IMG/VR virus record: IMGVR_UViG_3300020723_000223
Location: 1-44,880 of that record
DNA length: 44,880 nt
Direction: 5' to 3' (one strand)
From: a virus
Shown: positions 1-44,880 of the stretch, piece by piece
How positions within the stretch are numbered: the stretch's first letter is position 1
Layout: the number at the start of each line of letters is the position of its first letter
The notes under the pieces: model-generated
The model's input: only the letters and a program-made list of their open reading frames with translations
What the model was told of the DNA's origin: nothing
Database searches by the model: none
Program-made: the position numbers and the translations under genes

Positions 1-15
1 CTCCAATTAACGCAG

Positions 16-23
16 TATTTATA
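16..23 (-). promoter_or_regulatory. T4-type late promoter for a gene left of the window
   Basis: The minus strand reads TATAAATA, the exact T4 late-promoter octamer. It points leftward out of the window, just beyond the terminator of the tail-fibre gene, so a new late transcription unit probably begins left of position 1. Confidence 0.6.
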
Positions 24-24
24 G

Positions 25-55
25 AAAAAGCCCAGTGTATTAAACTGGGCTTTTT
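25..55 (-). terminator. Rho-independent terminator of the tail-fibre gene
   Basis: A perfect 12-bp inverted repeat (AAAAAGCCCAGT / ACTGGGCTTTTT) with a 7-nt loop follows the stop codon of the 983-aa fibre gene. The A and T runs make it workable in both directions. Confidence 0.85.
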
Positions 56-85
56 GATTTGAACTAACCTAAGTTAGTTATTAGC

Positions 86-3037
86 TTATTGTGCTACTTG
101 GTAAGTGAAAATCACTGTTGCAGTAGAACCAGATGTTGCGCCTGTAGAAGCAACTGTTGCATTGACTTGGACTGAACCAGCTTCTGTAACAAAAGTTTCT
201 GCCATATACATTCCTGCAAGTTGTGTATCATTTTCGCCAGTTGTCATGTAAGCTGCAACGCCACCTGACTTACCAACCGATAATGTTGCTGATGCATCAG
301 CTAAACCAACTACTACCTTAACTGATAGTACTGTTGCGCCTGCTGGCATTGCTGTACCAATTGCCGTTGTACCGTTTGCACTTAGATCAACAACTGCTTG
401 GAAGGACTTAACTGCGCCAGCTGAAGCACCTGCCGCAATAGCCTGATCAACATAATACTTATTAGTTAATGCCGAAGGAACTGCTGCAATTGCTGTTGAA
501 TATTGCGCTGCTGTTGGACCTGTTACATTTACATAATTACTTGTACCAGAAAGATCTAAAACAACGTTACCAGTAACTGCTTTTAATGTTAATGTTGTAT
601 TACCTTGAACAGTAAGTGGTGTACCTGCATCAGATTGTAATTCGCCTGCGCCTGCTGGTCCGATAACAACTGCACCAGTACCATTAGGTGTAAGTACAAT
701 ATTTGAATTAGTAGCAGTAGAAGTGATTAACAAATCTGTGCCATTAGCAGCAAATGTACCACCATTGGCACCACCTAATGTTAATGTATCGGTAGCACCA
801 GCAACATATGTTAAACCAGCATCAGATTGTATTGCACTTGTGCCATTACCAAATAATAGTTGAGTAGCACCTAATGTAGTTGTACCAGTACCACCGTGTG
901 CTACGTCAACTGTCTTAAGAGAAACCGCACCTGCTGCTACTGTAAACGAAGCAGTATTGAAACTAGCAACGCCCTTTACAAGTGTTGTAGCATCTTGTAC
1001 TGTCACTGTGTAAGTCGAACCAGTTGCAGATGTTGATATACCTTGTGCAGATGTACCTTGAATTAATACTGTACCACCTAAACTTACTGAACCAGAACCT
1101 GAATCAGAATTCAGTGTAATTGCAGAATTTGCGAGCATTCCGTTTGTTACGCCACCGGACTTAATACCTAACTGACCTGCCACAGCAGTTTGTGTTAACC
1201 CACCTGCAGAGTCAAGTACTAATGTTAATGGACCACCTGTATCATTAAGAGCAAGTGCACCAGCGATGTCAAGTGTAATTGCCTGATCAAGACCAACTCT
1301 AACATACTTAAGACCGTTACTGATAACCGTCGAAACAACTGTACCAGAAATATTAACACCATCACCGGCAACATAAGTACCAGCACCGGAGAACTGAACC
1401 CATACCTGACCGGAGAATGAAGTTAGATATTCATTTGTTTGTGTCCAACCAGAATTTGCATGTGTACCTTCTGCTACGAATACCGAAGCGTGTACTAATT
1501 CAGTATATACATCAGCATCAGCACGACGTGTTAATACATATGTACATGTTGGAGCAGTGCCCGTGATAGCAGCAACATAGATACCATTCTGAGAGTTTAC
1601 ACCTTGATTTGTTAACAATGTGCTTTCGCCATCCAGCATTGTTTCGCCATCAATAATAAGATCTGCGCCTGGAGTCGCCTGTAACAAAGCAACATCGCTG
1701 AACGAAATAGTGTTAACTGATTGCTTCCATTGTAGACCAGAGATTAAATTATCAACATATGCTTTCGATGTAGCTGCTGTAGCACCAACTGCAATAGCTG
1801 GTAAGCCTAATACTTGTCCGCCACCAACGAATGTAATATTCGCTGCTGATGTCATAGTAGAACCACCTAATTGTACATATCTGCTATCAACTAAGTTGTA
1901 TACATCGGATGCAACTACTGGTGTATTACCAGAAACGCGACCGTAGCTATCAAGTGTTACCTTAACAAAATCACCTGTAGCCGCTTGCGAAACTGTTGCA
2001 AGACCGATATGTGTGTTTGTAGAAACACCATTGCCATCTGATACAGAAATTTGACCACTTGTGCCTGTAATTTGACGCATTGCCATAGCACCGTCTGCTG
2101 TGACAACTGCATATCCGAACGGTGCAGCTGATAAGCCTTCAAGTGCTGCTAAGTTGTTGGCAAGTACGAATGTTGGACCTGCACCAACACCACTTGGATC
2201 AGTAATTGTGAAACCACGTGAAGGTTGAACTAATGAGGTAGATTGATATGTATTAGCACCTGTCTGAACCATAAGTCCAGTGGATGTCTTTGCTGCCAAT
2301 GCTGCAAGACCGGCATCATAAGCCTGTACGCCCGAAGTTGCACCAGGTGCAGCTTGTAACCAACCAGTTCCTGTATCATTTGCATAAATGACATTACCTG
2401 CACCAGATGCTGGGAAAATTTCTTCTAAGGAATTATCAGTAACAACTGCTGCTGCAAGTGTATTCAATGCGCTTGTTAAATCTGTTGTACCAGCTGGCCA
2501 AATTGTTGCATTTACTAATCCACTGGATTGATATACACCGCTACTATTAACCATTGCACCCAATGAGTTTTCAATTGCATCGACTTCGAGTTGTAATGCT
2601 GCTGCATCGCCGCCTGTTGCAAGTTCCATCCATGCTGTACCATTGTAGAATTCCACAAATGACGCCGCTGGTGTATCATTGTTAACACGGACCATACCAG
2701 TTGTTGCCAATCCGGCGCGTGCTGCACTATTGCCCACTGGTGCAATAAATGCCTTCGTACCGTTTAGTTGGAATACACCAGCGCCTTGGCGACTAAGTGT
2801 AGTATCGCCGCCAATACTAACAGTACCAGAGGTTGAACTTAGAACTGCATTACCAGTTGTTAAAGTTATGTTTCCTGCAGATGACGTGATGCCAGCTGAA
2901 GTAAGTGCTGCATCGGTGAAACCGTCTGCTGCCTTAAAGTTAAATGTACCTGCGTTGTTAATTAAACGGGTACCTGCCTTGCCAAGTTGTAGATCACTGC
3001 CTACACCAATAAGACCGAAATTTTTTACGTTTGCCAT
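86..3037 (-). CDS. Long tail-fibre-like virion protein (983 aa)
   Basis: A 983-residue protein very rich in Gly, Ala, Thr, Ser and Val with almost no charged stretches, as in trimeric beta-rich phage fibres. Around residues 120-140 it carries the sequence FVEFYNGTAWMELATGG, a type of segment common in phage fibre and collar proteins. The last ~110 residues form a predicted beta-sandwich that resembles the end of the neighbouring 674-aa protein, so they may be a receptor-binding or trimerisation tip. The start is supported by AGGAG a few bases upstream and a GATAAATA late promoter at 3077-3084. The leader contains an AGGCCA-TGC-TGGCCT hairpin. The exact fibre type cannot be assigned by eye. 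Confidence 0.75.
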   Translation of the reverse strand: MANVKNFGLIGVGSDLQLGKAGTRLINNAGTFNFKAADGFTDAALTSAGITSSAGNITLTTGNAVLSSTSGTVSIGGDTTLSRQGAGVFQLNGTKAFIAPVGNSAARAGLATTGMVRVNNDTPAASFVEFYNGTAWMELATGGDAAALQLEVDAIENSLGAMVNSSGVYQSSGLVNATIWPAGTTDLTSALNTLAAAVVTDNSLEEIFPASGAGNVIYANDTGTGWLQAAPGATSGVQAYDAGLAALAAKTSTGLMVQTGANTYQSTSLVQPSRGFTITDPSGVGAGPTFVLANNLAALEGLSAAPFGYAVVTADGAMAMRQITGTSGQISVSDGNGVSTNTHIGLATVSQAATGDFVKVTLDSYGRVSGNTPVVASDVYNLVDSRYVQLGGSTMTSAANITFVGGGQVLGLPAIAVGATAATSKAYVDNLISGLQWKQSVNTISFSDVALLQATPGADLIIDGETMLDGESTLLTNQGVNSQNGIYVAAITGTAPTCTYVLTRRADADVYTELVHASVFVAEGTHANSGWTQTNEYLTSFSGQVWVQFSGAGTYVAGDGVNISGTVVSTVISNGLKYVRVGLDQAITLDIAGALALNDTGGPLTLVLDSAGGLTQTAVAGQLGIKSGGVTNGMLANSAITLNSDSGSGSVSLGGTVLIQGTSAQGISTSATGSTYTVTVQDATTLVKGVASFNTASFTVAAGAVSLKTVDVAHGGTGTTTLGATQLLFGNGTSAIQSDAGLTYVAGATDTLTLGGANGGTFAANGTDLLITSTATNSNIVLTPNGTGAVVIGPAGAGELQSDAGTPLTVQGNTTLTLKAVTGNVVLDLSGTSNYVNVTGPTAAQYSTAIAAVPSALTNKYYVDQAIAAGASAGAVKSFQAVVDLSANGTTAIGTAMPAGATVLSVKVVVGLADASATLSVGKSGGVAAYMTTGENDTQLAGMYMAETFVTEAGSVQVNATVASTGATSGSTATVIFTYQVAQ

Positions 3038-3076
3038 TTTTTCTCCTAGAATAGGCCAGCATGGCCTTCAGTAAAC

Positions 3077-3084
3077 TATTTATC
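3077..3084 (-). promoter_or_regulatory. T4-type late promoter (GATAAATA)
   Basis: The minus strand reads GATAAATA 40 nt upstream of the 983-aa fibre gene. A hairpin (AGGCCA, TGC, TGGCCT) and an AGGAG ribosome binding site lie between it and the ATG. Confidence 0.6.
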
Positions 3085-3098
3085 CAAAGATCAAATTA

Positions 3099-5123
3099 TT
3101 ACACATATGAGACTATAATCTGAGCTTCACCTAAAGTTGATCCACCATTTGTAAAATTAGATGTAATTGTTACATCTCCCCCAACTGTATCGATTCCGAA
3201 AAGTATGTCTGTAGATGTTGTGTAAGTTCCTGCAACTGTCATATCAATTAAACCAGTAGCCATTAGACCCGCCGGAACCGGTGGCTGTGGTGTGGTTAGA
3301 TTATTAACATGATATCCGATAGACAATGTTGCTGCTCCATTGAACGGAGTTGTAACTTCAACTGTAATTAAAGATACTCTGCGTCCTGTGCTTATTGATC
3401 CTATATTTATGGACGGTAATGAGGTCGTTGTAAGGGTATATTCAAGTGATTTTGCATCTGTCGTGGAACTATCCTGATTACTTGTTTCAATCCAAATAGT
3501 TCCATTGAATAACCATAGACTCCATTCATCTGAATTATTTCCTTGTGTGTCAACACTATCAATAACGTATGTCTGATCACCAATAAGTGGATTCATTGCA
3601 TGTAATTGAGTTAGATTTGTAACAACCGTTAATGATGCTGTTCTTAATCCTTCTTCAATATATAATCCACATGCTTTAATGCCGTTTTCTACCGAGATTA
3701 GGCCAAAATCTTCGACTGCCGTTCCTACAACATCTAAGAAATCTATGGCTCTGGCATCCGTTGCTATAAATTTAATAACTGGTGTAATAGAAGCAGGCGT
3801 TACTAATGCTAAACCCGAACCAGAGTTTAAATCTGCAAATGGAACACTATTGATGTCTAGTGTTCCATTTATAATTGTAATTGGACCACCAGCTGTATTG
3901 GTTATTATTAGTGTCTGTGCGTTAGTAGTAGATGCAACGATATTCGGTATACCTGCTGCATTTATCACCTGAGCCATCTGCGATCCTCTTGCATAATCAG
4001 AATATTCACCAGGATCAGTTGATGCTATGTTAAAGGTAACAAGAATACCATTAATGGTAGCTGTAGCATATGGCCCACCTGTTACCCATAATAAAAGTTC
4101 ACCATAGAATAACGTATTGGTCGTTTGAACTATTGATGGAGATAAAACTGTTGATGCTGTAACACCAGTTAAACTGGTCTGGAAATTTACAGCGGTCACA
4201 ACATCATTTATACCATAAGGATATTGTGCAATTAAGATATCTATATCATTCAGCTGGAATACCGATTGTGGAGTTAATGCGGGACCAGATGCTGTACTAA
4301 TTGATGTAGAGGATGTATTATTTCGTAATTTTATGTATAATTCAGATCCACCAGGTATTATAGTAATTTCACCGGGTATAGTAAGAGATGCATAAATTAC
4401 ATCGCCTACATCTCCTGGTAGATAATCTAAATAATCTACTATTTTCTGAACTGGATTAATTGTGAACCAGCCCGGTATGGTATCAGATATAGATGTTACT
4501 CTACCAATTACCATCCTATTTGTTGCATCAGATAAAGTAAATCTATGATTTATTGGATCAGCAGCAATAGTATCATTGTAAGCAAAGGTATTACCTTCTT
4601 GATATAATGGATAATCATATTGGAGATTAATATATTGGAATCTACTTTGAATATTTATACCGAATGTCGATGATACTCCGCTCGGAGGTACTGGATCAAT
4701 TTCAGGAACCCCTGTATCACCTATATTAAATACAACATAGGTTCCTACATTAGGTGCCGGATTATTTCTAAATGTGTTATATCTGTAGATATCTTGTACA
4801 ATAGCAATAACTGATGTTGCAGATTTGGATTCTATTGAAATAATTTGCCATGCCTGACCACTGGTTGCATTTGCAATCCACATACCAACATCAATATCCA
4901 TACCATTATACAGACCAGGATCTCTGGTTAGATAAGAACTATGAGATTGAACATCGACATTCATTGTAATTTCCCATCTATGATCTACCTGCGTGGGAAT
5001 TGGTTGGGGGTTTGGTGGAATAACTGGAAAATCGCCTGGATTATACCATGGCATCGTTGCTACGCCAATAACAGAGCTAATATTACCTTGTATAGCCTTT
5101 AATGGGATATTTAAGAATGCCAT
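3099..5123 (-). CDS. Virion structural / tail-fibre-like protein (674 aa)
   Basis: A 674-residue protein rich in Thr, Ile, Asn and Ser, with predicted beta structure throughout. The N-terminus has a Pro-rich stretch (residues ~25-45) and the middle holds no recognisable enzyme motif. The C-terminal ~120 residues resemble the end of the 983-aa fibre: a VTxPFNGAATLSIGY-like strand pair, a central AGLMATGLIDMT and a terminal IIVSYV. Its ATG directly abuts the TAA of the upstream 579-aa fibre gene, so the two are probably co-transcribed and translationally coupled. A fibre, adhesin or baseplate-attached role fits. No specific T4 counterpart was recognised. Confidence 0.65.
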   Translation of the reverse strand: MAFLNIPLKAIQGNISSVIGVATMPWYNPGDFPVIPPNPQPIPTQVDHRWEITMNVDVQSHSSYLTRDPGLYNGMDIDVGMWIANATSGQAWQIISIESKSATSVIAIVQDIYRYNTFRNNPAPNVGTYVVFNIGDTGVPEIDPVPPSGVSSTFGINIQSRFQYINLQYDYPLYQEGNTFAYNDTIAADPINHRFTLSDATNRMVIGRVTSISDTIPGWFTINPVQKIVDYLDYLPGDVGDVIYASLTIPGEITIIPGGSELYIKLRNNTSSTSISTASGPALTPQSVFQLNDIDILIAQYPYGINDVVTAVNFQTSLTGVTASTVLSPSIVQTTNTLFYGELLLWVTGGPYATATINGILVTFNIASTDPGEYSDYARGSQMAQVINAAGIPNIVASTTNAQTLIITNTAGGPITIINGTLDINSVPFADLNSGSGLALVTPASITPVIKFIATDARAIDFLDVVGTAVEDFGLISVENGIKACGLYIEEGLRTASLTVVTNLTQLHAMNPLIGDQTYVIDSVDTQGNNSDEWSLWLFNGTIWIETSNQDSSTTDAKSLEYTLTTTSLPSINIGSISTGRRVSLITVEVTTPFNGAATLSIGYHVNNLTTPQPPVPAGLMATGLIDMTVAGTYTTSTDILFGIDTVGGDVTITSNFTNGGSTLGEAQIIVSYV

Positions 5124-6863
5124 TTAAAATCCAAATACAACAATTAACCACGCACGTTGTCCGACAGATGCCGATGCTCCTGTATATGCCATTGTTGATT
5201 GTAATGTTAATATATTTGATGAAGTAAAGATACCATTAACTAAATCAGGTGATGCTGCTGTACCGCCGCCTGCAATTTTAATATTTGCACTAGCAAAATT
5301 GGGTCCTGGCATACTTGTAATAGCGAATGTATTTGTTGCAAAATTCTGACCATATAGTGTAATAGATTTAGGTGGATTAGATTTATTTGAAAAAGCATAT
5401 GTCGCTACGCAATTTGCGCCATCTGTTATAGTCACTGATGTATTAGGTGCTCTTATAACATTTGGTGTAATCCCTGTGAAGGTGCCACTAGCACCCGATG
5501 TATATTGTAACACTACAATTTCTGGTGAACTTGATCCACCCACAATCGCAGTATTTGTTACATTTGAAATTCTACCCTTATTATCTACCGTAAATACAGG
5601 GACTTGAGTTGAACTACCATATGTACCTAATGTAACACCTGTCGTTGCAAGGCTTACAGAAATTGCCGGTGTGGTTGTAGGATTTATTACACTCGCTGTA
5701 ATATCAGATGTTCCTGTTATAGAAACATTTGTTACAGTGCCACCACCTGCTGGTGTCGACCATATTCCATCACCTCTCCAGAAAGTAGTAGCACTTGCAC
5801 CTGTTCCCGAATTTAGATTAGTTACAGGTAGATTTCCTGCATAAGTTGTAGCAAACGTACCAGTACCAGTACCAGTAACTGCACCGGTTAATGTAATTGT
5901 CTGATTACCTGTATTTGTGCCAGATAAGTTTGTACCAGATATTGTTCCTGTTGCTGCTACACTGGTCGGCGTAATTGCACCTAAACCAATTGTGATACTT
6001 GGTGTACTAGATCCATTTACAACAAGAGTAGTGACACCCTGTGTTCCTGTAGCAGAAACATTAGTTACTGTTCCTACGCCGGCAGCAGATATTGCTACAT
6101 TAGAAATATTTGTGACTCTGCCCTTACTATCTACAGTTACAACAGGAACAAGAACTGAACTACCATACGTACCTGTTGGTGTGCCGGAATTAGCTAAAGT
6201 TGTTGCAAAACTGCCAGTGCCCGAACCTGTAACATCACCTGTTAACGTGATTGTCTGATCGCCGTGATTTGATCCAGAAAGATTTGAACCCGAAATTGAT
6301 CCACTTGCTGCTACACTCGTTGGAGTAATAGCACCTAGTGTAAGAGTTATTGCCGGAGTTGTTGCTGGATTTAAAACACTACCACTTATGCCATTTGCTG
6401 TTACAATCGAAACATTAGTGACTGAACCGTTCGAAAGCCCCGTAATGCTAGAAGCTGGTATAGTGGCAGAATAGACCAGCTGTGTGCCAGCTGAATTCCA
6501 AAGTGCATAACCGTTTGGTAGCGATGGCTTTGCCGTATCACTTAGTCCGATGAACGTGCCGCTGCTGAGTGGTGGTTTGTTCAGCAGAGTATTATAATCT
6601 ACGAAAGTATTCTCCCATAGACTAGTAAATTGATTATAAACTAATGCTTGTCCAGTTCTCAAGCTTGGACTCGGACTGTCGCAATCAGGTGATACATTAA
6701 GAAGTTCACCTAATCTACTTGCACCGCCGGAACCTGATAGGCTAGAGTTAATAAATGCCTTTCTTACTGAATCATACCTTAATGTTTGTCCATCTAAAAC
6801 TTCACTAATATAGAAGTTAGGTACATATTGATTTAAAAGAGAATTTTGCCCAATTATTGCCAT
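5124..6863 (-). CDS. Tail-fibre protein with tandem Gly/Thr repeats (579 aa)
   Basis: A fibre-like protein with a short N-terminal attachment-like region (residues 1-130) followed by phage tail repeats. One repeat, with cores NLSGSNHGDQTITLTGDVTG and NLSGTNTGNQTITLTGAVTG, occurs at residues 178-222 and 296-340. A second (GTYGSS..VPV.TVD.KGR) occurs at 231-258 and 413-440. GTVTNVS-type linkers occur between them. Such repeats are common in tail fibres of T4-like aquatic phages. The start has AAGGA seven bases upstream. The gene lies between a 145-aa virion protein and the 674-aa structural protein. Confidence 0.8.
   Translation of the reverse strand: MAIIGQNSLLNQYVPNFYISEVLDGQTLRYDSVRKAFINSSLSGSGGASRLGELLNVSPDCDSPSPSLRTGQALVYNQFTSLWENTFVDYNTLLNKPPLSSGTFIGLSDTAKPSLPNGYALWNSAGTQLVYSATIPASSITGLSNGSVTNVSIVTANGISGSVLNPATTPAITLTLGAITPTSVAASGSISGSNLSGSNHGDQTITLTGDVTGSGTGSFATTLANSGTPTGTYGSSVLVPVVTVDSKGRVTNISNVAISAAGVGTVTNVSATGTQGVTTLVVNGSSTPSITIGLGAITPTSVAATGTISGTNLSGTNTGNQTITLTGAVTGTGTGTFATTYAGNLPVTNLNSGTGASATTFWRGDGIWSTPAGGGTVTNVSITGTSDITASVINPTTTPAISVSLATTGVTLGTYGSSTQVPVFTVDNKGRISNVTNTAIVGGSSSPEIVVLQYTSGASGTFTGITPNVIRAPNTSVTITDGANCVATYAFSNKSNPPKSITLYGQNFATNTFAITSMPGPNFASANIKIAGGGTAASPDLVNGIFTSSNILTLQSTMAYTGASASVGQRAWLIVVFGF
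5844..5978 (-). repeat. Tail-fibre coding repeat, copy 2
   Basis: Encodes residues 296-340 of the 579-aa fibre, about 45 residues nearly identical to those at 6198-6332. It is likely a tandemly duplicated fibre-shaft module that could recombine. Confidence 0.75.
6198..6332 (-). repeat. Tail-fibre coding repeat, copy 1
   Basis: Encodes residues 178-222 of the 579-aa fibre. It matches the copy at 5844-5978 with mostly Ser/Thr/Ala exchanges. Confidence 0.75.
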
Positions 6864-6875
6864 TACGTATATTCC

Positions 6876-7313
6876 TTATAAACTCAATAATACTTTATCT
6901 ATTTGGCCATATTGCCATGTTTGCCATTGCGGGCTTACAGGTACTGGTTGAAGATAATCTCTATTCAATACCGCTCTTAAGAATACAAAGTTTCCAATGA
7001 ATGTGGTGGCCATTGAGCCTGTATCGCCGCCATTATTACCATTAGGGTCATATGGGTCGATAGGAAATGGTATGAATGGTTTACATACATCTCCGTTTGG
7101 ATTTAAATTAATCCAAAACCAATCTTCTGGTGTGGGATCTAATGCGAGAGTTCCTTGTAGACCAAATCCGCCTACAAGATTTTGATAAATTACCTGAACT
7201 GTATGTATTCCATCGGTATATCCATAGTACGCATCAGCCCTGACTTTCTCACCAATGACGTTCCACTCTGTTCCAGTGTTTGTCATCATGAGTACAGATT
7301 TTCTAATTGCCAT
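6876..7313 (-). CDS. Small virion-associated protein, conserved in T4-like phages (145 aa)
   Basis: A 145-residue protein with many aromatic residues. It has a Pro/Asp/Gly-rich loop (PIDPYDPNGNNGGDTGS, residues ~83-100) and ends in WQYGQIDKVLLSL. It sits just upstream of the tail-fibre operon and has its own GATAAATA late promoter 23 nt before the ATG and an AAGGA ribosome binding site. Location, size and composition suggest a fibre- or baseplate-associated structural protein. No enzymatic motif is visible and the precise function is unknown. Confidence 0.6.
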   Translation of the reverse strand: MAIRKSVLMMTNTGTEWNVIGEKVRADAYYGYTDGIHTVQVIYQNLVGGFGLQGTLALDPTPEDWFWINLNPNGDVCKPFIPFPIDPYDPNGNNGGDTGSMATTFIGNFVFLRAVLNRDYLQPVPVSPQWQTWQYGQIDKVLLSL

Positions 7314-7335
7314 AGTATTCCTTCTTGTTCTCTAT

Positions 7336-7343
7336 TATTTATC
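7336..7343 (-). promoter_or_regulatory. T4-type late promoter (GATAAATA)
   Basis: The minus strand reads GATAAATA, 23 nt upstream of the 145-aa protein. It probably drives the tail-fibre operon 7313 to 86. Confidence 0.6.
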
Positions 7344-7370
7344 ACATTAAGACAAGAATTATAGCCCACA

Positions 7371-7397
7371 AAAAAGCCCCAATCAAGGGGCTTCTTT
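7371..7397 (-). terminator. Rho-independent terminator
   Basis: An AAGCCCC / GGGGCTT stem followed on the minus strand by a T run lies immediately after the stop of the 265-aa fibre gene. Confidence 0.8.
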
Positions 7398-7400
7398 ATT

Positions 7401-8198
7401 TTATGTTAATGTTGCATATTTCCAAGTGCCGTTTACATATACCCAAATCTTTTCTCCGGTAGTATCAACCTGCATAGGTGCATGACCAGCGATTACTGTG
7501 GCTGGTATACCTGTCGGTGTTCCTGCAGTGGTAGGAACCTGAAAAAATCCCTTTGTTGCAGTCGTTGATTGACTACCCATTCCGGCCATAACATCACCAG
7601 TGGCAAGAATTGCTATTCCGATTAAATTATTCGCTACAAGAGATAACGGTCTACCGACTCCTGCGCCACGAGTAAAGGTACCAATCACTCCGCGAGTGTC
7701 ATTCATGTCAATCATTAGATATTCATCATCTACATCAGGATAACCATTCTCAAAAGTGATACCCGATTCAGTAGAAGTACCATTAGGAACTACCTGGAGA
7801 AGTGTTTTACCATCTGTTACATTAGATTGAAACATTGGGCGATTTGCAAGAGTGGTAAAATCACCCAAGATAAATTCCCCATTAGCAAAAGTTATGCTAC
7901 CGGTTGGAGCAACATTACCAAGTCCGAACGTTAATGTGCCCGATGTTGTAATTGGATTACCACTTATTGTAATACCATTATTGACAGCAACATTCACAGA
8001 AGTAACTGAACCACCTGTAGCAGGAGCCCAAGTAACATTCGATCCATCAGTAGTTAAGAATTGTCCACCGAATGCTCCTTGTGGAGGTAGTAAGGCATTT
8101 CTTGCCTGTTGTGCAGTAGATTGACCAGTGCCGCCATTAAGAATCGGTAAAGGTACAGCCTGTGTATTTGAATAGATGCCAGACATTGTAATAGCCAT
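7401..8198 (-). CDS. Short tail-fibre protein (265 aa)
   Basis: The N-terminal region holds the NGGTGQSTAQQARNALLP motif (residues ~21-38), a recurrent phage tail-fibre element. It is followed by GGQFLTTDGSNVTWAPATGG and an SVTSVNV linker, as in other fibres of T4-like aquatic phages. The C-terminus ends in GEKIWVYVNGTWKYATLT, a typical fibre-end strand pair. It is monocistronic, between the terminators at 7371-7397 and 8250-8280. A GGTAAATA element (8220-8227), one base off the late-promoter consensus, lies 22 nt upstream, and GGGAG precedes the ATG. Confidence 0.8.
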   Translation of the reverse strand: MAITMSGIYSNTQAVPLPILNGGTGQSTAQQARNALLPPQGAFGGQFLTTDGSNVTWAPATGGSVTSVNVAVNNGITISGNPITTSGTLTFGLGNVAPTGSITFANGEFILGDFTTLANRPMFQSNVTDGKTLLQVVPNGTSTESGITFENGYPDVDDEYLMIDMNDTRGVIGTFTRGAGVGRPLSLVANNLIGIAILATGDVMAGMGSQSTTATKGFFQVPTTAGTPTGIPATVIAGHAPMQVDTTGEKIWVYVNGTWKYATLT

Positions 8199-8249
8199 TG
8201 TGATTTCTCCCGTGATGGACTATTTACCTCGATTATGAATTTATGATCA

Positions 8250-8280
8250 TAAGAAAAGGCCCCTTAGGGGCCTTTTCTTA
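8250..8280 (-). terminator. Strong terminator after clpA
   Basis: A near-continuous palindrome (TAAGAAAAGGCCCCT / AGGGGCCTTTTCTTA) lies 11 nt past the clpA stop. A and T runs flank the GC core, so it could stop transcription from either side. Confidence 0.85.
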
Positions 8281-8290
8281 ATGTAATTTA

Positions 8291-10501
8291 TTAGATCACA
8301 ATTAATTCCGTAACCAATGTATGAGTATCAATGATAAGTTGTCCTTCAATGAAATCAACATTTGCGCGGCCGCCTTCTCTTAGCTTACCAAACAAGATTT
8401 CCTTGGACAATGCCTTCTTAATCTTCTCTTCAAATAAGCGTTCGAATGGCCTTGCGCCCATCTTAGGATCGTATCCGTTTTGTGCAAGCCAGTCACGTGC
8501 TTGCTGTGTAACATTAAGACTAATGTTCTTAGGAGCAAGCATAACTTCTGTCTTTTCAACTTCGGCATTAACAATCAAATTCATTTCAGTCATTGTGAGC
8601 TTATTGAATTTAACGGTAGCATCTAAGCGATTCCTGAATTCTGGGCTGAAGAATTTCTTAATCTCTGCTTCAACAGCACCACCATTGTCCTGATCACCAA
8701 AACCAATCTTAAGTTTTTCTGCATCAGCAGCACCTAAGTTGGCCGACATGATAATAACTACATTGGAGAAATCAACAGTCTTTCCCTTGGCAGAAGTTAA
8801 GCGGCCATCATCCATTACCTGTAATAGCACAGTAATAACATCTGGATTAGCCTTTTCAATTTCATCCAGCAATAACACACAATTTGGATGCGTATCGATT
8901 GTTTGAATAAGTTGCCCTTCGCCCATCTTACCCTCACCGTGGCCTACATAGCCGGGAGGTGCGCCGATAAACTTAGATACAGTATGTTTTTCCATGTATT
9001 CCGACATGTCAAAGCGTGCAAAATGTACACCCAATGCTTCTGCAAGCTTTTTAGCTGTATACGTCTTACCAGTACCAGTTGGTCCAGTAAACAAGAAGCT
9101 ACCAATTGGCTTACTTGGGTTACGCAATCCTGCCTTGGACATAAAGATGGCTTCGACAAGCTTATCAATTGCTCCATCCTGTCCATACACCTTATCCTTC
9201 ATTCTTGGTGCAAGATTTTCCAATGCTGTATTTTCTTTCATATCAATCATTGATGCCGGAATATGTGCAATCTTTGCTGCTTGTTGAACAACACAATCGA
9301 TTGTAACAACTTTTTCTTCCTTCAACTTAGAAATTGCACCAGCAGAGTCCATAATGTCAATTGCTTTGTCAGGGAAGAACTTAGATTTCAAATAACGATC
9401 AGCTAAGTCAACGCACATATCGGTTGCGCCCTCCTCAAAGGTAACACCGTGGAACTTTTCGTATTGATAAGCAATACCCTTAAGAATAAGTTTTGTTTCT
9501 GCTGCCGATGGTTGATTAATGTCATACTTCTGGAAACGACGCAGCAATGCTTTGTCCTTTTCAAAGTGTTCATGGAATTCATCGTATGTGGTTGCACCAA
9601 CACACATCAATTGACCTTTAGCAAGCATAGGTTTCAACAAATTGCCTGCATCCATCTGACTACCTGTAGTTGCACCAGCACCTAGAATCATGTGAATCTC
9701 GTCGATGAACATAATACAGTTGCCTTGTTTCTTGACTTGGTCAAGCACACCCTTCAACCGTTCCTCAAAGTCACCACGGAATTTTGTGCCTGCAAGCAAT
9801 GCACCAATATCCAAACTATACACAACCTTGTCGTGTAATGCTTTCGGAACTTCCTTGTTGACAATCTTAAGTGCAAGTCCTTCTGCAAGTGCTGTTTTAC
9901 CTACACCAGGTTCACCCACATAGATGACATTGTTCTTCTTGCGACGTGCCAAGATTTCAATTGTGTCAATAACTTCTTTTTCGCGCCCAATAACAGGATC
10001 AATAGATCCATCTGCTGCTTCTTTGTTTAAGTTGCGAGCAAATTGATCAAGGAATGTTTCACCCGGAGCGTCTTTCTCTTCTGCCTTACGCAAATGTGCA
10101 ATAATCTTTTCCCTTGTTACACCGTGTTTACCCAGGAAATAATAAGCATGACTAGTTTCTTCACCGAGGATGCTCAGTAAGATACCTTCATTTGTTAATT
10201 CATTCCTGCCGCTGAACACAAGTTGTGTTAGTGCTCGTTGGAATGTACGGTTTAGAACGGCCGTACGTTTTGCCGGTATGTCTTTGAGTGCATCTGGCTT
10301 CTTTAGTGCAGGATCGCCCAAAAATTGTACTGTTTCCGTCTTAATCTTTGCCGGCTGTCCGCCGATTGCAAGTATAAGTTCGTTTACATCTTTCTCATGT
10401 AACAATGATAGCAGGATATGTTCGAGCGTTACATATTCGTGATTGTTGTCATTTGCAACCGAAACTGCACGTTCAATCATCTTTTCTACTTTTTTAGTCA
10501 T
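8291..10501 (-). CDS. clpA: ClpA-type AAA+ unfoldase
   Basis: A full-length ClpA-like unfoldase of 736 residues, close to the ~758 of E. coli ClpA. The N-terminal Clp_N double repeat (residues ~1-140) is intact; in the family this is where ClpS docks. The first ATPase module has Walker A GEPGVGKT (196-203) and Walker B CIMFIDE (262-268). The second has Walker A GPTGTGKT (473-480) and Walker B VLLLDE (542-547). No long ClpB-type middle domain is present. An IGF tripeptide at 599-601 matches the ClpP-docking loop, so this is a protease partner and not a disaggregase. An AAGGA site precedes the ATG. The gene is last in an operon after IF-1 and DnaJ and is followed by a strong terminator. It probably pairs with the ClpP at 27605-28198 and ClpS at 39827-40132. 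Confidence 0.95.
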
Positions 10502-10509
10502 CTTTTTCC

Positions 10510-11337
10510 TTAAATATTAATACAGTATCTGTGGCTTAAAGATTTCAATGCAATCTTATCAGCTTCGGTCAAAGTTCTCGGAATTGTAATGGTAACACGA
10601 ACTAAAATATCACCATGTCTATCCGTTTCCGGATTCTTCATACCCTTACCTTCTAACCTGACTATTTGGCCGGGTTGGAGACCCGGGGGTATTGTAAACT
10701 GTAGTTTAGCACTATCTAAGTGCTCAAGTATAGCATCCACACCAATCATTGCTTCGATTGCATTAATTTCTATGTCAACAAGCAAATCATCATTGGCACG
10801 TTTGAATTTGTGATGTGGTTGTATATCAACCCTATATAGTTTATTATCAGCGAAAAATTTAGTTCCCGATCTAGCGCCACGTGGGATATTTATAACTGCC
10901 GATTGATCAACTTTAATTGTTCTGCCTGTGTATGCATCGGCTAGAGAAATATTTACAATATGAACAATTTGTTGTTTTGGTTGACCAAAGAAACCTTCAT
11001 TGAATTGACTATTCTGCGAAAAGAATGTTTTAAACATCTCTTCGAATTGTGCTGGATTACCGTTTGTACGATGGGTCCATTGTGGTTGGCTGGGCGAATC
11101 GGTTGCGTGACCGTGCATATCATAATGTCTACGTTTGTCGACATCACTAAGAGTTTCATAGGCCTCTTTGACCTCTTTAAATTTTTCCTCAGCCTGCTTT
11201 TTTTCGGGCGAACCATCAGCGCCTGTAATCTTATCAGGGTGATATTTGCTCGCAAGCTGTCGATAAGCTTTTTTTATTTCGTCTTCTGACGAATCCTTTG
11301 CAAGTCCAAGGATTTCGTAATAATCCTTTTTGCTCAT
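10510..11337 (-). CDS. DnaJ/CbpA-type J-domain co-chaperone
   Basis: A 275-residue Hsp40. The J domain spans residues ~5-75 with the Hsp70-activating HPD at 33-35. A Gly/Phe-poor linker follows, then the two beta-barrel DnaJ C-terminal domains (residues ~120-265), including the [10 protein letters not shown] and [18 protein letters not shown] signatures. The CxxCxGxG zinc-finger domain is absent, so the architecture is CbpA-like. It would deliver substrates to host DnaK, since no DnaK is encoded in the window. It lies between infA and clpA in one operon, linking folding, degradation and translation functions. The ribosome binding site (AGAAAG) is weak. Confidence 0.92.
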
Positions 11338-11349
11338 GTGATATGCTTT

Positions 11350-11571
11350 CTAAAAGCGATAGGTAATTCGTCCCAAATTCAAGTCATATGGACTCATCTC
11401 AATTTCTACTAGATCATCTAGCAAAATTTGGATGTTATTCTTTCGAATCTTTCCACTAATAACGGCATTCAGAGTGTGTCCGTTTTCCAATTTAACTTTA
11501 AATCTTGCACCAGGCGATGCATCGGTTACGCGACCTTTTGTGACAATCATGTCATCTCTATCTTTAGCCAA
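11350..11571 (-). CDS. infA: Translation initiation factor IF-1
   Basis: A 73-residue OB-fold protein aligning along its length with bacterial IF-1. It has [20 protein letters not shown] and ends [14 protein letters not shown], against ELENGHVVTAHISGKMRKN and TPYDLSKGRIVFR in E. coli. IF-1 binds the 30S A site with IF-2 and IF-3 and influences start-site selection and ribosome recycling. The start codon is TTG, giving the canonical N-terminus MAKDRDD, with AGGA nine bases upstream. It sits between a 250-aa conserved phage protein and dnaJ. Together with the bS21 homologue at 41426-41686, it gives the phage two factors acting at initiation. Confidence 0.93.
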
Positions 11572-11575
11572 TTTA

Positions 11576-12328
11576 TTAGTTCCTATATGCTATTTGTGTA
11601 TCTTTAAGTAACATTACCCTGTCATCATTATTAACGCAAAGGTATTTTCCGATCGGGAGAACTTGACAATTTCCTAAGATGCTTAATAGCACTTTAGCTT
11701 CATAAGGATTCTGTCCTACTCTGAAAGCAGATTCGCTTAAAAAGTTTCTTCCTATAACAGTATCATAATCGCCGACATCAATCACTTCGGCAACTATTCT
11801 CCTACCGTTCCCTACTAGTGTAACAATATTACCATCAATTGTCAAGTCTGCAACCAATGAAGCACCAAAAAAGTCTTCAATTGCTTCTTTCATATCTACC
11901 ATTTTAAATTCATCCTTAGGTACATAATCTGCTGGATCTATAATAACATAGTTATATAGTTCCGGATCGTTATAAGCGAACGTTTGTCCATCAGAGAAAT
12001 AGGTTTTAACTTGCCAGTCCATGTTGCCACTGAGATTTCCGACATCTTTTAAGAGTGCCTGAAATTTGTTGGGAAAGGTATCATCTCTCGACATTTCGAC
12101 GAAGACGAGATAGCGCCCTTCCTCATCTGTATTGGGACTTACTTCAACATCCAGGGTGTCGATAAACCCTCGTTGGATGAATGTGTTAAGGTCTGCTGCT
12201 GGTGCTTCGTCGTTGAGATAAAATGCCACTACAATAACTTCCAAGTCCTTTCCGGCTTTAGGCTCAAACTCATCGATAGAAACATCAGGCAGTATAGTAC
12301 CTGCTAGATCGCCATTCTTTAAGCTCAT
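11576..12328 (-). CDS. Conserved phage protein of unknown function (250 aa)
   Basis: A 250-residue acidic protein with alternating strand-like hydrophobic segments, no membrane segment and no enzyme motif that I recognise. Its ATG overlaps the stop of the upstream 190-aa gene (ATGA), so the two are probably translated together. It directly precedes infA. Its size and pairing with the next protein suggest a virion-morphogenesis or structural role, but this is weak inference. Confidence 0.55.
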
Positions 12329-12897
12329 ACTTCATCCTCTGGAGGGGCCATGTCACTTGTTGGTCCCATTCCTGTTTCGTCTTGCGGCTCTGCCTGTTCT
12401 TCCTCAGGCTGCTCTTGATCAAATGCATCAGCTAATTCAGCATTTGTATCCTCAATATCTCTTTGAATAATATCATCAGTCTGTTCTAAACCGCGATTGA
12501 TATATTTTAGTGGTAGTTCGATTGTTACTAGCCAAATTTCATGTTCGGCCATTTTGGCTCTTTTCGTCTGCGGATCAACCCAATCTTGGGGACCGTTAAC
12601 TTTAACCGGTTTCTTAAATACGCCTTCTCTAAAATTAACTTTTGCACCAAGTTTAGTAAGACGCAGGCCAGCATTTGGATCTGGCATCATATTGTAAGGA
12701 AACATGAAAACTACCTTGAACCAATATCTGCTGATAATCGGACCTTCAACTAGTTCACCCAGAATCCAATTCTTATATGCAAATATTTCCGCATTATCTA
12801 GAGTTCTTTCGAATTCTATTAGCATAGATAATATATCATTACCCTTGGATATATTCACAAGTGTAGTTTTTATGCTGTCAAGATCAGTATTAGCCAT
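12325..12897 (-). CDS. Conserved phage protein with acidic C-terminal tail (190 aa)
   Basis: Residues 1-140 look globular, with aromatic-rich strands (YKNWILGELVEGPIISRYWF). The last ~45 residues are an acidic Glu/Gln/Asp/Pro tail, probably disordered. AGGAAG precedes the ATG. Its first codons overlap the HNH endonuclease gene by 8 nt, and its stop overlaps the start of the 250-aa protein. It is likely the first native gene of this operon, with the endonuclease inserted upstream. Function unknown. Confidence 0.55.
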   Translation of the reverse strand: MANTDLDSIKTTLVNISKGNDILSMLIEFERTLDNAEIFAYKNWILGELVEGPIISRYWFKVVFMFPYNMMPDPNAGLRLTKLGAKVNFREGVFKKPVKVNGPQDWVDPQTKRAKMAEHEIWLVTIELPLKYINRGLEQTDDIIQRDIEDTNAELADAFDQEQPEEEQAEPQDETGMGPTSDMAPPEDEV

Positions 12898-13465
12898 TGT
12901 TCTTCCTATTCTTATGCCACTCTTTTATAGATTCGGAAATTTTTCTCTTATGTTCATCTGTATTCTTCTTTCCTAATCTCCGGCCTATACACCCTAAAGA
13001 AGATATAGATATTTTTTGTCTAGTCTCTTCTGATTGAGAATGCGATTTACCTGTATTACTTATAGATATCTTTTTTCTTGTGTCTGATGATACTGTATGC
13101 CCCTCGAGTGTCATTGATATTCTTCTTTTCGTATCTTCTGTCCTTGGAATACCTTTTTGCATTTCAGATTTTGCTTCTGCAAATTGTATTCTTAACCAAC
13201 TATACATCTTATTATTTCTTATCTGACCCGAACTTGAAACACACATCATTGCAGCAGCCTTTACAAGTCCGTGATGTCCCGGATGGATCTTAACCAATAA
13301 CTGATGTGCAACATAATGTTCTTCTGGCGTTAATCTTACTAGATTGTCTTTGCAGTTTGTTCCACCCATACATCTTGGAACAATATGGTGTCGTTCGACA
13401 TACTCATTAAGTTGTCGATTTTTCGATCTTTCCATCAGTAGATTATAATGTTTTGTGTAGTCCAT
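12890..13465 (-). CDS. HNH homing endonuclease with NUMOD3-type repeats
   Basis: A 191-residue free-standing homing nuclease. The HNH core is at residues ~22-60: ERHHIVPRCMGG with catalytic His26/His27, Asn41 in the middle, and EEHYVAH. Two or three NUMOD3-like DNA-binding repeats follow (for example SEETRQKIS, SSDTRKKIS, TDEHKRKIS at ~105-180), ending in a basic tail. A GATAAATA late promoter (13472-13479) ends six bases before the ATG, so the message would be leaderless. There is no Shine-Dalgarno. It overlaps the next gene by 8 nt, as expected of an invasive gene slotted into an operon. Confidence 0.85.
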   Translation of the reverse strand: MDYTKHYNLLMERSKNRQLNEYVERHHIVPRCMGGTNCKDNLVRLTPEEHYVAHQLLVKIHPGHHGLVKAAAMMCVSSSGQIRNNKMYSWLRIQFAEAKSEMQKGIPRTEDTKRRISMTLEGHTVSSDTRKKISISNTGKSHSQSEETRQKISISSLGCIGRRLGKKNTDEHKRKISESIKEWHKNRKNNG

Positions 13466-13471
13466 ATCTTA

Positions 13472-13479
13472 TATTTATC
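13472..13479 (-). promoter_or_regulatory. Late promoter abutting the HNH start codon
   Basis: GATAAATA on the minus strand, with six bases between it and the ATG. Transcription would start at or one base before the ATG. Confidence 0.55.
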
Positions 13480-13544
13480 ACTAATAAAGGAGATCAGTAA
13501 AGTTTAGAAAAAGTTCTCTATATCAATCACAAGTATAGAAAAGA

Positions 13545-13552
13545 TATAAATA
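13545..13552 (+). promoter_or_regulatory. T4-type late promoter of phoH
   Basis: An exact TATAAATA on the plus strand. It ends seven bases before the upstream ATG of phoH (13560) and 109 bases before the TTG start that has a ribosome binding site (13662). Confidence 0.65.
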
Positions 13553-13559
13553 AACTTGT

Positions 13560-14411
13560 ATGCAAAATACACTCGATAATTCAATCGACGTTCCATTGGG
13601 CGGCCACTTCCCGGCCACTAGCCCTTCCACTCAGAAAAATAACTCAATAAGGAGCACAACCTTGAGCAAAAATCGCAAAATGGTGGCCAAATCAGCGCCA
13701 CATTCTCGCACAGCATATCAACACACTGACCCACAGGTTGCGAATGTTGTTAAACTTGGCAACAGGAATTATAGGAGAGTAGAAATGCTCCCACGTAATA
13801 CAGCCCAAGAAAATTATGTAGAAGCCCTTCTAGAAAAAAGAATGGTATTTGCTGTAGGCCCCGCTGGTACAGGTAAAACGTTACTTGCTGTACTAAGAGC
13901 CATTAAAGCACTACGCGAGGGAGAAGTTAGTAGGATTATTTTAACGCGCCCAGCGGTTAGCGTTGATGAGAAACATGGATTTTTACCAGGAGATTTAAAT
14001 GCAAAGATGGAGCCTTGGACACGCCCTATTTTTGACGTATTTGAAGAATATTACGGATTAATGGAAACAAAGAAAATGCTAGAGGAAGGCACTATCGAGA
14101 TTGCACCACTAGGATTTATGCGTGGACGTACATTCAAACATGCATATGTCATTGCTGATGAAATGCAGAATGCAACACCAGATCAAACCAAAATGTTATT
14201 AACACGTATCGGCGAAGGTAGCAGTATGGTACTGACAGGTGACTTACGTCAACATGATCGGGGGTTTGATAAGAATGGTTTAAAGGATTTCCTAGAACGC
14301 TTCGCGGCCAACAGAAAGAGCTCTATGGCAGTTTGCACATTCGGTAGAGAACATATCGAACGTGATGAACTTGTTGCAGAAGTGCTTGATGTTTACGGAG
14401 AGGATGAATAA
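13560..14411 (+). CDS. phoH: PhoH-family ATPase
   Basis: A PhoH-type P-loop ATPase: Walker A GPAGTGKT, then LTRPAVSVDEKHGFLPGD, and a Walker B region VIADEMQNATPDQ, with the conserved TGDLRQHD near the end. Family members are common in aquatic T4-like phages and act as ATPases or RNA helicases, but the phage role is unsettled. Two starts are credible. The upstream ATG (13560) follows TATAAATA by only seven bases and has no Shine-Dalgarno, giving 283 residues. The in-frame TTG at 13662 has AAGGAG seven bases upstream, giving 249 residues and losing a low-complexity N-terminus. It is one of only three plus-strand genes in the window and ends at a bidirectional terminator. Confidence 0.93.
   Translation: MQNTLDNSIDVPLGGHFPATSPSTQKNNSIRSTTLSKNRKMVAKSAPHSRTAYQHTDPQVANVVKLGNRNYRRVEMLPRNTAQENYVEALLEKRMVFAVGPAGTGKTLLAVLRAIKALREGEVSRIILTRPAVSVDEKHGFLPGDLNAKMEPWTRPIFDVFEEYYGLMETKKMLEEGTIEIAPLGFMRGRTFKHAYVIADEMQNATPDQTKMLLTRIGEGSSMVLTGDLRQHDRGFDKNGLKDFLERFAANRKSSMAVCTFGREHIERDELVAEVLDVYGEDE
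13649..13664 (+). promoter_or_regulatory. Internal ribosome binding site and TTG start in phoH
   Basis: AAGGAG at 13649-13654 is followed after seven bases by an in-frame TTG (13662). This is the strongest Shine-Dalgarno near the phoH start and may give a shorter, 249-aa PhoH. Confidence 0.6.
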
Positions 14412-14426
14412 AACTATCTACTCATA

Positions 14427-14451
14427 AGAAAGCCCCATAAGGGGCTTTTTT
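14427..14451. terminator. Bidirectional terminator between phoH and the 119-aa gene
   Basis: An AAAGCCCC / GGGGCTTT stem with an ATAA loop and T/A runs on both sides. It sits between convergent genes ending at 14411 (+) and 14460 (-). Confidence 0.85.
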
Positions 14452-14459
14452 ATTGGATA

Positions 14460-14819
14460 TTAATCTCTAGGTAATGCTTGATTCAGATTTCTATTCTTGG
14501 TCTGAGACATATTTACTTGATCTAGTTGACGCTGATATCTTTCTCTAAGTGCTGCATCCACTGGTTGTAATTGTTTATCCTTAGCTTGAGCTTTCTTCAT
14601 ATCTAATTCAAACAGTTTATCTTCCAACATTTGTCTACGTAATGTCTGTGAAGTATCTTGAATAAGATCTTGTGTTTGAAGTTTGTCTTTCCCAACATCA
14701 GCAGCATGGGCATATCTTTCATCCACTGCAAATAATGCTGCTACTATAGCAATAACGGAACCTATAGATCCGAATGCTACTTTCAATATATTGTTTTTAA
14801 CTGTCTCTACTGTTGGCAT
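14460..14819 (-). CDS. Membrane-anchored coiled-coil protein (119 aa)
   Basis: One N-terminal membrane span (residues ~14-31, FGSIGSVIAIVAALFAV) is followed by a long charged helix (~40-110) with KLFELDMKKAQ and ALRERYQRQLDQV heptads. That is the shape of an inner-membrane anchor with a periplasmic coiled coil, as in Rz-type spanins, but no outer-membrane partner is visible beside it, so lysis is only one option. The GATAAATA promoter at 14842-14849 is followed directly by an AGTATGTT / AACATACT inverted repeat whose loop holds the GGAG ribosome binding site. The ATG follows the stem immediately. Confidence 0.6.
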   Translation of the reverse strand: MPTVETVKNNILKVAFGSIGSVIAIVAALFAVDERYAHAADVGKDKLQTQDLIQDTSQTLRRQMLEDKLFELDMKKAQAKDKQLQPVDAALRERYQRQLDQVNMSQTKNRNLNQALPRD

Positions 14820-14840
14820 AGTATGTTCTCCGATAACATA

Positions 14841-15089
14841 CTATTTATCGGTTCCCCACTTAATCTTATTCCAGACTCGTTCGTGACACCAATATATAAA
14901 TGGCTTGATAATAATTTCGGTTGCTCCGATAGCTAACGATACAGTAATTACGCCTGTAACTATATACGAAATTGTTATAGTTGTTAGAGTTCCGCATATC
15001 CGGTAGCTGTACGCTTTAACCAGACTGCGGAGACCTGACTCACCCTTATTTAAGGCCCAACTCTTTACGAATTTTTTTACAATTGTCAT
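14841..15089 (-). CDS. DUF2061-type small membrane protein (82 aa)
   Basis: The sequence fits the DUF2061 pattern: LVKAYSYRICGTLTTITISY, a second hydrophobic stretch TGVITVSLAIGATEIIIKPF, then YWCHERVWNKIKWG. It has two predicted membrane helices (~32-46 and ~47-64) with a conserved HERxW near the second. In bacteria this family sometimes occurs beside sulfur-assimilation genes, but its role is unknown. Here the downstream operon carries an APS-kinase-like fusion protein, a suggestive coincidence only. The 5' end overlaps the endonuclease gene by 44 nt. The ribosome binding site is weak. Confidence 0.75.
   Translation of the reverse strand: MTIVKKFVKSWALNKGESGLRSLVKAYSYRICGTLTTITISYIVTGVITVSLAIGATEIIIKPFIYWCHERVWNKIKWGTDK
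14842..14849 (-). promoter_or_regulatory. T4-type late promoter (GATAAATA)
   Basis: GATAAATA on the minus strand, 23 nt before the ATG at 14819, overlapping the end of the DUF2061 gene. An 8-bp inverted repeat flanking the GGAG site follows. Confidence 0.6.
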
Positions 15090-15681
15090 AATGATTCTTT
15101 TTCATGCTTCCTAAATATCTACCTTTCGCACCACAGTTCGGACATATAATATCGGGGGCATTTCTAATTGACTCCGATGCCTTAATCCTAGATTCTGGTG
15201 TAATTACTTGTTGTGATCGTGCTATTCTTATTTTTTCTTTTGTTTCTTCGGAAACTACCTGCATCTTTGCTTTATCGCCTTGTTGTTTGCGGCGCAATGG
15301 ATTATTTGCCCAGGCCAATGTAGCACTTTCAGATTGAGCTTTACGATATTCGGGATTCTCAGCTCTTTTAATGGCAGCAATTTTTAACTTCTTTCGTACT
15401 TCATCTGTAAGATTAAACATAAGATTGTTTCTATTGTTGTAAATACTATCTGAAGTTATATCTAAATTATCTAATAGCGTAGATTCTAAACGTTGGCAAT
15501 CAGCCATCATACCTTTATGTAATATTTTTCTTTCCCACAAATATAGAGGATTACGAAAATCTTCCCAGAAGATAGAAGATGCCGATGAACAAATGTATCC
15601 ATCACCTTCTATCCCTTTATGAAATCCTATATAAATTTTATCTAATGTTAAATTAGTCCATTGATATACAAATGAGTCCAT
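15046..15681 (-). CDS. GIY-YIG-like homing endonuclease with C-terminal zinc motif
   Basis: The N-terminus (SFVYQWTNL..KIYIGFHKG) is a GIY-YIG-type start. NUMOD3-like repeats (SEETKEKIRIARS, TPESRIKASESI) follow, and a C-terminal CPNCGAKGRYLGSMKKNHYDNC zinc-binding motif lies around residues 177-198. Translation could open at 15708, but that codon lies inside the GATAAATA promoter. The ATG at 15681 has GGGAG upstream and begins MDSFVYQW, so that start was chosen (211 aa). It looks inserted between the DUF2061 gene and the kinase operon. Confidence 0.75.
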   Translation of the reverse strand: MDSFVYQWTNLTLDKIYIGFHKGIEGDGYICSSASSIFWEDFRNPLYLWERKILHKGMMADCQRLESTLLDNLDITSDSIYNNRNNLMFNLTDEVRKKLKIAAIKRAENPEYRKAQSESATLAWANNPLRRKQQGDKAKMQVVSEETKEKIRIARSQQVITPESRIKASESIRNAPDIICPNCGAKGRYLGSMKKNHYDNCKKIRKELGLK

Positions 15682-15698
15682 ACATTTCTCCCTTAATG

Positions 15699-15706
15699 TA
15701 TTTATC
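15699..15706 (-). promoter_or_regulatory. Late promoter of the GIY-YIG-like gene; decides the start
   Basis: GATAAATA on the minus strand is followed by CATTAAGGGAGAAATGT and the ATG at 15681. The ATACAT / ATGTAT inverted repeat brackets the GGGAG site. The longer reading frame would begin inside the promoter. Confidence 0.6.
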
Positions 15707-15729
15707 ATTGTGCCATCGTCCCAACAATT

Positions 15730-16578
15730 TTATTCTATACCCATATCCTTACGAATTTTAGTAGCAGATATTTGTTGTATCTCATCTGGAAGATCTATTT
15801 TGTTTATTTTATAGCCCACGTCGCGTCCATAATTAATTTCAACAATGTTGGGCACAATTTGTATTTCATATTGGCCCTGGTATAAGGGGTCGAGATCTCG
15901 TCTAATATAGTCTGCCACTTGTTTAAGAGTAAAAGGATTGCTACCGTTCCAACCCTGACAATCTCGTATCTGTACAATTACCTGCCCTGTTTTAGCAATA
16001 GCAATATCAAATAATGCCCTATGCCCTTGATGCCAAGGCTGATATCTTCCTAGTAGCATAACAGTTTCTTTCTGCCAATTAAATACTGGGCGACGACGAT
16101 TTTCTAAGATATGATTGCTGATAAATTCTGCCCACTTATCAGCATCTTGTTCGGTAATACGAAAATCGTATTGTTCGGGTGGAACAAATGCTTTATTTGT
16201 ATCTGCATATCTCCCTTCAGTAATTGTGTCTACCCAGATTGTCCAATCAGCTTTAAAATTATGACGCATCTCTGGCAATGGTGCAACAAAGTCTGCTATT
16301 GAAAAATCAGATATAGATTTCAGTGCAAATTCCGCCATACGCAATGATTGGCGAATTCGGCCATCGTGACTAAAATCCCAATCATTAAATCGTGTTCTAA
16401 TCTCATCTGCATTAAACATATTGATTGTACGTTCAAATGCTTGCACCATCTCTGGATCCGATTTGAGTTCTTCAGGTAATTTGGCAAGTGCTGTTTCCTC
16501 AATATATTTCTTGAGTGCAATTGCTAATGTTGTTTTACCTGCACCAGGGAGACCCATTATTAAAATTTTCTTAGACAT
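15730..16578 (-). CDS. Bifunctional P-loop kinase / nucleotidylyltransferase
   Basis: Two domains in 282 residues. Residues 1-165 form an APS-kinase-like P-loop kinase: GLPGAGKT at 9-16, then FNADEIRTRFNDWDFSHDGR, comparable to the CysC substrate region. Residues 170-282 form a cytidylyltransferase-like fold with the HxGH motif (HQGH, 183-186, in GRYQPWHQGH) and a closing ISATKIR, the usual (S/T)xxxIR-type nucleotide-binding motif. Such a fusion could phosphorylate and then adenylylate or cytidylylate a small substrate, possibly for nucleotide or cofactor metabolism or surface-sugar activation. The substrate cannot be inferred. AAGGA lies before the ATG. The gene overlaps the upstream HAD nucleotidase by 8 nt. 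Confidence 0.8.
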   Translation of the reverse strand: MSKKILIMGLPGAGKTTLAIALKKYIEETALAKLPEELKSDPEMVQAFERTINMFNADEIRTRFNDWDFSHDGRIRQSLRMAEFALKSISDFSIADFVAPLPEMRHNFKADWTIWVDTITEGRYADTNKAFVPPEQYDFRITEQDADKWAEFISNHILENRRRPVFNWQKETVMLLGRYQPWHQGHRALFDIAIAKTGQVIVQIRDCQGWNGSNPFTLKQVADYIRRDLDPLYQGQYEIQIVPNIVEINYGRDVGYKINKIDLPDEIQQISATKIRKDMGIE

Positions 16579-17173
16579 TATATTCCTTGCATATCATGTT
16601 GTGAATTTCCTTCCAGGGAGATGTATAACTCACCGTAGGGAATAGATCTGTTTTATAGTGCGAATTATACGGGTGGTTAATTAGTACAGTTTTTAATCCA
16701 GCTTCATAACCAGCTTCGGCCTGGCGCATATGATCTTCAATCCAGAAATAACCTGTGTCTTCCCATCTGGTTAAAATATGCGCTTTACTTGCGCCCATCT
16801 CAATACAATTAATTTCATCAAATATGTCACCGAATAGTCTAGTTAGATTCGCAGTTCTATAATGTTTTGCAGATGGTGCAGAACTGATGCTTGTAACAAC
16901 AATAAACCTAAAACCCTTATCAACTAGCTTCTGAGTATATTCAACAGCATCAGCAAACGGTTCTAGATCTGAAATCCACGGACCTTCGTTAAATTCCCTA
17001 ATAAGGGCTCCAGCTTTCTGCATGGAAATACCGTGTCGGTTTGCCAAGCTATATTCATGATCAGTATCGGGCAATTGTGGCATACCACGTTCGGCCATAA
17101 ACTTATTGAAGCCATCATTCCAATTTACTAGACACCCATCGGCATCTGTAAGAATAATTTTCTTTTTAGGCAT
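16571..17173 (-). CDS. HAD-family 5'(3')-nucleotidase-like phosphatase
   Basis: HAD motif I is DADGC (nucleophile Asp10, acid Asp12 in ILTDADGCLVNW), motif II is VVTSIS, motif III a Lys in GASKAHIL, and motif IV WIEDHMRQAEAG. The motif set and ~200-aa length fit the deoxyribonucleotidase branch, often carried by phages to adjust nucleotide pools. A TTG at 17206 would extend the protein, but the ATG at 17173 lies in the overlap with the upstream stop and yields a normal HAD N-terminus (MPKKKIILTDADG). It sits between the unknown 126-aa protein and the kinase fusion. Confidence 0.85.
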   Translation of the reverse strand: MPKKKIILTDADGCLVNWNDGFNKFMAERGMPQLPDTDHEYSLANRHGISMQKAGALIREFNEGPWISDLEPFADAVEYTQKLVDKGFRFIVVTSISSAPSAKHYRTANLTRLFGDIFDEINCIEMGASKAHILTRWEDTGYFWIEDHMRQAEAGYEAGLKTVLINHPYNSHYKTDLFPTVSYTSPWKEIHNMICKEYNV

Positions 17174-17546
17174 GGTCAAATACCGTACGTGCTCGAATGT
17201 TACCAAACGAATCAGAAAACACTTCGGGACTCTGTTCTACGACTACCTGATCTGCCCTATATGCTGTATCAAGTTCTGCCATTTGTTTTTCATACTTTGT
17301 TCTTACATAAGCTTCAAATTTATCATAATCGCCCATGCCGTGACGTTCACCAGATAACATTTTTCTGTTGATGTAATCGCCGATAGCACTAGACATACTA
17401 ATATGTCTATTCCTGAGTTGATTTACAAATTCAATTGTCTCTGTAACTTCCCATTGTGTTTCGGAACTTTTTGCAGCACCGGTCTTAGCACCCTTCTTAG
17501 GTGTGTGCTTATGTGATACAACAATAAAAACTTTTTCTTTACTCAT
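17166..17546 (-). CDS. Conserved T4-like phage protein (126 aa)
   Basis: The N-terminus is a strand-like KVFIVVSHKHTPKKGAK, followed by a central helical region. I believe similar proteins occur in T4-like aquatic phages but know no assigned role. The start at 17546 has AAGGAG five bases upstream and overlaps the clamp-loader stop (ATGA), so it was preferred over the upstream candidate at 17567. Its place directly after the clamp-loader gene is where T4 has gp62, but the sequence does not resemble gp62. Confidence 0.65.
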   Translation of the reverse strand: MSKEKVFIVVSHKHTPKKGAKTGAAKSSETQWEVTETIEFVNQLRNRHISMSSAIGDYINRKMLSGERHGMGDYDKFEAYVRTKYEKQMAELDTAYRADQVVVEQSPEVFSDSFGNIRARTVFDHA

Positions 17547-18481
17547 AATACTCCTTTTGCAATCCATTCTAATTCAACCAATGTAGCCGACAGGCATAAT
17601 TCAACATCAACACAAGAAGCATGATTTACCATTCCGTCTCTAATAACAAGAATGGCCTTACATTGTTTTTCGTCCTCTTCACCCCATATTTCTATATTTT
17701 GATATAAGAAGGTATACATCTCTTCATATTCTTCTCTACCAACCTTTTCGCATATAAGCTGGCGCGCCTCTTTAAATTGGCCGGCTCTGAATAATGCAAT
17801 CATATCAATCTTATAGTCTGCTGTTTCTTCAGAATCTATATCTGGAGCAACTAGCTTACCACCAAACGAATTAGATTGAAGCATACTAATGCCGCGACGC
17901 AAATCGGGATATGTCTTATCAACAATTGCCACTAAAGCATCGAAATCTAATTCAATACCTTCCTTACTTAATATATCCACTAATTTGGCATCAAATTCAT
18001 CCCTGTCCAATTTCTCAATGTGCATACGTCCTGTTTCACAACGCGACTTAATGGCATCCATAATCTTATGTGGATAGTTGCACGTCAATAGAAATCTAAC
18101 AGAACTTGCATAACGTTCCATGGTACCTCTAAGTATACCTTGTGCGGGTTTAGACAATCCATCAGCTTCATCTAAGAAGATATATTTGATATCTCCTACA
18201 CCCATTGTGCTAGAGAATCCATCAATTCTTTCTCTAATATAGTCGACACCATTATCCTTTGAGGCATTAACTTCTAATATATCAAATGGATCGATATTGA
18301 GTTCGTTTAATAGAACCTTAATGAGTGTGGACTTACCTGTACCTGGTGCGCCAGATAAAAGCATATGTGGTAATGCACCACCTTGTATCCATTTAGCTAT
18401 CTGCTTTTTCTGTTTGCCATCTTTGAAGACATAATCTTCGATCTTTTTCGGACGATATTTTTCTGTCCATAGTTCTTTCAT
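17543..18481 (-). CDS. 44: Sliding-clamp loader large subunit (T4 gp44-like)
   Basis: A 312-residue AAA+ protein: WTEKYRPKKIEDYV at the N-terminus, Walker A GAPGTGKS (44-51), Walker B IFLDEADG (101-108) and the SRC arginine-finger motif (146-148). The collar-like helical C-terminus (~200-312) completes the clamp-loader large subunit. In T4 this protein, with gp62, loads the gp45 clamp, which also serves late transcription. Neither gp45 nor gp62 was recognised here. It sits in the operon running from 20674 to 15730. Confidence 0.93.
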   Translation of the reverse strand: MKELWTEKYRPKKIEDYVFKDGKQKKQIAKWIQGGALPHMLLSGAPGTGKSTLIKVLLNELNIDPFDILEVNASKDNGVDYIRERIDGFSSTMGVGDIKYIFLDEADGLSKPAQGILRGTMERYASSVRFLLTCNYPHKIMDAIKSRCETGRMHIEKLDRDEFDAKLVDILSKEGIELDFDALVAIVDKTYPDLRRGISMLQSNSFGGKLVAPDIDSEETADYKIDMIALFRAGQFKEARQLICEKVGREEYEEMYTFLYQNIEIWGEEDEKQCKAILVIRDGMVNHASCVDVELCLSATLVELEWIAKGVL

Positions 18482-18495
18482 TTCTTAGATCTTTC

Positions 18496-18840
18496 TTAAA
18501 ATGCATGTGAAGTTGTAAACTCCGAAAATATATTCATCTCTGGATCTTCATCCGAAACAAGCATCACAGACTTAGGCCATTCAACACCCCAAACCTGCGT
18601 ATGTGAACCATCATCCTCTTTGATTTTAAGCATTCGAGTCCAACGCCCATTTTCGATAAGAATCCATTGTCCCGGAGTAATTTCTGTAACGTCTTCACCC
18701 ACAGAATATACTCGTCCCCAGCGTGGGCGAATGCCTTCGCTCTTGCCATTATCATCGGGGATAATGATACCATTAACAAGTCTGGAGCCACGCTCCAAAT
18801 CTGTTACAAGGACCTTACCTTTTAATGCTTTAACTTGCAT
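18496..18840 (-). CDS. 31: GroES / T4 gp31-like co-chaperonin
   Basis: A 114-residue beta-barrel protein close in length to T4 gp31 (111). Residues 5-12 (ALKGKVLV) match the first strand. Residues ~16-35 form a mobile-loop-like segment with NGIII, the counterpart of GroES GGIVL that contacts GroEL. RWGRVYSVG and GQWILIENGRWT are the barrel strands. It probably caps host GroEL to fold the large phage capsid protein, as gp31 does. The start at 18840 has GGAGA six bases upstream, inside the end of the preceding gene. The frame is open to 18867, but that start has no ribosome binding site. Confidence 0.82.
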   Translation of the reverse strand: MQVKALKGKVLVTDLERGSRLVNGIIIPDDNGKSEGIRPRWGRVYSVGEDVTEITPGQWILIENGRWTRMLKIKEDDGSHTQVWGVEWPKSVMLVSDEDPEMNIFSEFTTSHAF

Positions 18841-19177
18841 TTGTATCTCCGGCAATGATATCGCCATTCGGCAACTGCACTTCTTTCACCACTTTTGGTG
18901 TCTCGGCAGGTTTCATAGCCTTAACTGGCTTAGGTGCCTCCAACACAGGATCTGGTGCCGCAGGTTGCTTACCCTTCAAACCTGTACTTACAACAACAGA
19001 CTGAACTCGATGATTATCACGTGCAATATCATCCGCTGTTCGTGTTACCTGGCCACGATTAATTTGATCGCCCTTGGCATTAACTTTCATATTACCGATT
19101 GCAGGAACCTTTTCGTTTTCACGATTCAGTGCTTCCATATCAATAGTTGTTCCACGGTATGTTACATGTCTACTCAT
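18830..19177 (-). CDS. Conserved phage protein of unknown function (115 aa)
   Basis: Starts at MSRHVTYRGTTIDMEALNREN with TAGGA upstream. The frame extends to 19300, but that stretch lies over the end of the upstream gene and has no initiation signal. The C-terminal half is Pro/Lys-rich (APKPVKAMKPAETPK) and probably disordered. It overlaps the co-chaperonin start by 11 nt and carries that gene's ribosome binding site. Confidence 0.6.
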   Translation of the reverse strand: MSRHVTYRGTTIDMEALNRENEKVPAIGNMKVNAKGDQINRGQVTRTADDIARDNHRVQSVVVSTGLKGKQPAAPDPVLEAPKPVKAMKPAETPKVVKEVQLPNGDIIAGDTNAS

Positions 19178-19188
19178 TTTTCTTTTTC

Positions 19189-19722
19189 CTATTTTAGATA
19201 ATCTTTTATATCGAGTTCGTATTTCAACGAATCTACTCTGTGTACACCTATAAGGTATAGTATATACGACGAAACGCTGGAGCCGCGACCTACGCCCCAT
19301 ACGAATTTGTTCTTTCTCATGTAATCCACAAGAAATATAAACAACCTTAATAGCATAACCAGATCCCGTTCCTCATAAAGAACATATTCTTTATTTACAC
19401 GATCAATTTCCAGTTGTGTCTTACATTTATCGAGTAACCATGTGCGAACATCTATTTGCTGATAGACAACTGGAAATATCCATTCATCTGCACACTTCTG
19501 ATGAAAATCATCAAATGTTAATAATTCTTCGGGTGCATCTAAGAATGTAATTACTTCTGGTAATAATGTAGATTGGTATTGTTGAAATAATTCAATCTCT
19601 TCATCAAATATAACATTCAAGTGACTTATATTCTTTCCCTGAAGTAAAAGTTCTCTAAGGTTATCACTAGAGAGTATGGCCTGGTCATACGTGTTTACTT
19701 TTACACTGTCTTTGGTTTCCAT
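19189..19722 (-). CDS. DnaE-like fragment lacking the catalytic aspartates
   Basis: A 177-residue protein whose C-terminus FVWGVGRGSSVSSYILYLIG and following DSLKYELDIKDYLK match the Pol III alpha segment GPGRGSAAGSLVAY...DPLKYNLLFERFL. In bacterial DnaE this precedes the catalytic PDxDxDF of the palm. Here the protein stops immediately before that point, so polymerase activity is excluded. The N-terminal ~130 residues (FDDFHQKCADEW, WLLDKCKTQLEID) are consistent with the helical region before the palm. It sits upstream of the co-chaperonin and clamp-loader genes. It may bind DNA or nucleotide, or interfere with the host replicase; this is inference. Confidence 0.65.
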   Translation of the reverse strand: METKDSVKVNTYDQAILSSDNLRELLLQGKNISHLNVIFDEEIELFQQYQSTLLPEVITFLDAPEELLTFDDFHQKCADEWIFPVVYQQIDVRTWLLDKCKTQLEIDRVNKEYVLYEERDLVMLLRLFIFLVDYMRKNKFVWGVGRGSSVSSYILYLIGVHRVDSLKYELDIKDYLK

Positions 19723-20414
19723 TTCTCCACCTGAACAATTCTTGCGGGCTCACGCACAAGTCCAATATGCATATCTGATACCTCAGATATAATACGATGA
19801 AATTCATCCATTGGATCAACTATATCGCTAAACAGTTCTTCATCAGTCTGTTCATTATCTTCGGGTCTAACAAATTCGAAACAGAATCCATCATCCCTCA
19901 TCCACCACGGATCTTTATCTCGTGTTGTACCTTCTGTATAATATTCTGCTGTACTGATTGGCAATACATATCCAGTATCGGGACAATCAAATGTATATTG
20001 TAAAGAAGTATCACTACCCTTTAAATGTATCTCACCTACAATTAAATTTGGAAGTGCTAGAGATGATATCTTTGCATGTAGAAGCTGTATCAACAGATCA
20101 TCTGTTGGGCTGTCTGGGCAGTACATCATAATGTTTGTTGATAGATTCGCAATATAAAGGTCGTCTTCATTGCATACATCTACAACAACAATATTGGGCA
20201 AGTTTGTATCTAACCAGAAGTAAACCTTCTGATATGTGACACCTGCGTTATATTCAACCTCTTCTCTGGTTTTACCCTTCTTGCCAGTAGCAACAAGATC
20301 AACTGTTAATTTCCAATCAACAGGTGTTAACCAACTATCTTGAATTCTGATTCCCGTGAATTCATATTCCAGAGTCATGTGGCTCTTGATAAGATGCCTA
20401 CCCTTTTTAATCAT
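19701..20414 (-). CDS. Conserved phage protein of unknown function (237 aa)
   Basis: An acidic, strand-rich 237-residue protein. The start has AAGGGA seven bases upstream. Notable segments are VYFWLDTNLPNIVVVDVCNEDDLYIANL and WWMRDDGFCFEFV. No catalytic motif was recognised. Its end overlaps the DnaE-like gene by 22 nt, so it belongs to the replication operon. Confidence 0.6.
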   Translation of the reverse strand: MIKKGRHLIKSHMTLEYEFTGIRIQDSWLTPVDWKLTVDLVATGKKGKTREEVEYNAGVTYQKVYFWLDTNLPNIVVVDVCNEDDLYIANLSTNIMMYCPDSPTDDLLIQLLHAKISSLALPNLIVGEIHLKGSDTSLQYTFDCPDTGYVLPISTAEYYTEGTTRDKDPWWMRDDGFCFEFVRPEDNEQTDEELFSDIVDPMDEFHRIISEVSDMHIGLVREPARIVQVEKWKPKTV

Positions 20415-20425
20415 AATGATATCCC

Positions 20426-20674
20426 TTAGTCATCTAGTTTCCCTAATTCAATCGGTTTATTTATTTCGGGATATTTTTTCTTAAATTCTTCGTCCATTGT
20501 ACGCTGTTGCCGTTCTCGACGTTCATCTTCAAGAGATTGAATTACTTCTTTAATGCTGAAAACTGTAGGATTATGTCCTAATGCTACTTGGGCATTCATG
20601 TAAGTATAAGCTCTACCCAAGCGTTCGATAATTTCTTCATCGCTTAGTTTGCTTACGTCTAGGAAAGGGTGCAT
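20426..20674 (-). CDS. Small helical protein at the head of the replication operon (82 aa)
   Basis: A charged, helix-rich 82-residue protein (SDEEIIERLGRAYTYMNAQ, EVIQSLEDERRERQQR). AAGGAG lies seven bases before the ATG and a perfect TATAAATA is 23 nt upstream. It is probably the first gene of the transcription unit that continues to the kinase fusion at 15730. Function unknown. Confidence 0.65.
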   Translation of the reverse strand: MHPFLDVSKLSDEEIIERLGRAYTYMNAQVALGHNPTVFSIKEVIQSLEDERRERQQRTMDEEFKKKYPEINKPIELGKLDD

Positions 20675-20696
20675 AGTGGACTCCTTAGGTTCTGTA

Positions 20697-20704
20697 TATT
20701 TATA
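20697..20704 (-). promoter_or_regulatory. T4-type late promoter of the replication operon
   Basis: Exact TATAAATA on the minus strand, 23 nt before the ATG at 20674. Confidence 0.65.
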
Positions 20705-20710
20705 TCAGTA

Positions 20711-21304
20711 TCAAAACAATTTGCTAATTGCTGATAAGGCACCCAAATTTTTCTTAAGAAATATAGTGACTGCAAGTTGATACTTCTTAGCTATTTCCTT
20801 ATCATAGAACATCGCATTGTATGTTATATAATTAGTAGGAATTAATGGGTTTTGATCTAATGAGAATGTCTGAAAATCTTCCTTGTCAGTATAATATCTT
20901 TTCGGACATAGATTATATTCTTTATTTTTTGTTTTATCTTCTATATTAGGAATATCTTCGGATGTTGCTATTCTTCCATTCTCTGGATCTAACATACTAC
21001 CCTTGTATATTGTAGGATTTACAATTTCATAGAGTCTTGCAGCTTCGTAGTCATATATTTGACGATCACGTTGATTATAAATCATACCAGCTTCAACAAA
21101 ATAAACAATATCATCCTTCAAATCTAATAATTGTTCGATAAATTCAAGACGACAAGGCCAGACGAAATTTGGATCGTTGGCCCCTGTGTGCGATTGTACA
21201 GAATTTACATCCTGCGATGCTTTTTTATAATATTGGATATAGGCGGGCGGACACTTCAGATATTTGAAGTGTCTAAATTCCTCAGTATAAAGATCACTGT
21301 TCAT
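20711..21304 (-). CDS. Unknown phage protein (197 aa)
   Basis: An aromatic-rich protein beginning MNSDLYTEEFRHFKYLKCPPAY, with no recognised fold. Its ATG lies inside the last codons of the upstream 145-aa gene. It ends the run of small genes begun near 22518; the gap after it holds the late promoter of the next operon. Confidence 0.5.
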   Translation of the reverse strand: MNSDLYTEEFRHFKYLKCPPAYIQYYKKASQDVNSVQSHTGANDPNFVWPCRLEFIEQLLDLKDDIVYFVEAGMIYNQRDRQIYDYEAARLYEIVNPTIYKGSMLDPENGRIATSEDIPNIEDKTKNKEYNLCPKRYYTDKEDFQTFSLDQNPLIPTNYITYNAMFYDKEIAKKYQLAVTIFLKKNLGALSAISKLF

Positions 21305-21731
21305 CCGTTTCTATTGTCTCGTGTATTGTAAAAAGTGTGCCAGCTGGCCACATAACCACTTGGATAGCTCGTGCTTCGATGCTGAGTCGAAATTGTAATG
21401 CATCCATTTCATCTTTAAAACAACAATAGGCACGGCGAACAGATTGCCAATCGGGATCAAATAATGTCGCTATAATTTGCTGTTGAGACATACCATTGAA
21501 ATGATTTGCACCTGGTGGTGCTGTATGTCCGTGATCATTCTTAACCTGTATAACATCATGTTCAAGTTGAGAATATCCCCATGTGCCCTGTATTAGTTTA
21601 TAGGCCCGGCGTGTAACTTTTCTATATTCGGCTTCTAATACTTCATCTGGTCGGTTACAGAGATATTCCATCCTAACCACGTAGGGATTAGGAAAGAATA
21701 TCTTAGAGCGTGAATGTAGTAACTTTGTCAT
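21294..21731 (-). CDS. Unknown phage protein, FKxxxDAxxF family (145 aa)
   Basis: The last 50 residues include CCFKDEMDALQFRLSIEARA, resembling the FKxxxDAxxFKLxW motif of several small proteins in this region. The N-terminal part contains NRPDEVLEAEYRKVTRRAYK. ATGA coupling joins it to the upstream gene. Function unknown. Confidence 0.5.
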   Translation of the reverse strand: MTKLLHSRSKIFFPNPYVVRMEYLCNRPDEVLEAEYRKVTRRAYKLIQGTWGYSQLEHDVIQVKNDHGHTAPPGANHFNGMSQQQIIATLFDPDWQSVRRAYCCFKDEMDALQFRLSIEARAIQVVMWPAGTLFTIHETIETDEQ

Positions 21732-21970
21732 ACATAATCGTGATGCCTCTTATGAAATGCAGTCATATCAGCCTTCTCCGAAAAGCGAATAACAACAAAT
21801 TGACCCATATCAATTTCGGCATACAAACCCTTCACTGTTTTGAAGCCTTTCTGGAACTCATCTTGGCGACGATAGAAAGTTGTTGGATGTAGACGTACTG
21901 TCTCCCAATCAGATGTGTAACTATCTACAATAATTGGATCGCCAGTAATACACTTGCCTTTTTGCTTCAT
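21728..21970 (-). CDS. Unknown small protein, FKxxxDAxxF-like (80 aa)
   Basis: An 80-residue basic protein ending VVIRFSEKADMTAFHKRHHDYV, a divergent form of the local C-terminal motif. AGGAG lies six bases before the ATG. It is coupled to the next gene by ATGA. Confidence 0.5.
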   Translation of the reverse strand: MKQKGKCITGDPIIVDSYTSDWETVRLHPTTFYRRQDEFQKGFKTVKGLYAEIDMGQFVVIRFSEKADMTAFHKRHHDYV

Positions 21971-21979
21971 TTACTTCTC

Positions 21980-22249
21980 CTATGATTTGTTAATCCAAAG
22001 CCATTTTTCATAAATCGATTGTGCTATCTCATTTGGTTCATAACCGATGGTCTGTATTTTGCAAATAACGTGTCGTGCTGAAATATCATATTCCTTCCCA
22101 GAAATAGTTCTAACTTTAAAGCAGAAATCATCCTTTAATTTATCAATGACCGCACCTTCTGAATCTCGCTCAAAGATGACAGCTTCGACAAATTTTAAAA
22201 GAATTGTTTCTCCCGCCTTGGTGTAGATTACATCTCTGGGATATGCCAT
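21980..22249 (-). CDS. Unknown small protein (89 aa)
   Basis: An 89-residue, probably beta-rich protein (GETILLKFVEAVIFERDSEG, FCFKVRTISGKEYDISARHV). It has no Shine-Dalgarno of its own; its ATG follows the upstream TAA by two bases, so re-initiation is likely. Confidence 0.5.
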   Translation of the reverse strand: MAYPRDVIYTKAGETILLKFVEAVIFERDSEGAVIDKLKDDFCFKVRTISGKEYDISARHVICKIQTIGYEPNEIAQSIYEKWLWINKS

Positions 22250-22251
22250 TA

Positions 22252-22518
22252 TTAAAGCAGACTTAGGTACAGCGAAGACGATGGATCAAAGTCTGCTCGG
22301 AAAACGTAAATCTTCGGACTCACAGTCTTGCCACCCTTGAGGGTTTTCAGCACACGGCCTTCCATGGTCCATTTGTCTTCACCCTTGCCGACGTTGGCAT
22401 TAAGCCAGTTGACAAGTTTGTAGAAATGATCACGATCGCGAATCGTGACGCGGAAGGTATGAGCTGCATTCTGTTCCTTAAGGTTTACTGGTTCCTTGGA
22501 AGTGGTTTGCTTGTTCAT
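22252..22518 (-). CDS. Early small protein (88 aa)
   Basis: An 88-residue basic protein with a DHFYKLVNWLNANVGKGEDKW segment reminiscent of the NWCRACIGKRGDDW segment of the protein at 23356-23574, so it may belong to the same local family. It is preceded by a TTGACA-N17-TAAAAT promoter that overlaps the end of the dCMP deaminase gene. Its base composition looks more GC-rich than its neighbours. Function unknown. Confidence 0.55.
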   Translation of the reverse strand: MNKQTTSKEPVNLKEQNAAHTFRVTIRDRDHFYKLVNWLNANVGKGEDKWTMEGRVLKTLKGGKTVSPKIYVFRADFDPSSSLYLSLL

Positions 22519-22548
22519 ATTACACTTTCTATAAGTAGTTGAGTATTA

Positions 22549-22577
22549 ATTTTACAGTGTTTTGTCACTACTGTCAA
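22549..22577 (-). promoter_or_regulatory. Sigma70-like promoter
   Basis: On the minus strand TTGACA (22572-22577), a 17-nt spacer and TAAAAT (22549-22554). It probably starts the early unit 22518 to 20711. Confidence 0.65.
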
Positions 22578-23031
22578 CTGGATATGCACCGCGTATATCT
22601 ACGCCGGCTTCTTTCATCATTTCTAGTGCTACAAACATATCCTCTTGCCATCTTTCTGGAGACTTATCGGCCGTAAAGTTTGCATCAATCACAACTGTCT
22701 TGATACCACGCTGAATGATTGACTGAGCACAATTTGTACAAGGAGAAAATGTAACAAACATGACACAATCAGTCAGGTCGGCGCGCGGAGATAAGTCCAT
22801 AGCATTGCGTTCTGCATGACACATCCACTTGTACTTAATAGGGCGTTCTTTGCGTTCAGGTACCGTATCATCAATACCTTTTGCCATACCATTAAATCCC
22901 CAGGAGACAGGAGATCCGTCGAGCGTAGTAATAACTGCGCCCACTTTGGTTGATTCATCTTTGGACCAGGATGCTACATCCTTTGCCATCTTTAATAGAC
23001 GACTAGCCCATTTATCGTTTAATACATCCAT
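22552..23031 (-). CDS. cd: dCMP deaminase
   Basis: A 159-residue zinc-dependent deoxycytidylate deaminase: zinc ligand and proton shuttle in CHAERNAM (His72, Glu74), then SPCTNCAQSII (Cys98, Cys101). It converts dCMP to dUMP to feed dTMP synthesis, a standard phage nucleotide-metabolism step. It is the last gene of the operon that also carries MazG. The ATG overlaps the upstream stop (TAATG). Confidence 0.93.
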   Translation of the reverse strand: MDVLNDKWASRLLKMAKDVASWSKDESTKVGAVITTLDGSPVSWGFNGMAKGIDDTVPERKERPIKYKWMCHAERNAMDLSPRADLTDCVMFVTFSPCTNCAQSIIQRGIKTVVIDANFTADKSPERWQEDMFVALEMMKEAGVDIRGAYPVDSSDKTL

Positions 23032-23366
23032 TATCGTGTAAGACTCTCACGTGTGATAATCTGAGCAAGTTCTTCACCCAAATCTTCCTTATCTGTAACA
23101 ATGTATAAAGCTGAAGCTGTTCTATCAGTACGATGATCATACGTACGAATTTGAACAACCTTCCCACCTGTGGCATGATAAACAGTAAAATTCATACCCT
23201 GATTACCATCTTCGATATTGTTATTAGAAGTTTGAACTAACCCTGATTTTCGTCTAGCACTATTAATAGACATCGGAGCCTCCTCCATCTTATTATCTTC
23301 ATCACTCTGAGTTACCCATCGTATGAAGTCTACCATTGTTCGTTTAAATGCTTTTTTAATTCCCAT
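23031..23366 (-). CDS. Conserved T4-like phage protein (111 aa)
   Basis: The N-terminal half is basic and probably flexible. The C-terminal half (GMNFTVYHATGGKVVQIRTY, ASALYIVTDKEDLGEEL) is a compact alpha/beta segment resembling small proteins of aquatic T4-like phages. TGGAG precedes the ATG. It overlaps the neighbour on each side. Function unknown. Confidence 0.6.
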   Translation of the reverse strand: MGIKKAFKRTMVDFIRWVTQSDEDNKMEEAPMSINSARRKSGLVQTSNNNIEDGNQGMNFTVYHATGGKVVQIRTYDHRTDRTASALYIVTDKEDLGEELAQIITRESLTR

Positions 23367-23574
23367 TATAACTCCAGGTTAATTTAAATGCCAGTAAGCT
23401 GGCCTCATCTTTGAATGCTGCAAGATTATAACAGCCGGCCACACCATATGATGTCCAATCGTCACCTCTTTTTCCAATGCAGGCTCTACACCAATTATCC
23501 ACCTTTGTGTAATCATTGATGTTAAACTTAGTTTGATAAGGCCAGAGGGATTTCTTTAGGTGTCTCATTTTCAT
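23356..23574 (-). CDS. Small protein, FKxxxDAxxFKLxW family (72 aa)
   Basis: Ends AAFKDEASLLAFKLTWSYNGN and carries KVDNWCRACIGKRGDDWTSYG in the middle. The arrangement of an aromatic/Cys middle and an FK...FKLTW end is shared with the upstream gene. The start at 23574 (ATGA overlap) was chosen over the TTG at 23580. Confidence 0.6.
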   Translation of the reverse strand: MKMRHLKKSLWPYQTKFNINDYTKVDNWCRACIGKRGDDWTSYGVAGCYNLAAFKDEASLLAFKLTWSYNGN

Positions 23575-23789
23575 AGCCAAGTCAATTTAAAAGCAACTGC
23601 ATCTTCATCATTCTTAAATGAAATTGTACTGTGTCCGAAGTTACAGCTCAGCCGCCATTTTCCGAGTGCTTTCCAATTAGTAATTTCTCCGCCACCATAC
23701 CAACCTCCGGGACCTACATATTTCTTACACCATGCTTCCATCTCACCATGTAGATGATAGTGGTCTCTACCGAAGTTAAGTTCTTTCAT
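23571..23789 (-). CDS. Small protein, FKxxxDAxxFKLxW family (72 aa)
   Basis: Begins MKELNFGRDHYHLHGEMEAW and ends STISFKNDEDAVAFKLTWL. Same length and layout as its downstream neighbour, so the two look like tandem duplicates. The start at 23789 overlaps the upstream TGA; the longer frame to 23828 has no start signal. Confidence 0.6.
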   Translation of the reverse strand: MKELNFGRDHYHLHGEMEAWCKKYVGPGGWYGGGEITNWKALGKWRLSCNFGHSTISFKNDEDAVAFKLTWL

Positions 23790-24034
23790 CTTCCTATTAA
23801 TTTTCGAATAATAACATATTCTTCCCATGCCTTTTTTAGTGCAGGGTACGTCTCCAATTGTTCCTGTGTCGGGATCATTATATCCATAGGACTAACAAGG
23901 TTAGGATCTGTAATCACTGCCCAATGCAATCCTGTCCATATCCAGTCTTTTCCTGTAACTGAATCCATAACACAATCACCTATTTTTGGATTAGTAGGTT
24001 TAGTGGTATGCCAAACTATACTAGATGTCGCCAT
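23786..24034 (-). CDS. Small protein with EEYxIIxKL C-terminus (82 aa)
   Basis: The N-terminal part (VWHTTKPTNPKIGDCVMD, GKDWIWTGLHWAVI) resembles a small beta-rich domain. The C-terminus ALKKAWEEYVIIRKLIG matches AYEEYQIILKLSK at the end of the 101-aa protein nearby. The start at 24034 has AGGA just upstream and lies inside the mazG end. Confidence 0.55.
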   Translation of the reverse strand: MATSSIVWHTTKPTNPKIGDCVMDSVTGKDWIWTGLHWAVITDPNLVSPMDIMIPTQEQLETYPALKKAWEEYVIIRKLIGR

Positions 24035-24455
24035 CTTTCCTATTTTCGGAGTGGAATGGATCAAATTTGCCGCCTGGATAACGTGATTCCAGTTTTGCTA
24101 CATTATCAGCAATAACTGTATTTGGATCCACACCCAGTGCCCTACAAGCATTTGTCCAATACCAGATTACGTCACCTAATTCTTTTTGCAAATGCTGATG
24201 TGTTTCTGTGGTAAGAGTTTTACCATGGAACATAATCTTCTTTACAATTTCAGAAAACTCTCCAGCTTCACCCGACATACCCATTGCTGCCGTGATTAGC
24301 AAAGGAACATTTACATCTGGACCGTGAACTCCATTTTCAAAATTTCCGTCGACGCGATCCAACGAGTTCATAAAGGTAGTTAAATCATTACTGGACTGGC
24401 TTGTAACACCTTCTACGAAATCTGTGTATCTGTTTAAATCAATTTGCTTGTTCAT
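24021..24455 (-). CDS. mazG: MazG-like nucleotide pyrophosphohydrolase
   Basis: A 144-residue all-helical NTP-PPase: ExxE in GMSGEAGEFSEIVKK (Glu63, Glu66) and ExxD in KELGDVIWYW (Glu92, Asp95) form the Mg-binding four-helix core. The C-terminus KLESRYPGGKFDPFHSENR is typical of phage MazG. Phage MazG has been linked to dNTP hydrolysis and proposed to affect alarmone levels; the substrate here is unknown. AAGGA precedes the ATG. It shares its operon with dCMP deaminase. Confidence 0.9.
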   Translation of the reverse strand: MNKQIDLNRYTDFVEGVTSQSSNDLTTFMNSLDRVDGNFENGVHGPDVNVPLLITAAMGMSGEAGEFSEIVKKIMFHGKTLTTETHQHLQKELGDVIWYWTNACRALGVDPNTVIADNVAKLESRYPGGKFDPFHSENRKDGDI

Positions 24456-24467
24456 TATTTTCCTTGG

Positions 24468-25628
24468 TTAAATATATGTTTGGTTTTTGACGTTCTTTAC
24501 TATTCTATAGAACTTTTCAAAGTGGTCCAGTGAGTTGATGCCTGGTTTCTGATTATTACTTCCCCATATGGATTTTCTTCTATCCATGAGTGTAATTTTT
24601 TCTGTCTTTTCTAAGTCACATGGTAAGATCCTCGAAACTTCGAAGGTATTTATTGTTGCCGGTTGCTGCCCAGCATAGATATAAGGGTAGTCAACTAAGA
24701 ATTTATGCTCTCTTAGATTTTCCATTAATAGCATACCAAAATCCTGAGATGCTAATCCATTATAGAAGAGTACCGCAGCCTCATCTTTAGTAATCTCTTC
24801 AAATGTCATTGATACCTTTGGTACTGCATGGGTTGATACAAGCTTAATTCGACCAGATGTGCCATAATAGGTACCAGTCATGTGCGTTGTATTGCTGAAG
24901 AATGCACTTGCTGTCGCAATATGTGAATTCATTTTATTGACTGCATCTTCCCGTGTCATGGGAGATGCAGTCTTTCTAACAACTTTCAAAATCTTTAAAT
25001 CCGTTTGATAATGGAATTTTCCATTATCAACTTCTATCACTTGTCTACGCAGAAATACCTGTGGTTTATATTCTTCTATTCTTGAATAACCACCTATGGG
25101 TCCATATAAAGATACTACACCCATGTAAATACCCTGAAGTTTATTTTGAAGTAATACAGTATCACCGATCTGTACATCCTTCATATCTACCTTGCCTTCA
25201 ATAAGTTCAGTGCCCTCTACAGCATCAAGATAATGAGTCGAACTTACAGGAACCAGTGTCATCTTAGTTTCTGTATTTTCTCTAGCCCAGACACATTTCT
25301 GCTGAATTAGTCCTTCTGTAATACCTGTGACGTGTAGGATGTCCTCAAGATTCTTGGAAGATATTCTAACTAAGAATCCTCTGGGATCAATAACTAGCCA
25401 AGTCTGGTCAATTGATCCCCAATTCTTACGATCGGTCTTATGGAGTGTAAAACCGGGCAATGGAATATTATCATGCTCATAGAGCATTGAATACTTTTGT
25501 GTTATGTTAGAAAGTTTTTTCTTTTCGTTTGTCGAGTCGCCAAATGGAATAACTTCTGCTTCAGGTAATTCATACTTTTGATTAGCTGTATCCCACCCGG
25601 CATATATAGTTCGTGCAATGTTGAGCAT
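24468..25628 (-). CDS. Unknown phage protein (386 aa)
   Basis: A 386-residue soluble protein. The N-terminal ~130 residues contain QTWLVIDPRGFLVRISSKNL; the middle (~140-215) is SH3-like (VDMKDVQIGDTVLLQNKLQG). Near the C-terminus, MLLMENLREHKFLVDYPYI resembles IILLENLREEHWMRMNNPI in the next upstream protein. The ATG follows the upstream stop by two bases. No enzymatic motif was found. Confidence 0.5.
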   Translation of the reverse strand: MLNIARTIYAGWDTANQKYELPEAEVIPFGDSTNEKKKLSNITQKYSMLYEHDNIPLPGFTLHKTDRKNWGSIDQTWLVIDPRGFLVRISSKNLEDILHVTGITEGLIQQKCVWARENTETKMTLVPVSSTHYLDAVEGTELIEGKVDMKDVQIGDTVLLQNKLQGIYMGVVSLYGPIGGYSRIEEYKPQVFLRRQVIEVDNGKFHYQTDLKILKVVRKTASPMTREDAVNKMNSHIATASAFFSNTTHMTGTYYGTSGRIKLVSTHAVPKVSMTFEEITKDEAAVLFYNGLASQDFGMLLMENLREHKFLVDYPYIYAGQQPATINTFEVSRILPCDLEKTEKITLMDRRKSIWGSNNQKPGINSLDHFEKFYRIVKNVKNQTYI

Positions 25629-25631
25629 TTA

Positions 25632-25937
25632 TTATTTTGATAGTTTTAGTATTATTTGATATTCTTCATAGGCCCGCTGCACAATGGGATTATTCATCCT
25701 CATCCAATGCTCTTCTCTTAGATTTTCAAGAAGAATTATATCTTTCGCAAAATCATCAAACCCATCACGATGATGAAAGTTCATCGCCATGGTTATAGTT
25801 TGACGACCTACCATAGCTGATGCTGTATGGGCACTCATGCCATAGAAATCGTGAGTTTCTGTTTTTACATTAAACTCAGCTGTGGCACTATATTTCCTGA
25901 TTATTGAATATAGTTTATTATAGTCTATTTCTTCCAT
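25632..25937 (-). CDS. Small protein with AYEEYxII C-terminus (101 aa)
   Basis: Begins MEEIDYNKLYSIIRKY. LLENLREEHW occurs around residues 73-82 and the protein ends AYEEYQIILKLSK. Both segments have echoes in neighbours. The ATG at 25937 is inside the previous gene; a longer frame to 25973 has no ribosome binding site. Confidence 0.5.
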   Translation of the reverse strand: MEEIDYNKLYSIIRKYSATAEFNVKTETHDFYGMSAHTASAMVGRQTITMAMNFHHRDGFDDFAKDIILLENLREEHWMRMNNPIVQRAYEEYQIILKLSK

Positions 25938-26124
25938 GTGAGCCTGTAAGTTCTTCGATCCTACGACGCACATTGGAGCGTAGAATCAAAAGTTGTTGCT
26001 GCTCTTCAGGATTTGGTGTATCCTTTATAAGCTGCATATAATTTTGGTCGAGGATTGTCGCATCATCTAAACTAGAATGCTTGATGATGATAAATCTTTG
26101 CTTTAGTTCAACAGTATCATACAT
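25918..26124 (-). CDS. Small helical protein (68 aa)
   Basis: A 68-residue charged protein (NPEEQQQLLILRSNVRRRIEEL). GAGGAG lies six bases before the ATG. The promoter CATAAATA and an AGTTC-TGTA-GAACT inverted repeat are upstream. It is the first gene of the operon through MazG to dCMP deaminase. Confidence 0.6.
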   Translation of the reverse strand: MYDTVELKQRFIIIKHSSLDDATILDQNYMQLIKDTPNPEEQQQLLILRSNVRRRIEELTGSHGRNRL

Positions 26125-26153
26125 AATATTCTCCTCTATGAGTTCTACAGAAC

Positions 26154-26161
26154 TATTTATG
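26154..26161 (-). promoter_or_regulatory. NATAAATA late promoter
   Basis: CATAAATA on the minus strand, 30 nt before the ATG at 26124. The dyad AGTTCTGTAGAACT begins at the last promoter base. Confidence 0.5.
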
Positions 26162-26396
26162 CCACATCAACACCGAATCCAAACTGAATCTTAAACATTG
26201 TTGCATCGGTGCCGTCTTCGAAACCGAACTTATTGCCACCTAGCATTGTCCATCGTCCTTCCAGATTTTTGACACACCAGATAACAATACCTTTCTTAGC
26301 AATTTCATGATAAGGAATATTTAAATGTGTAAAAGTCCATGAGGTATCTTTGTCCCGAATCAATTCGTTCATCGGTACGTACATATTCTTATCCAT
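26157..26396 (-). CDS. Early small protein, FxxxxDAxxFKxxFG family (79 aa)
   Basis: Contains GIVIWCVKNLEGRWTMLGGN and KFGFEDGTDATMFKIQFGFG, the local family motif with a longer tail. AGGAG lies seven bases before the ATG, with a strong sigma70-like promoter upstream, so expression is probably early. Function unknown. Confidence 0.6.
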   Translation of the reverse strand: MDKNMYVPMNELIRDKDTSWTFTHLNIPYHEIAKKGIVIWCVKNLEGRWTMLGGNKFGFEDGTDATMFKIQFGFGVDVA

Positions 26397-26416
26397 CTTA
26401 ATTCTCCTGTATTACA

Positions 26417-26445
26417 AGTGTAGCATTTTACTCACGCTCTGTCAA
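26417..26445 (-). promoter_or_regulatory. Strong sigma70-like promoter (extended -10)
   Basis: TTGACA, a 17-nt spacer ending TGC, then TACACT on the minus strand. AAATGCTACACTT is identical to the promoter at 30534-30562. Confidence 0.75.
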
Positions 26446-26458
26446 TTTTGAGTGCAAC

Positions 26459-26485
26459 AAAAAGCCGGCACTAGGCCGGCTTTTT
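26459..26485 (-). terminator. Rho-independent terminator after the hydrolase gene
   Basis: AAAAAGCCGGC / GCCGGCTTTTT with a 5-nt loop. Confidence 0.85.
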
Positions 26486-26503
26486 GATTGGTTGCAATTA
26501 TTT

Positions 26504-27223
26504 CTACTTATAGGGTTTCCAAGTTTCTCTTGTCTGCGTTAATCTATTCGCAATAACGTACATAGAAATGGGATTATGACCTAGTCCCAAATGGCAAGCA
26601 CCGGGTATCTCAATATTCTCACTTTGATCACCCGCATCTTCAAGTGAGGATTCCCAATAGACTACACCATCTGTCTTACTATAGATTGAAGTAAATGGCA
26701 CAGGTGGTGGTTCAGCAATCTTTCTTAACACTTCGGGATCTTTATGGCTAAGATCTTTGGTTAATAATTCGTAAAGGAAGTCGGCATTTGTTCCTGTACC
26801 GCCCTTAAATGGCGTACCAAGAGTAATTACCTGTCTAACGATATCAGGTGCAACCTTGGCCATTTCTCTTGCGTAGATACCGCCAAGACTCCAACCAATT
26901 ATACTAACCTGCTGTCCACCCGATGATATTGATACATCACGCACAAGTTGTGATAACTGTTCGAGCATTGTATCCATGCCATCCTGCGGGCCCATATTTC
27001 TACCTAGGCCCCATGGACGAGCATCATATCCTAACTCATTAAGAAAGTGTCGGACATAATGCGTAGAGCCATCTGCTGTTCCTAATCCCGGTAATACTAT
27101 TACAGGATGGCCATCTCCTTTCGGAGAAATATATTGCAGTGGTGCAGCAAGAAGCCACCCCAGCCCATATTCATATATGGCCCTGACAATCTCGATACTC
27201 AACAGAAACTTCGATGGAGCCAT
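26504..27223 (-). CDS. Alpha/beta hydrolase, lipase/esterase-like
   Basis: A 239-residue hydrolase with the oxyanion-strand signature VIVLPGLGTADGS (residues ~41-53), nucleophile elbow GWSLGG (Ser112), probable acid Asp in SKTDGVVYW and catalytic His in ACHLGLGHNP. The pattern resembles bacterial PGAP1/lipase-like acyl hydrolases. The hydrophobic N-terminus (LLSIEIVRAIYEYGLGWLLA) may touch membrane. Possible roles are attacking host membrane lipid, storage polyester or an acyl ester; the substrate is unknown. The start at 27223 has AAAGGA seven bases upstream inside a TATGTTAT / ATAACATA inverted repeat. The frame is open to 27292 but crosses the promoter. Confidence 0.8.
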   Translation of the reverse strand: MAPSKFLLSIEIVRAIYEYGLGWLLAAPLQYISPKGDGHPVIVLPGLGTADGSTHYVRHFLNELGYDARPWGLGRNMGPQDGMDTMLEQLSQLVRDVSISSGGQQVSIIGWSLGGIYAREMAKVAPDIVRQVITLGTPFKGGTGTNADFLYELLTKDLSHKDPEVLRKIAEPPPVPFTSIYSKTDGVVYWESSLEDAGDQSENIEIPGACHLGLGHNPISMYVIANRLTQTRETWKPYK

Positions 27224-27245
27224 TATGTTATCCTTTATAATAACA

Positions 27246-27253
27246 TATTTATA
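27246..27253 (-). promoter_or_regulatory. Late promoter of the hydrolase gene
   Basis: TATAAATA on the minus strand, 23 nt before the ATG at 27223. It merges into an inverted repeat whose loop holds AAAGG. Confidence 0.65.
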
Positions 27254-27258
27254 AGAAA

Positions 27259-27585
27259 CTACCCGAAATTGACGCTCGAACCGCAACCGCAACTAGATTT
27301 AACATTTGGATTATTAAAAACAAATGCTTCACCCATAAGATCTTTCTTATAGTCGATCTCTGCTTCGTCTAAATATGTATTGCTCATTGGATCAATCAAT
27401 AAGGTATGAGTATCATCGAGATGATATTCGAAATCTTCATCAATGTCTTGCTTTTCTTCTACAGCGAAATAGTAACTCATTCCGTTACAACCGCCACCCT
27501 GCAGTCCAAATCGGAGAAGAGTTGCCTTCTCTCCAATAAGGACATCAATCATTTTTTGTTTTGCTAAATCTGTAATTGTAATCAT
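27259..27585 (-). CDS. A-type iron-sulfur carrier (IscA/ErpA family)
   Basis: A 108-residue A-type carrier with all three cluster-ligand cysteines: Cys33 in LQGGGCNGMSY and Cys99/Cys101 in SSCGCGSS. Members accept Fe-S clusters from the scaffold and pass them to apo-enzymes such as ErpA targets. In a phage it may mature a phage-encoded or host Fe-S enzyme. The GATAAATA promoter (27590-27597) ends four bases before the ATG, with no room for a ribosome binding site, so translation is predicted from a leaderless message. Confidence 0.92.
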   Translation of the reverse strand: MITITDLAKQKMIDVLIGEKATLLRFGLQGGGCNGMSYYFAVEEKQDIDEDFEYHLDDTHTLLIDPMSNTYLDEAEIDYKKDLMGEAFVFNNPNVKSSCGCGSSVNFG

Positions 27586-27589
27586 GTTA

Positions 27590-27597
27590 TATTTATC
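27590..27597 (-). promoter_or_regulatory. Late promoter abutting the IscA/ErpA start
   Basis: GATAAATA, then TAAC, then ATG on the minus strand. The expected transcription start coincides with the start codon. Confidence 0.6.
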
Positions 27598-27604
27598 AAA
27601 ACTA

Positions 27605-28198
27605 TTATGCTCTCTTTTCTATAATATGATCTGCTAAACCCAGTTCCACTGCCTGCGGCGCTGTTAACCATTTATCACGATCCATATGCTGTTTAAATTG
27701 TTCAAAAGTGGTACCTCTCGAATTATGCTTCACATATAGTTCAGTCATTTCCTTCTTAATACGAAGACTCTCAATTAAATCAATTTCCATATCGGAAACC
27801 TTACCCCGTGTTCCTGAAGAGGGTTGATGAATCATTGTAATTGCGCGTGGTAGCAAATATCTATGACCTGGTTCGCCGGCCTGAGCAATAAAACTGCCCA
27901 TACTTGCAGCCATACCGGTCACATATGTATATACAGGACATTTTACATACTGCATAAGGTCATAAACTGCTAGGCCGTCATAAACACTTCCGCCACCAGA
28001 ATTAATATACATATTAATTGGTTGTTCTGGATTTTCAGCTTCAAGAAATAACAATTGTGCAACCATAATATTACACATATTTGTTTCAACATCTCCTGTA
28101 AAGAATACTACCCGTTCCTTGAGTAATCTACTATACAAATCATAGCTGCGTTCGCCGCGAGCTGTCTGTTCTACAACCATTGGTACCAATGTGGACAT
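27605..28198 (-). CDS. clpP: ClpP protease subunit
   Basis: A 197-residue ClpP with an intact triad: Ser99 in [11 protein letters not shown], His124 in TMIHQPSSG, and Asp175 in [16 protein letters not shown] by alignment. [16 protein letters not shown] is the oxyanion region. The N-terminus ([20 protein letters not shown]) resembles the E. coli axial-loop region, so an ATPase-gated 14-mer is expected. Phage ClpA and ClpX homologues carry docking loops, and phage subunits might also mix with the host's. AAGG lies upstream of the ATG; no clear promoter was identified. It diverges from the plus-strand gene at 28257. Confidence 0.95.
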
Positions 28199-28216
28199 AA
28201 TAAAAACCTTATATGA

Positions 28217-28237
28217 GATAAATAATGTATATAAATA
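28217..28237 (+). promoter_or_regulatory. Tandem T4-type late promoters
   Basis: GATAAATA at 28217-28224 and TATAAATA at 28230-28237 on the plus strand, before the DUF723-like gene. Confidence 0.55.
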
Positions 28238-28256
28238 AACCCGGAGGTATAGATAT

Positions 28257-28979
28257 ATGGCTAAAAAACTTACAACAGAAACATTTATTCAACGTGCTAA
28301 AGATTCTCACGGAGATCTATATAACTATTCCCTTGTAGTATACAAAAATATGCGTACAAAAGTCAAGATAATAGATCCCGAATTTGGCGAATTTGAACAA
28401 ACACCTATGGGACATATACAAAATGGCTCAGGGCATAAACTTCGTGGATACAATACAGCAGCTGATAAAAGACGCACACCACTAGAAGAATTTATAAAAG
28501 CAGCAAATTCCGCACACCATAATTTCTACGATTATTCTAAGGTAGAATATAAACATTGTGATCAAAATGTATGCATTATAGATCCCGAATATGGAGAATT
28601 CTGGCAGACACCTTATAATCATTTAAGAAATCACGGTTGTCCCGAACGGACCAGAAAACAAGAATGGTTAATACACATCGATCACATAATACCACTATCT
28701 GTGATATGTACACAAAATAGATCTCCCGAATGGGTTAAGAATAGACCTTTATATAAATTCTTAAACTCTGAAGTTAATCTTCAATCAACTACAGCTAAAT
28801 TTAATACATTAAAACACGATAAAATCTATGTAAATGGAAAAGAAATATTTGCTGGAAATATAAGAAATAACTACGAAGTTATCAAATATCTATGTACAAC
28901 TTCATTAGGTATCGATATAACCAATATCATCGATGAAGATAAAAAATATATAAACGATTTTCTTTTTGAAGATAAATAA
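28257..28979 (+). CDS. Homing-endonuclease-like protein: DUF723-type repeats plus HNH motif
   Basis: Two DUF723-like repeats (residues ~5-65 and ~76-135) share F....[16 protein letters not shown] / ..[16 protein letters not shown], then [13 protein letters not shown] / [13 protein letters not shown]. The C-terminal part has [11 protein letters not shown] (residues ~138-148) and [15 protein letters not shown], an HNH-like nuclease core. This is typical of orphan homing nucleases in large phages. CGGAGG lies before the ATG. It is one of a plus-strand pair inserted among minus-strand genes. Confidence 0.75.
28971..28978 (+). promoter_or_regulatory. Late promoter overlapping a stop codon, before the 129-aa gene
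   Basis: GATAAATA on the plus strand includes most of the endonuclease stop. Five bases then separate it from the ATG at 28984, predicting a leaderless message. Confidence 0.45.
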
Positions 28980-28983
28980 TGAT

Positions 28984-29373
28984 ATGAAGATAAAAGACAT
29001 TCTATTAGAATCACCCACTGACGTTGTTGCACGCTTTTATAAAGAAGCGGGCGCTGACTACGAAAAATTCTATAACCCCGAAGTGGTCAAATACAAAGAA
29101 AAGAATTCTAAGCATTATGACGAATACTTTAAAAAGTGGTTCAACGAAGATATAGTACCTGTCTTCATACGACCTGTGGACAAAGCACAGCCAGTATATA
29201 CTAATAAGCCGAAGGAAAGCAAACTTCAGTCACCAGGTTATCGTGGATTGCAATATGCTCTTGCTTCAGCAGGTTTACCATATAGTCACGATGTACAAAG
29301 ATATAACCCAGATCCTGCAAGAGCACTTGCAACCCAAACAATGGATGGTGCCCGTAATAATAACGGGCAATAA
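28984..29373 (+). CDS. Unknown phage protein (129 aa)
   Basis: Begins MKIKDILLESPTDVVARFYKE; MKIKDILxE openings recur in virion-associated proteins of T4-like aquatic phages. Lys/Tyr-rich in the first half. Ends close to the convergent histone-like gene. A 7-bp inverted repeat (TGCCCGT / ACGGGCA, 29349-29369) overlaps its end but lacks a T run. Function unknown. Confidence 0.55.
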   Translation: MKIKDILLESPTDVVARFYKEAGADYEKFYNPEVVKYKEKNSKHYDEYFKKWFNEDIVPVFIRPVDKAQPVYTNKPKESKLQSPGYRGLQYALASAGLPYSHDVQRYNPDPARALATQTMDGARNNNGQ

Positions 29374-29374
29374 A

Positions 29375-29560
29375 TTACTTCGCTTCTTTGCGCGAGTTCT
29401 TTTCGTCTGTAATTTCTGCGCGACGTACCTTTGCTAACTTGGATAGATCACCGAGTGCCTTACGTGCTCTTGTACCTGCAGAAGCGTTACCAGCTACAAA
29501 CTTAGCATCTTCTTTCTCTAATGCTGCCATAGCATCTCTCATTGATTGTAATGTTGACAT
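29375..29560 (-). CDS. Hc1-like histone / nucleoid-associated protein (61 aa)
   Basis: A 61-residue Lys/Arg/Ala-rich helical protein. FVAGNASAGTRARKALGDLS and the following KLAKVRRAEI match the bacterial and phage histone H1-like (Hc1) signature (F..GN.AAGTR.RK.L...KKLA...R). Such proteins bind and compact DNA and could coat phage DNA or the host nucleoid. AAGGA precedes the ATG. It is third in an early unit after the exonuclease and a 55-aa protein. Confidence 0.75.
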   Translation of the reverse strand: MSTLQSMRDAMAALEKEDAKFVAGNASAGTRARKALGDLSKLAKVRRAEITDEKNSRKEAK

Positions 29561-29569
29561 ATAATTTCC

Positions 29570-29737
29570 TTATGTGTTGTCAGTCTTTGTTAAGTCTTCT
29601 TCTATGACTTCTTTCTCTTTAATGGGTTCCTCTTTAGTCTTATTACCAAAGATTCTATCCCAACCATCACGATAAGCATCTGATGATTTCTTAGTGGCGA
29701 TTGCATCGCCTGTAATATCGTTCCTCGCGGTAGACAT
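29570..29737 (-). CDS. Small conserved phage protein (55 aa)
   Basis: A 55-residue protein beginning MSTARNDITGDAIATKKSSD, with YRDGWDRIFG in the middle and a Lys/Glu tail. The xRNDITGD...YDRIFG pattern recurs in many phages. The ATG overlaps the exonuclease stop (TAATG). Function unknown. Confidence 0.65.
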   Translation of the reverse strand: MSTARNDITGDAIATKKSSDAYRDGWDRIFGNKTKEEPIKEKEVIEEDLTKTDNT

Positions 29738-30513
29738 TAATCAATGCCTAACGCCCGATGAATACTTGCAGCTAAATCTGGATCGAAATTATCCGCTTCT
29801 TCATTAAACCAGTCTGTATTTTTCATTGCCCATTGCCAATAGCTATGCGGAATGGTGCTTAGTAATTCACCCTTGTGTTTACCAAAGGGGAATCTTTCAT
29901 AGATAATGGGTTCTGCTGCCCATTTCATAATTTGTGGACCATATGGTTCATCTACATTGATCAAACCATTTGATTCTAATAATTCAATTAATACTTCTAA
30001 TAATCTACCTGTCATGAAGGAATCATTTCCTGCCCTATGACAATGCATTTCGATAGGCACATCTAATTCAAGTGCGAATCGTAGATATGGCAAGCTAGTG
30101 CTTTCGATTGCTTCTACGCCATTAAATAACTTCTTAGCCATGCGCCAAGTACAAATCCAATTGTGATTTGAAGTATCGATACCATGTCTTTCTAAAACAC
30201 GCATATCATAGAAATGGTTATGCGCTAGTAGATAACCACCTGCATAACCATTTATTACTGTTTGGAAGACTTCACTTGAGTCAATAAAGCTAGGACAATC
30301 TGCTACCATCTTATTGGTAATATAGCAGATAGATTCTACCATAGCCGGAATAGGGCCTTCGGTGGGTTTATGCAGTTCTTGGAATATTGTCCAATCACCA
30401 TCTTCGCGGATAACAAATCCAGCTTCAATAATTTCGGCTGTTTTGTAATCCTTACCAGTTGTCTCTGTATCTAGGATAAGGCAACTTTGTAAAAATTCTT
30501 CTTTATGACTCAT
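29737..30513 (-). CDS. DnaQ-like 3'-5' exonuclease with C-terminal DUF3820
   Basis: A DEDDh exonuclease: DTETTG (Asp15, Glu17), second-motif Asp103 in AHNHFYDM, then HRAGND (His159, Asp164). Residues ~208-235 (PFGKHKGELLSTIPHSYWQW) form a DUF3820-like appendix, found fused to phage nucleases. It probably degrades or proofreads single-stranded DNA or RNA. GGAGA lies before the ATG at 30513. The frame continues to 30543 but the start with a ribosome binding site is clear. It is driven by the sigma70-like promoter at 30534-30562, so likely early. Confidence 0.88.
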   Translation of the reverse strand: MSHKEEFLQSCLILDTETTGKDYKTAEIIEAGFVIREDGDWTIFQELHKPTEGPIPAMVESICYITNKMVADCPSFIDSSEVFQTVINGYAGGYLLAHNHFYDMRVLERHGIDTSNHNWICTWRMAKKLFNGVEAIESTSLPYLRFALELDVPIEMHCHRAGNDSFMTGRLLEVLIELLESNGLINVDEPYGPQIMKWAAEPIIYERFPFGKHKGELLSTIPHSYWQWAMKNTDWFNEEADNFDPDLAASIHRALGID

Positions 30514-30533
30514 GAAACTCTCCAATAAAGCTA

Positions 30534-30562
30534 AGTGTAGCATTTACTTACTAGAAAGTCAA
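30534..30562 (-). promoter_or_regulatory. Sigma70-like promoter (extended -10)
   Basis: TTGACT, 17-nt spacer ending TGC, then TACACT on the minus strand. Closely matches the promoter at 26417-26445. Confidence 0.75.
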
Positions 30563-30575
30563 CGTTTCGGCCAAG

Positions 30576-30600
30576 AATAATGGCCGCAAGGGCCATTATT
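30576..30600 (-). terminator. Terminator after the 197-aa basic protein
   Basis: AATAATGGCC / GGCCATTATT, 10-bp stem, 5-nt loop. It follows the stop of the 197-aa gene and lies just upstream of the exonuclease promoter. Confidence 0.7.
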
Positions 30601-30613
30601 GTTTAAAAGGATA

Positions 30614-31207
30614 TTATCTACCCTGTGTTAATTTCTGCATCAGCTTATTTGCTGTCTCCATTGTCACATGCATATCATACATCATCTTATTTAATGCATC
30701 GATAGTTTCTTTATCGGGATTTTCTGCACCAGCTTGAACTTTGGATGCACGAGCTTGATCAAATCCTTGTGGTTCAGTGTTACCACTAATCTTACCAAGC
30801 ATATTATCAAACTTCTCATCACCTGTGGCTTCACTGAATCTTTTAGCAGAGACTTTTCCACCGGTTGCTAATCTATGTTCGGGCTGTGTTTTATTGGGCT
30901 CAATTGTGCCCATTCTATTATATCCCTTACCACTATAATTATCGCCAGCCTTATGACTTAAACCAGTTTTAGTTTTAGTAACTTCTCCGCCTTGATGTGT
31001 CTTCTTGGAATCAGTTTCTTCAATCTTACCCGATTTCTTCATCTTGTTACGAACTGCTCCAGCCACACGTTCTCCGGCTTCTTTACTACCATATTCAGAT
31101 GCAGCTTTTTTAGCCACAGCTTTGAATCCGGTAGTCTTACCGTTATTGTGTTTGCCTTCATCCTTCTCTTGGATCTTTGGCTTCTTCGAGAATTCGTCAA
31201 AGTTCAT
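30614..31207 (-). CDS. Lys-rich, probably virion-associated protein (197 aa)
   Basis: A hydrophilic, Lys-rich protein. Residues ~69-86 (KTHQGGEVTKTKTGLSHK) match a segment at the C-terminus of the next upstream protein, and KAVAKKAASEYGSKEAGERV resembles a helical basic patch. The end (ALNKMMYDMHVTMETANKLM) is a coiled-coil-like helix. It is the last gene of a three-gene late unit and probably a capsid- or DNA-associated accessory, which is inference. Confidence 0.55.
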   Translation of the reverse strand: MNFDEFSKKPKIQEKDEGKHNNGKTTGFKAVAKKAASEYGSKEAGERVAGAVRNKMKKSGKIEETDSKKTHQGGEVTKTKTGLSHKAGDNYSGKGYNRMGTIEPNKTQPEHRLATGGKVSAKRFSEATGDEKFDNMLGKISGNTEPQGFDQARASKVQAGAENPDKETIDALNKMMYDMHVTMETANKLMQKLTQGR

Positions 31208-31209
31208 GA

Positions 31210-33411
31210 TTATCTACCGTAACCTTTCATGTTGCCTAACTTAGAGAAACGTGCCATCCACGCAAGAACTTCTGGATCTGCGACAGCTTCTTCAACCTTG
31301 TCTTTCTTCTTATCATCACCATAGGTGCCCTTATGTACAAGACCCTTTTCAGTCTTGGTAACTTCGCCACCCTTATGTGTCTTAGTCTTATCGCCCGGCT
31401 TCTTATCTTTCTTATCTTCTTCTTTATCTGTTTCCCAAGGCTTGCCAGATTCTTCAACGTCTTTCTTTTCTTCAACGTCATCTTCCTCTACTTCCTTCTT
31501 TTCAGCTACATATGGCTTCGGGCGGGCCATTAACACTGGAGCGCATGACTCAACAAGCATATCATACTTCTTAAGACTCTTCATCATTGCTGCTACGTCT
31601 TTATCCACATTTTCCATGATTTCATTTCCTTTATAATTTAATGATTCCGGCATACTTGGCGCTGTACCTGGTGGATATTTTCCACCGCCTGTTGGGCCAG
31701 CGCCGCCGCCCATAGATCCTAAATCTCCACCACTTCCGCCTGCTGCGGAAGGTGGCTCTATTCCTGTATCTTCCATATCGTATTCATCTTCGTCTAAGTC
31801 TAAATCTAAATCGTAGTTTAATCCAAATTTCTTGCAATCTTGTTCTACATTTAGTCCATGACCGTCCCAAGAATACCACAAACTTTCTTTCACACTCTGT
31901 GGTAGTGTAAGATAGAATTTTAATCCTGCTCCAACACCGCTATTTTCGAAAATATCAGCAAGTTGCTTGATCTTAGGTATTGCCTTATATTGTTCGGTTG
32001 TTCTTGCAATTTCTTCTTTGTCATTTACTCCGTAGACTGGATCAGGATCACCTATAGATTTATACATACTTTTTATTACTTTGATATGACTCATTGTTAG
32101 ATAAAAATAATTCCGTGGGTGGTCCTCTTCACTATCATCTTCATCTCCCCAGTGGTCATCCGGTTCCTTGGGCGGTAGTTTCGGTGGTTGACTGGGTGGG
32201 GTACCTGCTGGAGCAAATTCGTTCAATCTACCCTCTATCATCATTCTAGCTAATTCTTTAATACTTTCCATTTGTGGTTGTTCCTGTGGCGCCTGCGGTT
32301 CTGCTGGTGGGCCTAATTGTGGCTGTTCCTGACCGGCATCATCCTTTTCTACCTTATCCTTCTTGCGAACTTCATCTGTGAAGTATCCGCGATCTACAAA
32401 TTTGTGTAACTTCTTGATCTCATCATCAATTTCATATGTCTTGATTTTGAAATCTTCACCCTGTAATGTAGGATCGGCTGAAAGATCTGCAAATGCTTTT
32501 TCCATTGCTGGCTTCTTTTCTTTTAGAGCTGATGCTAGATCTGTATATAGGTAAGGAAACTTCTTTCTAATATCATCTGCCTTTGCTGGACGATCTGTTA
32601 CATCCATAAAACTCGGCCCGCCAGCATCAAATTGATACTTTTCGACTTCGTTCATTTCCTTCTTGCCATCTTCATCTTTTACATTAACAAGATTACCTTC
32701 CTTATCTTTCTCTTTCACATAAGGAAATACCTGGAACAACATTGCATTTTTGCTGTAACTATGAAAGTGGCCTGCATAATTTGAATTAGCTGTACACCAT
32801 TGCGTACCTAATCCCAATGCACAACCTGCCGCACGATTTAGTGTTGTATAAATTCTATAATCATCATTATCAACTAATTTAACGCTCTTAGCCATTTTAT
32901 TTCTAGCTGCGTTCTTGGATGCATCTCTGAGCTTTTCTAATTTATCTTTATAGTGAGTAGTCATATAATAACCCACGTCACGAACACTACCAAACTTTGG
33001 TAGGTCCTTATGATTAGGATCCAACATGTTACGATTCTTTAGTAGATACCAATCGCACAGATTCATATTCATGACACCGGTTAAATCTTCCCAGTTATGA
33101 CTACCTGCAATGTAACGTCTTACTATCCAATCACTATTGACACCATCACGTGAATATACAATGCCATCGTATCCCTCTTTTTCAATCCTATCAATATTCT
33201 CAAGGAACCATTGAGCTAATTGTGGGTCGGGTGTCTTCTGGCATGTTCTATTAAATCCTGCAGGAAATGCCGATGGATGCGAACGTGCATCATCACGAAT
33301 TGAGTCTGCTAAGTTAGCAACTAAATTCTTATCACTCATAACTCGCTGACTGCCCTTTGTTAGAGCAACCTCTTCGTTAAGAATAGCTTCAATGATAGAT
33401 TGTAAATTCAT
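31210..33411 (-). CDS. Large acidic virion-associated protein with WCTA motif (733 aa)
   Basis: A 733-residue multi-domain protein. Residues ~1-300 are globular, with SDWIVRRYIAGSHNW and CALGLGTQWCTANSNYAGHF; the GTxWCTA motif recurs in large phage proteins of unknown function. The middle (~370-430) is Pro/Gln-rich and disordered, ~440-540 is a second globular part, and ~575-600 is Gly-rich. The end is a highly charged Lys/Glu tail with THKGGEVTKTEKGLVHK (~678-694). The opening MNLQSIIEAILNEEV resembles virion-protein starts of T4-like phages. Its start overlaps the upstream stop. A structural or injected role is likely but not proved. Confidence 0.55.
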   Translation of the reverse strand: MNLQSIIEAILNEEVALTKGSQRVMSDKNLVANLADSIRDDARSHPSAFPAGFNRTCQKTPDPQLAQWFLENIDRIEKEGYDGIVYSRDGVNSDWIVRRYIAGSHNWEDLTGVMNMNLCDWYLLKNRNMLDPNHKDLPKFGSVRDVGYYMTTHYKDKLEKLRDASKNAARNKMAKSVKLVDNDDYRIYTTLNRAAGCALGLGTQWCTANSNYAGHFHSYSKNAMLFQVFPYVKEKDKEGNLVNVKDEDGKKEMNEVEKYQFDAGGPSFMDVTDRPAKADDIRKKFPYLYTDLASALKEKKPAMEKAFADLSADPTLQGEDFKIKTYEIDDEIKKLHKFVDRGYFTDEVRKKDKVEKDDAGQEQPQLGPPAEPQAPQEQPQMESIKELARMMIEGRLNEFAPAGTPPSQPPKLPPKEPDDHWGDEDDSEEDHPRNYFYLTMSHIKVIKSMYKSIGDPDPVYGVNDKEEIARTTEQYKAIPKIKQLADIFENSGVGAGLKFYLTLPQSVKESLWYSWDGHGLNVEQDCKKFGLNYDLDLDLDEDEYDMEDTGIEPPSAAGGSGGDLGSMGGGAGPTGGGKYPPGTAPSMPESLNYKGNEIMENVDKDVAAMMKSLKKYDMLVESCAPVLMARPKPYVAEKKEVEEDDVEEKKDVEESGKPWETDKEEDKKDKKPGDKTKTHKGGEVTKTEKGLVHKGTYGDDKKKDKVEEAVADPEVLAWMARFSKLGNMKGYGR

Positions 33412-36400
33412 TATGTCAATGCAACTAAATTATCTCTTAGTGCATCTAGCACTGGCTTTAATTCCATTGAACTACCACTAGCAGCCTTACTTAAGAATTC
33501 CTTATACTGCGGTGTACCTGGACGCGATCCAGATGCAGCTTGGACAGCCTTCATAATTTGATCTGTGAAGCTCTTTGTAGCACTACCATAATTTTGATTT
33601 AGATCAACTTCGCCGGATGTATCAATTGTAGCAAGGAATTGCTTTAATTTATTACCGCTCTGAGAAATCTTTGTTGCAGCTTCAAAGTTACCACCATCGA
33701 TATAGCGTTTAGCTCTATTGTTAATCTGGCTTAGTGCTTGCATACCTAATGTCTTCAAAACAGGACGAACTCTCTTAAAGATCTTCTTAACTGAATCCAT
33801 TTCGTTAACTTCGGGCTCTTTCTTCATATCGGAACGAGTCTTCATCTTTTCTCTTTCAACACCGCCCGATGCTAGATATACTACCCTTAAGGTACCAATT
33901 TGATCTGCTAGTAAGTTAAAGACGTTATCAGGATTTTGTGTATCCTTACCGCTAATCTTTCCCATACGTGCTTTCATAACTGTTGGATCTACTTCTCTTT
34001 CTTCACCTGGCTCACGAGCTGGTTGTAGCAATGCTGGATCAACTTGTTGTCCGTCATCTGTGAAAGCGATAATTTGATACTGTAGAGTACTATCTCCACC
34101 TGGATCATATTCTTTGCCTTTCTTTCTGGCAGCTTCCATTCTATCTCTAATCATCTTTTCATATGGCTTAATACCTGCTACACCACCTGTAGCGGCAACC
34201 ACTACAAAGTTATCAGGATTACGCTTAAACTCTTTCCATAACATTCTTTCATTAAATGGTTGTGGTTGTAAATCAGCTTCATTACCTAACTTATGCTTTC
34301 TGTGTAACCATTGTACAAGTTTCTGGCCGCCGGGCTGATCTCCAATTTTCTTACTTAGTGAACTTTCATCTAGTTCTTCTTCGTCGATCATTGATTCTTT
34401 CAAAGCAACTCTGATTTCTTCATCCCACTTCAATTGCTCAAACAATGTTGGCTTTAGGCTTAACTTCATGTCTTCTTCCTTAATGGATTCGCCTAATCTA
34501 GGCATATTACGACCACCACCGACACGACCCTGTGCAGCATCAGCTGGGCCACCTAATCGTGCGTCTCTATCTGGATATGCATAAATGTATTGTCCAAATT
34601 GATCTCTTACAACGTGGAATCTAACACCATTTGCACTATATTCTTTTACTTCGGGATTATAACCCGGAATAGCCTGTCCATGGCTTACATTTACTGTACC
34701 ATGATCCTCTGCGTTATCCATTAACCATTTACCTACAGCACGCATTTCTGCATTTGTATTTGGTCCCTGACCTTCCACATTAGCGATTGTTTGAATCTGC
34801 TCTAACGGAGTGGACGTAAACATTCCCATTACCTTACGCGCCATACCTCTTGTATTGCGATCTTGCATACCCGGTAAATCTCCTGCTCCATGCCAATCTG
34901 GTGATTGCATACCGGTTGCTTGAATAGCATTAGTAATAACAGCAGGAACATCAGCTGCGGTTCTGACAACTAATTCATTCTGTGGTGTTTCTGGACGATC
35001 TGGTTCACCTTCACCAGCAGTTGGATTAATACGTCCCATCCAATTTCTCATCTCATCTGATGAATTCATACCAGCTGTTCTTTGACGTGTAACATCTCTA
35101 CCTGCGGCAGGTAAAGACATTGGAGGCTCTTCGCCTGCAATTTCGTCATCATCGCTACCACCCATTGTTGCTGGTAGATCTGGTTGTTGTGGATTTAGTA
35201 CATCATCCAAATCATCAAGGTGATGCTTTGTCTTAGTCTTCGTTGGCTTAGATGGATCTGTTTCTTCTGCAACATCGCCCATAACTTCACCATGAAACTT
35301 CTTAAGCTGTACAGGATTCATCTGTGCCAACTGTTCTTCACTATATGGCTGATTTGCCTTGCTCAATCCCATATCCTGCATATACATAATCTTAGAGATC
35401 ATTTCCATTGCTTCTTCTGGATCGATTTGTGTCATTTCATCATGTGCATTACGTACCGCCATTGGGTCAGCATCATAATCTGGTTCTTGTGTATCCATGT
35501 CAAAGTCAGCTGGGCCTTCTCCTAGATTTTCTTCACCATATGTCATTGGAGACTTATCTCCTCCACTCTTTCTAAATTCTGTCTTCGAAACAATGTCGCC
35601 TAGCTTTACACCCTTACCATTACGTGATTTTTCAACTTGATCGAAATCCATATCTTCTTCATCCATGGATCTTTTTCCACTTCCTACAACAGGAAGTACA
35701 TCACGGTCTTTGCTGCTTAGATTTGCACCCATGCCACTGATCTGCCCTGGTGAACCTGTGCCGCCAATTGTACCGATATGTTTCGATCCCATTGTCTTAC
35801 CGGCCATACGGCGTTCTTGTCTACCACCCTTGTACGGAAGCTGCTGTACTTGTCCACCGCCGGCCTTAAAATCCATTACTGGATCGCCTTCGTCAAACAT
35901 ACCTTCTTCATCGTACATACCGACTTCTTCTAATCCATTGAATTCATCACTCTGGATATCATTCATACCAGCTTCAAGATCTGTATCCATTTGGTTGTGT
36001 TCATGGCCCTGTTCGTGTCCAGTATGACCGCATGTTGGACAGGCACCAACTGATGCTGCCGGTTCTTCCATATCCATGCCACCGATAACAATTGTATCGT
36101 GTGGATCATGACCACCCATTCCATCTAATGCGCCATTCATACCGGGCATTTCATCCTGTGCAGGAAAGCATGTTGCACAATCCCAGCTTCCGCATCCACA
36201 TTCGCTAACAGCGGGTGTATCTTCTGCGAGTTCTTTACCTTCAGTCGAAAGTGCTTCTTCTACTGCCGACATCCACTTTGAAAATTCGTCTCGTTGATCC
36301 ATTGCTGGCTCCTTTTCTATCTTTACGTTTTGTGAGCCAAGTGACATAGGCGACAGGTTACCATCGTTATCTGTTTGACTAAAATTATCTTTTGCGTTCT

Positions 36401-36884
36401 GTTCTAATACTGATCCGACATGTGATGTAGGAACTACAATTTGTTTACTATCGAAGCTGATAATACATTCTTGGCCGCTTGTGCTGTATGCAACAAAGAT
36501 TCCAAATCCTGGACCAATTACATTTCCATAGACATCATCAATTTTAACCATGTCGCCTGCGCGAAATTCTGGCTTGTCATTCATTCTGCCTACCGTATTT
36601 TCTTCTTCAGAACTGTGATCCCATGTATTACCATTTTGGTAAGGATCTTCATAATCGCGACTAGGTAATGAAAAATCATCATGCCCTAATTCTCTTGATA
36701 CACCCTTGATATCTACCATTGCACCCTGTGGTGTACTATGCATATATCTTGCAGTTCCTCCACCAGCTCGTGGCGCTACCATTACCGTGGCATCCTTCTT
36801 GATGACTACAGTCTTTGAGGGTTGATTTTGTAGAGTATTAGGAATACTCTCCATAATCTTTAACCATTTTCTAATATCTGACAT
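33411..36884 (-). CDS. Very large acidic virion-associated protein with Cys clusters (1157 aa)
   Basis: A 1157-residue protein rich in Gly, Met, Asp and Glu. The N-terminal region has an SH3-like RAGDMVKIDDVYGNVIGPGF (~108-127). Two zinc-binding-type clusters follow: CGCGSWDCATC (~229-239) and CPTCGHTGHEQGHEH (~282-296). Acidic disorder covers ~300-620, a globular segment spans ~690-800, and the C-terminus (~1000-1157) is helical. The ATG at 36884 (MSDIRKWLKIMES) has AGAGG upstream; the frame also opens at a TTG at 36905. A virion role is inferred from size, late promoter and companions. Confidence 0.6.
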   Translation of the reverse strand: MSDIRKWLKIMESIPNTLQNQPSKTVVIKKDATVMVAPRAGGGTARYMHSTPQGAMVDIKGVSRELGHDDFSLPSRDYEDPYQNGNTWDHSSEEENTVGRMNDKPEFRAGDMVKIDDVYGNVIGPGFGIFVAYSTSGQECIISFDSKQIVVPTSHVGSVLEQNAKDNFSQTDNDGNLSPMSLGSQNVKIEKEPAMDQRDEFSKWMSAVEEALSTEGKELAEDTPAVSECGCGSWDCATCFPAQDEMPGMNGALDGMGGHDPHDTIVIGGMDMEEPAASVGACPTCGHTGHEQGHEHNQMDTDLEAGMNDIQSDEFNGLEEVGMYDEEGMFDEGDPVMDFKAGGGQVQQLPYKGGRQERRMAGKTMGSKHIGTIGGTGSPGQISGMGANLSSKDRDVLPVVGSGKRSMDEEDMDFDQVEKSRNGKGVKLGDIVSKTEFRKSGGDKSPMTYGEENLGEGPADFDMDTQEPDYDADPMAVRNAHDEMTQIDPEEAMEMISKIMYMQDMGLSKANQPYSEEQLAQMNPVQLKKFHGEVMGDVAEETDPSKPTKTKTKHHLDDLDDVLNPQQPDLPATMGGSDDDEIAGEEPPMSLPAAGRDVTRQRTAGMNSSDEMRNWMGRINPTAGEGEPDRPETPQNELVVRTAADVPAVITNAIQATGMQSPDWHGAGDLPGMQDRNTRGMARKVMGMFTSTPLEQIQTIANVEGQGPNTNAEMRAVGKWLMDNAEDHGTVNVSHGQAIPGYNPEVKEYSANGVRFHVVRDQFGQYIYAYPDRDARLGGPADAAQGRVGGGRNMPRLGESIKEEDMKLSLKPTLFEQLKWDEEIRVALKESMIDEEELDESSLSKKIGDQPGGQKLVQWLHRKHKLGNEADLQPQPFNERMLWKEFKRNPDNFVVVAATGGVAGIKPYEKMIRDRMEAARKKGKEYDPGGDSTLQYQIIAFTDDGQQVDPALLQPAREPGEEREVDPTVMKARMGKISGKDTQNPDNVFNLLADQIGTLRVVYLASGGVEREKMKTRSDMKKEPEVNEMDSVKKIFKRVRPVLKTLGMQALSQINNRAKRYIDGGNFEAATKISQSGNKLKQFLATIDTSGEVDLNQNYGSATKSFTDQIMKAVQAASGSRPGTPQYKEFLSKAASGSSMELKPVLDALRDNLVALT

Positions 36885-36911
36885 CGGAAGCCTCTTATTA
36901 TTCAATATACT

Positions 36912-36919
36912 TATTTATC
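36912..36919 (-). promoter_or_regulatory. T4-type late promoter (GATAAATA)
   Basis: GATAAATA on the minus strand, 28 nt before the ATG at 36884. It starts the three-gene virion-protein unit. Confidence 0.6.
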
Positions 36920-36943
36920 AAGGAGGTGCGTCTTCACGGCCAA

Positions 36944-36966
36944 AAAAATAGGCACCCGGAGGTGCC
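36944..36966 (-). terminator. Terminator after the RNA-ligase gene
   Basis: GGCACC-CGGA-GGTGCC stem-loop followed on the minus strand by TATTTTTTT. Confidence 0.8.
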
Positions 36967-37001
36967 CAAAAGCTTTTTCTAGCTGACGATTGTTTTTGTT
37001 T

Positions 37002-37628
37002 TTATTTTACTAGCACGTTTGGAACAAACGATTGTGTTCTCCAGTGCGTATCAGTTTGTACGTGACCCTTTCTAACATACTTTACAACATTGTGTTGGAA
37101 TTGATCATAATGAAAGCGATCAGCATTGCGTACTACAAAACCCTCATCCTTATCATTCAGCAATTCTGTATGTATTTTTCTAATCTTATCTTCGTCCCAG
37201 ATAAAATCATACATAACAGGAACTGGATCAATCCCTAACAATTCAAAATACTGTATAGTATCATCCCATCCCAAACAGATATTATGTTCATTCCATACGG
37301 AAAATCCCATGAAGTAAGATGGCAAGTCTGTATAGTGAATCGAGTGCCTGGCCCAAAGGTTCTCACCGCAGATTCGCCAATTTTCGGGTATATTATGAGC
37401 AAGTCCTGCCCACAGTGTCTTGACCCAATCCCTGTCTACTCCGCCCTTGCTATCTAAACTGCGAGCATGGATATGATTTGAATACATAGTTGTATTCTCA
37501 CCATCCATCTTCTTTGTCACAATAACACGCTTACCGCTGAAGCAGGAAAGATCTGTAAGGATCTTATCATCATCGGTGGCACCCGGACTCCAGGGCAGAT
37601 GATGTGTTCTTGGATATTTTGTAAACAT
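37002..37628 (-). CDS. RNA ligase (Rnl2-like nucleotidyltransferase)
   Basis: A 208-residue ATP-dependent ligase: adenylated Lys40 in KKMDGENTT (motif I KxDG), HARSLDSK, a motif III-like region around CGENLWARHS, motif IV DEGFVVRNA, and motif V VVKYVRK. The length covers the nucleotidyltransferase domain only. Phage RNA ligases repair host tRNA or RNA broken by anticodon nucleases, so anti-defence repair is possible. AGGA precedes the ATG and a terminator follows the stop. Confidence 0.85.
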   Translation of the reverse strand: MFTKYPRTHHLPWSPGATDDDKILTDLSCFSGKRVIVTKKMDGENTTMYSNHIHARSLDSKGGVDRDWVKTLWAGLAHNIPENWRICGENLWARHSIHYTDLPSYFMGFSVWNEHNICLGWDDTIQYFELLGIDPVPVMYDFIWDEDKIRKIHTELLNDKDEGFVVRNADRFHYDQFQHNVVKYVRKGHVQTDTHWRTQSFVPNVLVK

Positions 37629-37660
37629 GATATTTCCTATGCGGTAGCATAGGCTACCAT

Positions 37661-37822
37661 TTACCGTCTAACGCAGAGTGCGTTAATCTTTTCAATAGCC
37701 ATATTGGCTTTGATTGCTTCCGATTTACATTGTGCTTCTTGGTAGGTGCAATGTGTAATCATTAGTGTACCACAAAGCATTGCGATAACTGCACCATAAA
37801 ATAGCATCTTGTCAGTGTTCAT
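37661..37822 (-). CDS. Tiny membrane protein (53 aa)
   Basis: A 53-residue ORF beginning MNTDKMLFYGAVIAMLCGTL, with one membrane helix (~7-23) and a Cys-containing helical tail (HCTYQEAQCKSEAIKANMAI). Its ATG overlaps the end of the 62-aa membrane protein in another frame. A lipoprotein-like or spanin-type role is possible but there is no clear lipobox. It has no good ribosome binding site of its own and is probably coupled to the upstream gene. Confidence 0.5.
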   Translation of the reverse strand: MNTDKMLFYGAVIAMLCGTLMITHCTYQEAQCKSEAIKANMAIEKINALCVRR

Positions 37823-38000
37823 TTAGTTTCTCTGTAATCTTTACGCATAATGCACCCAACAGTAAAAATGTTATCATCGGTACCGCTATCACTGTTACAA
37901 CACCAATACCTAATAGTTGTGTTGATAATGAATTTTCCTGATGACAAATATTAGGATTCAACCAATGTCCGGTCGATGGTCTTTTTACTTGTTGCTTCAT
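37812..38000 (-). CDS. Tiny membrane protein (62 aa), leaderless early gene
   Basis: A 62-residue protein with one strong membrane helix (~29-52, LLGIGVVTVIAVPMITFLLLG). The sigma70-like -10 CATAAT ends six bases before the ATG, leaving no leader. It pairs with the 53-aa membrane protein through an overlapping stop/start. Candidates include a superinfection-exclusion or lysis factor, but nothing in the sequence decides this. Confidence 0.5.
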   Translation of the reverse strand: MKQQVKRPSTGHWLNPNICHQENSLSTQLLGIGVVTVIAVPMITFLLLGALCVKITEKLNEH

Positions 38001-38006
38001 GTTGTT

Positions 38007-38035
38007 ATTATGTGCTAATGTGCGAATCTTGTCAA
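38007..38035 (-). promoter_or_regulatory. Sigma70-like promoter
   Basis: TTGACA, 17-nt spacer and CATAAT on the minus strand. The -35 overlaps the stop of the 59-aa gene and the -10 is six bases from the next ATG. Confidence 0.75.
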
Positions 38036-38211
38036 TCGGTGTCTTCGGAATTGACTTCTTTATCTATTATGTATTGTGCCATCTCGGGTGGCATTGTTAG
38101 ATACATCCTATCGTGATGTTTTTCGCAATATGCTTTACCAAATACAGTAGGATGGCGACAACCTTCGCCGTCTCCAATCCACGCACACACCTGCCTATCT
38201 ATCTCATTCAT
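38032..38211 (-). CDS. Small zinc-motif protein (59 aa)
   Basis: A 59-residue protein with VCAWIGDGEGCRHPTVFGKA then YCEKHHDRMY, so Cys9, Cys18, Cys29 and His32 form a probable zinc site. It ends MPPEMAQYIIDKEVNSEDTD. Similar C..C..YC..H mini-proteins are frequent in aquatic T4-like phages. The ribosome binding site is weak (TTGAG). Function unknown. Confidence 0.6.
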   Translation of the reverse strand: MNEIDRQVCAWIGDGEGCRHPTVFGKAYCEKHHDRMYLTMPPEMAQYIIDKEVNSEDTD

Positions 38212-38224
38212 TTTATTCTCAAAG

Positions 38225-38364
38225 TGGTGCGATATCGTGTAACACTTCTAACCACGGACCTGGAGGTTAAAAACCAACTGCTCTAAGTGTAACTAAAAAT
38301 AATATAGAGCCAAGTGGCGCCACCGTATGTCTAGAGACTATTCGTTTTTCTGAGCTAATGCCGC
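38225..38364 (-). tRNA. Degenerate tRNA-like element with D-loop insertion (possible Lys-UUU)
   Basis: On the minus strand a tRNA framework is visible: 5' acceptor GCGGCAT against 3' ATATCGC (six of seven pairs, one a wobble), discriminator A and an encoded CCA, and D stem GCTC/GAGC after TA. An anticodon arm follows with loop TTTTTAA (anticodon TTT) but only three of five stem pairs, then AGGTC and a T stem CGTGG/ACACG (four of five pairs). The T loop is 11 nt (TTAGAAGTGTT) instead of 7, and the D loop carries ~65 nt, including the palindrome GTGGCGCCAC. TTAGAGCAGTTG also matches common tRNA-Lys sequence. It could be a decayed tRNA, an inserted tRNA or a tRNA mimic. No coding sequence is seen here. 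Confidence 0.35.
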
Positions 38365-38383
38365 ATAAGCAAGTATAGCAGGA

Positions 38384-38710
38384 TTATTCTAACTCTTCAA
38401 GATGTTCAAGGATGATTTTATCATAATCGTGCTTGACAGCATATTCGATAATTTCTGATAATGCTACTTCATCTTCCGATGTTGCGAACCAAAGTATCCT
38501 GTTTGGATCAATCTCATCCATACCTGTCAATACAGCTTTACATTTTTCAATATAAGATGCGTAGCCACCAAATATGTCTGTATACGGGCCTAATGTGGCA
38601 GATAAGAGTTCTGTAAATGGAATTACTTGAATAGTGCTGATGACATGGCCACTTGGATCGGCAACCGTATAATCTGTGCCTAATGCTGTAATATCTGTTA
38701 TTTTGTACAT
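38384..38710 (-). CDS. Unknown phage protein (108 aa)
   Basis: An acidic 108-residue protein, beginning MYKITDITALGTDYTVADPS and ending in a charged helix (DYDKIILEHLEELE). GGAGA lies before the ATG, and AATAAATA (38725-38732) and TATAAATA (38754-38761) are upstream. It is transcribed toward the tRNA-like element. Function unknown. Confidence 0.55.
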   Translation of the reverse strand: MYKITDITALGTDYTVADPSGHVISTIQVIPFTELLSATLGPYTDIFGGYASYIEKCKAVLTGMDEIDPNRILWFATSEDEVALSEIIEYAVKHDYDKIILEHLEELE

Positions 38711-38724
38711 GTTGTTTCTCCAAT

Positions 38725-38761
38725 TATTTATTTTATCTAAGGCACCATAATATTATTTATA
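38725..38761 (-). promoter_or_regulatory. Two NATAAATA late promoter candidates
   Basis: AATAAATA at 38725-38732 and TATAAATA at 38754-38761 (minus strand) before the 108-aa gene. The second overlaps the stop of the SufB/D-like gene. Confidence 0.45.
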
Positions 38762-39794
38762 AAAAATGTAGGAACTTAGTCTTGTTATCGTAGAACCGTT
38801 CTACTCCTATCATTCTCTCTAATATCGCTCGATCGACAATGTCTGAAACATAGTTTTTTATCTCTGCTTCATGGCTGTCGGGTGGAATTTCATTAAGAGA
38901 TATGTTGGATACCTCTATTGTTGCTGCATCCCCTACAGGTATCTGACCAACTATAAGTGGATAGAATGATACCTTAGATTTACCATATAGAATATCCTTG
39001 TATCTTACAGCGATAGTATAATCATTGGCAGCTGGCTCTACTCTAAGTATGGAATTAAAATTCTTACCATTGGAATTAACAACTCCGAATAGTTCTGTCT
39101 TTGATCCACTCTTGGTGTGTATTCTGTTTTCATCTATAACAGTTGTAGAACCTTTTCCTAATAATACATGATTAAAGGATGCATTGTCTTGAGTAATGAT
39201 ATTTCTATAACAGAAAGATAACGCTGTAATATGATTTTGATAGAATGTAGTTAGATTGAGTTTTGATGCTGCACCTAAAAGATAATTTGTTACAGCGTTC
39301 AATGCACTGAAGCTTTCTATCTCTTCAACAATTTCTACATCTATGTTATCTGCAATATTGAAAACAACAACTGAGCTATAAAAAGTCTCATAGTCGGATT
39401 TATATCTTACGTAGATTGGTTCATCAATTCCACCAACAATTTCTATAGTGGTATGATTCTGACACACTAGATATGCCAGTGTTGGGAATGTTTCGGGATT
39501 GTATAAACTTCTAGGATTAGAAGTCTGATTATTTTCCAAAGAATTACTAATCGTGACATTAGGATGATCGTACAATTCTTTGCTGATGGAAATTTCATTT
39601 CCAGATATGGTGATTATTAACCCTGTAGTGCTAGGGTCAACTATCATCTGCACTTTATTATTTTGTATAAGGAATCTTTGCTCGAAAAATAGGTTTAATC
39701 CGGTATCCTTATATTTGTCCTGAGTGGCAGAATATAATAATTCCGAATAGTATTTTCCTAAAAAGGCCTTAATGGGTATTAGATTTTCTGACAT
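38757..39794 (-). CDS. Possible SufB/SufD-like beta-helix protein (345 aa)
   Basis: A 345-residue, strand-rich protein. From ~140 onward the order resembles SufB/SufD: VEIVEEIESFSA, NAVTNYLLGAASKLNLTTFY, FCYRNIITQDNASFNHVLLG, KTELFGVVNSNGKNF, then IKNYVSDIVDRAILERMIG at the end. SufBD parallel-helix scaffolds build Fe-S clusters with SufC. The usual C-terminal cysteine and CSHGAT-type sequence are not visible, so it may be divergent, inactive or a look-alike. A CATAAATA promoter and a CCCGTA/TACGGG hairpin precede it. The call is tentative. Confidence 0.4.
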   Translation of the reverse strand: MSENLIPIKAFLGKYYSELLYSATQDKYKDTGLNLFFEQRFLIQNNKVQMIVDPSTTGLIITISGNEISISKELYDHPNVTISNSLENNQTSNPRSLYNPETFPTLAYLVCQNHTTIEIVGGIDEPIYVRYKSDYETFYSSVVVFNIADNIDVEIVEEIESFSALNAVTNYLLGAASKLNLTTFYQNHITALSFCYRNIITQDNASFNHVLLGKGSTTVIDENRIHTKSGSKTELFGVVNSNGKNFNSILRVEPAANDYTIAVRYKDILYGKSKVSFYPLIVGQIPVGDAATIEVSNISLNEIPPDSHEAEIKNYVSDIVDRAILERMIGVERFYDNKTKFLHFL

Positions 39795-39817
39795 TTATTT
39801 CCCGTACCAATACGGGA

Positions 39818-39825
39818 TATTTATG
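39818..39825 (-). promoter_or_regulatory. Late promoter followed by a leader hairpin
   Basis: CATAAATA on the minus strand, then TCCCGTA-TTGG-TACGGGA whose right arm contains the GGGA that would serve as ribosome binding site for 39794. Confidence 0.55.
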
Positions 39826-39826
39826 G

Positions 39827-40132
39827 TTAAAGTTCTTCGAACGTTGGAGTTAAAGGAAAATTGTTTGCTCTGGAAAAACTAATCGTTTCCAAAGTCTTTT
39901 CCTCTGCTACTTCTCTTGTATATGGCGCACCTGCAATACCTTGTCCGGTGACATGGATGGCCTTTGTTATCTCAAGTGCTTCTTCAGCAGTCTTATGAAA
40001 GATGCGTGTGAGCACAGAGATTACAAAATCAAATGTAGTCTTGTCGTCATTGTGAAGTAATACCTTATACATTTTTGGGATGACAACCTTAATAGTTTCG
40101 TCAATCTTTTCAATAACTTCAATTTCAGGCAT
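39827..40132 (-). CDS. clpS: ClpS N-degron adaptor
   Basis: A 101-residue ClpS. The core [20 protein letters not shown] carries the Asn/Asp pocket residues (28-30), and [11 protein letters not shown] holds the conserved His60. TREVAEEKT is the helix facing ClpA. ClpS delivers proteins with N-terminal Leu, Phe, Trp or Tyr to ClpAP. The pocket gatekeeper corresponding to E. coli Met40 is Phe34 here. The ATG at 40132 (AAGGAAG upstream) overlaps the endonuclease stop; the longer frame to 40174 has no initiation signal. Confidence 0.93.
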
Positions 40133-40769
40133 GATATTCTTCCTTGTTTGTATATGTATTGTATCTCTTAGCAAGAGATATATTATCCTTATGTTCTTGC
40201 GTTCTTACAGGTTTCGGACGACCCTTCAATGCTGCCGAAATTTTATCTTTATGTTCTTGCGTATGTGGTATCTGTTTCTTACCTGTATGACTTATAGAAA
40301 TCTTCATTTTTACTTCCTCAGAGCGTGTCTTACCTCTTTTGGTTCTTGCCATATTTTCTATATGTTCGGGTGTTTGTTGTTTTCCGATCTTAGACAAGGA
40401 CATTTTTTCCTTTGTCTCTTCTGAAAATATTCTACCAGTTAGTGATGCTGAAAGTTTATCTTTGTGCTCTTTTGTAAAAATTGCCCCAATCGATCCTTCA
40501 CCACCTTCGGTTCTGTTATGTAAGATACCTGTACCTATATCTTTTCTTCCGTACCATCTAATCATTCTTCGTTCTAGACATAAAGAACCAAATTCAGTTA
40601 ATTTTGTTTCTAGAAATACTATATTATTTTTATCTGCTGGTACAGATACACCTTTATGTTTTCGATATGCTCGATTACCAGATCCCTTACCTATATAGTA
40701 AGGTGTTCCGCACCCGGCAACTATCGATTCTTGCGATCTAATGTATGCGTAAACATAAAAATTTTTCAT
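40125..40769 (-). CDS. GIY-YIG homing endonuclease with NUMOD3 repeats
   Basis: The GIY-YIG core is FYVYAYIR...[18 protein letters not shown] (residues ~4-38), with Glu in CLERRMI. Several NUMOD3 repeats follow ([56 protein letters not shown]). It lies between hsp20 and clpS and overlaps the clpS start by 8 nt, so the nuclease and adaptor share a message from the promoter at 40798-40826. Confidence 0.88.
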
Positions 40770-40779
40770 CTGTCCAAAT

Positions 40780-40814
40780 CCTAGGTGTGTAACATGTATT
40801 ATTGCACACCTAGG
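40780..40814 (-). promoter_or_regulatory. Inverted repeat around the endonuclease-clpS promoter
   Basis: CCTAGGTGTG / CACACCTAGG, 10-bp perfect arms with a 15-nt gap. One arm lies in the promoter spacer and the other near the expected transcription start. It could be an operator, or a weak terminator for hsp20. Confidence 0.5.
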
Positions 40815-40826
40815 TCCCTATGTCAA
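40798..40826 (-). promoter_or_regulatory. Sigma70-like promoter upstream of endonuclease and clpS
   Basis: TTGACA, 17-nt spacer and AATAAT on the minus strand. Confidence 0.7.
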
Positions 40827-40832
40827 TAGAGT

Positions 40833-41243
40833 TTACTTGATAGCGATAAGCTTAGGCTTCGCTTCATCAGGTATATTTTTTATAAAACTAACTGTGAGAA
40901 TACCATCTTCCATAGTAGCATTGTTCACTTCAAAGTATTCCGCAATACGGAAACTCTTTGAGAATGATCGGCCTGCAATTCCACGGTATTGATATTCAGA
41001 TTCGGGACTTAATCCCTTATCACCTTGGATTGTTAACAATCCTTGATGTTCTTCCATTTTTACTTCACTTTTCTTAAAACCTGCCACAGCAAGTTCTAAA
41101 TAGAACTCATCATCAGAAACTCTGACAATATTGTGTGGTGGATAGTTATTATTTTGAAATTGAAAATCTCTGAATGCTGGTGCAAAACCAACGCTCATGG
41201 ATTCGAGTTGATTAAATAATCGTGTGAAATCATTGTGTGACAT
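40833..41243 (-). CDS. Hsp20 small heat-shock protein
   Basis: A 136-residue alpha-crystallin protein: FYLELAVAGFKKSEVKMEEH opens the core and GIAGRSFSKSFRIAE, DGILTV and IPDEAKPKLIAIK follow, as in IbpA-type and phage Hsp20s. It holds unfolded proteins for later refolding or degradation. AAGGAG precedes the ATG. The ~97-nt leader from the GATAAATA at 41340-41347 contains CCCATGGTGGG and GCGGTATGACACCGC hairpins. Confidence 0.93.
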   Translation of the reverse strand: MSHNDFTRLFNQLESMSVGFAPAFRDFQFQNNNYPPHNIVRVSDDEFYLELAVAGFKKSEVKMEEHQGLLTIQGDKGLSPESEYQYRGIAGRSFSKSFRIAEYFEVNNATMEDGILTVSFIKNIPDEAKPKLIAIK

Positions 41244-41339
41244 AATTACTCCTTAAGCAAGTTTATCGTGCTATATCAAAACACGTTGCGGTGTCATACC
41301 GCTAAATTGTAAAACCCCACCATGGGCATCTTACACATT

Positions 41340-41347
41340 TATTTATC
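41340..41347 (-). promoter_or_regulatory. Late promoter of hsp20
   Basis: GATAAATA on the minus strand, 97 nt before the hsp20 ATG; the longest apparent leader in the window. Confidence 0.5.
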
Positions 41348-41382
41348 TCTGATAAACTCAAGATATTAGTATTATAAAAGAT

Positions 41383-41406
41383 AAAAGGCTTGATGTCAAG
41401 CCTTTT
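41383..41406 (-). terminator. Terminator after the bS21 gene
   Basis: AAAAGGCTTGA / TCAAGCCTTTT with a two-base nominal loop. Confidence 0.85.
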
Positions 41407-41425
41407 AAGTAACGTAAAACCTAGA

Positions 41426-41686
41426 TTAATATTTCTTGTCTTTGTGCCACTGCCCGTTAGTAATCATTTCTTCGACAGATCTTTCCCAGCGTTTACGAGC
41501 TTGCTTCTTCATGCGTTGCTTCAATACAGCAGGCTTCTCATAGGCCATTTTCTCTTTAACAATTTGAAGCAACCCAGAGTCCTGGACCTTCTTGCTAAAT
41601 GTACGCAAAGCCCGACCAAAGTCATCATTTCGTACTTCCACTGTCATGCCCCTGTGTTTTCTGCCGTCTCTGTATTGTTTACTCAT
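41426..41686 (-). CDS. rpsU: Ribosomal protein bS21 homologue
   Basis: An 86-residue bS21: [30 protein letters not shown] and [19 protein letters not shown] align with [30 protein letters not shown] and EFYEKPTTERKR of E. coli. It has an extra basic N-terminal stretch and a C-terminal QWHKDKKY. bS21 sits near the anti-Shine-Dalgarno end of 16S rRNA and influences initiation. The ATG at 41686 overlaps the clpX stop; the frame extends to 41716 inside clpX. It is followed by a terminator. Confidence 0.9.
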
Positions 41687-42914
41687 TGTTTGCTCGTTTC
41701 TTTGCCTTGTATACATGTTTAATTGTTCCTAACGCATCAACAAATATCTTGTTAACGCCATCCTTTGCTAATCGCGGTAAAATAAATTGCGTAGCTTGGA
41801 GGTCTCTTTCAATGATTGAACGTAAACCTCGCGCACCAATCTTTTGCTTTAAACACAATTCAGCTACATTAAGTAAGTATTTATCATCGAAGTCCAAAGT
41901 GACGCCTTCATATTTAAATAATGCTTTAAACTGCTCAATAATACTGTTCTTTGGTTCTTTTAAGATACGAATCAACATATCTATTGTTACATCATCGAAA
42001 ACAACTGTAACAGGGCAGCGACCAACAAACTCCGGAATAAGACCATATTTGATAAGATCATCTGGCTGTATATTCTTAATTGCTTGAGAGAATGGAACCT
42101 TCATATTCAAACTAGCACCAATACCAATACTCGTCTTTGACCGATTCTTTCTAATAACTTCATCTAGTCCCACAAAGGCACCACTACATATAAACAATAT
42201 ATCTTTTGTGTCAAAATCAATAGGATCTTCAAAGCCATCATCAATCTTTACAATGGTACCTTCAATGAGTTTTAGCAATGCCTGCTGTACACCTTCTCCT
42301 GATACATCTCTGCTAACCGATGCAGATTCACTCCTGCGACTTTTCTTATCGATTTCGTCAATAAAAACAATTCCCATACGTGCTCTATCTAAATCGTCAT
42401 CAGCATTGGCAACAAGGCGTCGGATTAAATTTTCTACATCTTCGCCTACATAACCTGCTTCAGTTAATGTGGTGGCATCTGCTATTACATATGGTAGGTC
42501 AAACAATTTAGCTATGGTCTTTACAGCAAGTGTCTTACCGCATCCACTCTCGCCAATCATTAATAAATTAGACTTTTCAATTTCAGTTTTAGTCTTATTA
42601 TTGATACGTTTGTAATGATTATATACTGCTACAGAAATAGCAATCTTTGCTCCATCTTGTCCTATAACATATTCATCTAGGTAAGCCTTGATAGCTTCAG
42701 GAGTAGGAACTTTTTCTTTCTTCTTTTTTGTTACTACATCTATTTCTTCTGTATGTAATATATTGTATGTAACATCTACACATTCGTTGCAGATATAGAT
42801 ATTCTTACCATTGAATTCAGGGCCTTCAACCATTTGTTCAACTTGATGTCGATTCTTTCCACAGTAGGAACAATTGACTATCTTCTTAATTCCGGTATCT
42901 TCAGTTTTGTCCAT
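41679..42914 (-). CDS. clpX: ClpX-type AAA+ unfoldase
   Basis: A 411-residue ClpX, the length of host ClpX. The zinc-binding domain has Cys15, Cys18, Cys42 and Cys45 (CSYCGKN...CNECVD). Walker A is GESGCGKT (121-128), the pore loop GYVGED (154-159), Walker [10 protein letters not shown] (182-190), and [16 protein letters not shown] follows. The ClpP-docking loop reads IGI (263-265) where E. coli has [15 protein letters not shown] and [12 protein letters not shown] complete the family signatures. GAGG precedes the ATG, which overlaps the upstream membrane-protein gene. It is co-transcribed with bS21. Confidence 0.95.
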
Positions 42915-44475
42915 TTTGAGACCTCTTAAATTCTGCTAACCAGCTCGACGTTATGGGATATTTATGGCTAGCGACTGCTTCCACGACCCCCTTATGAGTG
43001 CTTTGTACTTTTGTTTCTTCCTTAACAATCTTCTGTCCCTCTCCAAATATCTTTTCATACGCCGGCGTGGTACGCGAGGTCGCCTCGCGTATGTGGGTTT
43101 TGGCGCCAGGCGGCTCAATCTGCGTAGACTTTTCTTCTTCATTTACTTTTTGTGGAATAAAATGTGTTGTGATTACGGCAGCATCTTTGTATATCGATTC
43201 TTCCACGGTGGTGGTTTCTTCAACTGGTCCCGTGGAAACTTGCCTGCTGCTAATTCTCGTAAGATGTGGTGAACGTATGATGGGCATCGGGCTGTTGCTG
43301 ATGAACGCATTTGTCTCCAGTACTGTATTTTCTTCCTCATTTAACGAAACCATAGCTTTCGGCAATATCGGTACAGGTATGGCATCTTCTTCTGGACGTT
43401 CTCCAACCACCGACCCCTCCATCGGCGGAATATCGCTGACTTGCTCAGGCGGCGATATACTAACCTCGACCTCTTTGCGTTGCTCTTCGTTAGGCGCGGT
43501 AATTCTTCCTGATTCAATAAGTTCATCATTCGATCTGTGCTGCTTATCCTGTGTGGGCGACTTCTCTTCTTCATGGATTACTTCTGGTATCTCGGTAATG
43601 ACGAGATCGGGGATGGTAGACTCGACGACTTGTGCATCATGCTCAACGATCGGAGTCGGGACATCGGCCACAATGGTTCCATCTTCTGATAAGATATTAT
43701 CTTTAGTTGAATAGGTGTTCTCTTTCTCATCTTGTATTCTTAACAACGTATGATTCGCAGCTACCAGCAGTATAACAGCAAGTGGGTCAAGAGTCGATAC
43801 AATAAGAAGCGTGAATAGTCTTACTGCTGCTTCAATGTTTTTACTGGCATCTTCTGCCACACCATAAAACAACTCTGCAATATAACGAATTGGACCTACG
43901 TCCAATTGTTGCTTCCTAACTTCGGATTGTAATTTCAATCGTTCATCACTAAATGTATCAATACGCTTCTGTGAAGCGTCAATATCATCTCTTAGTTGTT
44001 TACGCTGAGGTGCTTGGCTTTTTCTAACTGCTAAGGATTTATCTGTTCTATCTTTACCAATATAGGAATTGATGGTATTATCTAATTGTGCGATAACTTT
44101 CTCATCATCAGTAATTACAGATTTCTCTCTTGCTATTTGTTGTTCTAATCTTTCTACCTTAGCACCATTATCTATTGTGCCGCCACCTTGATCTAAGTGT
44201 GCCTTACTTAAGAATCCAAATGTGCCTATACTTGTCGCAATCATAAGCGCAAATACAAATCCAATGAGTGGTGTTTTAAGTTTCCAATCAGCAAATTTCC
44301 AGTTACGATATACCCAGCTAGTAGTGACTAGTTTTGCTAACGCTAATACTATACCCATAATAAGAGCGTGCATTGGACTGGCAGCATAGATTGTCATAAA
44401 TCCAATAATCGAAAACCAATCGGCGACAGCAGCCAAAGATAAGGCTGCTAAAAGAGTTATTAGTGCAAATGTCAT
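42901..44475 (-). CDS. Multi-span membrane protein with long cytoplasmic-type tail (524 aa)
   Basis: Membrane helices are predicted at ~3-30, 33-53, 68-90 and 217-241, with a coiled coil at ~105-195. The ~270-residue C-terminal tail is acidic and Pro/Thr/Glu-rich, probably disordered. Similar N-terminal domains seem widespread in aquatic phages but I know of no assigned function. A GATAAATA promoter (44480-44487) ends four bases before the ATG, so the message is probably leaderless. It leads the operon with clpX and bS21. Confidence 0.7.
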
Positions 44476-44479
44476 CTAA

Positions 44480-44487
44480 TATTTATC
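44480..44487 (-). promoter_or_regulatory. Late promoter abutting the membrane-protein start
   Basis: GATAAATA, then TTAG, then ATG on the minus strand, the same arrangement as at the IscA/ErpA gene. Confidence 0.6.
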
Positions 44488-44488
44488 G

Positions 44489-44776
44489 CTAATTTTCTTC
44501 CGGTAGAATTTCTTCAATCATTGGATAGTCATAAAGGCCAAAATGCACATGATATACTTTTCCACCTAAGCGATATACATCAGTCATCGTGCGCTGATTA
44601 TTACTCGAGCTTTCTGGTTTTATAGCTTGCAGCAATGGAAGAACAAACTCTCGTTCTTCTTTACCTAACTCACGTCTGGGCGGACCCATAACTTTACGCA
44701 TGAATGCTTTAAGACGTAAAGGATCCTTGCGGAGTTCTTCTCCCCATTTCTGCATGTCTGTTAATTTTTTTGCCAT
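44489..44776 (-). CDS. Conserved phage protein (95 aa)
   Basis: Basic N-terminal half (LRLKAFMRKVMGPPRRELGK), then TMTDVYRLGGKVYHVHFGLY and DYPMIEEILPEE, a pattern I associate with small proteins of aquatic T4-like phages. AAGGA precedes the ATG. Function unknown. Confidence 0.6.
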   Translation of the reverse strand: MAKKLTDMQKWGEELRKDPLRLKAFMRKVMGPPRRELGKEEREFVLPLLQAIKPESSSNNQRTMTDVYRLGGKVYHVHFGLYDYPMIEEILPEEN

Positions 44777-44880
44777 GGTCTATTCCTTTGCTTCATATCT
44801 TCGAGTGATAGAGATTCATGAGTCCATCCTAATACTCTTAGTGCCTCCTTAGATGCTTCCTTCAACTCTTCCGTTGTAGC
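44761..44880 (-). CDS. C-terminal end of a gene entering from the right (partial)
   Basis: An open frame from the window edge encodes ~39 residues ending EDMKQRNRPWQKN. Its stop lies 16 bases inside the next gene, matching the overlap style of the region. Too short to assign. Confidence 0.5.
   Translation of the reverse strand, partial: ATTEELKEASKEALRVLGWTHESLSLEDMKQRNRPWQKN

Follow-up and report, generated by a model that had tools for sequence, protein, structure and literature searches.

We found that the minus strand of the window (the whole 44,880-nt stretch of phage DNA analyzed here) carries a tRNA-shaped RNA of 140 bases. Its first position, acceptor nucleotide 1, is 38364, and an encoded CCA brings it to an end at 38225. 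It is a previously undescribed, conserved RNA of large uncultivated phages, and both gene finders and Rfam overlook it. Comparison of its copies indicates that it almost certainly folds into a tRNA acceptor stem, D stem, anticodon arm, and T arm, with a hairpin in the D loop and a pseudoknot, and that it is very probably not a decoding tRNA. A tRNA-derived, nondecoding RNA that acts in trans as a mimic or decoy is the explanation that we put forward for the whole of these observations, at a little below even confidence.

The window copy has the arms of a tRNA. Its acceptor strands, GCGGCAT (38358 to 38364) and ATATCGC (38229 to 38235), pair at 6/7 positions and lead through UA, at positions 8 and 9, into a D stem formed by GCTC (38352 to 38355; the same in 27/27 copies) and GAGC (38280 to 38283; GAGC in 26 copies and GAGT in 1). 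The 68-nt D loop holds an inserted hairpin (38291 to 38346) with the tip GGCGCC (38321 to 38316), followed by ACACU (38286 to 38290). The anticodon arm (38262 to 38278) reads GTTGG-TTTTTAA-CCTCC, with only 3/5 stem pairs formed; its loop, UUUUUAA (38273 to 38267), ends in U36-A37-A38, and the variable AGGTC comes next. In the T arm (38236 to 38256; 11-nt loop UUAGAAGUGUU), the stem CGTGG/ACACG pairs at 4/5 positions around the loop TTAGAAGTGTT, which contains AGUGU (38246 to 38242). A73 and the encoded CCA close the element (38225 to 38228, with CCA at 38227 to 38225). Thus, the arms, CCA, TTT anticodon, anticodon-stem mismatches, D-loop insertion, and enlarged T loop described in the original prediction are all present.

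Judged by the window copy alone (its fold, ARAGORN, and Rfam), chance could have been the explanation. Folded by itself, this copy was no more stable than shuffled sequences (z = +1.19). ARAGORN called nothing in the window, and the same was true of the local stretch with introns allowed at the normal threshold. The original prediction had looked to a relaxed tRNA covariance search for support; Rfam gave no hit at the gathering score, and even up to an E value of 10 nothing of tRNA type was matched. However, conservation sets the element apart from a chance resemblance. We recovered 27 distinct homologs (72 to 163 bits) in related IMG/VR phage contigs, and the anticipated conservation in sister phages was borne out. 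A decayed tRNA or chance resemblance would agree with the z score and the imperfect anticodon stem of the window copy, but the covariation described below and the 27 homologs refute it for the family, and its probability is close to nil. The more specific idea of a decayed tRNA-Lys fell, for the family, for the same kind of reason: compensatory changes are found in the stems and pseudoknot across 27 sequences, and the triplets are not Lys specific.

Homologs were collected through relatives of the nearby RNA ligase (which gave the element in 13 other loci), through DNA patterns, and through relatives of a 345-aa gene. A pattern built from the T arm alone gave mostly chance matches; longer patterns were specific, except for L183. 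The element was not found in 50,697 records of phage isolates, and a pattern search of bacterial and archaeal species genomes gave no match to it. One relative of the 345-aa gene comes from a metagenome bin of Methylococcaceae, where its contig is short; this is a weak pointer to the host. Element-bearing contigs include three large ones of 363, 369, and 385 kb, and the records of these large relatives (G015, G020, and G021) each gave 44 to 49 tRNA matches, with several copies for some anticodons. The element has been kept by selection across about 50% protein divergence, in phages of up to 385 kb that have large tRNA sets.

In a MAFFT alignment built without structure, 24/44 pairs changed on both sides, compared with 13.7 in shuffles and 6 to 9 in slid controls. 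In a structure-fitted alignment, 94% of the cells were paired. The acceptor stem was 98.6% paired across the family, with 6/7 pairs compensated, and most of it is replaced in L003. All five pairs of the anticodon stem were compensated family-wide. The D-loop insert forms a hairpin of three stacked helices, with two-sided changes at 1/3 plus 6/7, 3/4, and 2/4 of their pairs. ACACU in the D loop and AGUGU in the T loop form a 5-bp helix (95% of cells paired) with changes on both sides at 3/5 pairs: C-G became U-A in L131, A-U became G-C in L132/L148, and U-A became A-U in L044. The complementarity between GTTACACTT and AAGTGTTAC that had been taken to allow an alternative fold is therefore a real, covarying D-loop/T-loop helix.

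The canonical D-loop GG, the C56 elbow contact, and the 7-nt T loop are absent, and the pseudoknot is present instead. Because C56 occurs in only 2/27 copies, we take the pseudoknot as the replacement of the elbow: as shown by comparison of the copies, its five base pairs substitute for the usual contact of G18/G19 with U55/C56. The element is thus an example of how a tRNA elbow can be reengineered by base pairs. T loops are 11 to 13 nt long (13 in L136). In the copies of L132/L148 (5950 to 6125) the D loop reaches 101 nt, and a second extra hairpin separates the pseudoknot strand from the D stem.

The hairpin tip is self-complementary. It is GGCGCC in nearly all copies and GGGCCC in L071, the sole counted lineage in which the palindrome is changed yet preserved; the L136 tip is ambiguous. 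The tip bears on the possibility of a trans-acting RNA with some other partner, such as a sponge for tRNA modification (for example, of t6A), an inhibitor of the ribosome or of an aminoacyl-tRNA synthetase, or a scaffold dimerizing through GGCGCC, comparable to T4 species 1 RNA. U36-A37, the signature of t6A substrates, is kept, the palindrome is nearly universal, and the T4 rnaC layout appears similar. Since the palindrome is changed but kept in one lineage only, we consider such a role somewhat unlikely.

A covariance model of the element (R1) scores canonical tRNAs over their full length with the hairpin skipped; T4 tRNA-Thr scored 54 bits, and many phage tRNAs scored 40 to 54. That the model picks up ordinary phage tRNAs indicates that the element is derived from tRNA. 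U8, A9, A14, G15, A21, G46, C48, U54, G57, and A58 are present in 26 to 27 of the 27 copies, and the cloverleaf and the core tertiary residues (U8, A14, G15, G46, C48, U54, and A58) are those of a tRNA. The positions tied to translation behave differently. U33 is found in 12/27 copies and A33 in 15/27; the triplets vary (CUU, UUU, GAU, UCU, UGU, and UAU), even between close relatives (UUU in the window and GAU in L002). U36-A37-A38 is present in 27/27 copies, with positions 34 and 35 free, and some anticodon loops have 8 nt. CCA is encoded in 16/27 copies; among the canonical tRNAs that we sampled from large relatives in this clade, the figure is 92/95 (P = 2e-6). We regard decoding as very improbable because the family has not conserved U33, anticodon identity, C56, or CCA.

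These data also bear on the alternative of a working but eccentric tRNA, for Lys, Ile, Arg, or Thr depending on the phage. In that case, the D-loop hairpin would either be tolerated in place or be removed by splicing in which the RNA ligase assists. Many copies have CCA and A73, the anticodons with U36-A37-A38 are plausible, the L-shape core is kept, and an RNA ligase is close by in many loci. However, A33 and 8-nt loops, the loss of CCA in 11/27 copies, the loss of C56, and isoacceptor switches between close relatives do not suit a working tRNA. Removal of the hairpin would restore neither G18G19 nor a 7-nt T loop, the large relatives have big tRNA sets elsewhere, and the ligase is missing at four element-bearing loci. 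This alternative is therefore very unlikely, and we rejected a ligase-dependent D-loop intron in particular, because the remainder would have neither GG nor a 7-nt T loop and because of the four ligase-free loci. The anatomy is nevertheless that of a tRNA with an unusual insertion, as first proposed. Separately, another ligase-bearing phage has a tRNA-Arg(UCU)-like gene (L119:1501-1689, minus strand; record G005:46388-46576) with a D-loop insertion of about 110 nt, seemingly between TGG repeats; it has a canonical T loop and CCA, and its sequence is unrelated to the element.

The RNA ligase gene (PF09414; 37002 to 37628, minus strand) lies about 0.6 kb from the element, with three small open reading frames in between. 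It is syntenic, but the linkage that the original prediction found attractive is loose: element-bearing relatives number 15 with a ligase at this locus and 4 without one, and 1 locus has a ligase without the element (Fisher P = 0.07). An RNA ligase was found somewhere in 7/9 records searched. Elsewhere in the window there is a large proteostasis gene set (8291 to 11337, 27605 to 28198, and 39827 to 42914) that includes ClpS by Pfam; inspection of the translations by eye adds ClpX, ClpP, a ClpA-like ATPase, Hsp20, and DnaJ. Fe-S cluster assembly genes are also present, encoding a SufBD-core protein (PF01458; 38757 to 39794) and, by eye, an IscA-like protein (27259 to 27585). A NUMOD3 (GIY-YIG-like) endonuclease reading frame (40125 to 40769), variably present in relatives, overlaps that of ClpS by 50 bases.

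Directly upstream of the element, always and at a near-constant distance, is the gene for a 108-aa protein with no assigned function (38384 to 38710, minus strand). Usually next downstream is that for a 59-aa Cys/His-rich protein with a weak WRC match (38032 to 38211, minus strand). Both of these small proteins are conserved. A sigma70-like promoter is predicted on the minus strand at 38372 to 38400, with a start at or beside acceptor nucleotide 1; it consists of a -35 TTGAAG (38400 to 38395), a 17-nt spacer with an extended TGn, and a -10 TATACT (38377 to 38372). A similar site (TTGANG, 17 nt, and often TGnTATAAT) precedes the element in all copies but L044, is weak in L058 and L144, and is TTGACA-17-TATTAT in L071; the final part of the 108-aa gene overlaps the -35, the conservation of which is therefore partly coding. 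Across copies the -10 ends 5 to 7 nt before acceptor nucleotide 1, so the RNA probably begins at the acceptor stem from its own promoter. No terminator is evident after the element, and the 3' end would then have to come from processing.

With a promoter directly upstream, no visible terminator, and the next start codon mostly 10 to 20 nt or less from its 3' end, the element could instead work in cis, as a tRNA-like 5' leader or an RNase P/RNase Z processing signal for the downstream 59-aa gene. However, in L004/L048, L006, L014, L044, L132, and L136, the downstream gene has been displaced or another gene takes its place, in several cases with a promoter of its own. The place after the 108-aa gene is fixed and the gene downstream changes; therefore, the element is not the leader of one gene, and we rejected it as a leader of the 59-aa gene. 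Furthermore, four relatives (L123/L124, L133, L146, and L151) retain the 59-aa gene directly after the 108-aa gene, with the element cleanly absent. A cis-acting role is thus quite unlikely. In a tree of the 345-aa protein, the four absences are scattered and need four changes, and therefore the element is dispensable. Clean absence in four lineages fits an accessory function, and accessory roles other than counter-defense are equally compatible.

We therefore return to the mimic. The element is a phage-encoded, tRNA-derived structured RNA of about 140 nt, probably transcribed from its own promoter so that the acceptor stem forms the 5' end. Its action is probably in trans, as a mimic of tRNA, on an enzyme that would recognize the tRNA body together with U36-A37-A38. 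The role that we think most likely is that of a decoy or a cleavage-resistant competitor against host tRNA-cleaving defenses; a cleavage-resistant competitor would fit, speculatively, and a tRNA-cleaving defense as the target is a tentative suggestion. For some phage tRNAs, resistance to tRNA-cleaving enzymes is known or has been predicted (PMC11455837, PMC10264068). The targets of AriB, of the PARIS system, share U36AAU, and PrrC requires ct6A37 (PMC12409363); both enzymes would match the U36-A37-A38 determinant in part. C39 in most copies speaks against AriB, as AriB-type sites need U39, and U36-A37-A38 may be no more than the legacy of an ancestral tRNA that read an ANN codon. We count the 44 to 49 tRNAs elsewhere in the largest relatives, together with their RNA ligases, as support for a mimic. 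In a more detailed version, which is unlikely as a whole, the tRNA fold with its pseudoknot elbow would be abundant, would pair tip to tip through the D-arm hairpins, and would trap or inhibit host enzymes that cut U36-A37-A38 tRNAs; if true, this would be a new class of viral RNA in large phages. As for the anticodon nuclease bait of the original prediction, the mimic has stood as the best-fitting reading, and the bait role is one that we infer rather than demonstrate. The element is a concrete candidate for RNA-based counter-defense.

We compared the element with known RNAs, and those of the tRNA, tmRNA, and YrlA families each differ from it in at least one tested defining feature. It shares with canonical tRNA (RF00005) the acceptor stem, D stem, anticodon and T arms, and the residues of U8-A14, G15-C48, and U54-A58. 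In contrast to tRNA, its D loop is 68 nt (101 in L132/L148) and its T loop 11 nt (13 in L136), C56 and U33 are not kept, the anticodon is free, CCA is optional, and ARAGORN and RF00005 miss it. T5 tRNA-Lys, active against PARIS AriB, is also a phage tRNA-like RNA with an altered anticodon arm, and the element has U36-A-A in common with AriB targets (PMC12409363, PMC11455837). However, defense-evading phage tRNAs are working tRNAs, whereas the element has no sign of decoding. The Bacillus cereus pseudo-tRNA tRNA-Other is a nontranslating tRNA-like RNA (PMC3399842), but it is bacterial and flanks an island.

tmRNA likewise has a tRNA-like 3' half, but the element has a real anticodon arm and no tag reading frame. 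It was matched by neither the Rfam tmRNA models nor the ARAGORN tmRNA call, and G3-U70 is absent, the third acceptor pair being C-G or G-C in nearly all copies. We rejected a tmRNA whose tag would end at the conserved UAA, because the frames of the homologs disagree, an extra base occurs in some loops, and this UAA is part of a covarying anticodon arm. The bacterial Y RNA YrlA is similarly a modular RNA with a tRNA-like domain. Its ends pair in the Rsr-binding stem (PMC8394870), whereas those of the element make an acceptor stem. There was no Rfam match to it, and a Y RNA was rejected since no TROVE protein was found in nine phage records.

T4 species 1 RNA (rnaC, 139 nt), the function of which is still reported as unknown (PMC9697503), is also phage encoded and about 140 nt long, with an acceptor-like closing stem, a long hairpin at the D-arm position, and a canonical-looking T arm. 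Its layout (acceptor, long D-arm hairpin, anticodon-position hairpin, and T arm) was read from one fold and five sequences, and it folds strongly (z = -4.4). The gene is at 70908 to 71046 of AF158101 (L108:1409-1547, minus strand), where we noted an acceptor-like stem, a long D-position hairpin, a further hairpin, and a canonical T arm. The T arm and the CGTCAA loop are also retained by its Karamvirus and Kanagawavirus homologs. Unlike the element, rnaC has a canonical 7-nt rather than an 11-nt T loop, does not have the GCTC/GAGC D stem, and sits inside the tRNA cluster. In an R1 model search, T4 tRNAs scored and rnaC did not, which gives no evidence of homology, and we rejected homology on this ground. 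By analogy of layout, however, rnaC appears to be the nearest known counterpart of the element, and, the two layouts appearing similar, the element may help explain the role of T4 species 1 RNA.
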